64,000 nt of DNA from assembly GCF_026241855.1 (NCBI RefSeq), contig NZ_JAPJDC010000001.1, positions 930,001-994,000 of the forward strand, in the 5' to 3' direction. The stretch is from Curtobacterium flaccumfaciens pv. betae. Lineage in GTDB: Bacteria; Actinomycetota; Actinomycetes; Actinomycetales; Microbacteriaceae. Positions 1 through 64,000 of this stretch are shown in pieces. The first letter of the stretch is position 1. Every line of letters starts with the position of its first letter. The notes beneath the pieces were generated by a model, which did not search any database, was not told the origin of the DNA, and saw only the letters and a list, made by a program, of their open reading frames with translations. The position numbers were made by a program, and so were the translations under genes.

Positions 1-1
1 C

Positions 2-697
2 GCCGAGCTCGTCGGGGCCGGAGCGTCCTACGGGGAATGCGCCGTGCTCTTCCGCGTCGGGGCGCAGTCCGCAGCGCTCGAGTCCGCGCTCGGCCGGAAC
101 GGCATCCCGTACCGCGTGCAGGGAGGCACCCGCTTCTTCAACCGCCCGGAGGTCAAGCTCGCTGTCCACCACATGCGCGGTGAGGCGATCCGGCAGACCG
201 ACGACGAGCTGACCCGACGGGTCCGGCTGGTGCTGCAGGTCAGCGGCTGGACGGAGACGCCGCCGGAGGGCACCGGTGCAGTGCGCGAGCAGTGGGAAGC
301 GCTGCAGGCGATCATGGGCCTGGCCGAGGACGCCCCTGCCGGCACGACGATGCAGCAGTTCACCCAGGACCTGGTGGACCGGGCGGCGACGCACCACGAG
401 CCCGAGGTCGACGCCGTCACGCTCGCGACGCTGCACTCGTCGAAGGGTCTGGAGTGGCCGCACGTGGTCATCGCCGGCGCCGCCGAGGGTCTCCTGCCGA
501 TCTCGCACGCGTCGACCGACACCGAGGTGGACGAGGAGCGACGCCTGTTCTACGTCGGGCTGACCCGAGCCCGCCGATCCGTCACGATCACGTGGTCGCA
601 ACAGGGCTCCACGCGTGGGGGAGCCCGGGCTCCGAGTCGGTTCCTGGCAGCGCTCGGCACGCGCACCGCGGATGGGGTCGGACCGGCGAACGGCTGA
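2..697 (+). CDS. UvrD/Rep-family DNA helicase, C-terminal part (5' end outside window)
   Basis: The reading frame is open from base 2 to the TGA at 695-697, so the gene starts upstream. The visible 231 residues are the C-terminal part of helicase domain 2. TLHSSKGLEW and VIAGAAEGLLP are motif V, and EERRLFYVGLTRAR is motif VI with its ATP-contacting arginines. Superfamily 1A helicases of this type unwind DNA 3' to 5' in repair. The neighbours (cyclodehydratase-like protein, DUF2342 protein, Lon-like protease, UPF0182) match the order around uvrD2 in mycobacteria, so this is probably the UvrD2 orthologue. The chain ends shortly after motif VI and no HRDC domain is seen, unlike mycobacterial UvrD2. 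Its last 110 bp overlap the convergent next gene. Confidence 0.93.
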   Translation, partial: AELVGAGASYGECAVLFRVGAQSAALESALGRNGIPYRVQGGTRFFNRPEVKLAVHHMRGEAIRQTDDELTRRVRLVLQVSGWTETPPEGTGAVREQWEALQAIMGLAEDAPAGTTMQQFTQDLVDRAATHHEPEVDAVTLATLHSSKGLEWPHVVIAGAAEGLLPISHASTDTEVDEERRLFYVGLTRARRSVTITWSQQGSTRGGARAPSRFLAALGTRTADGVGPANG

Positions 698-1445
698 CCG
701 TCAGGTCGTCGCGCTCGAAGACGAGCTGGTCGGGCTCGGCTCGTTGCGTCCGGAGCGGGAGCCGTTCCAGCAGCATCCGTGTCGTGGCGGCGGCCACCGC
801 CGCTGCCCGCCACGGTGAGAGCGGTGCCGGGTGCCGGCCCCACACCTGGGCGGCGATGGCCGGCCAGGCCGGGTCGTCGTCGACGCGCGCGTACTCAGCG
901 CACTGGAGGCACGGCCCGGCTCCCGGCACGACGAACGGACCGAGACGGATGCGTCCGTCCCCGACGACGACCGCCAGGTGCGGCACACCCCGGCGGGTCC
1001 ACGCGGCGCGGAGCGCCGGGTCGACGACGTGGTCGGCCACCACCACGGCGAGGCGTGGTTCGGGCTCGGGCAGCACGATCGGCCCCCCGGCGGGCGCGGC
1101 GGTGCGGCTGACCGTCACGCCCTCGCCGGACAGGAACGTCGCCACGGTGTCGGCGAGGAGACCGGCGCCGTGCACCTCGATGCGTTCGATCGGCTCGGGC
1201 AGGACCTCGACCACCGCGGGCGACGCGGCACCGAGCACCCCGGCAGCACGTTCCGGGGAGCACCCCGACGCGGCCGCGAGGCCGGACAGCACGTCGTGCC
1301 CGGTCTCTCGTCGGAGGCCGTTGAGGAACCGTTCTTCCCCCGCGGTGGGCACCGCGACGACCGCGCGCGGGGGATCGACCCCGAGCTGGACCGTGGCGGG
1401 GTCACGCCAGACGAACTCGAGCGTCGGATCGATGCGGATGCCCAT
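588..1445 (-). CDS. ThiF/cyclodehydratase-like protein beside UvrD
   Basis: This 285-residue protein has two halves. Residues 1-90 resemble the degenerate N-terminal part of bacteriocin (TOMM) cyclodehydratase or ThiF/E1-like proteins. The rest holds a Rossmann-like stretch (VHGAGLLADTVATFL) and cysteines arranged as CLQC in the middle and CAC near the C-terminus, a likely structural zinc site. It has no GxGxxG nucleotide loop, so adenylating activity is doubtful. A counterpart sits at this place in mycobacteria (between uvrD2 and the DUF2342 gene). The start is ATG at 1443-1445 and the stop lies inside the convergent helicase gene. No YcaO protein or precursor peptide is seen nearby, so a RiPP role is not supported. 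Family assignment is moderate; function is unknown. Confidence 0.72.
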   Translation of the reverse strand: MGIRIDPTLEFVWRDPATVQLGVDPPRAVVAVPTAGEERFLNGLRRETGHDVLSGLAAASGCSPERAAGVLGAASPAVVEVLPEPIERIEVHGAGLLADTVATFLSGEGVTVSRTAAPAGGPIVLPEPEPRLAVVVADHVVDPALRAAWTRRGVPHLAVVVGDGRIRLGPFVVPGAGPCLQCAEYARVDDDPAWPAIAAQVWGRHPAPLSPWRAAAVAAATTRMLLERLPLRTQRAEPDQLVFERDDLTVSRSPVRPHPRCACRALPGTDSEPGLPHAWSPVATT

Positions 1446-1505
1446 GACCCCACGGTGCCGGAGTGCGCGGCACGCGTGGGGTCACAAGAGGGATCTGTGG
1501 AGAAC

Positions 1506-2924
1506 TCAGCGGGGCTGGTCGCCCGTGTCGTTCCCGGGCTCGTCGCCCGCTCCACCCTCGGGGTCGTCGGCCACGCGGCCGGACTCGTCCTCGTGCGGGC
1601 GCGCGCCGGTCGAGTCGTTCAGCAGGTCCTCGAGGGCCTTGTCGAACGCGTCGTCCTCGTCGGTCTGGGACGGGTTCCGCAGCCGTGCGACGAGGGCGTC
1701 GGGTGCGTCGACGTCGTCCGAGGTCGGCACGAGGTCGAAGTGCGACCAGAGGGCGTCGCGCTGCTCGGCACCGAGCTCGTCGGTCACCCGCTGCCACATC
1801 GCCGCGGCCTCACGCAGACGGCGCGGCCGCAGCTCGAGGCCGACGAGTGTGGCGAACGCCGACTCGGCGGGGCCACCCGCGGCACGGCGACGGCGCACCA
1901 TCTCGGCGATCGCCCCGGCCTTGGGGAGACGGACGGTGGCAGCAGCGGTGACCGTGTCCACCCAGCCCTCGACCAGCGCGAGCATCGTCTCGAGCCGGGC
2001 GAGGGCGGCGTCCTGCTCGGCGGTGCGCGGCGGGATGAGGGCACCCGACGCGAGTGCGTCGCGCAGCTGCTCCTGGTTGGTCGGGTCGATGTCGGCCGCG
2101 AGTTCCTCGACGCGGTCGAAGGGGATGTGGATGCCCCGTGCGTAGTCCGTGATCGACGAGATGATGTGCAGCCGGAGCCACCGTGCCGACCGGAAGAGCC
2201 GGGCGTGCGCGAGTTCGCGGACCGCGAGGTAGATGCGGACCTCGTCCTCGGAGACGTCGAGGCCCTCGGCGAACTCGGCGACGTTCTGGGGCAGGAGCGC
2301 TGCGACCTGCTCGTCGAGGAGCGGCACGCCGACGTCGCCGCCGGACACGACCTCCTTCGAGAGCTGCCCGACGACCTGACCGAGCTGGATCGCGAACAAC
2401 GCCCCGCCGATGCCGCGCATCGCCTTCGAGACGTCACCGAGCATCGCCTTGAGCTGCTCGGGAGCACGCTGGTCGATCGCCTCGGTCAGGGCATCGGCGA
2501 TGCTGAAGGCCACGGGCTCGGCGATCTGCGTCCACACCGGGACGGTCGCCTTGGCCCACTGTTCACGCGTGTAGAGACTCGGGGTCGCGGTCAGTTCGGC
2601 GACCGTCGTGACCTCGTCGAGCCACAGCGCGGCGACCTGGAACGCCTGGTCGGCCGCCTGCGAGGTGGCCGGGTCGACGGGGTGGCCGCCGTCCCGAGCG
2701 ATCGCGGTGGCGCGTTCGGCGGTGGCGGAGAAATCGATGCCGTCTCCGCCGGACTGGGCGGCGCGCTGGAGCTGGCTCATCAGGTTCGCCACGGAGGCCG
2801 GGTCGTTCGGCAGACCGGCGGCACCGGCGAGCTGCGACGGGTCGATCTGCCCCTCGCCCGAGAGCAGCTTGCGCAGCATCTCCTGGAAGTCGTCGTCCGG
2901 CCCCGGCTGTGGTTCATCAGGCAT
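1506..2924 (-). CDS. DUF2342-family zinc-dependent metalloprotease-like protein
   Basis: The protein has 472 residues, opens with an acidic, Pro-rich head (MPDEPQPGPDDDFQEML) and is otherwise helical. It carries the family's zincin-like segment VRELAHARLFRSARWL, where Glu and spaced His residues occupy the place of an HExxH-type metal site, and a conserved C-terminal block (LVGLELRPRRLREAAAMW). These features match the actinobacterial DUF2342 / zinc-dependent metalloprotease family; proteolysis is not proven for it. It is transcribed away from the Lon-like protease across a 152-bp gap. A TAGCGT box ends 7 nt before the ATG, suggesting a leaderless message. Confidence 0.86.
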   Translation of the reverse strand: MPDEPQPGPDDDFQEMLRKLLSGEGQIDPSQLAGAAGLPNDPASVANLMSQLQRAAQSGGDGIDFSATAERATAIARDGGHPVDPATSQAADQAFQVAALWLDEVTTVAELTATPSLYTREQWAKATVPVWTQIAEPVAFSIADALTEAIDQRAPEQLKAMLGDVSKAMRGIGGALFAIQLGQVVGQLSKEVVSGGDVGVPLLDEQVAALLPQNVAEFAEGLDVSEDEVRIYLAVRELAHARLFRSARWLRLHIISSITDYARGIHIPFDRVEELAADIDPTNQEQLRDALASGALIPPRTAEQDAALARLETMLALVEGWVDTVTAAATVRLPKAGAIAEMVRRRRAAGGPAESAFATLVGLELRPRRLREAAAMWQRVTDELGAEQRDALWSHFDLVPTSDDVDAPDALVARLRNPSQTDEDDAFDKALEDLLNDSTGARPHEDESGRVADDPEGGAGDEPGNDTGDQPR

Positions 2925-2931
2925 GCCGACT

Positions 2932-2937
2932 ACGCTA
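2932..2937 (-). promoter_or_regulatory. -10 box, leaderless-type promoter of the DUF2342 gene
   Basis: On the minus strand TAGCGT lies 7 nt before the ATG at 2924, so transcription would begin at or next to the start codon. No Shine-Dalgarno sequence is present. Confidence 0.6.
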
Positions 2938-3076
2938 ATCGCTGCTCACGGGGCCGCACCTGGGATGCCCCCGTGGGAACGCCCGAAGCGCTGCGCCCAG
3001 GGCGAACAGCCCCGTCGCGAGACGTGGGCGACCACCCTGCCGCCAGGCGCGGGTGCCCACCTCGGAAGGACCCCGC

Positions 3077-4186
3077 GTGACCCTCTTCGCCCCCGCGCCC
3101 CGTCGTCGCTCGCGTGCCCGGACCGTCGGGTGGGCGTTCCTGATCGGCGCGGTCGTCCTGGGCCTGTTGGCGAGCCTGCTGCCCAGCCCGTACCTCATCG
3201 AGGTCCCCGGGCCGGTCTACAACACCATCGGCACGCAGAAGCAGGGGACGGGCAAGGACGCGAAGGACGTCAAGCTCATCCAGGTGTCCGGCCACGAGAC
3301 GTACCCGACGGCCGGTGCCCTCGACATGCTCACCGTCGGGATCCAGGGCGACGCCACGAACCGCCCGTCCTGGACCAGCGTCATCCGCGCGATCTTCACC
3401 AGATCACAGGCGGTCATCCCGGTCGAGGCGATCTACCCGAGCGGCACCACGACCGAGCAGGTGAACGAGCGGGACTCCGCCGACATGCAGGCATCGCAGC
3501 AGTCGGCCGTCGCCGCCGCGCTCATCCAACAGGGGAACGACCTGCCGACGGAACTCGAGGTCAGCGCCGTGCAGGAGGGCTCGGCGGCCGACGGCGCGAT
3601 CGAGAAGGGCGACGTCATCACGGCGTTCGACGGCAGGTCGCTCACGACCAACGCCGACGCCTCGAGCCTCCGCGAGCTCGTTGCGAAGCACGGCACCTCG
3701 CGCCCCGCGACCGTCACCGTCGAACGGGACGGCGCGACCGAGGACGTCAGGGTGACGCCGCGCAGCGAGCAGGGCACGGCGCTGCTCGGGGTCGGTGTCA
3801 CCGAGCGCTACGAGTTCCCCTTCAAGGTGTCGATCCGGCTGCAGGACGTCGGCGGTCCGTCCGCCGGCATGATGTTCGCGCTCGGGATCATCGACGAGAT
3901 CACGCCGGGCAAGCTCAACGGCGGCAAGCACGTCGCGGGCACCGGCACGATCACGGCAGACGGCGAGGTCGGGCCCATCGGTGGGATCCGCCAGAAGCTC
4001 TACGGGGCGGCGGACGCGGGTGCCACGGTGTTCCTCGCCCCCGCGGACAACTGCGACGAGGTCGTCGGGCACGTGCCGGACGGACTCGACGTCTACAGCG
4101 TCTCCACGCTCGACCAGGCCGTCACCGACCTGCAGACGATCGCCGACGGCGGGAGCACCGCGAAGCTCGCCCGCTGCGGTTCCTGA
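3077..4186 (+). CDS. PDZ-domain Lon-like serine protease (YlbL family)
   Basis: This 369-residue protein is membrane-anchored. After a basic head it has one transmembrane helix (VGWAFLIGAVVLGLLASLLP), then a PDZ domain (GSAADGAIEKGDVITAFDG) and a Lon-type catalytic domain. Ser262 in GGPSAGMM and Lys307 in GGIRQKLYGA form the Ser/Lys dyad. The GTG at 3077 was chosen because GGAAGGA at 3064-3070 stands 6 nt before it; an in-frame ATG at 3053 lacks such a site. The family is thought to degrade membrane or secreted substrates outside the membrane. Linkage with the DUF2342 protein and UPF0182 is conserved in actinobacteria. Confidence 0.92.
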   Translation: MTLFAPAPRRRSRARTVGWAFLIGAVVLGLLASLLPSPYLIEVPGPVYNTIGTQKQGTGKDAKDVKLIQVSGHETYPTAGALDMLTVGIQGDATNRPSWTSVIRAIFTRSQAVIPVEAIYPSGTTTEQVNERDSADMQASQQSAVAAALIQQGNDLPTELEVSAVQEGSAADGAIEKGDVITAFDGRSLTTNADASSLRELVAKHGTSRPATVTVERDGATEDVRVTPRSEQGTALLGVGVTERYEFPFKVSIRLQDVGGPSAGMMFALGIIDEITPGKLNGGKHVAGTGTITADGEVGPIGGIRQKLYGAADAGATVFLAPADNCDEVVGHVPDGLDVYSVSTLDQAVTDLQTIADGGSTAKLARCGS

Positions 4187-4231
4187 CCCGGTCCTGAGTC
4201 CCCGTACAGGTTCACGTCCGGTCGGGTCCCA

Positions 4232-4237
4232 TAGGAT
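4232..4237 (+). promoter_or_regulatory. Candidate -10 box before the UPF0182 gene
   Basis: TAGGAT lies 63 nt before the GTG at 4301, with TTCACG at 4211-4216 as a weak -35 candidate 15 nt upstream. Confidence 0.4.
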
Positions 4238-4300
4238 CAGTGTCACTGACGGCCCGCCGCGAGCCGGGCCCGCCGGTCCGACACGTCTGGAGCACATCAA

Positions 4301-7300
4301 GTGACGACAACCTCGTCCACCTCGGGGCGGCGTTCGCCGCGGGTCCCCATCGTGGTCACGATCATCGTGCTGGCCGCACTGGTGATCGCCTTCTTCATCT
4401 TCGCCAGCCTGTACACCGACTACGCGTGGTTCGCGCAGCTCGGGTTCCAGCAGGTCCTCACGACCCGGTGGATCGCCGGGACGCTGATGTTCCTGGCGGG
4501 CTTCCTCGGCATGGCGGTCCCGGTCTTCGTGAGCATCGCGCTCGCGTTCCGGTTCCGGCCCGTCTACGCGAAGCTCAACTCGCAGCTCGACCGCTACCAG
4601 CAGGTCATCGAGCCCCTGCGGCGCGCCGTGATGATCGGCATCCCCGTGGTCCTCGGCATCTTCGCCGGGCTCTCGACGGCGGGGCGCTGGAGCATGGTCC
4701 TCGAGTACTTCAACCGCACGCCGTTCGGCAAGACCGACCCGCAGTTCGGACTGGACATCGGGTTCTACGTGTTCGAGCTGCCGTTCTGGCGCTCGATCGT
4801 GGCCTACTCGTCGGCCGTCGTCCTCATCGCCGGTCTCGCCGCACTCGCGGCGAGCTACCTCTACGGCGCGCTCCGCTTCGGTGGTCGTGAGGTCCGGATC
4901 TCCCGCGCCGCGCGCATCCAGCTCGCGGTCACGGCGGCGCTCTACATCGCGCTGCAGGCCGTCAGCCTCTGGCTCGACCAGTACGCGGCCCTGACGAAGT
5001 CAAACTCGCTCATCACCGGTGCCCAGTACACCGACGTCAACGCGGTGATCCCGGGCCGCGAGATCATGGCCGGCATCGCGGCGATCGTCGCGTTGCTCTT
5101 CATCGTCACGGCGGTCATCGGCCGCTGGCGCATCTCGATCGTCGGGACAGGACTGCTGCTCGTCGCCGCGATCGTCGTCGGGGGCATCTACCCGTGGGTC
5201 GTCCAGCGTCTGCAGGTGAAGCCCTCGGAGCGCACGTTCGAGTCCGCCTACATCGAGCGGAACATCAAGGCCACGCGTGACGCCTACGGTGTCGCCGGCG
5301 TCGAAGAGCAGAACTACGACGCCACGACCGAGACGAGCTCGGGTGCGCTCGCGAAGGACGCGCAGACCACGGCCAACATCCGTCTCATCGACCCGAAGAT
5401 CGTCTCCGACACGTTCAGCCAGCTGCAGCAGTACCGGCAGTACTACCAGTTCCCGAAGGAGCTGGACGTCGACCGCTACGACGTCAAGGGCGAGACCGAG
5501 GACACCGTGATCGCGGTCCGCGACATCGACCTCGCCGGGCTCAGCTCGGCCGCGAACACGCAGTACAACCGGGCGTTCGTCTACACACACGGCTACGGCG
5601 TCACCGCGGCCTACGGCAACCAGCGCGCGAGCGACGGCAAGCCGGTGTTCCTCGAGTCCGGGATCCCGTCGAACGGTGCCCTGGGTGACTTCCAGCAGCG
5701 CGTGTACTTCGGTGAGACCTCGCCGCCCTACTCGATCGTGGGTGCCCCGAAGGGCACGAAGGACGTCGAGCTCGACTACCCGTCCGGCTCCGACGACGAC
5801 AACGGTGGCAACGCGACCACCACGTACGCCGGCGACGGCGGTCCGAGCCTCGGCAACTTCTTCAACCGGCTCGTCTACGCCGCGAAGTTCCAGTCGGAGC
5901 AGATCCTGCTCTCGAACGCGGTGAACAAGGACTCGCAGATCCTCTACGACCGCGACCCGATCACCCGCGTGCAGAAGGCCGCGCCGTACCTGACCGTCGA
6001 CAGCGACGCGTACCCGGCGATCGTCGACCACCGCATCCAGTGGGTGGTGGACGGCTACACCACGAGCGACGCGTACCCGTACTCGCAGAGCCAGAGCCTG
6101 TCGGACAGCATCGCCGGCGCCGAGTCCTCGACGTACCGCACCGACCAGGTGAACTACATCCGGAACTCGGTGAAGGCCACGGTCGACGCGTACACGGGCA
6201 AGGTGACGCTGTACACGTGGGACACGAAGGACCCGGTCCTCAAGACGTGGCAGAAGATCTTCCCGACGTCGATGAAGCCGGTGTCGAGCATGAGCGCGGA
6301 ACTCCTCGACCACGTGCGGTACCCGACGGACCTGTTCAAGGTGCAGCGCTCGATCCTCGGCACCTACCACGTGACCAACGCCAACTCGTTCTACTCGGGT
6401 GACGACGCGTGGAACACCCCGCAGGAACCGACGAGCACGGCGACGTCGGACAGTGACGCCGACACCGCGGCGACGTCGACGAACGCGCTCGGCGCGCAGA
6501 CGACGACGACGGCCAACAGGGCGAACCTGCAGGACCCGTACTACCTGACGATGAAGGTGCCGGGTCAGGGGACCGCGTACTCGCTGTACACGACCTACAT
6601 CCCGCAGCAGTCGGCCGGGGCGAACAACCGCAACGTGCTGACCGGCTACCTGGCGGTGAACTCCGACGCGGGTGGTGCCGGCAAGGGCGAGAAGGCGTCG
6701 GGCTACGGCAAACTCACGCTGTTGACGATGCCGAAGACCGACAACATCCCGGGCCCCGGACAGGTGCAGAGCCTCTTCAACGGTGACTCGACCGTGTCGC
6801 AGGAGCTCAACATCCTGAAGCGCGGCAACTCGACCGTGAAGCAGGGCAACCTGCTCACGCTCCCGGTCGGCGGCGGGTTCCTCTACGTGCAGCCCGTCTA
6901 CGTCCAGTCGACCTCGAGTGGTTCGTACCCGCTGCTGCAGAAGGTCCTCGTGGCCTTCGGCGACAAGATCGCGTTCGAGGACACGCTCGACGAGGCCCTG
7001 AACTCGCTGTTCGGCGGGGACTCCGGTGCGGCGGCTGGCGACTCCGGCGCGAGCGGCGGCGACAGCGGCAGCGACAGCGGTTCCGGTTCCGACAGCGGGT
7101 CTGGCTCGGACACGGGTTCCGGCTCCGACACGGGCTCCAGCTCGACCGGCTCGACGGGTTCCGGCTCGGCCGACAACGACGCCCTGCAGAAGGCCCTGGC
7201 CGACGCCAAGGCAGCCCTGCAGGACCGCCAGGAGGCCTACGCCGACAACGACCTGGTCGCTGCGGCGGAAGCCGACCAGCGCCTCCAGGACGCGATCGAG

Positions 7301-7330
7301 GCCGCCACGGCAGCCGAGAACGGCAGCTGA
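4301..7330 (+). CDS. UPF0182 family large membrane protein
   Basis: At 1009 residues this has the usual length of UPF0182 (PF03699). About seven transmembrane helices occupy roughly residues 18-300, starting with VPIVVTIIVLAALVIAFFIF, and include the conserved TDYAWFAQLGF. A large domain, predicted outside the membrane, follows. The last ~110 residues are a Ser/Gly/Asp tract (SDSGSGSDTGSGS) and a charged helix (ALQKALADAKAALQDRQEAY) typical of the family. Biochemical function is unknown. The GTG at 4301 follows GGAG at 4288-4291. It lies downstream of the Lon-like protease in the same direction but has its own promoter candidate. Confidence 0.95.
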   Translation: MTTTSSTSGRRSPRVPIVVTIIVLAALVIAFFIFASLYTDYAWFAQLGFQQVLTTRWIAGTLMFLAGFLGMAVPVFVSIALAFRFRPVYAKLNSQLDRYQQVIEPLRRAVMIGIPVVLGIFAGLSTAGRWSMVLEYFNRTPFGKTDPQFGLDIGFYVFELPFWRSIVAYSSAVVLIAGLAALAASYLYGALRFGGREVRISRAARIQLAVTAALYIALQAVSLWLDQYAALTKSNSLITGAQYTDVNAVIPGREIMAGIAAIVALLFIVTAVIGRWRISIVGTGLLLVAAIVVGGIYPWVVQRLQVKPSERTFESAYIERNIKATRDAYGVAGVEEQNYDATTETSSGALAKDAQTTANIRLIDPKIVSDTFSQLQQYRQYYQFPKELDVDRYDVKGETEDTVIAVRDIDLAGLSSAANTQYNRAFVYTHGYGVTAAYGNQRASDGKPVFLESGIPSNGALGDFQQRVYFGETSPPYSIVGAPKGTKDVELDYPSGSDDDNGGNATTTYAGDGGPSLGNFFNRLVYAAKFQSEQILLSNAVNKDSQILYDRDPITRVQKAAPYLTVDSDAYPAIVDHRIQWVVDGYTTSDAYPYSQSQSLSDSIAGAESSTYRTDQVNYIRNSVKATVDAYTGKVTLYTWDTKDPVLKTWQKIFPTSMKPVSSMSAELLDHVRYPTDLFKVQRSILGTYHVTNANSFYSGDDAWNTPQEPTSTATSDSDADTAATSTNALGAQTTTTANRANLQDPYYLTMKVPGQGTAYSLYTTYIPQQSAGANNRNVLTGYLAVNSDAGGAGKGEKASGYGKLTLLTMPKTDNIPGPGQVQSLFNGDSTVSQELNILKRGNSTVKQGNLLTLPVGGGFLYVQPVYVQSTSSGSYPLLQKVLVAFGDKIAFEDTLDEALNSLFGGDSGAAAGDSGASGGDSGSDSGSGSDSGSGSDTGSGSDTGSSSTGSTGSGSADNDALQKALADAKAALQDRQEAYADNDLVAAAEADQRLQDAIEAATAAENGS

Positions 7331-7334
7331 CACA

Positions 7335-7369
7335 CCGTGGCGGGGCACTCGATTTGTGTCCCGCCACGG
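7335..7369 (+). terminator. Inverted repeat after UPF0182
   Basis: Arms 7335-7348 and 7356-7369 pair at 13 of 14 positions (CCGTGGCGGG with CCCGCCACGG). There is no T tract. The loop and 3' arm contain the -35 hexamer of the following tRNA promoter. Confidence 0.5.
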
Positions 7370-7382
7370 CCCCGTGTAGGCT
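7354..7382 (+). promoter_or_regulatory. Promoter of the initiator tRNA gene
   Basis: TTGTGT at 7354-7359 and TAGGCT at 7377-7382 are separated by 17 bp, the ideal spacing. The tRNA begins 12 nt after the -10 box. Confidence 0.65.
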
Positions 7383-7393
7383 TCTAAACGTGC

Positions 7394-7470
7394 CGCGGGG
7401 TGGAGCAGTTCGGTAGCTCGCTGGGCTCATAACCCAGAGGTCGTAGGTTCAAATCCTGCCCCCGCAACCA
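7394..7470 (+). tRNA. Initiator tRNA-fMet (CAU anticodon)
   Basis: The 77-nt sequence folds as a cloverleaf with anticodon CAT at 7428-7430. C1 faces A72 unpaired, and three G:C pairs (GGG with CCC) stand in the anticodon stem. Both are hallmarks of bacterial initiator tRNA rather than elongator Met tRNA. The 3' CCA is encoded. Confidence 0.96.
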
Positions 7471-7484
7471 AGCGTCACATGAAG

Positions 7485-7513
7485 GCCCCGGTCCAACAGG
7501 ACCGGGGCTTTCT
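7485..7513 (+). terminator. Rho-independent terminator after tRNA-fMet
   Basis: GCCCCGGTCC at 7485-7494 pairs perfectly with GGACCGGGGC at 7499-7508 around a 4-nt loop, followed by a T-rich run (TTTCTT). Confidence 0.85.
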
Positions 7514-7548
7514 TCGTGTCCCCGAACGCCGCCCCGAACGCAGTCCGG

Positions 7549-7617
7549 CCCGCAGGACGACCGCCCGCAGTCCCGCCCGCAGGACGACCGCCCGCAGTCC
7601 CGCCCGCAGGACGACCG
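7549..7617. repeat. 27-bp tandem repeat, 2.6 copies
   Basis: Two exact copies of a 27-bp unit starting CCCGCAGGACGACCG (7549-7575 and 7576-7602) and a 15-bp partial copy (7603-7617) lie between the tRNA terminator and the nitrilase promoter. No gene is seen in them. Confidence 0.9.
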
Positions 7618-7633
7618 AACGCAGGCCCCCGGG

Positions 7634-7639
7634 TACGCT
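7634..7639 (+). promoter_or_regulatory. -10 box, leaderless-type promoter of the nitrilase gene
   Basis: TACGCT ends 6 nt before the ATG at 7646, with no Shine-Dalgarno sequence between. Confidence 0.55.
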
Positions 7640-7645
7640 CACCGC

Positions 7646-8485
7646 ATGGCCACCCTCACGATCGCGGCGGCGCAGTTCGCCCCCGTGGACGACCCCGTCG
7701 CCAACCTCGACACCGTGCGCACCGCCGCCGTCGACGCGGCCGCCCGGGGTGCGGACCTCCTCGTCACGCCGGAGTACACCTCGTACTTCACCGCCGACAT
7801 CGACGATCGGTTCGTCGCCGCGGCGCAGCCCCTGGACGGTCCGTTCGTCTCGGGCCTCCGCGACGTCGCTCGCGAGACCGGCATCGCCCTGGTCGTCGGG
7901 GTCGCCGAGTCAGCGGACACGCCGGAGCGCTTCCGGAACACCCTGGTTGCGGTGCTCCCGTCGGGCGACGTGGCCACGACGTACCGGAAGGTCCACCTCT
8001 ACGACGCCTTCGGCTCGCGGGAGTCGGACCGAATCGAGTCCGGCGACCCGGAGCAGCTGCCGGTCTTCGAGCTCGGCGGAGTCCGCGTCGGGCTCGAGAC
8101 CTGCTACGACCTGCGCTTCCCCGAGGTCACCCGGCGCCTCGCCGCTCCCGAGACCGGCGCGGCCGACGTCGTCGTCCTCCCGGCGGAGTGGGTGCGCGGG
8201 CCCGGCAAGGAGCACCACTGGCGCACGCTCCTCACGGCCCGCGCGATCGAGAACACCGTCTGGGTCGTCGGGGTCGGCCAGACGCCGCCCATCGGGATCG
8301 GTGGCTCGGTCGTCCTCGACCCGTCCGGCGTCGCCGTGGCCTCGGCGGGTGCCTCGCCGGGCACGCTCACCGCCACGATCGACACCACCGTCACGGACGC
8401 CGTCCGTCGGGTGAACCCGTCGTTGTCGCTGCGGCGGTACGACGTCGCACTGCGCACCCCGCCTGGAGGCCCGGGGCAGCGCTGA
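7646..8485 (+). CDS. Carbon-nitrogen hydrolase (nitrilase superfamily amidase)
   Basis: The 279-residue protein has the full nitrilase-fold triad: Glu43 in TPEY, Lys115 in TYRKVHLYD and Cys153 in ETCYDLRFPE. These enzymes hydrolyse C-N bonds of amides using the cysteine as nucleophile. The TCYDLRFPE block resembles the deaminated-glutathione amidase (Nit1) branch, but substrate cannot be settled from sequence. The gene stands alone, reading toward the convergent aminotransferase. Its last codons carry a CTGGAGGCCCG motif of the dispersed repeat described in the findings. Confidence 0.92.
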   Translation: MATLTIAAAQFAPVDDPVANLDTVRTAAVDAAARGADLLVTPEYTSYFTADIDDRFVAAAQPLDGPFVSGLRDVARETGIALVVGVAESADTPERFRNTLVAVLPSGDVATTYRKVHLYDAFGSRESDRIESGDPEQLPVFELGGVRVGLETCYDLRFPEVTRRLAAPETGAADVVVLPAEWVRGPGKEHHWRTLLTARAIENTVWVVGVGQTPPIGIGGSVVLDPSGVAVASAGASPGTLTATIDTTVTDAVRRVNPSLSLRRYDVALRTPPGGPGQR

Positions 8486-8517
8486 CGCGTCCGTCGCGTC
8501 CCCGACGCGGTCGCGGC

Positions 8518-9726
8518 TCAGGCGCGGGGGCGCGTTCCGAGGGTCGCCAGGCGTGCGGCGGCGTCCTCCAGGACGCTCCGGCGCTTGCAGAAGGCGAAGC
8601 GCACCAGGGACCGGTAGCCGGCGACACGGTCCGGGCGGACGAACGCCGACACCGGGACCCCGGCGACCCCGGCCAGAGCCGGCAGTTCGAGGCAGAACGC
8701 GCGGGCGTCGTCGTACCCGAGCGGCGCGGCGTCGGCGAGCACGAAGTAGCCGCCGTCGGGGCGCATCACGTCGAAGCCCGCAGCCGTCAGTCCGTTCGCG
8801 AGCAGTTCGTGCTTCGCGCGCAGGTCGGCGGCGATGCCGGTGAACACCGCGTCGGGCAGGCGGAGTCCCACGGCGACGGCCGGTTGGAAGGGTGCGCCGT
8901 TCACGAACGTCAGGTACTGCTTGACCGTCGTGATCGCGTCGACGAGCGCCGGGGGAGCGGTGAGCCAGCCGACCTTCCACCCGGTGGTGTTGAAGGTCTT
9001 GCCGGCGCTCGACACCGACACCGTCCGTTCCGCGGCACCCGGCAGGGTCGCGATGGGCGTGTGCGGGACGTCGAAGGTCAGGTGCTCGTAGACCTCGTCC
9101 GTGATGATCACCGCATCGCGCTCGGTGGCCAGGTCGACGATCGTCTGCAGCACGTCGGTGGGCAGGACCCGGCCCGTCGGGTTGTGCGGGGTGTTCACGA
9201 GCACGGCGCGGGTGCGGTCGGTGAAGGCCGCACGCAGCGTGCGCTCGTCCGGCAGGAAGTCGGGTGCGGTGAGCGGGACCGTGACGTGCACCCCGCCGGC
9301 CAGCCGGATGAGCGCCCCGTAGGCGTCGTAGAACGGCTCGAAGGTGATCACCTCGTCGCCGGGTTCGACCAGCGCGAGGATCGTCGCGGCCAGCCCCTCG
9401 GTGGCACCGGCGGTGACGAGGACCTCGCGGTCGGGGTCGACGTCGAGTCCGTACCACCGCTCCTGGTGCTCGGCGATCGCCGCCCGCAGGTCGGGGGTGC
9501 CCCGGCCCGGCGGGTACTGGTTCGCGCCGTCGCGGATCGCCTGCACCGCGGCCTCGAGCACCTCGGCCGGCCCGTCCTCGTCGGGGAACCCCTGCCCCAG
9601 GTTGACCGCGCCGGTGCTGGCGGCGAGGGCGCTCATCTCGGCGAACACCGTCGGTGCGGGGACTCCGTCCGGTCCGAGCAGCATCGCTCCGTCGGCGGCT
9701 CGCAGCCACGGTCCTGCCTGGCGCAT
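8518..9726 (-). CDS. PLP-dependent class I/II aminotransferase
   Basis: The protein (402 residues) is a fold-type I aminotransferase. It shows NPTG (Asn182), ITDEVYEHL (Asp210, Tyr213) and the PLP lysine Lys243 in SSAGKTFNTTGWKVGW. The closest recognisable groups are the kynurenine/glutamine transaminases and the DapC-type N-succinyldiaminopimelate aminotransferases of actinobacteria; the choice between them is open. A good ribosome site, GGGAGGGA, lies a few bases before the ATG at 9726. A TAGGTT box lies further upstream on the minus strand. The gene is monocistronic and divergent from the HtrA-type protease. Confidence 0.9.
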   Translation of the reverse strand: MRQAGPWLRAADGAMLLGPDGVPAPTVFAEMSALAASTGAVNLGQGFPDEDGPAEVLEAAVQAIRDGANQYPPGRGTPDLRAAIAEHQERWYGLDVDPDREVLVTAGATEGLAATILALVEPGDEVITFEPFYDAYGALIRLAGGVHVTVPLTAPDFLPDERTLRAAFTDRTRAVLVNTPHNPTGRVLPTDVLQTIVDLATERDAVIITDEVYEHLTFDVPHTPIATLPGAAERTVSVSSAGKTFNTTGWKVGWLTAPPALVDAITTVKQYLTFVNGAPFQPAVAVGLRLPDAVFTGIAADLRAKHELLANGLTAAGFDVMRPDGGYFVLADAAPLGYDDARAFCLELPALAGVAGVPVSAFVRPDRVAGYRSLVRFAFCKRRSVLEDAAARLATLGTRPRA

Positions 9727-9917
9727 GTGGTTCCCTCCCGTGCGGGCGACGACGTGTCGCGCTGAACGGACCCCAACCTAGCTGTCCGTCCCGCGGCGGA
9801 CCGGGGCACCGTGTACAGCGCACGCATAAGATCGCCAGGGGTGGCTCGCAGCCTCGCCAGAAGGACCGCTCAGGTGCTTGCGACAGACTGCACGAGCTTG
9901 AAAGGAGCACGTCCAGC

Positions 9918-11825
9918 ATGACCGACACCACGCCCGACGGGCAGGGCGACGACCGCCGTCCGGACGATGCGGCTCCGCCTGCCGCCAGTGAGGACGCCGC
10001 AGCAGCGGCCACGAGAGGGAACACGTCGATGCCGAACGACTCCGACCAGCCGGACGAGACTCCTCGCCCGAACCAGAACGACGAGACGACCCCGGACCAC
10101 ACGGACGTGATCCCGTCGTCGACGGACCACCCGACCGACCGCTACACCGCGCCGTACCCGGCCGTCTCCGGTGACTCCCCGCGCGCGCAGCAGGGCGGCT
10201 ACGGCCAGCAGACGTCGCCGTACGGCCAGCAGGCACCGCAGGCCCAGAACCCGTACGGCCAGCAGCCGCAGCAGAGCCAGAACCCGTACGGCCAGCAGTC
10301 GCAGTACGGCCAGCAGGCGCCGCAGGCCCAGAACCCGTACGGCCAGCAGTCGCAGTACGGCCAGCAGGCCCAGAACCCGTACGGCCAGCAGTCCCAGTAC
10401 GGCCAGCCGGGCGCCGAACGCCCCCGCTACGGCGAGTACGCCCAGCCGACGTCCTCGTCCGCTCCGAGCTCGTCCTCCGAGTACGCGAACGCATCCGCGC
10501 AGGCCCCGCAGTCCGCCACGAGCGCCTTCGGCGACGTCGACGGCGCGAACCAGCGCAACGGGCACTACTTCAGCGACGACGCCTCGGGTGCCGCGGCGAC
10601 CACGACGACCAAGGAGCGCTCGGGCCGCAACAAGCTGCTCCTGCCGATCATCGCCGGTCTCGTCGTGGCCGGGCTCGTGGGTGGCGGTGCTGGGTGGCTC
10701 GCATCGTCGGCGGCGAACGACGGTGGCAGCGTGGTGTCCTCCGGTTCGTCGCAGGGCGGCAACCTGACCGTCAACGACTACGACTCCGCCACCGTCGTCA
10801 CGGCCGTCGCAGCACAGGCGACCCCGTCCGTGGTCACGATCAACGTGTCGGCGAGCAACGAGGCCGGCACCGGTTCCGGTGTCGTGATGAGCAAGGACGG
10901 CTACATCGTCACGAACACCCACGTGGTCACCCTCGACGGCGACAGCTCGAACGGCCGGATCACGGTGACGACCTCGAACGGCAAGATCTACGCGGGCAAG
11001 CTCATCGGCACCGACCCGACGGTCGACCTCGCGGTCATCAAGATCGATGCGACCGACCTCAAGCCGATGGAGTTCGCGGACTCGTCCAAGCTCAACGTCG
11101 GGGACACCGCGGTCGCGATCGGTGCGCCGCTGGGCCTGTCGAACACCGTCACCGACGGCATCGTCTCGACCCTGAACCGCAGCATCCAGGTCACCTCGAG
11201 CGCCCCCACCGAGGGCGGCGACTCGAACGAGGGCGGCAACGGCGGCTCGGGTCCCTTCGACTTCTGGGGCAACGGGGACAACGGCAGCAGCTCGTCCGCG
11301 AACACCACCGTCTCGCTCCCGGTCATCCAGACCGACGCCTCGATCAACCCGGGCAACTCCGGCGGTGCGCTGCTCGACTCGAAGGGCCGACTGATCGGCA
11401 TCAACGTGGCCATCGCCTCGGCTGGCAGCTCGTCGTCGTCGGAGTCGGCCGCCGGCAGCATCGGCGTCGGCTTCTCGATCCCGGCCAACCTGGTCAAGCG
11501 GGTCGCGAACGAGATCAAGGACAACGGCTCGGCGACCCACGGGCTCCTCGGCGCAACGGTCGGCGACGCCACCGAGGACGCCAGCGCCACCCAGGTCGGC
11601 GCCCTCATCAAGTCGGTGTCCAACGGCGGTGCCGCGGCGAAGGCCGGTCTGCAGAAGGGCGACGTCGTCACGAAGATCGGCTCGGCGTCGGTCTCCGACG
11701 CCACCGACCTGACCGCGCAGGTGCGCTTCTTCGCGGGTGGCGCCTCGACGACGATCAGCTACGTCCGCGACGGCCAGACCCGCCAGGCCGACGTGAAGCT
11801 CGGAACGTACGACAGCAAGGGCTGA
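9918..11825 (+). CDS. HtrA/DegP-type trypsin-like serine protease with Q/Y-rich cytoplasmic head
   Basis: The 635-residue protein has four parts. A polar head contains a tract of about 75 residues of Tyr-Gly-Gln-Gln repeats (near 90-170). One transmembrane helix follows (LLLPIIAGLVVAGLVGGGAG). Then comes a trypsin-like domain with His335 (NTHVV), Asp370 (VDLAVIK) and Ser481 (NPGNSGGAL), and a C-terminal PDZ domain (GLQKGDVVTKIG). This is a type II membrane protease of envelope quality control. The ATG at 9918 has AAAGGAG at 9901-9907. An in-frame ATG at 10029 also has a strong site (AGAGGGA at 10014-10020), so two N-termini are possible. TAAGAT at 9827-9832 is a -10 candidate. Confidence 0.93.
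   Translation: MTDTTPDGQGDDRRPDDAAPPAASEDAAAAATRGNTSMPNDSDQPDETPRPNQNDETTPDHTDVIPSSTDHPTDRYTAPYPAVSGDSPRAQQGGYGQQTSPYGQQAPQAQNPYGQQPQQSQNPYGQQSQYGQQAPQAQNPYGQQSQYGQQAQNPYGQQSQYGQPGAERPRYGEYAQPTSSSAPSSSSEYANASAQAPQSATSAFGDVDGANQRNGHYFSDDASGAAATTTTKERSGRNKLLLPIIAGLVVAGLVGGGAGWLASSAANDGGSVVSSGSSQGGNLTVNDYDSATVVTAVAAQATPSVVTINVSASNEAGTGSGVVMSKDGYIVTNTHVVTLDGDSSNGRITVTTSNGKIYAGKLIGTDPTVDLAVIKIDATDLKPMEFADSSKLNVGDTAVAIGAPLGLSNTVTDGIVSTLNRSIQVTSSAPTEGGDSNEGGNGGSGPFDFWGNGDNGSSSSANTTVSLPVIQTDASINPGNSGGALLDSKGRLIGINVAIASAGSSSSSESAAGSIGVGFSIPANLVKRVANEIKDNGSATHGLLGATVGDATEDASATQVGALIKSVSNGGAAAKAGLQKGDVVTKIGSASVSDATDLTAQVRFFAGGASTTISYVRDGQTRQADVKLGTYDSKG
10195..10410 (+). repeat. TACGGCCAGCAG codon repeat inside the HtrA-type gene
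   Basis: The 12-bp unit TACGGCCAGCAG (Tyr-Gly-Gln-Gln) recurs many times, mixed with AACCCG and CCGCAGGCC units. It gives longer composite repeats of NPYGQQSQYGQQ type. Confidence 0.9.
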
Positions 11826-11836
11826 CGCCACCACAC

Positions 11837-11885
11837 GACGGACAGGAGGCCCGGGGCACGACGTGCGCCGGGCCTCCAGTCCGTC
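11837..11885 (+). terminator. Hairpin after the HtrA-type gene (palindrome family B)
   Basis: Arms 11837-11859 and 11863-11885 pair with two mismatches around a 3-nt loop, giving a 23-bp stem. The arms contain GGAGGCCCGG / CCGGGCCTCC and GACGGAC / GTCCGTC. There is no T tract. It is placed as a terminator but also belongs to the dispersed GGAGGCCCG palindromes. Confidence 0.6.
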
Positions 11886-12009
11886 ACGGGGGCGCGTCCC
11901 GCGCCGACGCAGGTGGGCGGTTCGGCCTCTTGATAGGCTCATGGTCGCTCTGCGGGGCGGCACCGCCCCGGTGCGTCCCGTGCCGCCAAGCCAGCACCCC
12001 GAGGTACGC

Positions 12010-13053
12010 ATGCAGTCAGACGGACAGCCCCTGCCGGGCGTCTCGTACGTGATGCCCGTGCTGAACGAGGTCACCGAGGTCCGGGCCGCCGTCGGCAGTC
12101 TGCTCGACCAGGACTACGCGGGCCCGTTCGAGGTCATCCTCGCGCTCGGGCCGTCGATCGACGGCACGAACGAACTCGTCGCCGAGATGAGCGCTGCCGA
12201 CCCACGGATCCGCGCGATCGACAACCCCGTCGGCTCGACGCCCGCCGGGCTGAACGTCGCGATCCGTGCGTCCGTGCACCCCGTCGTCATCCGCGTCGAC
12301 GCGCACTCGGTCCTGCCCACCGACTACACGCGCATCGCGGTGCGCACGCTCCTGGAATCCGGAGCGGACAACGTCGGCGGCATCATGCGCGCCGAGGGCC
12401 GGACCCCCTTCGAGCGGGCCGTCGCCCTGGCCTACGGCAGCCGTGTCGGCCTCGGCGGCACGCCGCACCACGTGGGCGGCACAGCCGGCCCGGCCGAGAC
12501 CGCCTACCTCGGCGTGTTCCGACGTGAGCGGCTGTTCGACGTCGGCCTCTTCGACGAGGGCATCAAGCGCGGCCAGGACTGGGAACTCAACCGTCGGCTG
12601 CGCCAGACCGGCGGGACCGTCTGGTTCACGCCGGAACTCGTCGTCACCTACCGCCCGCGGCCGAGCCTGAAGCGCCTGGTGCGGCAGTTCGTCGCCACCG
12701 GGCTCTGGCGCGGCGAGCTCGCGCGTCGGTTCCCGGCGAACAACGGCCTGCGCTACTTCGTGCCGCCGGCGATGGTCGCGGCGATGGCGCTGGGCGTCGT
12801 CGCCGGACTCGTCGGCATCGTCGGCGCGGCGCTCGGCACCCCGCTCGCCTGGGCGCTGCTCGGGTTCGTCGTGCCCGTCGTCTACCTGCTCTTCGTCGTC
12901 CTGGGGTCGATCGCGGTGGCGCGCCGCTCCGGGCTGCCGACGCTCCTCTGGTTGCTCGTCGTGCTGCCCTGCATCCACGTGGGCTGGGGGCTCGGGTTCA
13001 TCATCGGGTTCCTGACCCGCACGTCCGAGCTGACCACCCACACGGGACGGTGA
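12010..13053 (+). CDS. Family 2 glycosyltransferase with C-terminal membrane helices
   Basis: This 347-residue GT-A enzyme opens with SYVMPVLNEVTEVRAAVGSLL. It carries a DAHS metal/nucleotide motif (VIRVDAHSVLP) and the acceptor-side QDWELNRRLR. Three hydrophobic helices near the C-terminus resemble ExoA-type membrane GT2 enzymes that extend lipid-linked glycans at the inner membrane face. The start is ATG at 12010; an in-frame ATG at 11941 would add 23 residues before the conserved region. TAGGCT at 11934-11939 is a -10 candidate. It heads the plus-strand arm of the surface-polymer locus and is followed after 4 bp by the CDP-alcohol phosphotransferase. Confidence 0.9.
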   Translation: MQSDGQPLPGVSYVMPVLNEVTEVRAAVGSLLDQDYAGPFEVILALGPSIDGTNELVAEMSAADPRIRAIDNPVGSTPAGLNVAIRASVHPVVIRVDAHSVLPTDYTRIAVRTLLESGADNVGGIMRAEGRTPFERAVALAYGSRVGLGGTPHHVGGTAGPAETAYLGVFRRERLFDVGLFDEGIKRGQDWELNRRLRQTGGTVWFTPELVVTYRPRPSLKRLVRQFVATGLWRGELARRFPANNGLRYFVPPAMVAAMALGVVAGLVGIVGAALGTPLAWALLGFVVPVVYLLFVVLGSIAVARRSGLPTLLWLLVVLPCIHVGWGLGFIIGFLTRTSELTTHTGR

Positions 13054-13057
13054 CCGA

Positions 13058-13879
13058 ATGACCGACCACCCCACGACCGGCCGCGGATCCGCACGGCCGA
13101 CCTCGATCGCCGAACTCCGGGCCGTCGCCCAGCCGGACGAGGTCCGTGCGCGCGCCAACGCCGAGCACTGGACGGCCTCGCTGTACCTGCGCGACGTCTC
13201 GCCGTACCTGACCTGGGTACTCCTGAAGACCCGCGTCAGCGCGAACCAGGTCACCGGCCTGATGATCCTGGTCGGCTGGAGCGTCGCCGCCGCCCTGCTC
13301 ATCCCCGGCATCTGGGGCGCCGCCCTGGCACTGGTCCTCGGCCAGCTGCAGATGCTCGTCGACTGCTCCGACGGCGAGGTCGCCCGGTGGCGCGGCACCA
13401 AGTCGCCCGCCGGGGTGTTCCTGGACAAGGTGGGGCACTACACGACCGAGGGACTGATCCCGGTCGCGCTCGGCATCCGCGCGGCCACCTGGCCCATCCA
13501 CGGCGCCGACTGGATGTGGACCACGATCGGGTGCGCACTCGGCCTGGTCATCGTGCTCAACAAGGCCCTGAACGACATGGTGCACGTGGCCCGCGCGAAC
13601 GCCGGGCTCGACAAGCTGGTCGACCGACGGGATGCGTCCACCGCCCCGTCCGGCCGCAGGCTCGCCTCGCTCCGCCGCGTGGCACGGTTCCTGCCGTTCC
13701 ACCGCCTGTACCACTCGGTCGAGCTGAGCATGCTCGCGTTCGTCTTCGCCCTGCTCGCCCTGGTGATCGGTGACCCGCTCGCCAGCCGGATCCTGGTCGG
13801 CGCGCTGTTGCCGCTCGCCGTGCTCGCGACGATCGGGCACTTCCTGGCGATCATCGCCTCGAAGCGGGTCAAGGCGTGA
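13058..13879 (+). CDS. CDP-alcohol phosphatidyltransferase family protein
   Basis: The protein has 273 residues and about six membrane helices. It carries the family active site in the form D102-xx-D105-G-xx-A-R-x8-G119-xxx-D123-xxx-H127. The canonical motif ends in a fourth aspartate, here replaced by histidine. The family moves a phospho-alcohol from a CDP-alcohol to a hydroxyl acceptor. Within this locus it probably builds a phosphodiester-linked surface glycan rather than a bulk phospholipid. The nucleotidyltransferase at 18.2 kb could supply its CDP-alcohol. The stop overlaps the next gene's GTG by 4 bp (GTGA), so the two are translationally coupled. Confidence 0.88.
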   Translation: MTDHPTTGRGSARPTSIAELRAVAQPDEVRARANAEHWTASLYLRDVSPYLTWVLLKTRVSANQVTGLMILVGWSVAAALLIPGIWGAALALVLGQLQMLVDCSDGEVARWRGTKSPAGVFLDKVGHYTTEGLIPVALGIRAATWPIHGADWMWTTIGCALGLVIVLNKALNDMVHVARANAGLDKLVDRRDASTAPSGRRLASLRRVARFLPFHRLYHSVELSMLAFVFALLALVIGDPLASRILVGALLPLAVLATIGHFLAIIASKRVKA

Positions 13880-14799
13880 CCGAGGACACGACCGTGCCCG
13901 GAACCCTGCGTCGGCACGCGGTGGTGCACCGCGGACGACCGCGCGTCGCCGTGGTGAGCCTGTCGCAGGGCACCCGGCCGGAGGACCTGCGCCGCGGCCT
14001 CGACAGCGTGCTCGCCCAGCAGGACGTCGAGCTCGACGTCGTCTGCGTCGGCAACGGCTGGGCACCCACGGGCCTGCCGGACGGTGTGCGAGCCATGGCC
14101 CTGCCCGAGAACGTCGGGATCCCGGCCGGTCGGAACGCCGGGGCCGAGGTCGTCGACGGTGACTACGTGTTCTTCCTCGACGACGATGCGTCGGTGCCGT
14201 CGCCGACCTTCCTGCGCGACGCGATCGCGCTGTTCGAGCACGATCCGTCGCTCGGCCTCGTGCAGCCCCGGGTCGTCGACCCGACCGGTGCCGCGAACCC
14301 CCGCCGATGGGTGCCGCGGATCCGGAAGGGCGAGCCGGACCACTCGTCGCCGGTGTTCTCGGTCTGGGAAGGCGCCGTCGTGCTGCCGATGGACGTCTAC
14401 CGTGCCGTCGGCGGCTGGGGGGCCGAGTACTTCTACGCCCACGAGGGCATCGAGCTCGCCTGGCGCGTCTGGGATGCCGGCCGTCGGACCTGGTACGCCG
14501 GCGACCTCGTGGCGCACCACCCCGCGATCGACCCGGCGCGGCACACCGAGTACTACCGGTTGAACGCCCGGAACCGGGTGTGGCTGGCTCGACGCAACCT
14601 GCCCGCGGTGCTGCGCCCGGTGTACGTGGGGTCGTGGGCCGCGATCCAGATCACGCGCTGGTGGCGTCACCCCCGCCGACTGGCCACCTGGTTCGGTGGG
14701 ATCCGTGAAGGATGGACGACCGACTGCGGTCCGGTCCGCCCGATGGGCTGGCTCACAGTCGCACGGATGACCATCGCAGGGCGGCCGCCGGTCGTCTGA
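13876..14799 (+). CDS. Family 2 glycosyltransferase
   Basis: A 307-residue GT-A glycosyltransferase of the rhamnosyl/galactofuranosyl type, with PENVGIPAGRNAG, the metal-binding FFLDDDAS and the acceptor-side HEGIELAWRVW. No membrane helix is evident beyond a weak C-terminal hydrophobic patch, so it is probably cytoplasmic and membrane-associated. The GTG at 13876 overlaps the preceding stop. The sugar and acceptor are not predictable. Its place between the CDP-alcohol phosphotransferase and the TagF-like enzyme suggests it adds a sugar to the same polymer. Confidence 0.88.
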   Translation: MTEDTTVPGTLRRHAVVHRGRPRVAVVSLSQGTRPEDLRRGLDSVLAQQDVELDVVCVGNGWAPTGLPDGVRAMALPENVGIPAGRNAGAEVVDGDYVFFLDDDASVPSPTFLRDAIALFEHDPSLGLVQPRVVDPTGAANPRRWVPRIRKGEPDHSSPVFSVWEGAVVLPMDVYRAVGGWGAEYFYAHEGIELAWRVWDAGRRTWYAGDLVAHHPAIDPARHTEYYRLNARNRVWLARRNLPAVLRPVYVGSWAAIQITRWWRHPRRLATWFGGIREGWTTDCGPVRPMGWLTVARMTIAGRPPVV

Positions 14800-14841
14800 C
14801 CCGCACGCCTCGTCCCACCAGAGCAGACCCGGAGAAGGACC

Positions 14842-16074
14842 ATGTCGATCATCAGCGACCTGCGGACCGCGCTGCGGCTCGTCGAGCGACTCCTGACGTC
14901 CCGCCGCAGCCGGCAGCAGCTCGCACGGCGACTGCCGTCCGCGCCGAAGCCGGCGCCCGGTTCGGTCGAGATCGCCGTGTACTTCGCCGACGGTCCGGTC
15001 AACATGTACCAGGTGCGCCAGTGGTACGCACCGCTGGCCGAACTCGCGAAGACGCACCCGGTGGCGATCATCTCGCGGAGCCCGGGCACCATGCTGACCC
15101 TGCTCGAGGAGTCGCCCGTGCCCGCGGTCTACGCCCGGCAGGTGGTCGACCTCGAACACTTCGTCGACACGCAGGCGCCGAAGGTGGTGCTGTACGTCAA
15201 CCAGAACGCCCGCAACTTCCAGATGATGCGGTACGGGCGGATGTGGCACGTCTTCGTCAACCACGGCGAGAGCGACAAGATGTACATGACGACGAACCAG
15301 TTCAAGGCGTACGACTACGCCCTGATCGCGGGGGACGCGGCACGTGACCGTCTGGCCGAGGCGCTGTGGGACTACGACCTGGACGCCCGGACCATCGCGA
15401 TCGGACGCCCGCAGGCCGACCACTTCGCCGGAGCGGCCCCGTACCCCGACGACGACCGGACCGTCGTGCTCTACGCCCCGACGTGGGAGGGTGACCGCGG
15501 TGCCGCGGCGTACGGGTCGATCGCGTCGCACGGCACGGTCATCGCCGAGCAGGTGCTCGCATCGCCCCGTCACCGTCTGGTGTACCGCCCGCACCCGCGC
15601 AGCGGTGTGCTCGACCCCACCTACCGCGCGGCGCACGAGCGGATCGTCGCGGCGATCAGCGCGGCCAACGCCGCCGACCCGGCCGCGCACCACCTGTACG
15701 ACGACGGCGGTGACCTCGGCTGGCAGCTGGCGGACGCGGACGTGGCGATCACCGACATCAGCGCGATGATCTACGACCGACTGGCGGTGGGCAAGCCGCT
15801 CATCGTCACGCGGCCGGTGTCGCCCGAGGCCGACGTCGACGAGCGGGGCTACCTGAGCGACGCGAACTGGCTGACCGCGGCGGACGCCCCGTCGGTGCTC
15901 GCCCGGGTCGACGCGGCCGCGAGCGACGCCGAGGAGCTCGCACGCCTGCAGCACTGGGTCGCCCGGTACTTCGGCGACACCACCCCGGGTGCGGCCACGG
16001 CGCGGTTCCACGCGGCAGTGGAGTGGTTGCTCGAGCGGTGGCGGACCGTCGCCGCCGAACGCGACGGGCGCTGA
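14842..16074 (+). CDS. CDP-glycerol glycerophosphotransferase family protein (TagB/TagF-like)
   Basis: This 410-residue protein matches the TagB/TagF fold used in teichoic acid synthesis. Visible blocks are NHGESDKMYMT (catalytic-base histidine region), YAPTWEGDRG, YRPHPRSG and ITDISAMIYDR. Family members transfer glycerol-phosphate or a similar polyol-phosphate from a CDP carrier to a growing chain at the membrane surface. Most classical TagF enzymes are longer, so this is a compact single-domain form. AGAAGGACC precedes the ATG at 14842. It ends the plus-strand arm of the locus and gives the strongest sign that the polymer is teichoic-acid-like. Confidence 0.88.
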   Translation: MSIISDLRTALRLVERLLTSRRSRQQLARRLPSAPKPAPGSVEIAVYFADGPVNMYQVRQWYAPLAELAKTHPVAIISRSPGTMLTLLEESPVPAVYARQVVDLEHFVDTQAPKVVLYVNQNARNFQMMRYGRMWHVFVNHGESDKMYMTTNQFKAYDYALIAGDAARDRLAEALWDYDLDARTIAIGRPQADHFAGAAPYPDDDRTVVLYAPTWEGDRGAAAYGSIASHGTVIAEQVLASPRHRLVYRPHPRSGVLDPTYRAAHERIVAAISAANAADPAAHHLYDDGGDLGWQLADADVAITDISAMIYDRLAVGKPLIVTRPVSPEADVDERGYLSDANWLTAADAPSVLARVDAAASDAEELARLQHWVARYFGDTTPGAATARFHAAVEWLLERWRTVAAERDGR

Positions 16075-16121
16075 CGGGCGATCGTCACCCCGCGGGCTCC
16101 GTGCCGGAGGCCGGTGCCGCG

Positions 16122-16424
16122 TCACGGCTGCATCCCCGGCCCGACGAGTGACATCCGCCAGAGGTACTCGGACCGGTCGGGCCGACGCCACCGGACGATG
16201 ACGACCCCCGTGTCCTCGGGGTCGGCGCCGAAGACCGCCAGGGACAGCGATCGGCCGGGGTCGAGGCGGCGCACTGCGAGCGGCGGGCAGTACCCGTTGC
16301 CCAGGTGGGTGAGCGTGAGCCCGTCGACCGGCTCGGGGCCGGTGTTGACGAGGTCGTACCGACGCGGTGCGTGCGATCGGTCGACGGCGAACGGGACGGC
16401 GTACGCGGTTGGTGGGTGGTGCAT
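16122..16424 (-). CDS. Small protein of unknown function (100 aa)
   Basis: I do not recognise this family. The 100 residues read as one compact beta-rich domain (RYDLVNTGPEPVDGLTLTHLG, then ADPEDTGVVIVRWRRP) with no signal peptide or membrane helix. The codon pattern looks coding and no competing frame stands out. A TAGCGT box ends 7 nt before the ATG, the same leaderless arrangement as several solid genes nearby. It sits between the facing arms of the surface-polymer locus; whether it belongs to that pathway is unknown. Confidence 0.62.
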   Translation of the reverse strand: MHHPPTAYAVPFAVDRSHAPRRYDLVNTGPEPVDGLTLTHLGNGYCPPLAVRRLDPGRSLSLAVFGADPEDTGVVIVRWRRPDRSEYLWRMSLVGPGMQP

Positions 16425-16431
16425 GGGGGGA

Positions 16432-16437
16432 ACGCTA
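16432..16437 (-). promoter_or_regulatory. -10 box, leaderless-type promoter of the 100-aa gene
   Basis: On the minus strand TAGCGT ends 7 nt before the ATG at 16424; the spacer is mostly C and has no ribosome site. Confidence 0.5.
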
Positions 16438-16541
16438 GGGGGAGGGTCCGACGGCGGGACCCCGGGGGGCGGCCACGAGGGCCCGGGCTGTGGAGGGAGC
16501 CACAGACGCCCGTGTTGGTGCAGGGGGAGTACCCCGGCCGG

Positions 16542-17315
16542 TCAGGAGCCGTAGTCGGCCGCGTACCGGGCCAGCGCGGCCTCGATGGTGCCGTCGAGCT
16601 GCAGACGACCCTTGTCGAGGTAGAGCCCCCGGTCGCAGAAGCGGCGCAGGTCCTTGTCGCTGTGGGAGACGAAGAACAGCGTCCGGCCGCCGGCCAGGAG
16701 TTGCTCGATCCGCTTGTAGCACTTCTCGCGGAAGGCCTTGTCGCCCACCGCCAGCACCTCGTCGACCAGGATGACCGGCTCGTCGAGCCGCGAGATCACC
16801 GCGAACGCGATGCGGACCTTCATGCCGCTCGACAGGTGCTTGTAGGGGGTGTCCACGAAGTCGGCGATCTCGGCGAAGTCGATGATCTCGTCGAAGGCGT
16901 CGCGGATCTCGGCCCGGGACATGCCGTGCAGGCCCGCCGTCAGGTACACGTTGTCGCGCACGGTGAGGTCACCGACGAAACCACCCGTGATCTCGATGAG
17001 CGGGGCGACGCCGGCACCGACGTCGACGCGGCCCTCGTCGGGCAGCATCACCTGGGCCACGAGCTTCAGCAGGGTCGACTTGCCCTGTCCGTTCCGCCCC
17101 ACGACCCCGATCGCCTCGCCTGGGCGGACGTCGAACGACACGTTGCGGAGCGCCCAGAACTCATCGGCACGCTTGCGGCGCCCGCGTCCGGCGAACAGGT
17201 CCTTGAAGTTCCGGCTCGCGCGACGGTTCCGTTTGAAGCAGATGCCGGCGTCGCGCACCGAGATGACCGGGGTGACGGTCTCGATGCGTCGGGTCTGGTC
17301 GGTCGCGGTCATCAC
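16542..17315 (-). CDS. ABC exporter ATPase for polysaccharide/teichoic acid (Wzt/TagH type)
   Basis: The 257-residue ATPase has Walker A GRNGQGKST (73-81), signature HLSSGMKVR, Walker B VILVDEVLAVGD and the switch histidine in FFVSHSD. The EVLAVGD form and the basic head before the domain are typical of O-antigen and teichoic acid exporters. It powers export of the lipid-linked polymer together with the permease just upstream. It lacks the C-terminal carbohydrate-binding domain of some Wzt proteins. The GTG at 17315 overlaps the permease stop by 4 bp; an ATG follows directly at 17312. Confidence 0.93.
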   Translation of the reverse strand: MMTATDQTRRIETVTPVISVRDAGICFKRNRRASRNFKDLFAGRGRRKRADEFWALRNVSFDVRPGEAIGVVGRNGQGKSTLLKLVAQVMLPDEGRVDVGAGVAPLIEITGGFVGDLTVRDNVYLTAGLHGMSRAEIRDAFDEIIDFAEIADFVDTPYKHLSSGMKVRIAFAVISRLDEPVILVDEVLAVGDKAFREKCYKRIEQLLAGGRTLFFVSHSDKDLRRFCDRGLYLDKGRLQLDGTIEAALARYAADYGS

Positions 17316-18136
17316 AGCTCCTTCAGCACGCGGTGCTCGCTGCGGCGGAACACCGCGAAGCCGATCACCAGGACGATGCCGGTCACGACCACCGAGGCGC
17401 CGACCTCGAGCCAGTCGAGCTGGCCGGGGAAGAACGCCGCACGGTACATGCCGAAGATGCCGGTGAGCGGGTTGATCGCGGCGATGTCCCGCAGGGCGGG
17501 CGGCAGTGCGTGCGTGCCGTAGATGATCGGCGACGCGTAGAACAGGAACCGCAGCACGAGCTTGGTGGCGCGCTCCAGGTCACGGAAGAAGACCACGAGC
17601 GGGGCGACGATGAGCCCCAGGCCGTAGACCAGTGCGCACTGCAGCACGATCGCCAGCGGGAAGAACACGACCTGCCAGTGCAGGTGGGCACCCGTCGCGA
17701 TCGCGAAGGCGGCCAGGACCGGCAGGCTCAGCAGGAACTCGATGCCCTTCGACGCATCGATCCGTGCCACCCAGATCGTGCGGGGGATGGTGGTCGAGCG
17801 GATGAGCTTCGATTCCTTGATGAACGCCCGGGTGGAGTCCGAGACGCCACCGGTGAACCACATCCACGGCAGCAGCGCGGACAGCAGGAACACGATGTAC
17901 GGATCTTCACCGACCGAGCCGCGGTGGAAGACCTGCGTGAAGACGAACCAGTAGATCCCCGACATCACGAGCGGGTCGAGGATCGACCACACGTAGCCGA
18001 GCGCCGACGTCGAGTAGCGGACCCGCAGGTCGCGGACGGTCAGCAACCAGAGGGCCTGACGATAGCGCCGACCGGCGCTCCGGGCCTTCGCGGGTGCGGG
18101 AGCCACGGGCACGGTCGGCGCACTCGCTGTGGTCAC
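17312..18136 (-). CDS. ABC-2 type exporter permease for polysaccharide/teichoic acid (Wzm/TagG type)
   Basis: The 274-residue protein begins with a cytoplasmic Pro/Ala head and WLLTVRDLRVRYSTSALGYVWSI, the amphipathic entry helix of ABC-2 exporters. Six membrane helices follow, with the family patch FLFYASPIIYGTHALPP. Partnered with the ATPase, it would move the surface polymer across the membrane. It lies 43 bp downstream of the nucleotidyltransferase in the same direction, making a three-gene minus-strand unit. Confidence 0.93.
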   Translation of the reverse strand: MTTASAPTVPVAPAPAKARSAGRRYRQALWLLTVRDLRVRYSTSALGYVWSILDPLVMSGIYWFVFTQVFHRGSVGEDPYIVFLLSALLPWMWFTGGVSDSTRAFIKESKLIRSTTIPRTIWVARIDASKGIEFLLSLPVLAAFAIATGAHLHWQVVFFPLAIVLQCALVYGLGLIVAPLVVFFRDLERATKLVLRFLFYASPIIYGTHALPPALRDIAAINPLTGIFGMYRAAFFPGQLDWLEVGASVVVTGIVLVIGFAVFRRSEHRVLKEL

Positions 18137-18179
18137 GGTTTCCCTTCGGGCGGAACCGCCGAGGGGTCCTGACGGTGGT

Positions 18180-18875
18180 TCAGGCGAACAGGTTGTTCGC
18201 GCGCTCGAGGTCCTCGGCGAAGTCGATCTCGACCGCGTACAGGTCAGAGATGTCGATCGGCGTCCAGCGTAGCCCGTCCTCGGCGATGGCAGCCTCGATG
18301 CCGCCCTCGAAGTACTCCTGGTCGTCGACGCGACCGAGCTGCCGGATGAGGGCCTGCTTGTCGGCGGCGGAGACGTAGTTGATCCCGACGGCTTCGCCGA
18401 GACCCCCGACGACCTGCTTGGAGAGCTTGTGGATGAAGCCCTCGGCGTCGACGGTGTACTTGACCTCTTCGTCGGAGACCTTGTCGGTGTTGACGCTGAC
18501 GAAGGAACGGCCCTCGTCGATCATGTCGGCCGCACGGACGAGCGCCATCGGGTCGAAGACCACGTCGCCGTTCATCCAGAGGACACCGCTCTTGCCGGTG
18601 GCCTTGAGGGCACGCAGCAGGCTCTTCGAGGTGTTGGTGGAGTCGTACGACTCGTTGTAGACGAAGTTCGCGTCGGGGAACGCCTCGACGATGTGCTCCG
18701 ACTTGTAGCCGACGACGATCGTCACGCGGGCGCTCGAACCGAACGCGGCGCGGATGTTGTCGAACTGCTGCTGCATGATGGTGCGGCCGTCACTGAGCTC
18801 CGTGAGCGGCTTCGGCAGGCTGCGGCCGAGACGGCTGCCCATCCCCGCTGCGAGGATCACGATCTGCGTGGTCAT
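18180..18875 (-). CDS. Sugar/choline-phosphate nucleotidyltransferase family protein (LicC-like)
   Basis: This 231-residue protein starts with the nucleotidyltransferase signature ILAAGMGSRLGRSLPKPL. It has the NESYDSTNTSKSLLRAL block seen in LicC-type choline-phosphate and inositol-phosphate cytidylyltransferases, and the metal-binding NGDVVFD. It probably activates a phospho-alcohol as a CDP (or a sugar as an NDP) derivative for the CDP-alcohol phosphotransferase of the plus-strand arm; the substrate is inferred from context. The ATG at 18875 has AGAAGGGA before it. The gene heads the minus-strand exporter unit, and a TATCAT box at 19062-19067 would give a leader of about 180 nt. Confidence 0.86.
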   Translation of the reverse strand: MTTQIVILAAGMGSRLGRSLPKPLTELSDGRTIMQQQFDNIRAAFGSSARVTIVVGYKSEHIVEAFPDANFVYNESYDSTNTSKSLLRALKATGKSGVLWMNGDVVFDPMALVRAADMIDEGRSFVSVNTDKVSDEEVKYTVDAEGFIHKLSKQVVGGLGEAVGINYVSAADKQALIRQLGRVDDQEYFEGGIEAAIAEDGLRWTPIDISDLYAVEIDFAEDLERANNLFA

Positions 18876-19061
18876 GCTGGTCCCTTCTGGTGTCCGCCCG
18901 CGCACCCTGGGGTACGGGCGGGCCTCGTCGAGTCTGCGCTTCCAACGTCCGAGTTGCCCGAGAACCGTTCGTGTCGACGTGGTCGTCGCTGCGAAGAGGC
19001 CGCCGGGATCGCCTGCTGGAGCAGGTTTCCAAGTGGTGAACACTCCTTCGTGCCCTGGTGA

Positions 19062-19067
19062 ATGATA
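19062..19067 (-). promoter_or_regulatory. Candidate -10 box of the nucleotidyltransferase-exporter unit
   Basis: TATCAT on the minus strand lies about 187 nt before the ATG at 18875. It is the best -10 match in this 297-bp divergent gap and implies a long leader. No clear -35 box. Confidence 0.35.
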
Positions 19068-19160
19068 CGGAAACACCCCCTCGCGGGGTACGGCTCTGCG
19101 CGCTTCGTACTCAATTCGTGACCCGGGCCGCGACGGTTCCCGACGGTCGGAGAGCGTTGG

Positions 19161-19166
19161 TACGGT
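19161..19166 (+). promoter_or_regulatory. -10 box, leaderless-type promoter of the ABC ATPase gene
   Basis: TACGGT ends 6 nt before the ATG at 19173. Confidence 0.5.
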
Positions 19167-19172
19167 GGGTCG

Positions 19173-20453
19173 ATGCCAGCGCGAGCAGAGAACGAGGACG
19201 TGTACGCCACGGCCGACGCTGCCTGGATGACCGAGGCGGGGGACGCCGACGAAGCGGACACCGCCGCGGCTGCTGAGGGCGACGCAGCCGACGACGACAC
19301 GGGGGACACTGATGCGGACGACGCCGCCACTGATGACGCGATGACCGACGCGACGACGGACACCCGTACCGACGCGACGACGGACACCCGTACCGACGGC
19401 GCCACGACGGACACCCGCGCCGACGCGACGACGGACACCCGCACGGACGCGTCGACGGATGACCGCATCGACGACGCGGCCGCCGCCGCGCCGCGCCCCG
19501 CGAAGGCGCGCAACGGCAAGGGGCGCACCAAGCGCCCGACGAAGGCCGCCCCGCGGACCGACGCCGAGCCTCCCGTCCCGACCGACGCGGACGACGTGAC
19601 GGACGACGCCGGCCGGGCGACCACCGCCACCCCGCCCGCGACGAAGAAGCGTGCGCCGCGCAGCGCCGCACCGAAACAGCCGCAGACGCTCCAGCCCGTC
19701 GTGCTCGCAGCGAGCGGCCTGGTCAAGCGGTACGGGCAGACCCTGGCCGTCGACGAGGTCGACCTCGAGATCCGGCAGGGCTCGATCTTCGGCGTGGTCG
19801 GCCCGAACGGCGCCGGCAAGACGACGACCCTTTCCATGATCACCGGACTGCTGCGCCCCGACGCCGGCTCGGTGACGGTGCTCGACCACGACGTCTGGGC
19901 AGACCCGACGGCGGCGAAGCGCAGTCTCGGCGTCCTGCCGGACCGGCTCCGGCTGTTCGACCGGCTGACCGGTGCGCAGCTCCTGTACTACTCGGCCACG
20001 CTCCGCGGGCTCGACGGTGCCACCGCACGGAAGCGCAGCGCCGATCTCGCCGAGGCCTTCGGGCTGGGCGAGGCGCTCGGCCGCCAGGTCGCCGACTACT
20101 CGGTCGGCATGGCGAAGAAGATCGCCCTGGCCGCCACCCTGATCCACTCGCCGCGGGTGCTCGTGCTCGACGAGCCCTTCGAGTCGGTCGACCCGGTGAG
20201 TGCGGCGACGATCACGGACATCCTGCGCCGGTACACCCGGGGCGGCGGCACGGTCGTGCTCTCGAGTCACTCGATGGAGCTCGTGCAGCGCACCTGTGAC
20301 TCGGTCGCCATCATCGTCGGCGGCAAGGTCCTGGCGTCCGGCACCATGGCCCAGGTCCGCGGGCGCAAGAGCCTCGAGGACAAGTTCGTCGAACTCGCCG
20401 GCGGTCGTGTCGTCGCGGAGAGCATGGAATGGTTGCACAGCTTCTCCGGCTGA
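19173..20453 (+). CDS. ABC transporter ATPase with repetitive acidic N-terminal extension
   Basis: The 426-residue protein couples a disordered head of about 170 residues to a complete ABC domain. The head is Asp/Thr/Ala-rich, with repeats of ATTDTRTD followed by a basic Lys/Pro stretch. The ABC domain carries Walker A GPNGAGKTTT, a divergent signature YSVGMAKK in place of LSGGQ, and Walker B VLVLDEPFESVD. It pairs with the permease that begins 25 bp before its stop. The YSVGM form is seen in exporters of the ABC-2 kind, but the cargo is unknown. The head has no counterpart in typical family members and may be a sorting or partner-binding tail. Confidence 0.9.
   Translation: MPARAENEDVYATADAAWMTEAGDADEADTAAAAEGDAADDDTGDTDADDAATDDAMTDATTDTRTDATTDTRTDGATTDTRADATTDTRTDASTDDRIDDAAAAAPRPAKARNGKGRTKRPTKAAPRTDAEPPVPTDADDVTDDAGRATTATPPATKKRAPRSAAPKQPQTLQPVVLAASGLVKRYGQTLAVDEVDLEIRQGSIFGVVGPNGAGKTTTLSMITGLLRPDAGSVTVLDHDVWADPTAAKRSLGVLPDRLRLFDRLTGAQLLYYSATLRGLDGATARKRSADLAEAFGLGEALGRQVADYSVGMAKKIALAATLIHSPRVLVLDEPFESVDPVSAATITDILRRYTRGGGTVVLSSHSMELVQRTCDSVAIIVGGKVLASGTMAQVRGRKSLEDKFVELAGGRVVAESMEWLHSFSG
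19350..19470 (+). repeat. 24-bp in-frame repeat encoding ATTDTRTD
   Basis: About four copies of a 24-bp unit containing GACGACGGACACCCG lie in the acidic head of the ABC ATPase gene. Some copies are shifted by an extra Gly codon or changed by Thr-to-Ala and Thr-to-Ser substitutions. Confidence 0.85.
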
Positions 20454-22000
20454 GGGCGGACCTGCTCGCGGGCGAGGTCCGGGGCACCGCCCGCCGGTCC
20501 GTCGCCGTCGTGCTCGCCAGCCTCGTCGGACTCCTCGCCGCCGTGTTCGTCGCGTCGCGGACCATCGCCCTCGGTGACGCCGACCCGGACCTCGCCCGTG
20601 CGGTCATCGTGCCCGTCGGCACCCTGATCACCTTCGGGTTCACGGTCGTGCCACTCGTCGTCGGCCGGAGCGACCAGCTCGACCCGCGGCGCTTCGCGGT
20701 GTTCGGCATCGAGCGCCGTCGCCTGGCGATCGGGCTCGTCGTCGCCGGACTCGTCGGCATCCCGGTGATCGGCCTGGTCGTCGTCGCGATCGGACAGGTC
20801 GTCGCCTGGGCGCGCGATCCCGGTCTCGGCCTGCTCGCGGTCCTCGGCGGGCTGCTCGGCGTCGCGACCTGCGCGCTCCTGATCCGCGTCTGCTGCACCG
20901 TCGGCTCCCGGCTGATCGGGCCGCAGCGCTCCCGCGACGCCGGGTGGCTGGTGGCCCTCGTCATCATCGCGCTCTCGATCCCGACGGTGGCGCTGCTGCT
21001 CCGCGTCGACTGGCTGGACCCACAGGGCACCGAGATGCAGCGCGTCGCGGACATCGCCGGCTGGACCCCCTGGGGTGCCGCGTGGGCCGTGCCCGCCGAG
21101 GTCGCGAGCGGCCACGTCGGCACGGGTGTCGCGAAGCTCCTCGTCGCGGTCGCCGTCGTCGTGCTCCTCGCCTGGGCATGGTGGGCGCTCGTCGGCCGTG
21201 CGCTCGAGACCGTCGACGACCGCGCCCGCACCCGCCGCTACCAGGGCCTGGGCTGGTTCGACCGGTTCGGCTCGGCCCCGGTGTCAGCCGTCGCTGCCCG
21301 GGCGCTCACCTACTGGGTGCGCGACCCGCGGTACCGCACGTCGTACCTGATCATCCTGCTCGTGCCGATCGTCGTCATCCCGCTCGGCGTCGCCGGGGTG
21401 CCGTGGCAGTGGACCGCCCTCGTACCGCTGCCGCTGATGGCCCTGATCGCCGGGTTCCTGCCGCACAACGACGTCTCGTACGACAACACCGCCGTGTGGC
21501 TGCACGTCGCGTCCGGTGCGCCCGGGTGGAGTGACCGGCTCGGTCGTGTCGTTCCCGTGCTGGTCGTGGGGGCGCCCGCGATCGTCGCCGGGGCCGCGCT
21601 GTCCGCGTGGCTGTTCGGCGACTGGGCCGCCTTCCCGCTGCTCATCGGCGTCAGCGCGAGCGCCCTGCTGTCCGGGCTCGGGTTGTCGAGCGTCCTGTCC
21701 GTGCTCATGCCCTACCCGACGGTGCGCCCGGGCGACCATCCCTTCCAGCAGCCGCAGGCCGCCGGCGTCACCGCCACGGTCGCGCAGGCGACCATGGTGA
21801 TCGGCATCGTGCTCTGCACGGTCCCCGCTGTCGGCCTCGCGGTGCTCGCCGCCGTGCAGGGACCGGAGCCGTGGTCGGTGCTGACGCTCCTGGTGGGCAT
21901 CGGGGTCGGTGCCGTCGTGCTCGTGATCGGTGTGTCCGCGGGCGGACGCCTGTTCGACCGCCACGGCCCTGACCTGCTCGCCGCGGCGCAGCGCAACTAG
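20429..22000 (+). CDS. Multi-spanning membrane protein, permease partner of the ABC ATPase
   Basis: The protein has 523 residues and about twelve hydrophobic segments, for instance VAVVLASLVGLLAAVFVASR and LIGVSASALLSGLGLSSVLS. A cytoplasmic loop near the middle contains ETVDDRARTRRYQGLGWFDR. No enzymatic motif is seen. Its start overlaps the ATPase gene by 25 bp, so the two form one transporter. The cargo is not predictable; a transport role is inferred from the coupling. A cluster of GCGCAGCGCAACGAGCG direct repeats begins at its stop codon. Confidence 0.85.
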   Translation: MVAQLLRLRADLLAGEVRGTARRSVAVVLASLVGLLAAVFVASRTIALGDADPDLARAVIVPVGTLITFGFTVVPLVVGRSDQLDPRRFAVFGIERRRLAIGLVVAGLVGIPVIGLVVVAIGQVVAWARDPGLGLLAVLGGLLGVATCALLIRVCCTVGSRLIGPQRSRDAGWLVALVIIALSIPTVALLLRVDWLDPQGTEMQRVADIAGWTPWGAAWAVPAEVASGHVGTGVAKLLVAVAVVVLLAWAWWALVGRALETVDDRARTRRYQGLGWFDRFGSAPVSAVAARALTYWVRDPRYRTSYLIILLVPIVVIPLGVAGVPWQWTALVPLPLMALIAGFLPHNDVSYDNTAVWLHVASGAPGWSDRLGRVVPVLVVGAPAIVAGAALSAWLFGDWAAFPLLIGVSASALLSGLGLSSVLSVLMPYPTVRPGDHPFQQPQAAGVTATVAQATMVIGIVLCTVPAVGLAVLAAVQGPEPWSVLTLLVGIGVGAVVLVIGVSAGGRLFDRHGPDLLAAAQRN

Positions 22001-22046
22001 CGGTGCAGCGCAGCGCAACGAGCGGCGCAGCGCAACGAGCGGCGCG
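21988..22046. repeat. GCGCAGCGCAACGAGCG direct repeats
   Basis: Two to three near-copies of a 17-bp unit run from the end of the permease gene to just before the DUF3039 promoter. Confidence 0.7.
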
Positions 22047-22064
22047 CCCGAGGGCGGACCGTCG

Positions 22065-22070
22065 TACCCT
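22065..22070 (+). promoter_or_regulatory. -10 box, leaderless-type promoter of the DUF3039 gene
   Basis: TACCCT ends 6 nt before the ATG at 22077. The 15-mer from TACCCT through the ATG is identical to that before mnmA at 28757. Confidence 0.6.
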
Positions 22071-22076
22071 GGACGC

Positions 22077-22337
22077 ATGAGCATGACGGAACCAAGCGGC
22101 GGCCTCGACGTGATGGACCGGGAGCTCGAGAAGCTCCTCGAAGACGAAGCGATCGAACCCGGTGACCACGAGCGGTTCTCGCACTACGTGAAGAAGGACA
22201 AGATCTTGCAGTCGGCCATGTCCGGCAAGCCGGTGAAGGCCCTGTGCGGCAAGAAGTGGATCCCGGGTCGCGACCCGGAGAAGTTCCCGGTCTGCCCGGA
22301 CTGCAAGGCCATCTACGAGAAGATGAAGGCCGAGTAG
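22077..22337 (+). CDS. DUF3039 domain protein (small zinc-ribbon-like)
   Basis: The 86-residue protein matches DUF3039, found across actinobacteria. It has a helical, acidic N-terminal part (ELEKLLEDEAIEPGDHERFSHYV) and the conserved block SGKPVKALCGKKWIPGRDPEKF ending in VCPDCK. One Cys in ALCG and two in CPDC, with His41 upstream, suggest a small zinc knuckle. Function is unknown. The reading frame stays open upstream, but the ATG at 22077 fits both the family length and the leaderless promoter. Confidence 0.9.
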   Translation: MSMTEPSGGLDVMDRELEKLLEDEAIEPGDHERFSHYVKKDKILQSAMSGKPVKALCGKKWIPGRDPEKFPVCPDCKAIYEKMKAE

Positions 22338-22349
22338 ACGCGACCAGCA

Positions 22350-22397
22350 GACGGACGGGAGGCCCGTGGCGACGCCGCCACGGGCCTCCCGTCCGTC
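22350..22397. terminator. Perfect 22-bp stem palindrome after DUF3039 (family B)
   Basis: Arms 22350-22371 and 22376-22397 are perfect reverse complements around a 4-nt loop. No T tract follows. The 36-bp core recurs, with one difference, inside the permease gene at 49423-49458, so this is a dispersed element that may also stop transcription. Confidence 0.7.
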
Positions 22398-22419
22398 GTC
22401 TGCGTCAGCTGACCGCACA

Positions 22420-22474
22420 TCGTGAGCAGCAGAGGTCGGGTCGCCCTCGGACACCCGACCATTTCTGCTCACGA
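22420..22474. terminator. Inverted repeat between the convergent DUF3039 and pncB genes
   Basis: Arms 22420-22441 and 22453-22474 match at 19 of 22 positions (TCGTGAGCAG and GGTCGGGT with their complements). It probably acts as a two-way terminator together with the neighbouring palindrome. Confidence 0.55.
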
Positions 22475-22526
22475 AGCGGCGACGCGAACGCGATGCACGT
22501 CGTGCGTGGGTGTGTGCGTGCGGGCC

Positions 22527-23816
22527 CTAGATCACCAGGGTGGGGATGGCCGGGTCGCCGCGCCCGATGCGTGACGCGTCGGCGGGCAGCTCCGCCTTCG
22601 CGCGCTTGTGGTGCGCGCGTGCGGCCTCGACGCCCTGCGTGCCGAGGAACGCCGGGTCGACCTCGCCGCCGCTGACGACGGGGACCAGCAGCGACCGCTC
22701 GTCCGGGCCGACCTGCGCACCCGTGAGCACGATCTCGGCGGTCGCGACGCCGTTGCGGAGTCGTCGGCCCGCCTCCTTCCGGCCGCCGATCGACGCCTTG
22801 TCGGCCGACTTCTTGGCGACGGGGACCCAGTCGCCGCCGTCCGCGTCCCGGTGCGCGACGAGCTTGAACACCATGCCGGCGGCCGGGTGCCCGGAGCCGG
22901 AGACGACCGAGGTACCGACGCCGTACGAGTCGACCGGGGCGGCTCGGAGCGCGGCGATCGTGTACTCGTCGAGGTCGTTCGTCACCGTGATCTTCGTGCC
23001 CGTCGCGCCGAGGCGGTCGAGCTGCGCACGCACGGCGGCGACGACGGACGGCAGGTCGCCGCTGTCGATCCGGACGCCGCCGAGCTTGCCGTCGGTGAGG
23101 CGGACGGCCGTCTCGACCGCGGCCTCGATGTCGTAGGTGTCGACGAGCAGGGTCGTGCCGCTGCCGAGCGCGTCGAGCTGCGAACGGAACGCCTGCTCCT
23201 CGGAGTCGTGCAGCAGCGTGAAGGCGTGCGCGGCGGTGCCCATCGTGGGGATGCCCCAGGTGCGGCCGGCCTCGAGGTTGCTCGTCGCACCGAAGCCGGC
23301 GATGTACGCGGCACGGGCGGCGGCCACGGCGTTCCACTCACCGGTGCGGCGGGAGCCCATCTCGGCGAGCGGGCGGCCGTCGGCGGCGGACACCATGCGG
23401 GCGGCGGCCGAGGCGATCGCGGAGTCCGCGTTGAAGATGCTCAGGGCGAGGGTCTCGAGCACGACGGCCTCGGCGAAGGTGCCCTCGATCTGCAGGATGG
23501 GGGAGTTCGGGAAGTAGACCTCGCCCTCCCGGTAGGCGCGGACGTCGCCGCTGAACCGGTAGTCGGCGAGCCACGAGGCGGTGCCGGCGTCGATGACGCC
23601 GCGGTCGCGCAGGAACCCGATCTCCTCGTCGCCGAAGCGGAAGTCGCCGAGGGCGGTGAGGAAGCGTCCGAGTCCGGCCGCCACACCGTAGCGGCGGCCG
23701 TCCGGCAGCCGCCGGGCGAACACCTCGAAGACGCATCGGCGGTCGGCGGTGCCGTCCTTCAGGGCGGCGTCCACCATGGTGAGCTCGTACTGGTCGGTGA
23801 GGAGCGCGCTGGTCAC
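22527..23816 (-). CDS. pncB: Nicotinate phosphoribosyltransferase
   Basis: The 429-residue enzyme converts nicotinate and PRPP to nicotinate mononucleotide in the Preiss-Handler route of NAD salvage. Recognisable blocks are LTDQYELTMVDAAL at the N-terminus, MGSRRTGEWNAV, the autophosphorylated-histidine region GTAAHAFTLLHDSE, and the phosphate-binding GVRIDSGDLPS and YGVGTSVV. The length is usual for the family. The start is GTG at 23816, and a TAGTGT box lies 7 nt upstream on the minus strand. It is a single-gene unit. Confidence 0.94.
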   Translation of the reverse strand: MTSALLTDQYELTMVDAALKDGTADRRCVFEVFARRLPDGRRYGVAAGLGRFLTALGDFRFGDEEIGFLRDRGVIDAGTASWLADYRFSGDVRAYREGEVYFPNSPILQIEGTFAEAVVLETLALSIFNADSAIASAAARMVSAADGRPLAEMGSRRTGEWNAVAAARAAYIAGFGATSNLEAGRTWGIPTMGTAAHAFTLLHDSEEQAFRSQLDALGSGTTLLVDTYDIEAAVETAVRLTDGKLGGVRIDSGDLPSVVAAVRAQLDRLGATGTKITVTNDLDEYTIAALRAAPVDSYGVGTSVVSGSGHPAAGMVFKLVAHRDADGGDWVPVAKKSADKASIGGRKEAGRRLRNGVATAEIVLTGAQVGPDERSLLVPVVSGGEVDPAFLGTQGVEAARAHHKRAKAELPADASRIGRGDPAIPTLVI

Positions 23817-23823
23817 GTCTCCG

Positions 23824-23829
23824 ACACTA
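23824..23829 (-). promoter_or_regulatory. -10 box, leaderless-type promoter of pncB
   Basis: On the minus strand TAGTGT ends 7 nt before the GTG at 23816. Confidence 0.5.
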
Positions 23830-23886
23830 GTGACGTGACCCTCGGGAGGCCCGGATCACCCCCGGCGCCCGGCGTCACGGTTCGGT

Positions 23887-23951
23887 CCGTGCGAGGTTCC
23901 GTACTCGGTGGTACCCGCCGAGGGTCGCACCGAGTCCGGAACCTCGCACGG
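23887..23951. repeat. Nested hairpin repeat, family A, copy 1
   Basis: Outer arms 23887-23901 and 23937-23951 are a perfect 15-bp pair (CCGTGCGAGGTTCCG). After a single mismatch, inner arms 23903-23910 and 23928-23935 add 8 bp (ACTCGGTG). The loop is 17 nt. A 31-bp part is repeated, inverted, at 27354-27384 with two differences. Confidence 0.85.
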
Positions 23952-23998
23952 CGCGTGGGCGGACCTCGCACGGTGCGAGGGTCCGGGGCGGGCGTCGG

Positions 23999-24004
23999 TA
24001 CGCT
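23999..24004 (+). promoter_or_regulatory. -10 box, leaderless-type promoter of murI
   Basis: TACGCT ends 6 nt before the GTG at 24011. Confidence 0.5.
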
Positions 24005-24010
24005 GGTGCC

Positions 24011-24856
24011 GTGACGGATGCACCGATCGGAGTCTTCGACAGCGGGGTCGGCGGTCTCACCGTGGCCCGCGCCATCATCGACCAGCTCCCGCGCGAGAGC
24101 ATCCGGTACGTCGGCGACACCCTGCACTCGCCCTACGGCCCGAAGCCCATCGCCGACGTCCGCCGCTACGCGCTCGAGGTCATGGACGACCTGGTCGAGC
24201 AGGGCGTGAAGGCCCTGGTGATCGCGTGCAACACGGCCTCGTCCGCCGTGCTCCGCGACGCCCGCGAACGGTACGAGCAGGCGTACGGCATCCCCGTGGT
24301 CGAGGTCATCCAGCCCGCGGCCCGCGCCGCCGTCAAGCAGACCCGCACGGGCCGCATCGGGGTCATCGGCACCGTCGGCACCATCGCGTCGCGCGCTTAC
24401 GAGGACGCCTTCGCGGTCGCCGCCGACGTCACGCTGACCACCGCCGCGTGCCCCCGGTTCGTCGAGTTCGTCGAAGCGGGGGACACCTCGTCGCCGTCGC
24501 TGCGCGAGATCGCGGCCGGGTACCTCGACCCGATCCGTGCCGCCGACGTGGACACCCTCGTGCTCGGCTGCACCCACTACCCGCTCATGTCCGCCGCGAT
24601 CCAGTTCGTCATGGGTCCGGAGGTCACGCTCGTCTCCAGCGCCGAGGAGACCGCGAACGACGTCTACCGCCGGCTCGTGGAGCACGGGCTCGAGCGCACC
24701 GCGACCACCGCCCCGACCTACTCGTTCGAGGCGACGGGCGACGACAAGAACGGCTTCATCCGGCTCGCCCGGCGCTTCCTCGGTCCCGAGGTCTCGAGCG
24801 TCGGCCACCTCCAGACGGGGGCCATCACGCTGCCCCGCACCGAAAGGACCCCATGA
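24011..24856 (+). CDS. murI: Glutamate racemase
   Basis: This 281-residue cofactor-independent racemase makes D-glutamate for peptidoglycan. Asp10 lies in [10 protein letters not shown], Cys73 in ACNTASS and Cys187 in LGCTHYPL; the two cysteines are the catalytic acid/base pair. The start is GTG at 24011. Its stop overlaps the rph start by 4 bp (ATGA), giving a murI-rph-rdgB operon, an order common in actinobacteria. Confidence 0.96.
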
Positions 24857-25590
24857 CCGACAACCTCCGCGTCGACGGCCGTACCGCCACCGACCACCGT
24901 CCCGTCACCATCGAGCGGGGGTGGAGCACGCAGGCCGAGGGCAGCGCGCTCATCTCCTTCGGCAACACCAAGGTGCTCTGCACCGCGTCGTTCACCAACG
25001 GCGTGCCCCGCTGGCTCGCCGGCAAGGGCACCGGGTGGGTCACCGCCGAGTACTCGATGCTGCCGCGGTCGACCAACGAGCGCATGCAGCGCGAGTCCAT
25101 CAAGGGCAAGGTCGGCGGCCGCACGCACGAGATCTCCCGCCTGATCGGGCGTTCGCTCCGCGCCGTCGTCGACACGAAGGCCCTGGGCGAGAACACCCTC
25201 GTCATCGACTGCGACGTGCTGCAGGCCGACGGCGGCACCCGCACGGCGTCGATCACGGGCGCGTACGTCGCGATGGCCGACGCGATCGAGTGGGGCCGCG
25301 CCAAGGGCTTCATCGCGAAGAAGGCCACCCCGCTCACCGACAGCGTGCAGGCGATCTCGGTCGGCATCGTCAAGGGGGAGCCGATGCTCGACCTGGCCTA
25401 CACCGAGGACTCCGCCGCGGACACCGACATGAACATCGTCACGACGGGGTCGGGCAAGTTCATCGAGGTGCAGGGCACCGCCGAGCACGCGCCGTTCGAC
25501 CGAGACGAGCTGAACGTCCTGCTCGACCTCGGCCTGGCCGGCAACCAGTCGCTCGCGGCGATCCAGCGTTCGGTCCTGGGTCTGGCGTGA
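24853..25590 (+). CDS. rph: Ribonuclease PH
   Basis: The 245-residue enzyme is a phosphate-dependent 3'-5' exoribonuclease that trims tRNA 3' ends. It starts with the family opening [16 protein letters not shown] and has [34 protein letters not shown] and [16 protein letters not shown]. Length is normal. The ATG at 24853 overlaps the murI stop, with AAAGGA just before; its own stop overlaps the rdgB start. Confidence 0.96.
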
Positions 25591-26180
25591 CGTCCCGCGA
25601 GGTGGTGCTGGCCACCCACAACCAGGGCAAGGTCGTCGAACTGCGCGAGATCCTCGGGTCGGCGCTCGGCGAGGGTGTCGAACTCGTCGGGTACGACGGT
25701 CCCGAGCCGGTCGAGGACGGCGACAGCTACGCGGCGAACGCCCTGATCAAGGCGCGTGCCGCGGTCGCACACACGGGGCTGCCGGCGCTCGCCGACGACT
25801 CCGGGATCGCGGTCGACGCCCTCGGGGGCGCACCGGGCATCCACTCGGCCCGCTACGCCGGCACCCGCTCGGACGCCGACAACATCGCGCTGCTGCTCAC
25901 GAACCTGCAGGGTGTCGTCGAGCGGACCGCCGCGTTCGTGTGCGCAGCGGCCTTCGTGACGCCCGACGGTCAGGAGCACGTCGTCGAGGCGGTCTGGAAC
26001 GGCGAGGTGCTGACCGAGCCCGTCGGTGACGGCGGGCACGGCTACGACCCGGTGTTCCGGCCGGACGACGCCGACCGCTCGTCGGCGGAGCTCACCCGCG
26101 ACGAGAAGAACGCCCTGTCGCACCGCAGCAAGGCGTTCCGGGGCATCGCGCCGATCGTGCGGGAGCACTTCGGCGTCTGA
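25587..26180 (+). CDS. rdgB: Non-canonical purine NTP pyrophosphatase (RdgB/HAM1)
   Basis: The 197-residue enzyme hydrolyses ITP, dITP and XTP to monophosphates, keeping deaminated purines out of nucleic acids. Signature blocks are [50 protein letters not shown] and the C-terminal ALSHRSKAF. The GTG at 25587 overlaps the rph stop by 4 bp. It ends the murI operon before a long palindrome. Confidence 0.95.
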
Positions 26181-26202
26181 GCGCCCGCGCTCTTTCCGTT
26201 CC

Positions 26203-26262
26203 GCACGACCGAAGTCGCCCCGAACCACGTGATCACGTGGTTCGGGGCGACTTCGGTTGTGC
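26203..26262. terminator. Loopless 30-bp-arm palindrome between the convergent rdgB and DedA genes
   Basis: Arms 26203-26232 and 26233-26262 pair over 30 positions with one mismatch, with no spacer at the centre (CACGTGATCACGTG). It lies midway between two converging genes and is probably a two-way terminator, though no T tract follows. Confidence 0.7.
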
Positions 26263-26296
26263 GCGGTGCGGGGTGCGCGGTGCGCCAGCCCTGCGG

Positions 26297-27004
26297 CTAG
26301 AGCGTCGGGTCGACCGTCGGGGCCGTGGTGGCCTCGGCATCGTTCGTGTGCTTCGCCTTGCGGGCGTTGCGCAGGTACGTCAGCGCCATCGGCACGACGG
26401 TCACGACGACCGCGGCGAGCAGGATGATGTCGATGTACTCGCGGACGATGTGCGCCACGAAGGGGATGTGCCCGATGAAGTACCCGAGGAACGTCACGCC
26501 GACGCCCCAGACCACGGCGCCGATCGCGTTGTAGAGCGAGTACTTCTTGTAGTCCATCCGGCCGACGCCCGCGGCGATCGGGGCGAAGGTGCGGACGACC
26601 GGCACGAAGCGCGCCAGGATCACGGCGAGGGGGCCGAAACGGTGGAAGAACGCGTTGGTGCGCTCGACGTTCGCCTTCGAGAAGAGCCCGCTGTCCTTGC
26701 GTTCGAAGATCGGTGGCCCGGCCTTCTTGCCGATGTAGTACCCGAGCTCACCGCCGAGGAACGCGGCGGCGCCGATCATCAGCGCCGCGACCCAGATCGG
26801 GATGCCGCCGATCTCGCCACCGCGGTCGAAGGCGAACAGGCCGGTGATGACCAGCAGGCTGTCGCCCGGGAAGATGAAGCCGATGAGGAGACCGGTCTCG
26901 GCGAACACGATCGCGCAGACCACGAGCACGGCGATGGCCCCGAAGTGGTCGAGGATGTACTGCGGATCGAGCCACGGGATCAGGGCGAGTGCGACGGAGT
27001 GCAT
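26297..27004 (-). CDS. DedA family membrane protein
   Basis: The 235-residue protein matches the DedA/SNARE-associated family. It shows FAETGLLIGFIFPGDSLLV, the acidic and aromatic ELGYYIGKKAG, and the family motif ARFVPVVRTFAPIAAGVGRM with its conserved Arg and Pro. Family members act in envelope maintenance, with roles in undecaprenyl-phosphate or phospholipid flipping proposed. The ATG at 27004 follows GGAAG; an upstream in-frame start would add 41 unlike residues. Confidence 0.92.
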   Translation of the reverse strand: MHSVALALIPWLDPQYILDHFGAIAVLVVCAIVFAETGLLIGFIFPGDSLLVITGLFAFDRGGEIGGIPIWVAALMIGAAAFLGGELGYYIGKKAGPPIFERKDSGLFSKANVERTNAFFHRFGPLAVILARFVPVVRTFAPIAAGVGRMDYKKYSLYNAIGAVVWGVGVTFLGYFIGHIPFVAHIVREYIDIILLAAVVVTVVPMALTYLRNARKAKHTNDAEATTAPTVDPTL

Positions 27005-27149
27005 GGTTCTTCCGGTCGTGGAGGCGGGAGTCACGGGGAGGACTCCCGCGGGATGAGGGTACCGCCCGGAAGTGACCGGGCCATCCCTCGCAGGGTTGAC
27101 CTGCTCGAGGCGTGCGGATGACCGCAACGGTGCGCCTGGGGGGACTCGG

Positions 27150-27230
27150 TGCGGAAGGAGGGACTCGAACCCTCACGCCTGGGGCACAGGAACCTAAATC
27201 CTGCGTGTCTACCGATTCCACCACTCCCGC
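27150..27230 (-). tRNA. tRNA-Leu (UAG anticodon)
   Basis: The minus strand gives a class II cloverleaf with a long variable arm. The anticodon TAG is at 27194-27196 within loop TTTAGGT, closed by CAGGA / TCCTG. The acceptor stem has one G:T pair. CCA is not encoded; CCG follows the discriminator A. Confidence 0.94.
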
Positions 27231-27268
27231 GAGCAGCGGCAGTCTACCGAGCGCGGCGTGCGGGGCGG

Positions 27269-27287
27269 ACGTGCGCCGGGCCTCCAG
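27269..27287. repeat. Half copy of palindrome family B
   Basis: Nineteen bases are identical to 11861-11879 (ACGTGCGCCGGGCCTCCAG), here without the matching second arm. Confidence 0.75.
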
Positions 27288-27320
27288 GCCGTGGGACGCA
27301 CCGTGCGCGGGACGTGACGT

Positions 27321-27384
27321 GGTGCGAGGAACCGGACGTGGTGCGGGGCGGGGCGAGTACCACCGAGTGCGGAACCTCGCACGG
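27321..27384. repeat. Nested hairpin repeat, family A, inverted and degenerate copy
   Basis: The segment 27354-27384 matches the complement of 23887-23917 at 29 of 31 positions. The opposite arm near 27323-27335 (GTGCGAGGAACCG) keeps most of the pairing. Confidence 0.75.
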
Positions 27385-27404
27385 GACGACAGCGCGGCAG
27401 CGCG

Positions 27405-28712
27405 TCAGCGCAGCGGGCGCGGCAGGTACCGGGGGACGTACCGGAGCAGGATGCCCGCGCCGACCAGGCCGAGCACCCCCATCACCCCGCTCGCGACCGC
27501 GATGGACGCGACGGCGGTCACGCCGGAGATGAGGAGCGGTGCCGCCGCCGACCCGAAGTCGCCGGTGAACCGCCAGGCCCCCAGGAACGGTGCCGGGGCG
27601 TCGCGCGGTGCGAGGTCCGCGCCGAGCGTCATGAGGATGCCGGAACCGACGCCGTTGGCCAGGGACATGCCCATCGCGATCGCGACGAACCAGCCGACCC
27701 GGGCGTCCAGGTGGCCGCTCCAGGCGAGCAGGAAGTAGCTGATGCTCAGGCCGAGCATGCAGGGCAGGGCGCTCGCGAGCCGTCCCCACCGGTCCATGAT
27801 CTGCCCGCTCGTGTAGAACAGCGCGAAGTCGACGGCTCCGGCGATGCCGATCACGAGGGCCGCGGTCGAGTCGTCGAGGCCGACGCTCACCGCCCAGAGC
27901 GGCAGGATCACCTGCCGTCCGGCGCGCATCGCGCCGATCAGGCCGGCACCACTGCCGAGTCGCAGCAGGACCGCCCCGTTCGCGCGGATGGTGCGGAAGA
28001 GGCCCTGCGCCTCCTGCTGGACGAACTGCGCACCGGTGTCGGCGGGCGGTTCGGTCGCGTGGTCGCTCGCGTCGGTCGCGTGGTCGGCCGAGTGCCGGGA
28101 GGCCCGTGGCGGCAACCGCAGGCCACGTGTGCCCGTCGCCGGGTCGCGCAGCACCAGGAGCACGGTCGCCGCCGCCAGGCAGCAGACGACGTGGATCCAG
28201 AAGGCGCTGCTCGTGGTGCCGGTCAGGTGGATGACGCCGGCGGCGATGAAGGGGCCGACGAAGTAGCCGAAGCGGAAGACGCCGCCCAGGCTCGACAGCG
28301 CCCGGGCCCGGATCCGCAGGGGGATCGCGGTGGTCATGTAGGCGTGCCGGGCGAGCGCGAACACCGCGGTGGAGACGCCGACCAGGAACACCCCGAGCGC
28401 CAGGACCCAGGCGTTCGCGGCCGTCGTGGCGACGACGAGCCCGACCACCGAGACGAGCGCGGCGCCGATCATCGCGTTCCGCTCACCGATGCGGGCGACG
28501 ACGATGCCGGACGGCACGTCGCCGATGAGCTCGCCGACCAGGATGAGCGAGGCGACGAAGCCCGCGAACGCCAGGCTGGCGCCGAGGGAGTCGGCGGCGA
28601 TCGGGATGATCGGGATGATCGCGCCCTCGCCGATCGCGAAGAGCGCGGCGGGCAGGAACCCGGACAGCAGGACGGACCGGAAGTCGAATGAGTCGTTCCC
28701 CGTCGTGGCCAT
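27405..28712 (-). CDS. Major facilitator superfamily transporter
   Basis: The 435-residue protein has twelve predicted membrane helices in two bundles. The loop after helix 2 has [13 protein letters not shown], a variant of the MFS motif A. The central cytoplasmic loop, about residues 197-235, is His/Asp/Ala-rich with a [12 protein letters not shown] repeat and contains a truncated family B palindrome (28096-28111). No substrate signature is visible; a drug or metabolite exporter is the default guess. It is divergent from mnmA across 56 bp. Confidence 0.87.
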
Positions 28713-28756
28713 CGCCCGACCAACCGTACGCCAGCGGTACCGCTTCGTCGGCGGGT

Positions 28757-28762
28757 TACCCT
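28757..28762 (+). promoter_or_regulatory. -10 box, leaderless-type promoter of mnmA
   Basis: TACCCT ends 6 nt before the ATG at 28769, in the same 15-base context as the DUF3039 promoter. Confidence 0.6.
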
Positions 28763-28768
28763 GGACGC

Positions 28769-29875
28769 ATGCGTGTTCTTGCGGCGATGAGCGGTGGTGT
28801 CGACTCGGCGGTGGCCGCAGCCCGGGCGGTCGACGCCGGCCACGACGTGGTGGGCGTGCACCTGGCCCTGAGCCGGATGCCCGGCACCCTGCGTACCGGC
28901 AGCCGCGGATGCTGCACCATCGAGGACTCGATGGACGCCCAGCGCGCCGCGTCGGCCCTCGGGATCCCGTACTACGTGTGGGACTTCTCGGCCCGGTTCA
29001 AGGAGGACGTCGTCGACGACTTCGTGGCCGAGTACCAGGCCGGCCGCACCCCGAACCCCTGCATGCGCTGCAACGAGCGGATCAAGTTCGCGGCGCTGCT
29101 CGAGAAGGCACTCGCCCTGGGCTTCGACGCCGTCGCGACCGGGCACTACGCCTCGATCGTCACCGGTCCGGACGGCTCCCGTGAACTGCACCGGTCGGCC
29201 GCGTGGGCGAAGGACCAGTCGTACGTGCTCGGCGTCCTGACCGCCGAGCAGCTGCAGCACGCGATGTTCCCGCTCGGAGCCACCCCGTCGAAGGACGAGG
29301 TCCGGGCCGAGGCCGCCGAGCGCGGGCTGACGGTCGCCCAGAAGCCGGACTCGTACGACATCTGCTTCATCCCGGACGGCGACACCCGCGGCTGGCTGGC
29401 GGACCGCGTCGGCACCGCCCCCGGCGACGTCGTCGAGCGTGACGGCACGGTCGTCGGCTCGCACGAGGGTGCCACCGGCTACACCGTCGGACAGCGCCGC
29501 GGCCTGGCCCTCGGCCGCCCGGCACCGGACGGCAAGCCCCGGTTCGTGCTCGAGATCCGCCCGAAGGACAACACCGTCGTCGTCGGCCCGAAGGAAGCCC
29601 TCGCCGTCACCTCGATGTCCGGCTCGCGGTTCACCTGGGCGGGCACGGCCCCGGCCGACCCCGCGACGCCGTTCGCCTGCGACGTGCAGATCCGCGCGCA
29701 CGCCGACCCGGTGCCCGCGACCGCCCGGGTGCAGGACGACGTGCTCGTGATCGACGTCGACGAGCCGCTGCACGGGGTCGCTCCCGGGCAGACCGCCGTG
29801 GTCTACGTCGGCACGCGCGTGCTCGGCCAGTGCACGATCGACACCACGGTCAGCGCCGTCCCCGTCGACGCCTGA
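28769..29875 (+). CDS. mnmA: tRNA-specific 2-thiouridylase MnmA
   Basis: This 368-residue enzyme thiolates U34 of tRNAs for Lys, Glu and Gln, using ATP and a sulfur carrier. The PP-loop is [13 protein letters not shown] (5-17). The two redox cysteines are Cys101 in [12 protein letters not shown] and Cys199 in [23 protein letters not shown] marks the central domain. The ATG at 28769 fits both the conserved N-terminus and the leaderless promoter. Genomic linkage to ligA is common in actinobacteria. Confidence 0.96.
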
Positions 29876-32272
<2,397 letters not shown>

Positions 32273-32466
32273 GGCCCGAGGACCGAGCCGGGATGCCCAG
32301 CACGCCCGGTCGCATCCGCTGAGCGCGGCGCGCCGTCGAGCGCGCCCAGTTCGGGGGACAAGTTGCATCGCGCATGGATGATCCGCGGACATCTCCATAG
32401 ACTCGACCGAGCATCACCCGTCGTCTGCAGGGGGACGTCGGGACGGCCTTCCCGGGGGAGACCCGA
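32273..32466 (+). promoter_or_regulatory. Leader region of the DUF1023 gene
   Basis: This 194-bp gap holds no gene. TAGACT at 32398-32403 is a likely -10 box and GGGGGAG at 32453-32459 is the ribosome site for the ATG at 32467. Confidence 0.4.
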
Positions 32467-33879
32467 ATGCTGCTCATCGCTGCGGCTCTGCTCACCGCCT
32501 CGGTGCACTCGCTCGGAGTGATCGAGGTCCCAGGCATGCCCCCGACGCACCAGGTCACGGTCACCAGCACCGCCGCGACACGCATCGTCCCGGTCGTGGA
32601 CCCCGCCGTCGCCACGCTCCCGGCGGCACCGGCGGCACCGGCGGTACCAGCGGCGTCGACATCGACATCGACGACGGGGGTGGGGGTCGACGACCTCGCC
32701 GCCGCGCACGGACGAGCCTTCGTGGAGGACCTCGGTGCACTCGGCGCCGCCGACCTGCGAAGCGCGGCCACCGACCGTCGTGTCGTGGCGACGGTGCAGG
32801 ACGACCCGCCGCCCGCGCAGACCGTCGCGCAGTGGTGGTCGCACCTGCCGGCCGACGAGCAGGACCGGCTCCGGGTGCACGCACCCGCCCTGGTGGGGAA
32901 CCTCGAGGGCGTGCCGTACGCAGTCCGCGACCAGGCCAACCGCGCGACGCTGACCGCCGGCCTCGCCGACGCCGACCTCGGTGCAGCCCGGGCCGCGATG
33001 CTCGGGCAGGTCCGCGACTCCCTGGTGCAGGAGCCGGGCGACCCGCGGCGCTTCCTGGTGGCGCTCGACACCCGGGGTTCCGGGCGTGCGGCGATCAGCA
33101 TCGGCGACCTCGACACCGCGGCCGACGTCACCGTCGTGGTGCCGGGCATGTTCTTCACGGTCACCGGGCAGATGACCGACTTCACCAACACCGCCAACGA
33201 CCTGTCCCGCGAGCAGGCCACCCTGGCGCCGCTCGCCGCCACCGGCAACGGGTCGGGCGTCGCCGTCGTCGCGTGGATGGGGTACCGCACTCCGGACCTG
33301 TCGAACATCCTGTCGCTCGGGCTCGCACGGACCGGGGCGGAGCGGCTCGAACGGACCGTCGCAGGGCTGCGCGTGATCCGCGCAGGCGACCAACCGCGGG
33401 TGAACATCGTCGCGCACTCGTACGGGTCGACCACGGCGATGACGGCCCTGGCGTCGGGGCGCATGACCGCCGACACCCTGACCGTGCTCGGGTCGCCGGG
33501 CAGCGACGTCCGGACGGCGGACGACCTCGCCGTCGCCACCGGACAGGTCTTCGTCGGCGGTGCGCACAGCGACCCCATCGCGGGCTCCGGGTACTTCGGC
33601 ACCGACCCGGGTGGGGCGTCGTTCGGCTCGACCGTGCTCGACCTGGCCGGGGGCGCCGACGCGCTGTCGGCCGGTGACGTGTTCCGGCGTCCCGTGGGGC
33701 ACAACGACTACCTCAAACCGGGCACGGCATCGCTGCACGACGTCGCCCTGATCGGCATCGGACGCGGCGACCTGGTGCGCGAGCAGGTCCGACGCGGGAA
33801 GTCGGGTGGCGACGGCATCGTCGGCGCCTCGCCGGACATGTACCTCGTGCGCCCGCAGGATCTGCAGCCCCGTGACTGA
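32467..33879 (+). CDS. Secreted alpha/beta hydrolase, DUF1023 family
   Basis: The 470-residue protein has a short signal-like head (LLIAAALLTASVHSLGV), an Ala/Pro/Thr/Ser linker and a C-terminal alpha/beta hydrolase domain. The nucleophile Ser lies in VAHSYGST, an acid in HSDPIAGSGYFG and the His in GHNDYLKPG. VTVVVPGMFFTVTGQM is the opening strand. DUF1023 (PF06259) hydrolases are common secreted or surface proteins of actinobacteria with unknown substrates. GGGGGAG precedes the ATG. It is monocistronic. Confidence 0.86.
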   Translation: MLLIAAALLTASVHSLGVIEVPGMPPTHQVTVTSTAATRIVPVVDPAVATLPAAPAAPAVPAASTSTSTTGVGVDDLAAAHGRAFVEDLGALGAADLRSAATDRRVVATVQDDPPPAQTVAQWWSHLPADEQDRLRVHAPALVGNLEGVPYAVRDQANRATLTAGLADADLGAARAAMLGQVRDSLVQEPGDPRRFLVALDTRGSGRAAISIGDLDTAADVTVVVPGMFFTVTGQMTDFTNTANDLSREQATLAPLAATGNGSGVAVVAWMGYRTPDLSNILSLGLARTGAERLERTVAGLRVIRAGDQPRVNIVAHSYGSTTAMTALASGRMTADTLTVLGSPGSDVRTADDLAVATGQVFVGGAHSDPIAGSGYFGTDPGGASFGSTVLDLAGGADALSAGDVFRRPVGHNDYLKPGTASLHDVALIGIGRGDLVREQVRRGKSGGDGIVGASPDMYLVRPQDLQPRD

Positions 33880-34106
33880 CCGGCCGTGCCCGACCGCCGA
33901 CCGGGTGGACCCGCCGGTCGTGGCGACGCGGTGGGCGTGACCCGATCGTGACCGGCGGCCGACGTGCCGGAGCCGACGCGGGCCTCCCGGCCGGATCGGT
34001 GCGCCCGCGCGGATCGCGACCCGTCCTCGGAACGGGCTGGGTGGCAACCTGAACGCGACCGCAGCCTGCACTCGTTCCGGGGCAGAACCAGTACAGCCCT
34101 GCTGTC

Positions 34107-34112
34107 TACGGT
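34107..34112 (+). promoter_or_regulatory. -10 box, leaderless-type promoter of the penicillin-binding protein gene
   Basis: TACGGT ends 6 nt before the ATG at 34119. The rest of the 239-bp gap 33880-34118 holds no gene; it contains a GCGGGCCTCCCGGCCGG motif near 33978. Confidence 0.5.
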
Positions 34113-34118
34113 GCCGTC

Positions 34119-36443
34119 ATGCGTGTGGTGCGATGGCCTGGTGCTCTCCTGATGTTCGTGGTGATGTCCGTGCTCGCCGGCATGCTCGTCGCCGTCGCGG
34201 TGACCCCGGCGGTCGCCGTCGCGGGAGAGGGGACCTCCGGGGCGGTCTCGTTCTTCGAGGACCTGCCGACCTACCTCGACGTGCAGACCCCGCAGCAGGT
34301 GTCGTCCATGTACGCGGAGCAGGGCGGGAAGCAGGTCAAGATCGCCTCGTTCTACGCCGAGAACCGCACGAACGTCACGGCCGACCAGATGGCGGACACG
34401 CTCAAGCAGGCGGCGATCGACACCGAGGACCCGCGCTACTACGACGAGGGCGGCATCGACGTGCTCGGCACGCTCCGCGGCGTCGCCGCGACCGTCGTCG
34501 GCGGCGATGTGCAGGGCGGCTCGAGCATCACGCAGCAGTACGTCAAGAACGTCCTGGTGCAGCAGTGCGAGGAGCTCACCGGCGCGGACCAGGCCGCCAC
34601 CGAGAAGAAGGTCGAAGCCTGCTACGAGGATGCGGCCGGCGTCACGCCGCAGCGCAAACTGCAGGAGATGCGGTACGCCATCGCGGTGAACAAGAAGTAC
34701 TCGAAGGACGAGATCCTGACCGGGTACCTCAACATCGTCGGGCTCGGCGGGCGGGTCTACGGCGCCGAGGCCGGGGCCGAGCACTACTTCGGCGTGCACG
34801 CGAAGGACCTGTCGCTCGTGCAGTCGGCCACGCTCGTCGCGATCCTCAACAACCCGTCGAACCTGCGCATCGACGTGCCGAGCGACAAGGACAACGGCAA
34901 GGCCAACGGGTACGAGCTGACGAAGGAGCGCCGTGACTACGTGCTCCGCCGGATGCAGGCGCACGGGTCGATCACGAAGGCACAGATGACGAAGGCGATC
35001 GCGACGCCGGTCACGCCGAAGATCACCGAGACCGCCAACGGGTGCTCGACCGCCGCGACGAACCACGACGCCGGCTACTTCTGCGACTACGTCCGCGACC
35101 AGGTGCTGCAGGACCCCGCGTTCGGCAAGACCGCGGCGGCACGCATCGCCACGCTCGACACCAAGGGCCTGCAGATCCACACCTCGCTCGACCTCGACCT
35201 GCAGGGTCAGGCACAGTCCGCCCTGTCCACCTACGTGCCGGCCACCATGGCCGGCGTCGACGTCGGCGGCTCGAACGTCACCGTGGAGCCCGGCACCGGC
35301 CGGATCATGTCGATGGTCCAGAACACCACCTACACGCAGGGGGACCACGCCGGGGCCGGTGCCACGGCGGTGAACTACAGCGCCGACTCCGGGTACGGCA
35401 ACTCGGGCGGGTTCCAGACCGGCTCGACCTACAAGGTGTTCACCCTGGCCGAGTGGCTCGCCAGCGGGCACACCCTGTCCGACTCGGTCACCACCTCGGA
35501 GCACCAGTTCGAGAACGCCGAGTTCACCAACACCTGCCAGAACGTCGCGGGCGGCACCTGGAACGTCGCCAACGCCGAGAGGGTGCCGTCGTCGATGTCG
35601 GTCGAGGCGGCGACGGTCGAGTCGATCAACACCGCGTACGCCCAGATGGGCAAGCAGCTCGACCTGTGCAAGATCGCCCAGCTCGCGCAGTCGATGGGCA
35701 TCCACCGCGCCGACGGCGGTGACCTGACGCAGACGCCGTCCTCGATCCTCGGCGTGAACGAGCTGTCGCCGATCGACCTGGCCGAGGCGTACGCGGGCTT
35801 CGCCAACGGCGGCATCGTGTGCACGCCCACCGCGATCGACTCGGTGACCGAGGCAGACGGCACGAAGATCACCCCGACGCCGTCGTCCTGCACGCAGGGC
35901 GTCTCGGCGGACGTCGCGGGCACGGTCGACTACGCGCTGCAGGGCGTGCTGTCCGGGTCGGGGACGGCCGCGAGTGCGAACCCCGGGGACAGCGTGGCGA
36001 AGTTCGCGAAGACCGGCACCACCGACGGTGACGTGCAGAACTGGCTGGTCGCGTCGTCGACGAAGTACACGAACGCCACCTGGGTCGGCAACGTGCAGGG
36101 GAACGTGAGCCTGGCGAACTGGCCGTTCCTGCAGGGCACCACCGGGTACAGCGCGAAGTTCGGGGTCGGGAAGTCGATGATGGCGTACCTGGACCAGACC
36201 GTCGGCGGGGGAGCGCTGCCCGCGCCGAGCCAGGCGATGATCGGGCAGGCGAGCAAGTCGTCGTCGTCATCGTCGTCATCGTCGTCAGGGTCCTCGTCCG
36301 GGCAGGGGACGGCGCAGGACGACCAGACGACGCCGACGACCGCGCCAGCCGCTCCGGCTGCACCCGCTGGTCCGGCTGCTCCGGCGCCCGCCGCGACGGT
36401 GGCCCCGGCGGCGCCGGCTGCGAGGGACCAGAACGGGAAGTGA
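34119..36443 (+). CDS. Bifunctional penicillin-binding protein (GT51 plus transpeptidase)
   Basis: The 774-residue class A PBP polymerises and cross-links peptidoglycan. One N-terminal membrane helix (10-32) is followed by the GT51 domain with the catalytic Glu in AIDTEDPRYYDEGGID and GGSSITQQYVKN. The transpeptidase has Ser436-TY-Lys439, SIN (502-504) and KTGT (631-634). The GT51 motif normally reads EDxxFxxHxG; here the histidine place is Glu110. A Ser-rich, then Ala/Pro-rich tail closes the protein. Four cysteines in the loops suggest disulfides outside the cell. Confidence 0.93.
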   Translation: MRVVRWPGALLMFVVMSVLAGMLVAVAVTPAVAVAGEGTSGAVSFFEDLPTYLDVQTPQQVSSMYAEQGGKQVKIASFYAENRTNVTADQMADTLKQAAIDTEDPRYYDEGGIDVLGTLRGVAATVVGGDVQGGSSITQQYVKNVLVQQCEELTGADQAATEKKVEACYEDAAGVTPQRKLQEMRYAIAVNKKYSKDEILTGYLNIVGLGGRVYGAEAGAEHYFGVHAKDLSLVQSATLVAILNNPSNLRIDVPSDKDNGKANGYELTKERRDYVLRRMQAHGSITKAQMTKAIATPVTPKITETANGCSTAATNHDAGYFCDYVRDQVLQDPAFGKTAAARIATLDTKGLQIHTSLDLDLQGQAQSALSTYVPATMAGVDVGGSNVTVEPGTGRIMSMVQNTTYTQGDHAGAGATAVNYSADSGYGNSGGFQTGSTYKVFTLAEWLASGHTLSDSVTTSEHQFENAEFTNTCQNVAGGTWNVANAERVPSSMSVEAATVESINTAYAQMGKQLDLCKIAQLAQSMGIHRADGGDLTQTPSSILGVNELSPIDLAEAYAGFANGGIVCTPTAIDSVTEADGTKITPTPSSCTQGVSADVAGTVDYALQGVLSGSGTAASANPGDSVAKFAKTGTTDGDVQNWLVASSTKYTNATWVGNVQGNVSLANWPFLQGTTGYSAKFGVGKSMMAYLDQTVGGGALPAPSQAMIGQASKSSSSSSSSSSGSSSGQGTAQDDQTTPTTAPAAPAAPAGPAAPAPAATVAPAAPAARDQNGK

Positions 36444-36460
36444 CCCGACAACCCCCGCAA

Positions 36461-36495
36461 GGCCCGGTGCCGGTCCGGCGGACCGGCACCGGGCC
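36461..36495 (+). terminator. Terminator hairpin after the PBP gene
   Basis: A perfect 15-bp stem (36461-36475 with 36481-36495; GGCCCGGTGCCGGTC) closes a 5-nt loop. No T tract follows. Confidence 0.7.
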
Positions 36496-36542
36496 CCGCG
36501 GGGCGTTGTCCACAGCCGCGCCTGCGCGCCCGACGCAGCCAA

Positions 36543-36548
36543 TAGACT
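36543..36548 (+). promoter_or_regulatory. -10 box of the gatCAB operon
   Basis: TAGACT lies 34 nt before the gatC ATG, leaving a short leader with a GGAG ribosome site. Confidence 0.5.
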
Positions 36549-36582
36549 GTGGGGCATTCCACGAACCGATCGACGGAGCACC

Positions 36583-36882
36583 ATGCCTGACATCACGAGC
36601 GAGCAGGTCGCGCACCTGGCGAACCTCGCACGTATCGCACTCACGCCCGACGAGATCGAGAAGCTGACCGGGGAGCTGTCGCACATCGTCGAGAGCGTCG
36701 CCAAGGTCGCCGAGGTCGCGACCGACGACGTCCCGGCGACGAGCCACCCCGTGCCGCTCGGCAACGTCACCCGACCCGACGTGGTCGGCACGACGCTGAC
36801 GCAGGAGCAGGCGCTCTCCGGGGCGCCCGACTCCGACGGCGAACGGTTCCGCGTGACCGCCATCCTCGGCGAAGAACAGTAG
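36583..36882 (+). CDS. gatC: Asp/Glu-tRNA(Asn/Gln) amidotransferase subunit C
   Basis: The 99-residue GatC stabilises the GatA-GatB complex, which converts misacylated Glu-tRNA(Gln) or Asp-tRNA(Asn). It matches the family from [17 protein letters not shown] to [12 protein letters not shown]. Its last codons (GEEQ, stop) lie in the first copy of a 15-bp tandem duplication that separates it from gatA. Confidence 0.95.
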
Positions 36883-36897
36883 GGCGAAGAACAGTGA
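36868..36897 (+). repeat. 15-bp tandem duplication at the gatC/gatA junction
   Basis: GGCGAAGAACAGT occurs at 36868-36880 and 36883-36895. The first copy runs into TAG (gatC stop), the second into TGA and contains the GTG of gatA. Confidence 0.9.
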
Positions 36898-38441
36898 CTG
36901 ACGACATCACGAAGCTGAGCGCCGCGGCGCTCGCCGACGCCCTCGTGGCGCGCGACGTCTCGAGCGTCGAGGCCACCCAGGCCCACCTCGACCGGATCGC
37001 CGCCGTCGACGGCGACGTGCACGCGTTCCTGCACGTCAACCAGAACGCCCTGGCAGTGGCGAAGTCGATCGACTCCCGCCGTGCCGCCGGTGACGACCTC
37101 GGGCCCCTCGCCGGTGTGCCGATCGCCGTCAAGGACGTCCTGTGCACGCAGGACATGCCCACGACCGCCGGGTCCAGGATCCTCGAGGGCTGGGTGCCGC
37201 CGTACGACGCCACCCCCGTCGCGAAGCTCCGCGCCGCCGGCCTCGTGCCGCTCGGCAAGACCAACATGGACGAGTTCGCGATGGGCTCGACCACCGAGTT
37301 CTCGGCGTACGGTCCGACCCGCAACCCGTGGGACCTCGACCGGATCCCCGGCGGGTCCGGCGGTGGCTCGGCCGCCGCGGTCGCCGCGCACGAAGCACCC
37401 TTCGCCCTCGGTTCGGACACGGGTGGCTCCATCCGCCAGCCCGGTGCCGTGACGGGCACGGTCGGCGTGAAGCCGACCTACGGCGGGGTGAGCCGCTACG
37501 GCGCGATCGCGCTGGCGTCCAGCCTCGACCAGATCGGCCCGGTGTCCCGCACCGTCCTCGACGCCGCGCTCCTGCACGACGTCATCGGTGGGCACGACCC
37601 GAAGGACTCCACGTCCATCCCGGACGCTTGGCCCTCAATGGCCGCCGCCGCACGCGAAGGGCTGCAGGCGGACACGCTCCGCGGCCTGCGCGTCGGCGTG
37701 GTGAAGGAACTCGCCGGGGGCGACGGGTTCCAGGCCGGTGTCACCCAGCGCTTCCAGGAGACGGTCGCGCTGCTCGAGTCGGCCGGTGCGGTCGTCGTCG
37801 AGATCGACGCCCCGTCGTTCGCGTACGCGATCAGTGCGTACTACCTGATCCTCCCGGCCGAGGCGTCGTCGAACCTCGCCAAGTTCGACTCGGTGCGCTT
37901 CGGCCTCCGGGTCACGCCCGAGAACGGCGCCACCGTCGAGGACGTCATGGCCGCCACGCGTGAAGCCGGCTTCGGACCCGAGGTCAAGCGGCGCATCATC
38001 CTCGGCACCTACGCCCTGAGCGCCGGCTACTACGACGCCTACTACGGCTCGGCGCAGAAGGTCCGCACGCTCGTGCAGCGGGACTTCCAGGCCGCGTTCG
38101 AGCAGGTCGACCTGCTCGTCAGCCCGTCGGCGCCGACGACCGCGTTCCCGATCGGTGAGCGCATCGACGACCCGCTGGCGATGTACCTCAACGACCTCAC
38201 CACGATCCCGGCGAACCTCGCCGGTGTCCCCGGGATGAGCATCCCGAACGGCCTCGCGCCCGAGGACGGCCTGCCCGTCGGCGTGCAGCTGATGGCGCCC
38301 CAGCGTGAGGACGCCCGGCTGTACCGCTACGGTGCCGCCCTCGAACGTCTGCTCGAACAGCAGTGGGGCGCGCCGCTCATCGCGTCCGTCCCGGACCTCG
38401 ACCAGAGTCAGCAGTCCGCTGCGCAGGAAGGTGTGATCTGA
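36894..38441 (+). CDS. gatA: Asp/Glu-tRNA(Asn/Gln) amidotransferase subunit A
   Basis: The 515-residue amidase releases ammonia from glutamine for the GatB site. The Ser-cisSer-Lys triad is visible as Lys80 (IAVKDVL), Ser155 (IPGGSGGGS) and Ser179 (DTGGSIRQP). Length is normal. The start is GTG at 36894, with the duplicated GGCGAAGAA just before as a poor ribosome site; translation is probably coupled to gatC. Its stop shares one base with the gatB ATG. Confidence 0.96.
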
Positions 38442-39946
38442 TGGCGCAGAAGGACGCGCTGATGGACTTCGACGAGGCGCTCGAGCGCTACGAGCCGGTG
38501 CTCGGCTTCGAGGTCCACGTCGAACTCGCGACGAAGACCAAGATGTTCTCGGACGCCCCGAACTTCTTCGGCGGCGAGCCCAACACGAACGTCACCCCGG
38601 TCGACCTCGGGCTGCCCGGGTCGCTGCCGGTCGTGAACGCACAGGCCGTGCGGTACTCGATCCAGCTCGGGCTCGCGCTCGGCTGCTCGATCGCCGAGTC
38701 CTCGCGGTTCGCCCGGAAGAACTACTTCTACCCGGACAACCCGAAGAACTACCAGGTCTCGCAGTACGACGAGCCCATCGCCTACGAGGGCGAGGTCGAG
38801 GTCGAGCTCGCCGACGGCACGATCTACAACATCCCGATCGAGCGCGCCCACATGGAAGAGGACGCTGGCAAGCTGACGCACGTCGGTGGTGCCACCGGCC
38901 GCATCCAGGGCGCCGAGTACTCGCTCGTCGACTACAACCGTGCCGGCGTGCCCCTGGTCGAGATCGTCACGAAGCCGATCTTCGGCGCCGAGCACCGTGC
39001 CCCCGAGCTCGGAGCAGCCTACGTGCAGGTCATCCGCGACCTCGTCCGGGCGCTCGGTGTCTCCGAGGCCCGCATGGAGCGCGGCAACCTGCGGTGCGAC
39101 GCGAACATCTCGCTGCGCCCCCGCGGGCAGGAGAAGCTCGGCACCCGCACCGAGACCAAGAACGTCAACTCGTTCCGCGCCGTCGAGCGTGCGATCCGCT
39201 ACGAGATCCAGCGTCAGGCCGCGATCCTCGCCGCCGGTGGCACGATCACGCAGGAGACCCGCCACTGGCACGAGGACACCGGCCGCACGTCGGCAGGTCG
39301 CCCCAAGTCGGACGCCGACGACTACCGGTACTTCCCGGAGCCCGACCTGCTGCCCGTCGTGCCGGATCCCGCCGTCATCGCGGAGCTCCGTGCCTCGCTG
39401 CCCGAGGCCCCCGTCGCACGCCGCCGTCGCCTGAAGGGTGACTGGGGCTTCGCCGACCTGGAGTTCCAGGACGTCGTCAACGGTGGCCTGCTCGACGAGG
39501 TCGAGGGCACCGTCGCCGCCGGCGCCGCACCCCAGGCCGCCCGCAAGTGGTGGACCGGTGAGATCAGCCGCGTCGCCAACGCGCAGGACGCAGCCCCCGG
39601 TGACCTGGTGTCGCCGAAGCACGTCGCCGAGGTCATCGCGCTCGTCGAGTCCGGCGACCTGACCGACCGTCTGGCGCGCCAGGTGCTCGAGGGCGTCATC
39701 GCGGGCGAGGGCTCGCCGGCGCAGGTCGTCGAGGCCCGCGGGCTCAAGGTCGTCTCGGACGACTCCGCCCTGACGGCCGCGGTCGACGAAGCACTCGCGG
39801 CGCAGCCCGACGTGCTGGCGAAGATCCAGGACGGCAAGGTCCAGGCAGCCGGCGCGATCATCGGTGCGGTCATGAAGGCCATGAAGGGCCAGGCCGACGC
39901 CGCCCGCGTGCGGGAACTCGTGCTGGAGCGCGCACAGCAGTCGTAG
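38441..39946 (+). CDS. gatB: Asp/Glu-tRNA(Asn/Gln) amidotransferase subunit B
   Basis: The 501-residue GatB phosphorylates and amidates the misacylated tRNA. It shows [16 protein letters not shown], the zinc/metal region [27 protein letters not shown] and a C-terminal YqeY-like tRNA-binding tail ([20 protein letters not shown]). The ATG at 38441 overlaps the gatA stop; a second ATG eight codons later is also possible. Confidence 0.96.
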
Positions 39947-39961
39947 GCAGTCCCACCACGC

Positions 39962-39993
39962 AAGGGCACGGCACCGGTCGGTGCCGTGCCCTT
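39962..39993 (+). terminator. Terminator hairpin after gatB
   Basis: AAGGGCACGGCACC at 39962-39975 pairs perfectly with 39980-39993 around a 4-nt loop. Confidence 0.75.
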
Positions 39994-40056
39994 CGTGCGT
40001 CCCGGTCGCCGTGCGCATCCTGGGGACGCGTCAGCGATCCGGTGACAGGATGAGTC

Positions 40057-41244
40057 GTGTCCGCAACGATCCGCGCCATCGGAACCGCCGTCCCCGAGAC
40101 GACCCTCGACCAGCCCCGGGTGCGTGACCTGTTCTCCGCCCAACCCGACCTCGGGCGGCTCGGCAAACGGCTCGTCCCCGCCGCGTTCGACGGGTCGGCG
40201 GTCGACCAGCGGCACACCGTCCTCGAGGAACTCGACTCCGCACGTGCCGGTGGTGCGTTCCGTGACGACGACGGCACCCTGCGCTCGCCGTCCACCGGCG
40301 CACGCAACGACCGGTACCGCGAACTCGCACCGCCGCTGTTCGTCGCCGCCGCCCGCGACGCCGTGGAACGTGCCGGCATCGCGCCGGCGTCCGTCACGCA
40401 CCTGGTGACCGTGTCGTGCACCGGGTTCACGCAGCCCGGACCCGACATCGACGTCGTCGAGCAGCTCGGGCTCCCCGGGGGCGTCTTCCGGCACCACATC
40501 GGTTTCATGGGGTGCTGCGCCGCGTTCCCCGCGCTCCGGATCGCCGCGGCGTTCGTCGACCAGGACCCGGACGCCGTCGTGCTCGTGGTCTGCGGCGAAC
40601 TCTGCACCCTGCACGTCCGCGCCTCGAACGACCCCGACCAGATCGTCGCCAACAGCGTCTTCGGCGACGGTGCGGCCGCCGCGGTGGTCGCCCGCGATGG
40701 AGCCGGTCTGCGCTTCGACGACTTCACGACGGCCGTGGTGCCGGAAGGGGCGTCCGAGATGGCGTGGAACATCGGGGACGAGGGCTTCGAGATGGTCCTG
40801 TCCACCGCTGTGCCGAAGCTCGTCGGTCTGCACGTCCCGAGCGCCGTGCAACCGCTGCTCGCCGGCGGGCCCGCCTCGGACGTGCCGGTGTGGGCGGTCC
40901 ACCCGGGCGGCCGGGCCATCCTCGACCGCACCCAGGAGTCGCTCGGTCTGCCGGGCAGTGCGATGGAGTCGAGTCGGCGGGTGCTGCGCGAACACGGGAA
41001 CATGTCGAGCGCCACCGTGCTCTTCGTGCTGCGGGACGCCGCCGATGCCGGCCTCGAGGACGGCAGCGCCGTCGTCGCGCTCGCGTTCGGCCCCGGCCTC
41101 ACCGTCGAGAGCGCACGGCTCACCGCGGTGCGGACCGAGGCGTCGCCCGCGGCAGAACCCGCGAAGTCGCCCGCGGCGGAACCCGCGGCAGCACCCACTG
41201 TCGCACCGGCCCGCGTGCCCGTCGCGACTACGGGCGCGGCGTGA
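40057..41244 (+). CDS. Type III polyketide synthase
   Basis: This 395-residue chalcone-synthase-like enzyme has the full triad Cys153 (GFMGCCAAFPALR), His282 (WAVHPGGRAIL) and Asn315 (EHGNMSSATV). Such enzymes condense malonyl units on an acyl starter to give pyrones, resorcinols or phloroglucinols. The last 45 residues are an Ala/Pro/Glu tail (SPAAEPAKSPAAEPAA) outside the fold. The GTG at 40057 was chosen because it gives the family N-terminus IRAIGTAVPE. The 4-bp overlap with the next gene couples it to a methyltransferase that probably modifies its product. Chain length and starter are not predictable. Confidence 0.93.
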   Translation: MSATIRAIGTAVPETTLDQPRVRDLFSAQPDLGRLGKRLVPAAFDGSAVDQRHTVLEELDSARAGGAFRDDDGTLRSPSTGARNDRYRELAPPLFVAAARDAVERAGIAPASVTHLVTVSCTGFTQPGPDIDVVEQLGLPGGVFRHHIGFMGCCAAFPALRIAAAFVDQDPDAVVLVVCGELCTLHVRASNDPDQIVANSVFGDGAAAAVVARDGAGLRFDDFTTAVVPEGASEMAWNIGDEGFEMVLSTAVPKLVGLHVPSAVQPLLAGGPASDVPVWAVHPGGRAILDRTQESLGLPGSAMESSRRVLREHGNMSSATVLFVLRDAADAGLEDGSAVVALAFGPGLTVESARLTAVRTEASPAAEPAKSPAAEPAAAPTVAPARVPVATTGAA

Positions 41245-41963
41245 GCCGTCAGGGCGGCGGCACCACGGGCCTCCCGGCCGTCGACCTGCGCACCCGCGCG
41301 CTCAGCCTGACCGAACTGATGGACGACCCGAACTGTGACCCCCGTGCGCTCGCACGCACCTTCCGGCGCTTCGCCGTCGTGAACGCGCTCGTGAGCGGTT
41401 GGCGTGCGGCCTGGCGCTCGCACGTCGTGCCGGCCCTGCCCGCCAGCGGCCGTGGCCGGGTGCTCGACCTGGGGTGCGGCGGCGGCGACCTGGCCCGCTC
41501 GCTGGTGCGCTGGGCGGCGAGCGACGGCTTCGACCTCGAGGTCGTCGGGGTCGACCCGGATGAACGCGCCATCGCCGCGGCACGGCGGTCGTCCCCGACC
41601 GGTGTGACGTTCCGGCAGCAGTCGAGCGGTGACCTCGTCGCGGCTGGTGAGCGGTTCGACGTCGTCGTGTCGAACCACGTGCTGCACCACCTGGGTGACG
41701 AGGAGCGGCGGGGGTTCCTGGCCGACTCCGAACTGCTCGCGAGCGGTCGCAGCCTGCACTCGGACATCCGGCGGTCGCCGGCGGCCTACCGGGCCTACGC
41801 GCTGGCGTCACCGCTCGTGGCGGCGGGGACGTTCATCCGGGTCGACGGCCTGCGGTCGATCCGCCGGAGCTTCACCGTGCCCGAACTCCGCGACGTGCTG
41901 CCCGGCGGGTGGCGGGCCGAGGCGGCTGCGCCGCACCGGGTGCTGGCGATCCGCGACGCGTGA
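41241..41963 (+). CDS. Class I SAM-dependent methyltransferase paired with the type III PKS
   Basis: The 240-residue protein has the SAM-binding motif I VLDLGCGGGDLA and motif II VVGVDPDERAIAAA, and VVSNHVLHHL at the post-motif position. The N-terminal helices (ELMDDPNCDPRALARTFRRF) match methyltransferases found next to bacterial type III PKS genes. It probably O- or C-methylates the polyketide. The GTG at 41241 overlaps the PKS stop. The first codons carry a 14-bp fragment of palindrome family B (41263-41276). Confidence 0.88.
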   Translation: MSRQGGGTTGLPAVDLRTRALSLTELMDDPNCDPRALARTFRRFAVVNALVSGWRAAWRSHVVPALPASGRGRVLDLGCGGGDLARSLVRWAASDGFDLEVVGVDPDERAIAAARRSSPTGVTFRQQSSGDLVAAGERFDVVVSNHVLHHLGDEERRGFLADSELLASGRSLHSDIRRSPAAYRAYALASPLVAAGTFIRVDGLRSIRRSFTVPELRDVLPGGWRAEAAAPHRVLAIRDA

Positions 41964-41965
41964 GC

Positions 41966-42041
41966 GGGCGGGGCCGCGGGGCGCGGGCCGCGGGCCGCGG
42001 GCCGCGGGGCGCGGGCCACGGGCCGCGGGCCGCGGGGCCAC
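41966..42041. repeat. G/C-only tract with GGGCCGCG repeats
   Basis: About 75 bp after the methyltransferase are almost only G and C, built of repeated GGGCCGC and GGGGCGC words. No gene. Confidence 0.85.
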
Positions 42042-42043
42042 GT

Positions 42044-42101
42044 TTCGGGCTCAGCGACAGTTCACGGGCGTGCCCGCGCGTGAACTGTCGCTGAGCCCGA
42101 A
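42044..42101. terminator. 23-bp-arm inverted repeat between the convergent methyltransferase and dehydrogenase genes
   Basis: Arms 42044-42066 and 42079-42101 are exact complements (TTCGGGCTCAGCGACAG and onward) around a 12-nt GC-rich loop. Likely a two-way terminator. Confidence 0.7.
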
Positions 42102-42141
42102 CGACCGGCCGGCGGCCCCGCGCGACGCGCGACGCGCGCCG

Positions 42142-43191
42142 CTACGGGCGCAGCAGCACCTTGATGGCCCGGCGCTCGTCCATCGCGCGGTAGGCCTCGG
42201 CGGCCTCGTCGAGCGGCAGCTCCAGGTCGAAGACGCGACCGGGTTCGATCGCACCGGACAGCACGTCGGGCAGCAGCTCGGGGATGTACTTCCGGGCCGG
42301 GGCCATGCCGCCCGCGATGGCGATGTTCGTGTCGAACAGGTAGCGCGTGCCGATCGTCGGCACCCCGTGCGGGACCCCGACGAAGCCGACGTTGCCACCG
42401 GGGCGCACCGAGTGCAGCGCCTGGTCCATGCTCTCCTCGGTGCCGACGGCCTCGACGGCGCAGTCGGCCAGGTCGCCGCCCAGGAGCTCCCGGACGGCGT
42501 CGACGCCCTCGGCGCCACGGGCGGCCACGATGTCGGTCGCGCCGAACTCGCGGGCGAGCGCCTGGCGGTCCGCGTGCCGGCTCATCGCGATGATGCGGTC
42601 CGCGCCGAGCCGCTTCGAGGCGAGGACGGCGGACAGGCCGACCGCGCCGTCGCCGACCACGACGACGGTCTTGCCGGGGCCGACCGCTGCCGACACGGCG
42701 GCGTGGTGCCCCGTCGAGAAGACGTCGGACAGGGTGAGCAGCGACGGCACCAGGGCCGGGTCGACCGGGCCGGGGACGACGACGAGCGTGGCGTCGGCGT
42801 CCGGGATCCGCACGTACTCGGCCTGTGCGCCACCGACGGGGTCGCCGTAGGCGTCCGTGCTGCCGAAGCCGGACAGGTGGTCGCAGCCGGTGGTCATGCC
42901 GTTGCGGCAGGCCTGGCAGGTGCCGTCGTTCATGGTGAAGGGGGAGATGACGAAGTCGCCCTCGTGCAGGCCGGTGACGTCGTCACCGACGGCGACGACC
43001 TCGCCGACGAGCTCGTGGCCGATCGGCCGCGGCTGCTTCGTCTCGGTGACGCCGCGGTAGGGCCAGAGGTCCGAGCCGCAGACACAGGCCGCGAGGACCT
43101 TGACGACGACGTCCTTGCCGGACAGGAGCCCGGGTCGGTCGCGCTCCTCGACGCGGATGTCGTTCGGGGCGTGGATGATCGCTGCGCGCAC
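42142..43191 (-). CDS. Zinc-dependent medium-chain alcohol dehydrogenase
   Basis: The 349-residue MDR protein has the catalytic zinc ligands in CVCGSDLW and GHELVGEVVAVG, and the NAD(P)-binding VVVVGDGAVGLSAVLASKRLGA. The structural zinc lobe reads NDGTCQACRNGMTTGC: three cysteines, with Asp where the first Cys is usual. The substrate is not predictable. GTG at 43191 follows GGAAGG. It is not obviously linked to the PKS pair, from which it is separated by a palindrome. Confidence 0.9.
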   Translation of the reverse strand: MRAAIIHAPNDIRVEERDRPGLLSGKDVVVKVLAACVCGSDLWPYRGVTETKQPRPIGHELVGEVVAVGDDVTGLHEGDFVISPFTMNDGTCQACRNGMTTGCDHLSGFGSTDAYGDPVGGAQAEYVRIPDADATLVVVPGPVDPALVPSLLTLSDVFSTGHHAAVSAAVGPGKTVVVVGDGAVGLSAVLASKRLGADRIIAMSRHADRQALAREFGATDIVAARGAEGVDAVRELLGGDLADCAVEAVGTEESMDQALHSVRPGGNVGFVGVPHGVPTIGTRYLFDTNIAIAGGMAPARKYIPELLPDVLSGAIEPGRVFDLELPLDEAAEAYRAMDERRAIKVLLRP

Positions 43192-43258
43192 GGGCGGGCC
43201 TTCCGTCGAGATGATGGGGAACCGGCGCGGTCGACGTCGTCCGGGCCGTCGTCGACAG

Positions 43259-43264
43259 TACCCT
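43259..43264 (+). promoter_or_regulatory. -10 box, leaderless-type promoter of the DUF3097 gene
   Basis: TACCCT ends 7 nt before the GTG at 43272. It would leave no room for the alternative GTG at 43266, so it decides the start. Confidence 0.55.
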
Positions 43265-43271
43265 CGTGCGG

Positions 43272-44216
43272 GTGGACGACGACCGGTACGGCGGCGATGT
43301 GCTCTCGGGGGACTGGCGCTCGCGCGGGGTGAAGAAGGTGCGGCAGGTGCCGCTCGAACGGGACATGGTGCTCGAGGACCCGGACTCCGGGTGGGCCGGT
43401 GCCGTGGTGGGGCTCGAGGCGGGCAACATCGCGCTCGAGGACTGGAAGGGCCGCACGCGCTCCTTCCCCTTCACCGGGCAGTTCCTGCTCGAGGGTGAGC
43501 TGGTGACGCTGGGGCGGCCGTCGGCGCCGGTCGGCCGGTCTGCCGCAGCCGCTGCCGGCTCGCCGGGTTCGCTGGGTTCCGTTCATTCGGACTGGAGGCC
43601 CGGGGGCGCGCCCGCCGTGCGGCAGGCGTCCGACGGTGGTCGGCTCCGCACCGCGTCCGGATCGTTCGCCGTGGAGTCGCAGCGTGCTCGGGTGGCGCTC
43701 CCCAGCCGCATCATGGTCGAGGGCAAGCACGACGCGGAACTCGTCGAGAAGGTCTGGGGCGCCGACCTGCGCGTCGAGGGCGTCGTGGTCGAGGAACTCT
43801 CCGGCGTCGACAACCTGGCCGCCGTGCTCGACGAGTTCCAGCCGACGCGGGAGCGCCGGGTCGGGGTTCTGGTCGACCACCTGGTGCCCGGGTCGAAGGA
43901 GTCCCGCTTCGCCGACGCCGTGATGCGTGGCAGGTGGGGAGCGCACGTGCTCGTCGTCGGGCACCCGTTCGTCGACGTCTGGCAGTCGGTCAAGCCGGCG
44001 CGGGTCGGGCTGCGGGCGTGGCCGACGATCCCGCGCTCGATCGAGTGGAAGGCGGGCATCTGCCAGGCGCTCGGCTGGCCGCACGCCGAGCAGGCCGACA
44101 TCGCTCGGGCATGGCAGCGGATCCTCGGGCAGGTGCGCACCTTCGCCGACCTCGAGCCGGAGCTGCTCGGCCGTGTCGAGGAGCTGATCGACTTCGTGAC
44201 GGAACCACAGGCCTGA
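43272..44216 (+). CDS. DUF3097 domain protein (Toprim-like)
   Basis: The 314-residue protein matches actinobacterial DUF3097. An N-terminal beta-rich part (DWRSRGVKKVRQVPLERDMVLE) is joined by a low-complexity linker (about residues 75-115) to a Toprim-like domain. That domain has IMVEGKHDAELVEKVWG (glutamate) and VGVLVDHLVPGSKES (Asp). This resembles small topoisomerase-primase domains, but activity is not established. The linker includes a CGGACTGGAGGCCCGG copy of repeat family B (43588-43603). Confidence 0.87.
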   Translation: MDDDRYGGDVLSGDWRSRGVKKVRQVPLERDMVLEDPDSGWAGAVVGLEAGNIALEDWKGRTRSFPFTGQFLLEGELVTLGRPSAPVGRSAAAAAGSPGSLGSVHSDWRPGGAPAVRQASDGGRLRTASGSFAVESQRARVALPSRIMVEGKHDAELVEKVWGADLRVEGVVVEELSGVDNLAAVLDEFQPTRERRVGVLVDHLVPGSKESRFADAVMRGRWGAHVLVVGHPFVDVWQSVKPARVGLRAWPTIPRSIEWKAGICQALGWPHAEQADIARAWQRILGQVRTFADLEPELLGRVEELIDFVTEPQA

Positions 44217-44274
44217 GAACCGGTGGATTGCCCGACCGGCGCGGTGCGCCGGGGGTGATCCGTGCCTCCAGGCC

Positions 44275-44280
44275 TACTGT
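44275..44280 (+). promoter_or_regulatory. -10 box, leaderless-type promoter of the 217-aa gene
   Basis: TACTGT ends 6 nt before the ATG at 44287. A GTGCCTCCAGGCC motif of repeat family B lies directly upstream. Confidence 0.55.
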
Positions 44281-44286
44281 TGAGGG

Positions 44287-44940
44287 ATGGACGGCATCGA
44301 CGGTCGCGTGCGGGGCGCGGTCGACCTGTGGCTGCGCTGGCTGCCGCGTTGGCAGATCGGTACCGCCCGCCCGCGCACGCGCATCTGCCGGAAGTGCACC
44401 GGGTCCCCGATCGCCGCGGCCGCGGGGTTCGGACCCGACGTGCCGCACGCCGTCCAGCACGCCCTGATCGGGCGGATCTCGACGATCGTCGAGGACGCCG
44501 TCGACGACTACACGGCGAAGAACCTGCCGCTGCTGCAGCGTGAACTCGAGCGGGCGGCGGCTCGGAAGCGGCACGCGGGGTACCAGCCGGCCGAGGGGTT
44601 GTCGCCGGAGTTCCAGGGCCTGGACGTGGACCCCGAGCCGTCGCCGGGGTCGCCGTTCCTGTTCACGCTCGGCGAGCTCGCCGGCACCGGTGCGGGGGAG
44701 CAGACGCCGCGCGAGCCGTTGTCCGACGAGGCGAAGGCTGCGCTCCGGCACGAGATCGCGCTGTCCGACGAGTGTGCACGGTCGACCGGTACCGCGGTGT
44801 GCCTGGCGCTCATCGACCACCGGCCGCGGATCGCCGAGGCCGTCGAACGGCTCGTGGAGCCGCAGATCGAGGCGCTGGTGTCGGACATGTTCCGCGGGTT
44901 CGACGGGCCGGAGGACGGCCCGCGCAGCGGGTTGTTCTAG
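44287..44940 (+). CDS. Protein of unknown function (217 aa)
   Basis: I do not recognise a named family. The soluble protein has a basic, tryptophan-rich head (AVDLWLRWLPRWQIGTARPR), a CRKC pair (residues 34-37) that could help bind a metal, and a helical body (HALIGRISTIVEDAVDDYTAKNLPLLQ) with a second helical half at the C-terminus. Codon use is like its neighbours and a clear promoter precedes it, so it is expressed. It follows the DUF3097 gene by 70 bp. Confidence 0.75.
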   Translation: MDGIDGRVRGAVDLWLRWLPRWQIGTARPRTRICRKCTGSPIAAAAGFGPDVPHAVQHALIGRISTIVEDAVDDYTAKNLPLLQRELERAAARKRHAGYQPAEGLSPEFQGLDVDPEPSPGSPFLFTLGELAGTGAGEQTPREPLSDEAKAALRHEIALSDECARSTGTAVCLALIDHRPRIAEAVERLVEPQIEALVSDMFRGFDGPEDGPRSGLF

Positions 44941-45248
44941 GCGCGGGCGTGGGCGCGCGGGTGCGGTGCGCGGGTGCGCGGCTGCCGTGGGTCGAAGCCG
45001 CACGGTGCTGTTTGTGTCGGCCGGTGCGAGGTTGTCCGCTCGGTGCACGCTTGTAGAGCCGCACCGAGCCATCGCGGTGGTAGCGCTTGACGAACCTCGC
45101 ACCGTGCGTGTTTCCCGAGCCTCGCCCCGCATCACGAATCGTGCACGGTCTGAGCGACCTCGCACCGTGCGCGAGGCCCGGAGCCTGCACGGGTTGAGTC
45201 GACGCGCACCGTGCGAGGTCGGCGAGTCGGCGAGTCGGCGGGTCGGCG
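44941..45248. repeat. Intergenic block of family A hairpin repeats
   Basis: These 308 bp hold no gene. A nested hairpin has outer arms 45022-45033 and 45093-45104 (CGGTGCGAGGTT) and inner arms 45038-45046 and 45061-45069 (GCTCGGTGC). Further CTCGCACCGTGCG or GCACCGTGCGAGG words lie near 45158 and 45205. The GGCGAGTC word is repeated just before the LacI gene stop. Confidence 0.8.
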
Positions 45249-46262
45249 TCAGCGGGGGAGCAGGGTGCGGCCGGGGATCACGGTGCCGCGCAGTGAGCGG
45301 TGCTCGACCGGGCGCGTGGGGTCGTCGATGCGGCCGATGACCAGGTCGATGGCCTCGCGGCCGATGCGCTCGATCGGTTGTTCGAGTGTCGTGAAGCCGA
45401 TCCAGTCGCTCGCCAGCGGGTAGACGCCGTCGAACCCGGTGACGGAGAGATCGCGCGGGACCTCGACACCGCGGCGGGCCAGCGCCTCGCACACGTCGAG
45501 CATGAGCCGGTCGGTCGGGCACATCACCGCGGTCACGCCCGACTCCTGCACGGCGTCCACCAGGTCGGCGGCGAGGTCGTCGGGTGGCCGCACGAAGCTC
45601 GCGTCGATGTCGATCACCCGGACGCCACGTGCTCGGAGCCGCTCGAGCATCGCCGAGGATCGCGCGTGCTGCGTGATCGCGTTGTCGAGCGGGACGGTGA
45701 ACACCACGGCCGTGGTGTGGCCGGCATCGGCGACGGCATCCGCGATGGAAGCCCCACCGTCGACCTCGTCGCAGTAGACGCTCGAGAGCGCCGGGTGCAG
45801 CTCGGGCCGACCCGCGACGACGGTGGCGATGCGGGGCGCGAACTCGGCGATGTCGGCGGACGGCATCAGGCCACTGCACACGACGAGGCCGTCGACGCGC
45901 ATCGACACCAGTGCGGCGAGGGCGGACTTCTCGTCCTCGACCCGACCGACGCCCGTCGTGGTGACGACGCGGTAGCCGAGCTCCGATGCGCGGCGCTCCA
46001 TCACGGCGTGCAGTGCGGTGTAGACCATGGACGAGGCGTCCCGGACGAGCATCCCGATCGTGTTCGTGCGCCCGCTGACCAGTCCGCGAGCCATCGCGTT
46101 CGCGACGTACCCGAGCTCGGCTGCCGCTCGTTCGACGCGTTCGCGGGTCTCGTCCGAGAACCGGCCTGTGCCGGAGAGCACGCGGCTCACCGCCGACTTC
46201 GAGACCCCCGCACGTGCGGCGACGTCGAGGATCGTCGGCTGGGAACCGCGGCTGCCGTTCAC
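45249..46262 (-). CDS. LacI family transcriptional regulator
   Basis: The 337-residue repressor has the LacI helix-turn-helix and hinge at residues 10-65 (TILDVAARAGVSKSAVSRVLSG, then AELGYVANAMARGL) and a periplasmic-binding-protein-like sensor domain. The ligand is unknown. Its GTG at 46262 overlaps the stop of the DUF3054 gene. A LacI-type palindrome at 48120-48131, in front of the importer operon 2 kb away, is a candidate target; no copy of it was seen near this gene's own promoter region. Confidence 0.93.
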   Translation of the reverse strand: MNGSRGSQPTILDVAARAGVSKSAVSRVLSGTGRFSDETRERVERAAAELGYVANAMARGLVSGRTNTIGMLVRDASSMVYTALHAVMERRASELGYRVVTTTGVGRVEDEKSALAALVSMRVDGLVVCSGLMPSADIAEFAPRIATVVAGRPELHPALSSVYCDEVDGGASIADAVADAGHTTAVVFTVPLDNAITQHARSSAMLERLRARGVRVIDIDASFVRPPDDLAADLVDAVQESGVTAVMCPTDRLMLDVCEALARRGVEVPRDLSVTGFDGVYPLASDWIGFTTLEQPIERIGREAIDLVIGRIDDPTRPVEHRSLRGTVIPGRTLLPR

Positions 46263-46681
46263 GCTTCGGACGCTGCGGCGTCCCGTCGCGACCGCGACGC
46301 GGTGAACCGGAGCACGCCGCGGGCGATCGCGCGCCAGCCGAGCAGGAACACCCCGAGCACGATCGTCGCGACGATGACGAACGAGATCGGCAGCGGGTTG
46401 CCGTCGACGTCACCCTGGCCGGTGGCGACGCGGATGGCCAGACCGACGAAGACCGTGAGGATCCAGACCACGATGCCGGTCGGCCAGAAGCGCAGCGGTC
46501 GAGCCCAGGCCCCGCTCGTCACGTACCCGATCGCCCAACCGGTCAGGAACGGGTACGCGGTGGTCCAGAGCGCCAGCGCCGTGTTGGCCTCACCGTGCGA
46601 CGAGCGCCCGATGAGTGCGAAGACGACGATGAGGACGACGTCGATGACGGCTGCGAGCCAACCCCAGGTGCGTGCGTTCAC
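46259..46681 (-). CDS. DUF3054 family small membrane protein
   Basis: About 140 residues with four membrane helices and the DUF3054 marks VIDVVLIVVFALIGRSSHG and the later FWPTGIVVWILTVFVGLAIR. Function is unknown. The start is uncertain. GTG at 46681 fits the usual family N-terminus; ATG at 46717 would add 12 residues but its GGAGGA lies too close to be a good ribosome site. Coupled to the LacI gene by a 4-bp overlap. Confidence 0.82.
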   Translation of the reverse strand: MNARTWGWLAAVIDVVLIVVFALIGRSSHGEANTALALWTTAYPFLTGWAIGYVTSGAWARPLRFWPTGIVVWILTVFVGLAIRVATGQGDVDGNPLPISFVIVATIVLGVFLLGWRAIARGVLRFTASRSRRDAAASEA

Positions 46682-46806
46682 CCGCTCATTCTCGCAGGCC
46701 CCCGACTGCTCGCTCATTCCTCCACAAGGTGTTCGGCGGGGCTGGCCCTCCACAGCACGCCCACGCGGTGCTGCTCCGTAGGCGGAGGATCCGGAGCATC
46801 ACCAGT

Positions 46807-47757
46807 ATGTCGATGAACCTCAAGCTCGCACCGGTCCCCGAAGTCCTCACGTTCCGAACGTCCGCTCAGCGCCCCGACGAGTCCGATGTCATCAGACGTC
46901 GGGCGGCTGCGGGGGAGCTCACACGGGTAGCACGCGGACTGTACGTGGAGTCTGCGGGATGGGCCGCACTCCGCCCCAGCGAGCAGCACCACGTCCGGCT
47001 GCGCTCGTTCGCTGACCGGATCCGCCCCGGAGACCTGATCTCACACGTCTCCGCTGCCGTCGTCTTCGGTGTGCCCCTGCTCACCCCACCACCGACACGG
47101 ATCCACGTGACCTCACGCGGTGCCGACCGGCGCACCACGAACGCGACCTTCGTGGTGCACGCCGACCTCGATGCTGAACGGAACGAGCGTCCGGTCGCCA
47201 CGCCCGACGGGTTGCTGTTGTGCGGACTCGATCGGCTGGCGACCGACCTCGCACTCACACTGCCGTTCACCGACGCGGTCGTGTCCCTCGATGCGCTCCT
47301 CCGTCGCGAGGTCGAGCGCGAAGACGTCCGGTCGGCGATCGAGCGGCGTGGGCAGAAAGGACGACGTCGCGCTCTCCGGGCGATCGGGTTCGCCGATGCC
47401 GCATCGGACTCACCGGGGGAGTCGTACGCACGAGCGCGGTTCGACCAGTTCGGGACACGACCGCCGGTCCTCCAGCACCGCTTCCGAGCGCTCGGCGAGC
47501 CGGACATCGTCGTGGACTTCTGGTTCCCGGATGCCGGGGTCGTGGTCGAGTTCGACGGAGCCGTGAAGTACCGGAGCAGTGCGTACCTGCGGGGACGGAC
47601 GCCGGAGGAAGCGCTGTTCGACGAGAAGGTCCGGGAAGACCGGCTCCGCGCGTTCCCCGAGGTGCGAACCGTGGTGCGGCTCACCTGGTCGGACCTGCGC
47701 AACGAGTGGGTCCTCCGCGCGAAGCTCCGCCAGGCCGGAGTCCGTATGTCGCGCTGA
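46807..47757 (+). CDS. AbiEi-type antitoxin-domain protein with DUF559 nuclease-like C-terminus
   Basis: The 316-residue protein begins with a winged-helix AbiEi-like antitoxin region (VIRRRAAAGELTRVARGLYV, then LISHVSAAVVFGVPL) and ends in a DUF559/Vsr-like PD-(D/E)xK fold. Candidate catalytic residues are Glu205, Asp237, Glu248 and Lys254 (VVDFWF, VVVEFDGAVKY). No AbiEii nucleotidyltransferase toxin lies next to it, so it is not a standard two-gene toxin-antitoxin pair. Such proteins are often multi-copy in Microbacteriaceae; function is unclear. The ATG at 46807 has a GGAG site at 46792. Confidence 0.85.
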   Translation: MSMNLKLAPVPEVLTFRTSAQRPDESDVIRRRAAAGELTRVARGLYVESAGWAALRPSEQHHVRLRSFADRIRPGDLISHVSAAVVFGVPLLTPPPTRIHVTSRGADRRTTNATFVVHADLDAERNERPVATPDGLLLCGLDRLATDLALTLPFTDAVVSLDALLRREVEREDVRSAIERRGQKGRRRALRAIGFADAASDSPGESYARARFDQFGTRPPVLQHRFRALGEPDIVVDFWFPDAGVVVEFDGAVKYRSSAYLRGRTPEEALFDEKVREDRLRAFPEVRTVVRLTWSDLRNEWVLRAKLRQAGVRMSR

Positions 47758-48041
47758 GGGGTGTAAGTAGCGCACCGTGCGAGATTGTTCGGCCTCTTGC
47801 CGGTGCGCACGGTGCGCGGTTCGTCGCCCATCGCGGACCTGGCTGCTCGGTGCGGGGTCGTCGACAGCGAACCGGGCCGCGCACCGTGCATCGTTCGCCG
47901 GTCGGGGGCGAGCAGCCCGCTCGGTGCAGGGTTGTAGCCGGGCACGAAGCCGTCAACCTCGCACGGGTCGGCGGAACTCGCACCGTGCGCCGTCACCGCA
48001 TCCGACGCGCAGCACCGCGCCCGCGCCCGCGCCCCGCACGC
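47758..48041. repeat. Intergenic block of degenerate family A repeats
   Basis: No gene is seen. The stretch is full of GCACCGTGCG, CTCGGTGC and CCTCGCAC words in both orientations. It includes GCTCGGTGCAGGGTTGTAG, which resembles the loop side of the 45.0-kb copy. Pairing is less regular than at 23.9 or 45.0 kb. Confidence 0.7.
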
Positions 48042-48096
48042 CTGCACCCGGAGTTCACCCGGCGGCGACGCCGGAGGCACCCGGAGTTCACCCGGC
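48042..48096 (+). promoter_or_regulatory. Two PHO-box-like direct repeats upstream of the importer operon
   Basis: GTTCACCCGGC occurs exactly at 48053-48063 and 48086-48096, 33 bp apart. Each is preceded 11 bp upstream by a weaker unit (CTGCACCCGGA, AGGCACCCGGA). The 11-bp period and the sequence resemble the direct-repeat units bound by Streptomyces PhoP (G, G/T, TCA, YYY, R, G/C, G). Binding here is inferred. Confidence 0.6.
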
Positions 48097-48119
48097 AGCA
48101 CCACACTCGACCCCGGCGC

Positions 48120-48131
48120 GGGAACGTTCCC
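48120..48131. promoter_or_regulatory. LacI-type operator palindrome
   Basis: GGGAACGTTCCC is a perfect 12-bp palindrome with the central CG usual for LacI-family operators. It sits 104 bp before the solute-binding protein GTG and 23 bp after the second PHO-like repeat. Confidence 0.55.
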
Positions 48132-48138
48132 ACACGAC

Positions 48139-48212
48139 CCGCCCGGACGACCCCGCACACCCGCACGACCCCGCACGACCCCGCACACCCCCACCCCGCA
48201 CGACCCCACCGC
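48139..48212. repeat. CGCACGACCCC microrepeat in the operon leader
   Basis: Repeated CGCACGACCCC and CGCACACCC words make an almost G-poor, pyrimidine-rich leader just before the GGGAGAA ribosome site. Confidence 0.75.
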
Positions 48213-48235
48213 ACCACGGAACAGGGAGAACCCAC

Positions 48236-49390
48236 GTGAAGACCCGAGTCCTCGCCGGCCTCGCCATCGCGGCAGCCGCGACCGTCGCACTCTCCGGCTG
48301 CGTCCAGAGCGCCAACGCCTCGGACGCCTCCGACACCGACGGCACCACCGACCTCACCGTGTTCATCAGCGGCGACACCAACGTCCAGGACCTCTGGGAC
48401 AAGTCGCTCATCCCCGCCTTCGAGAAGGCGAACTCGAAGATCCACGTCAGCACGAGCATCGACCTGCACGGCGAGCACGACGCCCAGACCCAGGCGAACC
48501 TCGCCACCGCGGTCAAGGCCGGCAAGTCCGTCGCGTACGACCTCGTCGACGCCGGCTTCGTCACCACCGCCGGCAAGGCCGGGCTGATGGCGAAGGTCGG
48601 CGACAGCACGATTCCGAACCTCAAGGACGTCCCGGACGCCACGAAGCAGCAGGGCGGCGACAGCGCCATCCCGTACCGCGCTTCGAGCGTGCTGCTGGCG
48701 TACGACGCGAAGAAGGTCACGGACCCGCCGAAGACCCTCGACGACCTGCTCGCCTGGATCAAGGCCAACCCGGGCGAGTTCGCCTACAACTCCCCGTCGT
48801 CCGGCGGTTCGGGTGGCTCGTTCGTGGCCACGGTGCTCGCGAAGTACCTGACGCCCGCCGAGCAGGAGACGATGCAGACGAAGTACGACAAGTCGCTCGA
48901 GTCGAAGTGGGTCAAGGGCTTCGCGGCCCTGAAGGACCTCGGCCCGTCGACGTACCAGAAGGGCGTCTACCCGAACGGCAACGACCAGGTCGTGCAGCTG
49001 CTCGGCAGTGGCCAGATCGCGATGGCCCCGGTCTGGAGCGACCAGTTCATCACCTCGCAGAAGACCGGCATCATCCCGAAGACCGTCAAGGCCGTGCAGA
49101 TCGACGACCCGTCGTTCACCGGCAGCGCGAGCTTCCTCGGCATCCCCAAGACCGAGCCGAAGGCCAAGAAGGCGGCGGCCGAGAAGCTCGCCGACTTCGT
49201 GCTCAGCGCGAAGGGGCAGCAGCTCGTCGCGAGCGCCGTCTCCGGCTACCCGGTGATCCCGCTCGACAGCCTGCCGGCGTCGGTCGCCGAGCAGTTCGCC
49301 GACGCGAACCCCTCGCAGCTCCGCCTCGGGTTCCAGAGCGACTTCGCCGCGGACATGAACGCGGCGTGGGACGCGAAGGTCCCGCAGTGA
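48236..49390 (+). CDS. ABC transporter solute-binding lipoprotein (YnjB-like)
   Basis: The 384-residue protein has a lipoprotein signal with lipobox LSGC (Cys22) and a two-lobed binding fold. Segments such as PPKTLDDLLAWIKANPGEFAYNSPSSGGSGGSFV resemble the family 1-like binding protein YnjB, whose ligand is unsettled. It would catch the solute outside the membrane for the two permeases that follow. The GTG at 48236 follows GGGAGAA. Its stop overlaps the first permease GTG. The ligand is inferred from the last gene of the operon to be a phosphodiester, not from this sequence. Confidence 0.9.
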   Translation: MKTRVLAGLAIAAAATVALSGCVQSANASDASDTDGTTDLTVFISGDTNVQDLWDKSLIPAFEKANSKIHVSTSIDLHGEHDAQTQANLATAVKAGKSVAYDLVDAGFVTTAGKAGLMAKVGDSTIPNLKDVPDATKQQGGDSAIPYRASSVLLAYDAKKVTDPPKTLDDLLAWIKANPGEFAYNSPSSGGSGGSFVATVLAKYLTPAEQETMQTKYDKSLESKWVKGFAALKDLGPSTYQKGVYPNGNDQVVQLLGSGQIAMAPVWSDQFITSQKTGIIPKTVKAVQIDDPSFTGSASFLGIPKTEPKAKKAAAEKLADFVLSAKGQQLVASAVSGYPVIPLDSLPASVAEQFADANPSQLRLGFQSDFAADMNAAWDAKVPQ

Positions 49391-50421
49391 CCCAGACCGT
49401 CCAGGACGGCCCGGCAACCGGCCGGGAGGCCCGTGGCGACTCCGCCACGGGCCTCCCGCCCGTCCCGCCCCACGCCCAGGGCCCGGCGCACCCCGCCATC
49501 GGGCGCACGGCGCAGGAGCGGCTGGCCCGCCGCCGGCGGTGGCAGGGCCTCGCCCTCGTCGCCGCCCCGGTGCTGGTCGTCGTCCTGTTCGTCGGCGTCC
49601 CGGTGGTGAACGCCGCCCTGTTCAGCCTCGGGTTCACCGGTGGCCTGAACCAGGCGCTCGCCGACATCGGCGGCGACACCGTGCGCGGTTTCTCGTTCGC
49701 GGTCTACGCCACCCTGCTCGGCAACGCCACGTTCCTGCGTGACCTGGTCGCGACGCTCGGCGTCACCGCACTGTCGACCGGCCTGACCGTGGGGCTCGCC
49801 GTCGTCGTCGCGGTGATCCTGCGACTCCGCGGAGGCTTCCTCGGCAAGACCCTCAGTGTCCTGGCCGTGGTACCGATCTTCGTGCCGGTGGTCATCGCGA
49901 GCTGGTCCATCCTGACGTTCACCGACGCGCAGGGGTTCCTCCGGAGCCTCGGTGCCCAGTTCGGCCTCGACGTCCCGGTGTGGGGCTACACCCTCGTCGC
50001 CGTGGTGTTCGGCAGCGTCTGGACCAGCCTGCCGTTCGCGGTGCTCATGATCGCCGGGGCGCTGCAGGGCACACCGGACGCCCTGGTCGAGGCCGCGAAG
50101 GACGCCGGGGCGAGCACCTGGCGCGTCGTCTGGCAGGTGCTCCTGCCGATGGCCGCGACCCCGCTCGTCATCGCGACGACGTTCACCGTGATCGGGGTCC
50201 TCGGTTCGTTCACCGTGCCGTACTTCACCGGTCCGAACGCCCCGACGATGCTCGGCGTCGACATCTCGAAGTACTTCCAGGCCTACAACCGTCCACAGCA
50301 GTCGACGGCGATGGCGTTCATCGTGTTCGCGTTCGCCGCGGCCGCGAGCATCTTCTACCTCCGCTCGACGGTCCGCTCGAACGCGGGCGAGCTCGACAAG
50401 AAGCAGCAGGAGCAGCAGTGA
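49387..50421 (+). CDS. ABC importer permease 1
   Basis: The 344-residue permease has six membrane helices and the cytoplasmic EAA loop EAAKDAGASTWRVVWQVLLP, which docks on the ATPase. The first ~45 residues are a polar linker. Codons for residues 13-24 (GREARGDSATGLPP) are formed by an in-frame palindrome, 49423-49458, nearly identical to the intergenic element at 22.35 kb. The GTG at 49387 overlaps the preceding stop. Confidence 0.92.
   Translation: MTQTVQDGPATGREARGDSATGLPPVPPHAQGPAHPAIGRTAQERLARRRRWQGLALVAAPVLVVVLFVGVPVVNAALFSLGFTGGLNQALADIGGDTVRGFSFAVYATLLGNATFLRDLVATLGVTALSTGLTVGLAVVVAVILRLRGGFLGKTLSVLAVVPIFVPVVIASWSILTFTDAQGFLRSLGAQFGLDVPVWGYTLVAVVFGSVWTSLPFAVLMIAGALQGTPDALVEAAKDAGASTWRVVWQVLLPMAATPLVIATTFTVIGVLGSFTVPYFTGPNAPTMLGVDISKYFQAYNRPQQSTAMAFIVFAFAAAASIFYLRSTVRSNAGELDKKQQEQQ
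49423..49458. repeat. Palindrome family B, copy inside the permease gene
   Basis: Arms 49423-49438 and 49443-49458 pair perfectly (CGGGAGGCCCGTGGCG). Thirty-five of 36 bases equal the core of the element at 22350-22397. Confidence 0.9.
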
Positions 50422-51230
50422 TCAAGCGTCTGACCGGCAACGCCCTCGTCTGGGCGACCGCGATCGTGCTGGCCGTGTTCATCCTCGGGCCGCTCGTCTG
50501 GCTGGCCGCCCGTGCCTTCGCCACGACGTGGACCTACCCGAACCTGCTGCCCGACGGCTGGACCCTGCAATGGTGGGGCACCGTGTTCGAGGACCGCAGC
50601 CTGGCCGTCGCGGTGCAGAACTCGCTCGTCCTCGCCCCGCTCACGGTCCTCATCGCCGCGGTGGTCTGCCTGCCCGCCGCGTGGGCGATCAGCCGCATCG
50701 AGTTCCCGGGGCGGCGGCTCGTGCTCGTCGGACTGTTCGCCACGAACGCGTTCCCGAAGATGGGCCTCTTCGTCACGATGTCGGCGATGTTCACCGCGCT
50801 GAACCTCATGAACACGGTCACCGGCATCCTGATCGTCCACGTCCTGGGCTGCGTCGTGTTCATGACGTGGTTGCCCGCCGCAGCCTTCTCGGCAGTGCCG
50901 CGGTCCCTCGAGGAAGCCGCCCGCGATGCCGGGGCGAGCCGCTGGCGCACCTTCTGGAAGGTGACGTTCCCGATCGCCTGGCCCGGGATCCTCGTCGCGA
51001 TGGTGATGTCGTTCCTGGCGTCCTTCGACGAGGCGCAGGGCACGTACCTGGTCGGCGCCCCGACGTACATGACGATGCCGACGGCGATGTACTCGCTCGT
51101 CCTGAACTCCCCGCGCCAGGTCTCGGCGGTGTTCGCGATCGCGTTGAGCATCCCGTCCGTGGTCCTGCTGCTGCTCGCCCGGAAGCACATCATGGGCGGC
51201 CGCCTGGCGGACGGCTTCCAGATCCGATGA
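50418..51230 (+). CDS. ABC importer permease 2
   Basis: The 270-residue second permease has six helices and the EAA loop EEAARDAGASRWRTFWKVTFP. It pairs with permease 1 to form the channel. The start is GTG at 50418 in a 4-bp overlap with the previous stop. A second start at the ATG of the next gene overlaps its own stop, so the whole operon is translationally coupled. Confidence 0.92.
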   Translation: MIKRLTGNALVWATAIVLAVFILGPLVWLAARAFATTWTYPNLLPDGWTLQWWGTVFEDRSLAVAVQNSLVLAPLTVLIAAVVCLPAAWAISRIEFPGRRLVLVGLFATNAFPKMGLFVTMSAMFTALNLMNTVTGILIVHVLGCVVFMTWLPAAAFSAVPRSLEEAARDAGASRWRTFWKVTFPIAWPGILVAMVMSFLASFDEAQGTYLVGAPTYMTMPTAMYSLVLNSPRQVSAVFAIALSIPSVVLLLLARKHIMGGRLADGFQIR

Positions 51231-51256
51231 CCCACACCAGCACGAAAGGCGACCAG

Positions 51257-52333
51257 ATGACGGACAAGGCGCTCGTCGCAGAACGCGCACCGGGCCTCCA
51301 GGCCGACGGCAGCACGGCGGACCGGACCCGCTCCGGCGGACTCACCATCCGCGGACTGCGCAAGACGCTCGGCGGACGCGACGTCGTCGCCGGCATCGAC
51401 CTCGACGTCGCGAAGGGCGAGCTCGTCTCGCTCCTCGGCCCGTCCGGCTGCGGCAAGACCACGACGCTCCGCATGGTGGCGGGGTTCCTGCCCGCCGACG
51501 GCGGCGTCGTGACCATGGGGGACCGCGACGTCACGTCGCTCGGCCCGGAGCGCCGGCCGAGCGCGATGGTGTTCCAGAACTACGCGCTCTGGCCGCACAT
51601 GACGGTGACGCAGAACGTCGCGTTCCCGCTGCGGACCCGACGGGTGCCGAAGCAGCGGGTCGCCGAGCGGGTGCGCGACGCGCTCGAGCTCGTCGGCCTG
51701 AGCCACCACGCCGGCTCGAAGCCGACCGCGATCTCGGGCGGCGAGCAGCAGCGCGTCGCCCTGGCCCGCGCCATCGTGCAGGAGCCGGACGTCCTGCTCC
51801 TCGACGAGCCGCTGTCGAACCTCGACGCGAAGCTCCGCGTGAGCGTCCGCGACGAGATCCGCCGCATCCAGCAGCGACTCGGCATCACGACCGTGATCGT
51901 CACGCACGACCAGGACGAAGCGCTCAGTATCTCCGACCGGATCGCCGTCATGCACGACGGCCGCATCGAGCAGATCGCGACACCGACCGAGCTCTACGCC
52001 CGCCCCGCCACGAGCTTCGTCGCGTCGTTCATCGGGTCGACGAGCGTCGTCACCGGCCGGTTCCTCGCCGGCACCTCGGTCGGCCCGACGGCGGCCGACA
52101 CGGTGCTGGTCCGCCCCGAGCAGGTCGTGCTCACCGACGACTCGCCGATCCGTGCGACGGTCGCGCGGGTGCTCATGCGCGGGCACTTCGCCGAGGTCGT
52201 GCTCAGCACCGACGGCGCGGAGCTCCGCGCCTACGTCACCGGGCCGCCGCCGGCGGTCGGCACCGAGACCGGGGTGCGCCTGGGCGAGGTGCTCGTCCAC
52301 CGCGACGGCGTGCTGCTCGAGGTCGCCCGATGA
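51257..52333 (+). CDS. ABC importer ATPase with C-terminal TOBE domain
   Basis: The 358-residue ATPase has Walker A GPSGCGKTTT, signature ISGGEQQRVALARA, Walker B VLLLDEPLSNLD and the switch His in VTHDQDEAL. After residue 240 a TOBE-like regulatory part follows (TVLVRPEQVVLTDD). It is of the CUT1/spermidine/iron importer type. The ATG at 51257 has GAAAGG just before. ATG at 51227, overlapping the permease stop, would add 10 residues. The head contains a CCGGGCCTCCAGGCC fragment of repeat family B (51290-51304). Confidence 0.93.
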   Translation: MTDKALVAERAPGLQADGSTADRTRSGGLTIRGLRKTLGGRDVVAGIDLDVAKGELVSLLGPSGCGKTTTLRMVAGFLPADGGVVTMGDRDVTSLGPERRPSAMVFQNYALWPHMTVTQNVAFPLRTRRVPKQRVAERVRDALELVGLSHHAGSKPTAISGGEQQRVALARAIVQEPDVLLLDEPLSNLDAKLRVSVRDEIRRIQQRLGITTVIVTHDQDEALSISDRIAVMHDGRIEQIATPTELYARPATSFVASFIGSTSVVTGRFLAGTSVGPTAADTVLVRPEQVVLTDDSPIRATVARVLMRGHFAEVVLSTDGAELRAYVTGPPPAVGTETGVRLGEVLVHRDGVLLEVAR

Positions 52334-53943
52334 GCGCGGGGGCTTCGACGTCCACGGCTTCGGCTGCGGCTGCGCCTGCGGTCGATCGTGTGGTCTCGAC
52401 CAGCGCGGACGCCAGGCCCGGCGTGCGTCCGCCACGCCTCGTCGCCCACCGCGGTGCGCCGCGCGTCCGGCGCGAGAACACGCTGCCCGCCATCGCGGTC
52501 GCCGAGGCGCTCGGCGCCGAGGTGATCGAGGTCGACGTCCGTCGCACCGCCGACGGCGTCGCCGTCCTGCTGCACGACGAGACCCTCGGCCGGATGTGGG
52601 GCGATGCCCGCCGGGTGTCCGACGTCGACTGGTGCGACGTCGCCCGGCTCGGCAACGGCCTCGACCGGATCCCGCGGCTCGACGGTGCGCTCGAACGGCT
52701 CGACGGCTGCCGGTCGACCCTGCTCGTCGACCTGACCGACGCCGAGGACGCCCTGGTCGCCGCCCGCACCGTCGCGGGCTTCACCGGCTCCACCGCGGTG
52801 GCCTGGTGCGGGGCACCGGCGGCGATGGCGGCCGTCCGCTCCGTGCTGCCCGACGCCGACGTCTGGCTGGCGTGGGAGTCGCTCGATCCGCCCGTCGCCG
52901 CGGACCTCGAGGCGCTCGAGCCGTCGACGCTCAACCTCGACGTCGCGTTCCTCACCCCGCGCACCGTCGAGGTCGCACACGCCCTGGGCCTGCGCGTCGC
53001 CGTCTGGACCATCGACGACGTCGAGCCCGCCATCTGGGCAGCCCGGCTCGGTGTCGACTCGATCACCACGAACGACGTCGGGTCCATCGGGGCAGCCCTG
53101 TCGGCGGCCGAGCGCGACGGCTGGCCCGAGCGCGACCGCGAGCCCACCGAGACCGAGGTCGCCTCGCGCGCCCAGGCCCTGGCCCACCGCATCGCCCACG
53201 AGGTCATCGCGTACACGCGCGAACACCCGGTCAGCGAGGTCCACACCAAGGCGAACCCCGCCGACCTGGTCACCGACGTCGACCGCCTGGTGGAGCAGCA
53301 CGTCCGCTCCCGCGTGCGGATGGTGTTCCCGACGCACGGGTTCACCGGCGAGGAGTACGGCGAGGCCCCCGGCGATCGGCACCGCTGGTTCCTGGACCCC
53401 GTCGACGGCACCACCAACCTGGCGAACGGCGTGCCCTGGACGTCGATGTCGCTCTGCCTGACCCGTGGCGGCCGCCCGCTCGTCGGCGTCGTCGCGGACC
53501 CCTGGCGCGGCGAGGTGCTCGAGGCCCGACGCGGCCGCGGCGCCACCCTGCGCGACCGCCAGCTCCGACTCGACGACACACCCCGGCCGCTCGCCGGCGC
53601 CGTCGTCGGCACCGAGCTCGACGGACACCGCCCGTGGCCGGGGTTCGGGGCGTTCCTCGACGCCCTGGCCGACCGGTCGTGCACGCTCCGGGTCCAGGGA
53701 TCGGGCACGTTGACGATCGCCCAGGTCGCGGCGGGGCGCGGGATCGGCGGCTGCGTCTCGGCGTTCAACCCGGTCGACCACGGCGCCGCGGTGCTGCTCG
53801 TGCACGAGGCCGGGGGCGTCGTGCTGACGCCGTCCGGCCCCGTGGAGGGCTTCCCGCCCGTGGGGGAGCCGTTCCTCGTGGCGCACCCGGGGGCCGCGGA
53901 CGAGCTGCACGCGGTGTGGACGGCGGCGCTCGCCGCGGGGTGA
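52330..53943 (+). CDS. Fusion of glycerophosphodiester phosphodiesterase and inositol monophosphatase domains
   Basis: The 537-residue protein joins two complete hydrolase domains. Residues 35-258 are a GDPD domain with His40-Arg41, Glu49-Asn-Thr, Glu67, Asp69 and His82. Residues 275-535 are an inositol-monophosphatase domain with Asp312/Asp316 (NPADLVTDVD), Glu341-Glu342, the metal site D356-PVDGTTN and Asp483 (NPVDHGAA). GDPD enzymes split glycerophosphodiesters; IMPase-type enzymes remove phosphate from inositol phosphate and related polyol phosphates. There is no signal peptide, so both steps occur inside the cell after import. The ATG at 52330 overlaps the ATPase stop. The joint order suggests consecutive steps on one imported compound. 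Confidence 0.9.
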   Translation: MSAGASTSTASAAAAPAVDRVVSTSADARPGVRPPRLVAHRGAPRVRRENTLPAIAVAEALGAEVIEVDVRRTADGVAVLLHDETLGRMWGDARRVSDVDWCDVARLGNGLDRIPRLDGALERLDGCRSTLLVDLTDAEDALVAARTVAGFTGSTAVAWCGAPAAMAAVRSVLPDADVWLAWESLDPPVAADLEALEPSTLNLDVAFLTPRTVEVAHALGLRVAVWTIDDVEPAIWAARLGVDSITTNDVGSIGAALSAAERDGWPERDREPTETEVASRAQALAHRIAHEVIAYTREHPVSEVHTKANPADLVTDVDRLVEQHVRSRVRMVFPTHGFTGEEYGEAPGDRHRWFLDPVDGTTNLANGVPWTSMSLCLTRGGRPLVGVVADPWRGEVLEARRGRGATLRDRQLRLDDTPRPLAGAVVGTELDGHRPWPGFGAFLDALADRSCTLRVQGSGTLTIAQVAAGRGIGGCVSAFNPVDHGAAVLLVHEAGGVVLTPSGPVEGFPPVGEPFLVAHPGAADELHAVWTAALAAG

Positions 53944-53959
53944 GCTGCGGCGCACGGTG

Positions 53960-54003
53960 CGGACTGGAGGCACGGTGCCAGCCCGGCACGCGCCTCCCGG
54001 CCG
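53960..54003. repeat. Palindrome family B, copy after the operon
   Basis: CGGACTGGAGGCACGGTGCC faces GGCACGCGCCTCCCGGCCG across a short loop; several mismatches remain. It lies just after the operon stop and may act as its terminator. Confidence 0.65.
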
Positions 54004-54006
54004 ACT

Positions 54007-54022
54007 CTGAGCGGGCGCTCAG
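54007..54022. promoter_or_regulatory. TetR-like operator palindrome
   Basis: CTGAGCG and CGCTCAG flank a 2-bp centre, a perfect 16-bp inverted repeat of the kind TetR-family repressors bind. It is followed 21 bp later by a TAGTGT -10 box (54044-54049), so a bound repressor would cover the -35 area. Confidence 0.5.
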
Positions 54023-54104
54023 TCATCGGACGCCGGGGGTTCGTAGTGTTGCAGTCCACGACGGGTCCGACCGGACCCGCCGTGCACCCGAAGGAGCATC
54101 GACC

Positions 54105-54896
54105 ATGGGATTCCTCGACCGCCTGCTCGGACGTCCGGAGCGTGACCGATCCGCGGACGCACAGCAGAACCAGTGGGGGCAGCCGCCGCAGCAGCAGGGC
54201 TACCGGTACGGCCAGCAGTCCTACCAGCAGCCGGCACCGTCCGCACCGCAGGGCGGCCAGTACGGCGTCCCGCAGTGGGGCGGTGCACCGACGCAGCAGC
54301 AGGGCGCGACGACCGACGACGAACGTGCGGTCGAGCGCTACCGCTACTTGCTCCGCACGGCCCCGCCGGAGCGCATCGAGGAGGTCCACGCCGAGGCCTT
54401 CGCAAAGCTGACCGACGAGCAGCGCCGCATGGTCTACGACGAGTTCACCCGGACCGCGCCTCCCGGTGAGGCGCCCCGTGGCGACGACCCGCGCTCGCTC
54501 GCCCAGTCGGCGACCCGCTCCGAGATCCGCCAGCCGGGCTTCATGGAGCGCTCGCTCGGCGGCGTCGGCGGTGGCGGCGGACGCTTCGGCGGCCAGCGCG
54601 GGGGCCCGTCGTTCGGCAGCATGATCGGCGCCTCGATCCTCGGGACGGTGGCCGGCTACGTCATCGGTTCGGCGATCATGAGCGCGTTCCTGCCCGACCC
54701 CGGTTCGTTCGATGGCGGTACCGACGCTGCGGGTGACGGTGGTTCGGAGGACACTGGTGCTGAATCCGGCGATGCCGGGGCGTCCGACGGCGGCGCATCC
54801 GACGGCGGCGGCTTCGACAATGCGGGCTGGGGCGACAGCGGATCCGACTTCGGCGGTGGCTTCAGCGACTTCGGTGGTGGTGACTTCGACGTCTGA
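54105..54896 (+). CDS. Low-complexity membrane-associated protein of unknown function (263 aa)
   Basis: I do not recognise a named family. The protein has an amphipathic start (MGFLDRLLGRPERD), a Gln/Tyr/Gly/Pro-rich segment (25-70), a helical charged domain (ERYRYLLRTAPPERIEEVHA, 80-125), a glycine-rich stretch, one glycine-zipper-like membrane helix (MIGASILGTVAGYVIGSAIM), and a Gly/Ser/Asp tail ending GGDFDV. AAGGAG precedes the ATG at 54105. It is followed by the DrrAB-type exporter after 59 bp and may be co-transcribed with it under the TetR-like operator. Confidence 0.78.
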   Translation: MGFLDRLLGRPERDRSADAQQNQWGQPPQQQGYRYGQQSYQQPAPSAPQGGQYGVPQWGGAPTQQQGATTDDERAVERYRYLLRTAPPERIEEVHAEAFAKLTDEQRRMVYDEFTRTAPPGEAPRGDDPRSLAQSATRSEIRQPGFMERSLGGVGGGGGRFGGQRGGPSFGSMIGASILGTVAGYVIGSAIMSAFLPDPGSFDGGTDAAGDGGSEDTGAESGDAGASDGGASDGGGFDNAGWGDSGSDFGGGFSDFGGGDFDV

Positions 54897-54955
54897 GTGA
54901 CGTCCGTCGCTCCACCGGACCCCCGGGTACCCACCGTGTCCGACGAAGGAGCGAC

Positions 54956-55957
54956 ATGGCCATCATCGAAGCCTCCGGGCTGACCAAGACCTACAGGTCG
55001 AAGTCCGGGCCGGTGCACGCGCTGGCCGGACTCGACCTGTCGGTGCCGCAGGGCACCGTGAAGGCGCTGCTCGGGCCGAACGGCGCGGGCAAGACCACGG
55101 TGGTGAAGGTGCTCACCACCCTCATCACGCCCGACTCGGGGACCGCGACGATCGACGGCATCGACGTGATCGCCGACCCGCAGGCCACCCGGCGGTCCAT
55201 CGGGGTGTCCGGGCAGTACGCGGCGGTCGACGAGAACCTGACCGGGTTCGAGAACCTCGAGATGATCGGGCGGCTCTACCACCTGGGCCGCAGGACAGCG
55301 CGCGATCGTGCCCGGGAGCTCATCGACGTCTTCGACCTGTCCGAGGCTGGCGACCGTCCGGTGAAGGGCTTCTCCGGCGGCATGCGGCGACGCATCGACC
55401 TCGCCGGGGCGCTGGTGATGAACCCGCGCGTGCTGTTCCTCGACGAGCCGACGACGGGACTCGACCCCCGCAGCCGCCTGGCGCTCTGGGGCATCATCGA
55501 GGACCTCGTGGCCGAGGGGGCGACGGTGCTCCTCACCACCCAGTACCTGGAGGAAGCCGACCGGCTCGCCGACGACATCGCGGTCATCGACGACGGGGCG
55601 GTCATCGCCGAGGGCACCGCGGACCAGCTCAAGGCGCAGGTCGGCGGCCACCGGGTGGTCGTCACCCTGGTCGACGAGACCGACGGCGACGCGGCGACCA
55701 CGGTGCTCCGCCGCTACGGGGTCGGCGAGGTCGAGACCTCGGGCGACGGCCGCACCCGTGCGATCGCGGTGGAGGCCGGTCCGGCAGCCCTGCAGCGCGT
55801 GCTCGCCGACCTGGGCGCGGCCGGCATCGAACTCCACGACGCCGGCATGCGACGCCCGACCCTCGACGACGTCTTCCTCCGCCTGACCGGGCACGCCGCG
55901 ACGGACGACGACGCCGACGAACCCGCGGCCAGCAAGCAGAAGGAGACGGCACGATGA
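54956..55957 (+). CDS. ABC exporter ATPase, DrrA (daunorubicin resistance) type
   Basis: The 333-residue ATPase has Walker A GPNGAGKTTVVK, signature FSGGMRRRIDLA, Walker B VLFLDEPTTGLD and the C-terminal extension of DrrA-type exporters (MRRPTLDDVFLRLTGH). Together with the overlapping DrrB-type permease it probably exports an amphiphile or drug. The cargo is not given by sequence. GAAGGAG precedes the ATG at 54956. Confidence 0.94.
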   Translation: MAIIEASGLTKTYRSKSGPVHALAGLDLSVPQGTVKALLGPNGAGKTTVVKVLTTLITPDSGTATIDGIDVIADPQATRRSIGVSGQYAAVDENLTGFENLEMIGRLYHLGRRTARDRARELIDVFDLSEAGDRPVKGFSGGMRRRIDLAGALVMNPRVLFLDEPTTGLDPRSRLALWGIIEDLVAEGATVLLTTQYLEEADRLADDIAVIDDGAVIAEGTADQLKAQVGGHRVVVTLVDETDGDAATTVLRRYGVGEVETSGDGRTRAIAVEAGPAALQRVLADLGAAGIELHDAGMRRPTLDDVFLRLTGHAATDDDADEPAASKQKETAR

Positions 55958-56802
55958 CCACCACGTCCCTCGCGCCGGGCCGGCAGCTGCCCGTCGTCGT
56001 CACCTCGCCGCTCGCCGTCTGGGTCGAGGACGGCTGGACCGTCACCAAACGGAACCTCATCAAGCTCAAGCGGTCCCCGGACATGCTCGTGTTCGCCGTG
56101 CTGCAGCCGATCATGTTCGTGCTGCTGTTCAGCCAGGTGTACGGCGGCGCCATCCAGGTCCAGGGGACCGACTACACGCAGTTCCTGATGGCGGGGATCT
56201 TCGCGCAGACCGTGGTGTTCGGTGCGACGTTCTCCGGATCGGCGATGGCGCAGGACCTGAAGGAAGGGCTGATCGACCGGTTCCGGACGCTGCCGATGTC
56301 GGCGTCCGCGGTACTGGTCGGGCGCACCAACTCCGACCTCGTCCTCAACTCGATCTCGATGGCGATCATGATGCTCACCGGCCTGGCGGTCGGGTGGCGG
56401 GTGAACTCGTCGCCGCTCGAGTTCCTGGCAGGCATCGCCCTGCTGCTGCTGTTCAGCTACGCATTCAGCTGGGTCATGGCGCTGCTCGGCATGAGCGTCA
56501 AGACGCCCGAGGTCATCAACAACGCCTCGTTCATGATCCTGTTCCCGCTGACGTTCATCTCGAACGCGTTCGTGCCGAGCGACACCCTGCCGCTGGTGCT
56601 GCGCGTGTTCGCGGAGTGGAACCCGGTGTCGTCGCTCGTGCAGGCCGCGCGGGAGCTGTTCGGCAACGTCGGGTCCGCGCCGGTGCCGGACATCTGGACG
56701 ATGCAGCACCCCGTGCTGACGGTGCTGATCGGCATCGCCGTGATGCTCGTGGTCTTCGTCCCGTGGGCGGTGAACAAGTACACCCGCATCAGCGCGAAGT
56801 GA
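55954..56802 (+). CDS. ABC-2 exporter permease, DrrB type
   Basis: The 282-residue permease has six membrane helices and the DrrB-like patches RNLIKLKRSPDMLVFAVLQP and LIDRFRTLPMSASAVLVGR. The ATG at 55954 overlaps the ATPase stop by 4 bp. It ends 24 bp before the convergent response regulator. Confidence 0.93.
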   Translation: MTTTSLAPGRQLPVVVTSPLAVWVEDGWTVTKRNLIKLKRSPDMLVFAVLQPIMFVLLFSQVYGGAIQVQGTDYTQFLMAGIFAQTVVFGATFSGSAMAQDLKEGLIDRFRTLPMSASAVLVGRTNSDLVLNSISMAIMMLTGLAVGWRVNSSPLEFLAGIALLLLFSYAFSWVMALLGMSVKTPEVINNASFMILFPLTFISNAFVPSDTLPLVLRVFAEWNPVSSLVQAARELFGNVGSAPVPDIWTMQHPVLTVLIGIAVMLVVFVPWAVNKYTRISAK

Positions 56803-56826
56803 GGCCGGTCCGGCCGGCGTGGACGC

Positions 56827-57489
56827 TCAGAGCAGCTTGCGCTGCAGCGCCCACGCGGTCAGCTCGTGCCGGTTCGACAGCTGGAGCTTCCGCAGGACCT
56901 TCGACACGTGTGTCTCGACGGTCTTCACCGAGATGAACAGCTCCGTCGCGACCTCCTTGTAGGCGTACCCGCGCGCGATGAGCCGCATGACCTCCTGCTC
57001 GCGGGCGGACAGGCGGTCCAGCTCGGCGTCGTGCTGCGCCGTCTCGCCGCTGACCGCTCCGAAGGCGTCGAGCACGAAGCCGGCCAGGCGCGGCGAGAAG
57101 ACCGCGTCACCGTCCGCCACGCGGGCCACGGCCTCGGCGACCTCGGCACTCGACGAGCTCTTCGTGATGTACCCGCGGGCGCCGGCCCGGATGACCCGCA
57201 CCACGTCGTCGGCGGCGTCCGACACGCTCAACGCGAGGAACCGGGTGTCCGGGTTCCCCGGTGCGGACCGCGTGATGACCTCGGCACCGCCGCCGCCGGC
57301 GCCGCCCGGCAGGTGCACGTCGAGCAGGACGACGCGCGGGCGCGTGGCCGCGACGAGCGTCACGGCTTCGTCGACGGTCGCCGCCTCACCCACGACCTGG
57401 AGGCCCGGTGGCAGCCCGGCGCGCACGCCGGCTCGGAAGATGGAGTGGTCGTCGACGATCGCGACCGTCAACGGGGCGGGCTCGGTCAT
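56827..57489 (-). CDS. NarL/LuxR-family response regulator
   Basis: The 220-residue regulator has a receiver domain with phospho-acceptor Asp57 (VVLLDVHLPGG) and acid pocket VDDH, and a LuxR-type helix-turn-helix at the C-terminus (LSAREQEVMRLIARGYAYKEVATEL). It overlaps the kinase gene by 4 bp, so the two are one two-component system, probably LiaSR-like and acting on envelope stress genes such as the divergent PspC proteins. Confidence 0.93.
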   Translation of the reverse strand: MTEPAPLTVAIVDDHSIFRAGVRAGLPPGLQVVGEAATVDEAVTLVAATRPRVVLLDVHLPGGAGGGGAEVITRSAPGNPDTRFLALSVSDAADDVVRVIRAGARGYITKSSSSAEVAEAVARVADGDAVFSPRLAGFVLDAFGAVSGETAQHDAELDRLSAREQEVMRLIARGYAYKEVATELFISVKTVETHVSKVLRKLQLSNRHELTAWALQRKLL

Positions 57490-58721
57490 GCGTGCTCCTC
57501 GTCCTGGGCCGCGGGTGCGAGCGGCAGGGTCAGCCGGACCTCGGTGCCGGTGCGGCCCGGCCCCGGCGCGATGGTCGCGTGGCCGCCGAGGCGCTGCATC
57601 CGGCCGATGATCGACTCGCGGACGCCGTACCGGCCCTCGGGCACCGCGTCGACGTCGAAGCCCGGGCCGCGGTCGCGGATGCTGAGCTCGACCCGCTCAC
57701 CGGCGGTCTCGGCGTACACGCTCACGGTCCCACCGGCGTGCCGGGCGGCGTTGAGCATCGCCTCGCGGGCGGCGGCGACGAGCCCGTCCGGCAGGTCGCT
57801 GCGGGCGGGTCCGACCGCGATGACCTCGATGCGGGCGGGGTACTCGGCCTCGATGTCCACGGCAGCGTCCCGCAGCTGCGTGCCGAGGTCGCGCGCCGGT
57901 TCCGCCTGCTCGGTGAAGAGCCAGGACCGCAGCTCGCGCTCCTGCGCCCGCGCCAACCGCGCCGCGTCCGAACCCGGCTCGGCCTTCTGCTGGATGAGGG
58001 CGAGGGTCTGCAGCACCGAGTCGTGCAGGTGCGCCGCGAACTCGGCCCGCTCGAGGTCGCGGACGCGGGCAGCGCGTTCCTCGGCGAGGTCGCGGACGAG
58101 CCGCACCACCCACGGGGCGACCACGACGGCGACCCCGACCAGGACGGCGACCGCGGCGGTGAGCACGGTCCAGACGTTGGGGCGGCTGCTCGTCGTGAAG
58201 AACAGCAGGATGCCGAGCACGACGAGCACCAGGGCTCCGAGCGCGCGGACGACCAGGGCGGAGGACCCGGCGGTGCGGACGTTGCGGAGCGCGTCGAACT
58301 GCCGCCAGGCGAGTGCGGTGCCGGTGACGACCACGACGCCGGGCACGACGACCTCGAGGGGGACCGCCGCGCCCATCCGTGCCGCGACGACGGCGCCGGC
58401 GGCCGCGAGCAGGGCCACGCCGAGCAGGATCTCGACGACCGGGGCATGCCGGGCAGACGCGGTGGGCTCGTCCTGGTCGACGTCGGTGGCAGGGGTCAGC
58501 ACGGACTTGAGCGGCGCGCTTCCGGCGGCTGCCCCGGCGGCTGCGCTCGGCACGGTCGCCCAGAGCCAGGCGTAGAGCAGCAGCCCGGCGCCGCCGCAGA
58601 CCACCAGGACCGCGGTGGCGAGCCGGACGGCCCCGACCGGCAGCCCGGTGTGCGCCGCGAACCCGCTGCAGACCCCGCCGACGACCCTGGGGGTCGGGCG
58701 CGTCATCGTCGCGGTGGCCAT
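57486..58721 (-). CDS. Sensor histidine kinase with N-terminal PspC domain
   Basis: The 411-residue kinase begins with a PspC domain (PRVVGGVCSGFAAHTGLPVGAVRL), followed by several membrane helices. The HisKA_3 segment has the phospho-accepting His233 (FAAHLHDSVLQTLALI), and the ATPase domain includes RDRGPGFDVDAVPEGRYGVRESI. The PspC domain probably senses membrane state. CAGGAT lies 6 nt before the ATG at 58721, another leaderless-like start with a weaker -10. It is divergent from the PspC protein gene. Confidence 0.93.
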   Translation of the reverse strand: MATATMTRPTPRVVGGVCSGFAAHTGLPVGAVRLATAVLVVCGGAGLLLYAWLWATVPSAAAGAAAGSAPLKSVLTPATDVDQDEPTASARHAPVVEILLGVALLAAAGAVVAARMGAAVPLEVVVPGVVVVTGTALAWRQFDALRNVRTAGSSALVVRALGALVLVVLGILLFFTTSSRPNVWTVLTAAVAVLVGVAVVVAPWVVRLVRDLAEERAARVRDLERAEFAAHLHDSVLQTLALIQQKAEPGSDAARLARAQERELRSWLFTEQAEPARDLGTQLRDAAVDIEAEYPARIEVIAVGPARSDLPDGLVAAAREAMLNAARHAGGTVSVYAETAGERVELSIRDRGPGFDVDAVPEGRYGVRESIIGRMQRLGGHATIAPGPGRTGTEVRLTLPLAPAAQDEEHA

Positions 58722-58835
58722 GGGGCAATCCTGGCACCCGGACGGCGGTCCCTGCAGGGTCCGGGGCCGGGATCAGGGACCGGTCAGGGGGAACCCCGAT
58801 GGTGTCGGCGCAGCACTGCCGGGATGCTGGTGGCC

Positions 58836-60230
58836 ATGACCGATCACCAGCACGACTCCGCTCCCGGCACCGCCGCCGGCAGCGCCGACTCGACGACCCG
58901 GTTCTTCGACTCGGTCCGCGGCCTCGGCATCGCGCGCACCGACGACCGCTGGCTCGCCGGCGTGTGCGGTGCCGTCGCCCGCCGCACCGGGCTCGACCCG
59001 CTCGTGGTCCGCGGCGTGACGATCGTCGTCGCGCTGCTGGGCGGACCGGTCTTCCTTGCCTACGCCGTCGGTTGGGCGCTGCTGCCCGACACCGCCGGAC
59101 GCATCCACGTCGAACGGATGATCCGCGGGGTCCTCGACCCGGCGCTCATCGCGATCGGCGCGCTCGTGGCACTGACGTTCGTGCCCGCGGCCCGGGGTCT
59201 CTGGTGGCAGGGGGTCCCGGACGCCTGGGGGATGCCCGGCTGGCTCGAGGCGACCCTGGCCACCGCGTGGAGCATCGTGCTCGTCGGCGGGATCGTGTGG
59301 CTCATCGTGGTCCTGGCCCGACGCGGGGTGGACGGTGATCGGACAGCGGGCACCGGCACCGGCACCGACCCGGCCGCCGCACCGCGGGGCGACTTCTGGA
59401 CCAGCCCCGAGGAGCCGCGCCCGGCCCGGAACGCGTGGACCGCGGAGGCGACCGGAGCGTCGGACGCGGGTCGGGCCTCCTGGCAGTGGGGTGCACCGGT
59501 GAGCCCCGAGGACCGGCGACGGCAGCACGAGGAGCGGCTGCGCGCCGAACGCGAGCGGACGGCCGAACGGCGGGCGGAGCGGGCCGAGCGACGCCCCGGG
59601 GCGGCGTACGTCGCCGTGTCCCTCGGACTCGCACTCGTCGTCGGAGCCGGGGTCGCGTTCTGGGCGCAGCAGGCCGGGTGGTCCGTCCCGGTCCTCGGGA
59701 TCGCCGCGGCGCTCGCGGTGCTGGCGATCGCCACGATCGTCGCGGGGATCCGCGGCCGTGACGACGACGTGCTCGGACTGTTCTCGACGGTCGCCGCGGT
59801 GGCCCTCGTGGTCACCGGGGTCCTGCCCGCCGGCACCCGGGTCTCGCTGATCGGCGGCACCACGTGGCAGGTCGAACGCGCCGCCTCCGGGACCGAACGG
59901 GACTTCGCGATGCTGGCGGGCGGTCCGACGCTGGACCTCCGCGGACTCGAGGCGTCGGCGGTCGGGGGTGACGTGAGCCTCTGGCTGGGCGCCGGCGGAG
60001 CCGAGGTGCTGCTGCCGACCGACCTGCCGGTGCGGGTCGAGGTGAGCGGTGTCGGCTACGGGATCGACACCGGCGGGGGCGACGACGACGGCACCGGTGG
60101 GGTGCTCCGGACCACCACGCTCGAGAACCGTGCGGCACGCACGGCCGACGCGGACGAGACGACGACGGTGCACCTGTGGATCCTCGGCGGTGGCGTCGAG
60201 GTGCCGCGGGCGATCACGGTCGGCGAGTGA
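58836..60230 (+). CDS. PspC-domain membrane protein with LiaF-like C-terminal domain
   Basis: The 464-residue protein has a PspC domain (RTDDRWLAGVCGAVARRTGLDPLVVRG) and several membrane helices. A charged cytoplasmic coiled segment follows (EDRRRQHEERLRAERERTAERR), then two more helices and a beta-rich C-terminal part (LRGLEASAVGGDVSLWLGAGGAEVLLP) resembling the LiaF/DUF2154 domain. LiaF-like proteins restrain LiaS-type kinases. With the divergent kinase and regulator it makes a compact LiaFSR-like envelope-stress module. Start ATG at 58836. Confidence 0.88.
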   Translation: MTDHQHDSAPGTAAGSADSTTRFFDSVRGLGIARTDDRWLAGVCGAVARRTGLDPLVVRGVTIVVALLGGPVFLAYAVGWALLPDTAGRIHVERMIRGVLDPALIAIGALVALTFVPAARGLWWQGVPDAWGMPGWLEATLATAWSIVLVGGIVWLIVVLARRGVDGDRTAGTGTGTDPAAAPRGDFWTSPEEPRPARNAWTAEATGASDAGRASWQWGAPVSPEDRRRQHEERLRAERERTAERRAERAERRPGAAYVAVSLGLALVVGAGVAFWAQQAGWSVPVLGIAAALAVLAIATIVAGIRGRDDDVLGLFSTVAAVALVVTGVLPAGTRVSLIGGTTWQVERAASGTERDFAMLAGGPTLDLRGLEASAVGGDVSLWLGAGGAEVLLPTDLPVRVEVSGVGYGIDTGGGDDDGTGGVLRTTTLENRAARTADADETTTVHLWILGGGVEVPRAITVGE

Positions 60231-60241
60231 GGAACGGGACG

Positions 60242-60565
60242 ATGACGACGGACAGCACGACCAACGACAACCCGACGAACGACAACACGACGAACGACGG
60301 TGCCACGAACGACGCGGCGGCTGCACCGGTGGCCTCCCCGGTGGCCCCGGACGGGCCCGCCTGCCGGCCCCGACGCGGTGGTGCACGCTTCGGCACGATC
60401 CTCTGGGGCGTGCTGCTCCTGGTGTTCGCCGGAGCGATGGCCGTGAGTGCGCTGCCGATGTTCTCAGTGGACACCACGACCCTGCTGTTGGCCGCCTGCA
60501 TCGCCGCCGGTGTGCTGCTGGTCGTGGCGGGGATCGTGGCGGCCCTGTCCCGCACACGGCGCTAG
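60242..60565 (+). CDS. Small two-helix membrane protein (107 aa)
   Basis: The protein has a Thr/Asn/Asp repeat head ([19 protein letters not shown]), a Pro/Arg linker and two hydrophobic helices ([19 protein letters not shown] and [20 protein letters not shown]). No family was recognised. It begins 11 bp after the PspC protein with GAGGAACGGGA before the ATG, and is probably part of the same envelope-stress operon. The head is coded by tandem ACGAACGAC words. Confidence 0.75.
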
Positions 60566-60622
60566 TCGGACCGCCCCGTGCACCGGGCTGTCCAGGTGTG
60601 CACGGGGGTCACCCGGACGGCT

Positions 60623-60628
60623 TAGCAT
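60623..60628 (+). promoter_or_regulatory. -10 box, leaderless-type promoter of the APC permease gene
   Basis: TAGCAT ends 7 nt before the GTG at 60636. Confidence 0.55.
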
Positions 60629-60635
60629 CAACCAC

Positions 60636-62621
60636 GTGACCGCGACAGACGCCGAGCGGGCCGCCCAGCGCGACGCCACCGAGCAGCCCCTCGACCGCAG
60701 CACCCGCCTGCGCCGGTGGATGCTGCACGGGGCCGACCAGGGCGCCTCGCACCAGGGCCCGCACCAGGTCGAGGTCGAGAAGACCCACCCGTGGTGGCGG
60801 GTCATGTGCCTGACCGGCGTCGACTACTTCTCCACCCTCGGGTACCAGCCCGCCATCGCCGCGCTCGCCGCGGGGCTGCTGTCGCCGATCGCGACGATCG
60901 TCCTCGTGCTCGTCACGCTGTTCGGGGCGCTGCCGGTCTACCGCCGGATCGCCCACGACAGCTTCCGGGGCGCCGGGTCGATCATGATGCTCGAGAAGCT
61001 CCTGCCGTGGTGGGCGGGCAAGCTCCTCGTGCTGGTGTTGCTCGGGTTCGCCGTGACCGACTTCATGATCACGATGACCCTGTCGGCGGCCGACGCCACG
61101 GCGCACATCGCCGAGAACCCGTACACGCCGCACTGGTTCACCGAGATCCCGGTGCCGCTCACCCTGGCGCTGCTGCTCCTGCTCGGCATCGTGTTCCTGC
61201 GCGGGTTCAAGGAGGCCATCGGCATCGCGGTCGGGCTCGTCGCGGTGTTCCTCGCCCTGAACGCCGTCGTCATCATCGTCGCCCTCTGGCACGTGTTCGA
61301 GAACCCGATGGTGGCGAGCGACTGGTGGTCCGGGCTGACGGCACAGCACAGCAACCCGCTCGTGATGGTCGGCATCGCCCTGATCGTGTTCCCGAAGCTC
61401 GCGCTCGGGCTCTCCGGCTTCGAGACCGGCGTCGCGGTGATGCCGCAGGTCCGCGGTGACGCCAGCGACGACACCAGCGATCGACCCGAGGGCCGGATCC
61501 GCGGCACCAAGCGACTGCTGACCGTCGCGGCGCTCATCATGAGCTCGTTCCTCATCACGTCGTCGATCGTGACGACGTTCCTCATCCCGCAGCGCGAGTT
61601 CCAGCCGGGCGGCGGTGCGAACGGACGCGCCCTGGCGTACCTGGCGCACGAGTACATGGGCGGGGTGTTCGGGTCGATCTACGACTTCTCGACCGTCGCC
61701 ATCCTGTGGTTCGCCGGTGCGAGCGCGATGGCGGGGCTCCTCAACCTGGTGCCGCGGTTCCTGCCCCGCTACGGCATGGCACCGCAGTGGGCGCGTGCGG
61801 TGCGTCCCCTCGTGATCATCTTCACGCTCATCGCGTTCGTCATCACGATCATCTTCCAGGCCGACGTCGACGCCCAGGGTGGCGCCTACGCCACCGGCGT
61901 GCTGGTGCTCATCACGAGCGCAGCGGTCGCGGTGACGCTGTCCGCGCGCCGCAAGCAGCAGCGCAAGCGCACCATCGCGTTCGGCGTGATCTCGGTCGTG
62001 TTCGTCTACACCACGGTCGCCAACGTCATCGAGCGGCCCGACGGCGTGCGGATCGCGGCGATCTTCATCATCGCGATCGTCGTGGTGTCGCTCATCTCGC
62101 GCGTGCGGCGATCGTTCGAGCTCCGGGCGTCGTCGATCGAGCTCGACGCGACCGCCCGGCAGTTCGTCGAGGCCGACGCCGACCAGTTCAGTTCGGTCTG
62201 CATCATCGCGAACGAGCCCGGTGCCGGCACGGCCGAGGCGTACCGGGCGAAGGGGCGCGAGGAACGCCGCGACTCGGGCATCCCGGCCCGCGTGCCGACG
62301 ATGTTCCTCGAGGTCCTGCCCGCCGACTCGTCCGACTTCGAAGAGGACCTGGTGGTCGAAGGCCACGTCATCCACGGGTTCCGCGTGCTCAAGGTCCGCT
62401 CCGGCAACGTCCCGAACACCATCGCGTCGACGCTCCTCGCCATCCGGGACCTCGCCGGGGTGGTGCCGAGCATCTACTTCGAGTGGAACGAGGGCAGCCC
62501 GATCCGCAACGCCCTGCGCTTCGTGTTCACCGGCGCCGGTGACGTCGCCCCCGTCACGCGCGAGGTCCTGCGCGAAGCGGAACCCGAGGTCAACCGACGG
62601 CCCAGCGTCCACGTCTCGTGA
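60636..62621 (+). CDS. APC superfamily permease
   Basis: The 661-residue protein has about twelve membrane helices. [21 protein letters not shown] is the unwound first helix of APC transporters, and [20 protein letters not shown] a later conserved segment. A soluble domain of about 130 residues at the C-terminus (after [18 protein letters not shown]) resembles tails seen on amino acid or potassium permeases of this group. The substrate is probably an amino acid or cation; it cannot be fixed. The start is GTG at 60636. Its stop overlaps the EamA gene start. Confidence 0.9.
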
Positions 62622-63626
62622 GTCACGGACCGGGCGCGGGGCGTGCCTCCAGGCCCGTCGGCGGCCTGGCGGCGATCGCGGTCGCCGCGGCGGTCTGGGG
62701 CACCACCGGGACCGCGACGCACTTCGCGCCCGGTGTGCCGGCGTTCGTGTTCGGTGCGGTCACCTTCGGGCTCGGCGGCCTCGTGCTCGCCGCGACCGCG
62801 GGCCGGGGCACGCTGCGTGCCGTCACGCAGGGCCGGACCCGCGGCTGGGCACTGCTCGGGGCCGCATCGCTCGTGGTCTACGCGGTCGCGTTCTACGCGG
62901 CCCTCGCCGACGCCGGGGTCGCGCTCGGCACGACCCTGGCCATCGGGTCGTCGCCCGTCTTCGCCGGCCTGGTCGAGTGGGTCGCCGACCGCAGACGCGT
63001 CACCCGCCGGTGGGTCCTCGCCACCCTGGTGAGCGTGGTCGGCATGGTCGTCGTCACCCTCGCGCGCTCCGAGCACGACGGCGGCGGGCGGTCACTCGCG
63101 GTCGGCGTCGGCAGCGCCCTGGTCGCCGGTCTGACGTACGCGCTGTACTCGTGGGCGGTGGCGCGGGGGATGCACGCCGCGACGAGCCGGATGCCGATCG
63201 CCGTCGTCCCGAGCGGAGTCCGACAGCATGCGTGTCGGCGGGGACGTCGGGGTGGCGGCCGCACGGGCCGCCCGCGGACCGAACGAACGCGGGCTCGTCG
63301 GCGCGGTGTTCGGGGTGGCCGCGGTGCCGCTCGTCGTGCTCGCCGTGGTGGCGGGCGGGCCGTTCCTGACCGACGCCGGCAACTGGCCGGTGTTCCTGTA
63401 CCTGGCGCTGGTGCCGACGGTCATCGGACACTCGCTGTACGCGCTCGGGCTCCGCACGGTGACCGCGTCGGTCGCGACGCTGCTGTCCCTGCTCGAGCCC
63501 GTCGTGGCCGCGGTGCTGGCGGTGCTCGTGGTGGGGGAGCGCCTGGGGACCGGCGGATGGGCCGGGATCGTGCTGGTGGTGGCCGGGCTGTCCGTGCTGA
63601 CGCTGCCCGGGCGGCGGGCCCGCTGA
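62618..63626 (+). pseudogene. EamA/DMT family transporter, reading frame broken near 63.2 kb
   Basis: The N-terminal half (GTG at 62618 to about 63185) reads as an EamA transporter: WGTTGTATHFAPGVPAFVFG, then VVYAVAFYAALADAGVALGTTLAIGSSPVF and ALYSWAVARGMHA. The C-terminal half continues in another frame to the TGA at 63624-63626 (AGNWPVFLYLALVPTVIGHSLYALG and SLLEPVVAAVLAVLVVGE). Between them about 90 bp read like neither half and contain a CCGACA-N7-TGTCGG inverted repeat (63220-63238). This looks like a short insertion or an indel. A restart at the ATG at 63228 could make the second half separately. An assembly error cannot be excluded. Confidence 0.78.
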
Positions 63627-63684
63627 CCAGCGGCGGCGGGCCCGTTGACCAGCGGCGGCGCGCCCGTTGACCAGCAGCGGCGCC
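63619..63684. repeat. 22-bp tandem repeat, three copies
   Basis: Units at 63619-63640, 63641-63662 and 63663-63684 share CCCG(C/T)TGACCAGC(G/A)GCGGC. The first contains the stop codon of the EamA gene. Confidence 0.9.
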
Positions 63685-63722
63685 CCCGCGTCAGTCGGAC
63701 CGGCCCGACCCGGGGCCGCCGG

Positions 63723-64000
63723 TCAGCCGTCCAGGATCTGGTCCCGAACCTTCCGCCGCAGCACCTTGCCGATCATCGAGCGCGGCAGGTCCTCGACCAC
63801 GACGACCCGGCGCGGCACCTTGTACGCCGCCAGGTGCTCGCGCGACCAGGCCCGGAGCGCGGCCCCGTCGAACGTCGCGGGGTCCTTCGGCACGACCGCG
63901 GCGACGACCTGCTCGTTGCCGCCCTGCGTGATGCCGACGACCGCGACCTCCTTGACGCTGGGGTGCTTCAGCAGAGTGTCCTCGACCTCGGACGGCGACA
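63723..64000 (-). CDS. AMP-dependent acyl-CoA synthetase, C-terminal part (5' end outside window)
   Basis: Read on the minus strand from the window edge to the TGA at 63723-63725, the frame gives the C-terminal domain of an acyl-CoA ligase. SPSEVEDTLLKHPSVKEVAVVG, then AAYKVPRRVVVVEDLPRS and the catalytic lysine in MIGKVLRRKVRDQ are diagnostic for the ANL superfamily, probably long-chain fatty acyl-CoA ligase (FadD type). The start lies beyond the window. Confidence 0.9.
   Translation of the reverse strand, partial: SPSEVEDTLLKHPSVKEVAVVGITQGGNEQVVAAVVPKDPATFDGAALRAWSREHLAAYKVPRRVVVVEDLPRSMIGKVLRRKVRDQILDG

Follow-up and report, generated by a model that had tools for sequence, protein, structure and literature searches.

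A Curtobacterium operon predicted to import glycerophosphoinositol and split it into inositol, glycerol and phosphate

In the window (the whole stretch of 64,000 nucleotides that we analysed), five genes encode a solute-binding lipoprotein (SBP), two ABC permeases, an ABC ATPase, and a fusion of a GDPD domain to an inositol monophosphatase (IMPase) domain. The first-pass annotation had described these as five overlapping genes, and the coordinates and family calls (Table 1) confirm this, with an overlap of 4 bases between successive genes throughout. Sources name the fusion variously as an inositol monophosphatase, a glycerophosphodiester phosphodiesterase, or a "deoxyribonuclease-2".

Table 1. 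Genes and promoter elements of the operon and its linked regulator (window coordinates)
Feature	Position	Strand	Remarks
LacI-family regulator	45249..46262	-	transporter-linked; predicted binder of the palindrome
PHO-type boxes, 11-bp register	48042..48096	+	CTGCACC / GTTCACC / GGCGACG / AGGCACC / GTTCACC
-10-like hexamer CACACT	48102..48107	+	exactly 9 nt past the last heptamer
Palindrome GCGGGAACGTTCCCAC, candidate LacI-type operator	48118..48133		includes GGGAACGTTCCC at 48120-48131
Solute-binding lipoprotein (SBP)	48236..49390	+	SBP_bac_8; signal peptide with LSGC lipobox, by eye
ABC permease 1	49387..50421	+	BPD_transp_1
ABC permease 2	50418..51230	+	BPD_transp_1
ABC ATPase	51227..52333	+	TOBE_2 domain present
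GDPD-IMPase fusion	52330..53943	+	GDPD residues 40-251; inositol monophosphatase 276-517

Upstream of the operon, exact copies of GTTCACCCGGC stand at 48053-48063 and 48086-48096 and nowhere else in the window, and a weaker unit lies 11 bp 5' of each (CTGCACCCGGA at 48042 and AGGCACCCGGA at 48075). This is the arrangement of paired units that had been claimed; taken as a repeat of 23 nt, the copies are 96% identical and 33 bp apart. The bare 11-mer is not rare (19 exact copies genome-wide versus 1 for the reversed pattern), and it is the conserved arrangement of the boxes, rather than the 11-mer itself, that goes beyond chance. We compared the promoters of 15 Curtobacterium operons (the window and 14 loci; L015 is cut by a contig end). 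The first box element lies 65 bp before the palindrome in every promoter (GTTCA in 13, ATTCA in 2), and the second, 32 bp before it, is GTTCA in all 15. Of the two weaker units, the one ahead of the second box is mostly kept and the one ahead of the first is not well conserved. Of the 86 columns between -70 and +16 relative to the palindrome, 57 show the same base in 13 or more of the 15 promoters; the upstream flank has 1 such column of 80 and the downstream flank 1 of 44. The -10-like element has A at position 2 and T at position 6 in all 15 operons (window background 1.9% per position). The boxes, the -10-like hexamer, and the palindrome form one rigid promoter module in all 15 operons, and the suggestion that the operon and its GTTCACCCGGC repeats would be conserved in related genomes is borne out.

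Direct repeat units that match GTTCACC in an 11-bp register are what a PHO regulon promoter should contain, and the operon promoter has them. The first-pass annotation proposed asking whether pstS, phoU, and glpQ share the box. In the same genome, pstS and phoU have both the boxes and the 9-nt gap in common with the operon promoter. For glpQ the answer was mixed: the other GDPD gene of the genome, which is glpQ-like, has a single good heptamer (GGTCACC) with the 9-nt gap, a -10-like TAGGGT, and an ATG 6 nt on, but the unit before GGTCACC is weak. The operon is very likely under low-phosphate control in Curtobacterium.

The LacI-type palindrome that had been claimed upstream of the operon is also present, just downstream of the -10-like element, and its core is kept in 15 of 15 promoters. 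When we scanned the genome for sites with at most one mismatch to GCGGGAACGTTCCCGC, the operon palindrome was the only one. A LacI gene is found nearby in all 14 operons with enough flank, versus none of the 22 assessable loci that lack the transporter. The linked gene and the conserved operator-like palindrome suggest that the operon is LacI-regulated.

Both halves of the fusion belong to their families (PF03009 for GDPD, 104.8 bits versus a gathering score of 23.6; PF00459 for the IMPase superfamily, 142.5 bits versus 27). Across 44 fusion members, the His, Arg, Glu, Glu-x-Asp, and His of the GDPD half, which we take to be catalytic, are kept in 40-44, and the GEE, DPxDGT, and terminal Asp of the IMPase half, presumably its metal site, are kept in 42-44. 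The IMPase half scores 103.1 of the 332 bits of the SuhB/IMPA inositol-1-phosphatase equivalog model and lies outside that equivalog. The glutamate that contacts inositol in canonical inositol monophosphatases is I, V, or T in all 44 members, which counts against the reading that we propose. We saw no signal peptide by eye, so we read the fusion as cytoplasmic.

The five-gene order is held in all 20 Microbacteriaceae loci that we fetched, 19 of them outside Curtobacterium, and in all 17 complete Nanopelagicaceae loci that we read. Within Curtobacterium, the transporter is absent beside the fusion in 22 of 37 assessable loci. Inositol-catabolism (iol) genes adjoin the operon in 9 genomes, 8 from Nanopelagicaceae (3 genera) and 1 from Microbacteriaceae. 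At all 8 of these Nanopelagicaceae loci, an iolE-like gene is next upstream of the SBP gene (adjacent in 6, with one gene between in 2); in the Microbacteriaceae genome, an iol cluster precedes the operon. No iol neighbour was found at 19 of the 20 fetched Microbacteriaceae loci. Because iol genes adjoin the operon in 9 genomes, glycerophosphoinositol is the best-supported cargo; these neighbours back the cargo guessed in the first-pass annotation with independent evidence that was not at hand there. A PHO-type box was not found in most of the Nanopelagicaceae operon promoters tested, which counts against our reading.

Our best explanation is that the operon is predicted to import glycerophosphoinositol and to split it into inositol, glycerol, and phosphate (probability about 0.6). 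Judging from sequence, the cargo is likely to be some glycerophosphodiester, and we lean, less firmly, towards glycerophosphoinositol in particular. At the level of sequence, the interpretation offered in the first-pass annotation is supported.

The transporter could instead carry polyamines, ferric iron, or 2-aminoethylphosphonate, its operon link to the fusion being incidental. Some databases name the SBP as polyamine or spermidine/putrescine binding, iron, GABA, and other binders rank high in a Foldseek search, and the best-scoring NCBIfam models for the ATPase are PhnT2, PotA, and UgpC. However, all of these models are below their curated cut-offs. The PhnT2/PhnS importers of 2-aminoethylphosphonate provide the nearest curated ATPase model (TIGR03265), yet it reaches 339.1 of 457.7 bits, and the SBP is far below its own model (PRK15046, 20.9 of 310). 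For the Pot polyamine importer, the scores are 312.6 of 355.6 and 324 of 482 (PotA models), 92 of 326 (PotC), and 45.6 of 348 (PotB). The paired tyrosines of ferric-binding proteins face D and Q of the SBP in an alignment with HitA. With the gene order including the fusion kept in every locus read from both families, we consider such a cargo highly improbable. The curated Ugp models are not reached (UgpA 41 of 335, UgpE 32.6 of 297, and UgpC 320.8 of 432 bits), and no Ugp model is among the matches of the SBP; the operon-linked GDPD is as expected of a Ugp importer.

If the cargo were an inositol phosphate or sugar phosphate (as for an AfuA-like importer), the GDPD half would be a separate housekeeping activity, fused by happenstance. 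Two genomes of one genus encode the GDPD and IMPase domains as separate overlapping genes, still within the same operon. Because of this and the kept GDPD residues, both activities appear to have been selected together, and we regard this cargo as improbable. A broad scavenger would import glycerophosphoglycerol, -ethanolamine, -choline, and -inositol; the GDPD would free glycerol-3-phosphate, the IMPase half would strip it to glycerol and phosphate, and inositol would be one product of several. The release of glycerol-3-phosphate from glycerophosphodiesters is general to GDPDs, according to the review PMC7866108, and the missing inositol-contact glutamate, the Curtobacterium fusions without this transporter, and the scarcity of iol neighbours in Microbacteriaceae all fit. 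But broad scavenging leaves unexplained both the iolE-like gene upstream of the SBP at every iol-linked Nanopelagicaceae locus and the iol cluster before the Microbacteriaceae operon, and it seems rather unlikely.

Under the glycerophosphoinositol reading, PhoP would bind the boxes, which end 9 nt before the -10-like element, and activate transcription at low phosphate, while the linked LacI protein would occupy the palindrome and block transcription until an inducer appears, probably inositol or the diester. The lipoprotein would pass the diester to an importer predicted to consist of the two permeases and the ATPase. The GDPD half would cut the diester and the IMPase half would take the phosphate off the resulting monoester, which may be glycerol-3-phosphate or inositol-1-phosphate; either way, inositol, glycerol, and phosphate would be released in the cytoplasm. 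Inositol would be burned where iol genes occur. At about even odds, this is a dedicated bacterial system for taking up and stripping glycerophosphoinositol that has stayed together as a block of five genes in Microbacteriaceae and in the streamlined freshwater Nanopelagicaceae. In Microbacteriaceae it would supply phosphorus under PHO boxes, in several Nanopelagicaceae it would supply carbon by feeding inositol catabolism, and its phosphatase half would have given up the canonical inositol contact to act on another monoester.

We predict that the operon is a variation on Ugp-like phosphodiester uptake. In Ugp too, a GDPD is encoded together with an ABC importer, whose substrates are glycerophosphodiesters or glycerol-3-phosphate: PMC7866108 places ugpQ in the E. 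coli ugp cluster and glpQ in that of C. glutamicum, which is stated to respond to phosphate limitation. Unlike in Ugp, the SBP belongs to SBP_bac_8, the ATPase and permeases are under the Ugp cut-offs, the GDPD forms a fusion with an IMPase, a candidate LacI-type operator follows the promoter, and iol genes are added in some lineages. GpxB and UgpB of marine bacteria are likewise ABC importers for lipid-derived glycerol phosphates (glycerol-1/3-phosphate), but GpxB is assigned to the phosphonate (PhnT, 3.A.1.9) family in PMC12718374, and the terms "inositol monophosphatase" and "GDPD" are absent from its main text. The boxes resemble Streptomyces PHO boxes (upstream of pstS and glpQ genes), which lie at the promoters of phosphate-starvation genes as direct repeats of 11-nt units, and GDPD genes are among the PhoP targets there. 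The PhoP-dependent Streptomyces GDPDs that PMC7866108 describes are secreted, and their genes are not grouped with those of an importer; the fusion has no visible signal peptide and its gene overlaps the importer genes. IpsA also joins a LacI-family regulator to inositol metabolism in an actinobacterium, but it controls the formation of inositol-derived lipids in corynebacteria, a different genus with different targets, and the likeness drawn here is one of description (PMC3899939).

We found no described system of this exact composition, as had been claimed, and no described bacterial route that imports deacylated inositol lipids whole, in the literature searched (which excluded most subscription journals). 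Deacylated inositol lipids derived from plants, fungi, and algae could plausibly make up a pool of organic phosphorus; Curtobacterium is known from leaves, and Nanopelagicaceae are among the most numerous freshwater bacteria. If our reading is correct, the operon would be a named bacterial route for the import of these compounds, the variously named fused enzyme would gain a role, and a leaf genus would be linked with freshwater Nanopelagicaceae. Curtobacterium would also gain a testable grammar for PHO promoters: boxes, 9 nt, and a -10 element.

On contig C1 (the window is C1:930001-994000 of a 3.78 Mb genome), five genes form a tight cluster in which each neighbouring pair shares 4 bases. 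In gene order, the Pfam domains are SBP_bac_8 (a solute-binding lipoprotein, SBP), BPD_transp_1 (in each of two permeases), ABC_tran with TOBE_2 (an ATPase), and GDPD followed by Inositol_P in a single protein (a GDPD-IMPase fusion, hereafter the fusion). By its nearest relatives, the window is from Curtobacterium: the fusion is 98% identical to its counterpart in C. flaccumfaciens LMG 3645. Between a DUF3054 gene and the SBP lies a gene with a weak, below-cut-off match to AbiEi_4; its homologues (50-95% identity) occupy the same spot in some Curtobacterium loci and are absent from others. The intergenic DNA on either side of the operon contains several short palindromes of the GCGCACCGTGCG / CGCACGGTGCGC type, which look like a dispersed intergenic repeat.

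Coordinates of features in the window and in related loci
Feature	Position	Remark
LacI gene	45249-46262	
AbiEi_4-like gene	46672-47757	
Recurring palindromic stretches	47770-47990; 53950-53980	
Exact GTTCACCCGGC units	48053; 48086	33 bp apart
Palindrome GGGAACGTTCCC	48120-48131	
Five-gene operon	48236-53943	+ strand
Identical box-like matches, own genome	C1:707106; C1:1284637	L098, L099
iolD-like gene beside the G227 operon	L217:13274-15736	in two frames
283-296 aa protein	L225:4855-5742	
283-296 aa protein	L228, L229	between iolE-like gene and SBP

The import of glycerophosphodiesters by an ABC transporter that works with a GDPD is already known from Ugp, which is phosphate-responsive in C. 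glutamicum (PMC7866108), and GpxB and UgpB are further known glycerol-phosphate importers (PMC12718374). The operon, as predicted from its genes, resembles Ugp in pairing an ABC importer with a GDPD. What would be new is the type of transporter (none of the curated Ugp, Pot, or Phn models claims it at the model's cut-off), the fused two-step enzyme, a candidate LacI-type operator, and the inositol-catabolism (iol) genes that join the operon in some lineages. The first-pass annotation knew of no system with this exact composition, and we likewise found no description of the five-gene system in the literature searched, whose coverage leaves out most subscription journals.

Each exact GTTCACCCGGC unit has a weaker unit 11 bp upstream, all within a 23-nt direct repeat. 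Because this 11-mer is frequent (19 occurrences genome-wide), we asked how well the arrangement is conserved across loci. Scanning genome contigs by pattern, we obtained 47 loci that carry a relative of the fusion: 38 close ones (L013-L050) and 9 distant ones, which were set aside. The four transporter genes lie directly upstream of the fusion in 15 of the 38 close loci but not in 22; L049 starts inside the fusion and could not be judged. Our promoter set comprises the window and 14 transporter loci, as the contig of L015 ends before the promoter. In all 15 promoters, two box elements precede the palindrome, the outer one by 65 bp (GTTCA in 13 and ATTCA in 2) and the inner one by 32 bp, while the spacing between palindrome and start codon ranges from 56 to 168 bp. 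Of the 86 columns that span positions -70 to +16 relative to the palindrome, 57 show the same base in 13 or more of the 15 promoters, as compared to 1/80 and 1/44 on the two sides. The expectation that the repeats would be kept with the operon in related genomes was borne out within Curtobacterium.

The same type of box is found at phosphate genes. GTTCACCNNNNGTTCACC is matched exactly once in the genome, 254 bp before the pstS match (which scores 203.4, just under the cut-off of 205); at up to 2 mismatches there are 58 matches, versus 2 for the reversed pattern. Upstream of phoU (173.8 bits, above the cut-off) is GTTCAGC-CGTCACC-GTTCACC. A -10-like hexamer (A at position 2, T at position 6) follows exactly 9 nt past the last heptamer at pstS (TACAGT, after GGTCACC), phoU (GACACT), and the operon (CACACT), so pstS and phoU do share the operon's box type, as had been proposed. 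For the glpQ-like second GDPD gene, the proposal held in part: a single good heptamer (GGTCACC) is followed by 9 nt, TAGGGT, 6 nt, and ATG, but the preceding unit (GGTGCCC) is weak. The hexamer at this 9-nt spacing is present in 15/15 operons and in 21/22 transporter-less fusion genes, against a background of 1.9% per position in the window. Three-unit matches with at most 3 mismatches number 22 in the genome (reversed control, 0), and five of them have the hexamer in register, including phoU and a site before a metallophosphoesterase-domain gene; pstS is not counted, as its last unit differs. From these sites, we infer that PhoP would bind the operon's boxes.

Three-unit candidates in the same genome (L097, L102, L106, and L116) precede HupE/UreJ-domain, lamin-tail-domain, histidine-phosphatase-family, and metallophosphoesterase-domain genes; the hexamer at L106 lacks the T at position 6. 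Two box-like matches of 29 nt (L098 and L099) are identical and are followed by identical hexamers, which points to a repeated element and not to promoters.

The transporter-less fusion genes have their own three-unit box, whose best score is 14-20 of 21 across the 22 loci, with the consensus drawn from the same sites that it scores. In 19 of the 22, it beats the best (16) of 200 letter shuffles each. The ATG lies 6 nt past the hexamer in 16 of the 22 (among L021-L048), as in leaderless genes. This looks like leaderless transcription under putative PHO control.

The palindrome, at up to 1 mismatch, occurs just once in the genome. All 14 transporter loci with sufficient flanking sequence carry a homologue of the LacI gene, as against 0 of the 22 transporter-less loci that could be assessed; the DUF3054 gene beside it is present in both groups. 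In C. ammoniigenes, the LacI gene is on the same strand, directly upstream of the SBP. The LacI protein is predicted to repress the operon.

Beyond Curtobacterium, the operon is kept as a unit, as the first-pass annotation had anticipated. Among 398 Microbacteriaceae genomes, 55 contain a match to the SBP, and 27 of these are close (E below 1e-120; eight genera, including Curtobacterium). We fetched 20 of the 27 loci, 19 of them outside Curtobacterium, and all 20 have the order SBP, permease, permease, ATPase, GDPD-IMPase. In 17, a single complete open frame encodes the GDPD-IMPase; in L160, the contig end cuts it. L166 (genome G360) and L167 (G304), which belong to one genus, instead encode the GDPD and the IMPase in two overlapping genes of the same operon. 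In a class sample of 394 genomes, the whole fusion (E below 1e-100) was found in our genome, one more Microbacteriaceae, and six genomes of another family, 1.3-1.9 Mb in size. A protein search named close relatives of the fusion from freshwater Candidatus Planktophila and Candidatus Nanopelagicaceae, which we take to be acI actinobacteria; homologues from Arthrobacter, Sinomonas, and Propionibacterium were also named. The fusion is present in 28 of 296 Nanopelagicaceae genomes. The five-gene order recurs in all 17 complete loci that we read (5 + 12); L203 is cut by its contig end, and ten genomes were outside this reading. In L232, the fusion is split over two frames.

Compared with shuffles, boxes reach p ≤0.05 in 14/14 Curtobacterium promoters and in 14/19 from other Microbacteriaceae (including L168, which has no -10-like hexamer). 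These scores make phosphate control of the operon a well-supported prediction in Curtobacterium and a likely one in several relatives. Among Nanopelagicaceae, a PHO-type box stands out upstream of the SBP in 1 of 5 loci, and none stands out upstream of iolE in the 8 iol-linked loci.

iolB (TIGR04378) is present in 20/27 operon-bearing versus 11/29 operon-free Microbacteriaceae genomes (p 0.008; hand-picked from the SBP search of 398) and in 18/28 fusion-bearing versus 59/268 fusion-free Nanopelagicaceae genomes (p 8e-6; 67 of the 77 matches above the cut-off), with both p-values overstated because related genomes are not independent. In 8 of these 18 Nanopelagicaceae genomes, from three genera, iolB lies under 10 kb from the fusion on the same contig, while 0.23 would be expected under independent placement. 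All 8 loci have an iolE-like gene as the nearest same-strand gene upstream of the SBP; the two are direct neighbours in 6 loci and are separated by a single opposite-strand gene in the other 2. In all 8, iolB and an iolD-like gene run in the opposite direction; 4 also have an iolC-like gene. Under curated models, iolB, iolC, and iolD of L215, L217, and L228 are above the cut-offs where scanned, and the iolE-like genes of these loci are below theirs (138-150 of 290 bits). In G227, a Microbacteriaceae genome, the operon is preceded on its own strand by iolC, iolB, iolD, and iolE-like genes, and a regulator (GntR-like by eye) lies in between.

For the link between iol genes and the operon, we lean mainly on this recurrence in four genera and two families. 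It is also the main reason that we favor glycerophosphoinositol as the predicted cargo (probability about 0.6). Counting against this choice, no iol neighbours are seen in 20/28 fusion-bearing Nanopelagicaceae genomes (many of them fragmented assemblies), 38/38 Curtobacterium loci, and 19/20 fetched Microbacteriaceae loci. A transporter for diesters in general would fit these loci, but the iol genes that recur beside the operon in the eight Nanopelagicaceae genomes and G227 make so broad a cargo less likely, and glycerophosphoinositol remains our preferred candidate.

The iolD-like gene beside the G227 operon lies in two frames, which is a frameshift or a sequencing error. A protein of 283-296 amino acids adjoins the SBP in at least 3 Nanopelagicaceae genomes, whether iol genes are close by or not, and is possibly a further partner of the operon.
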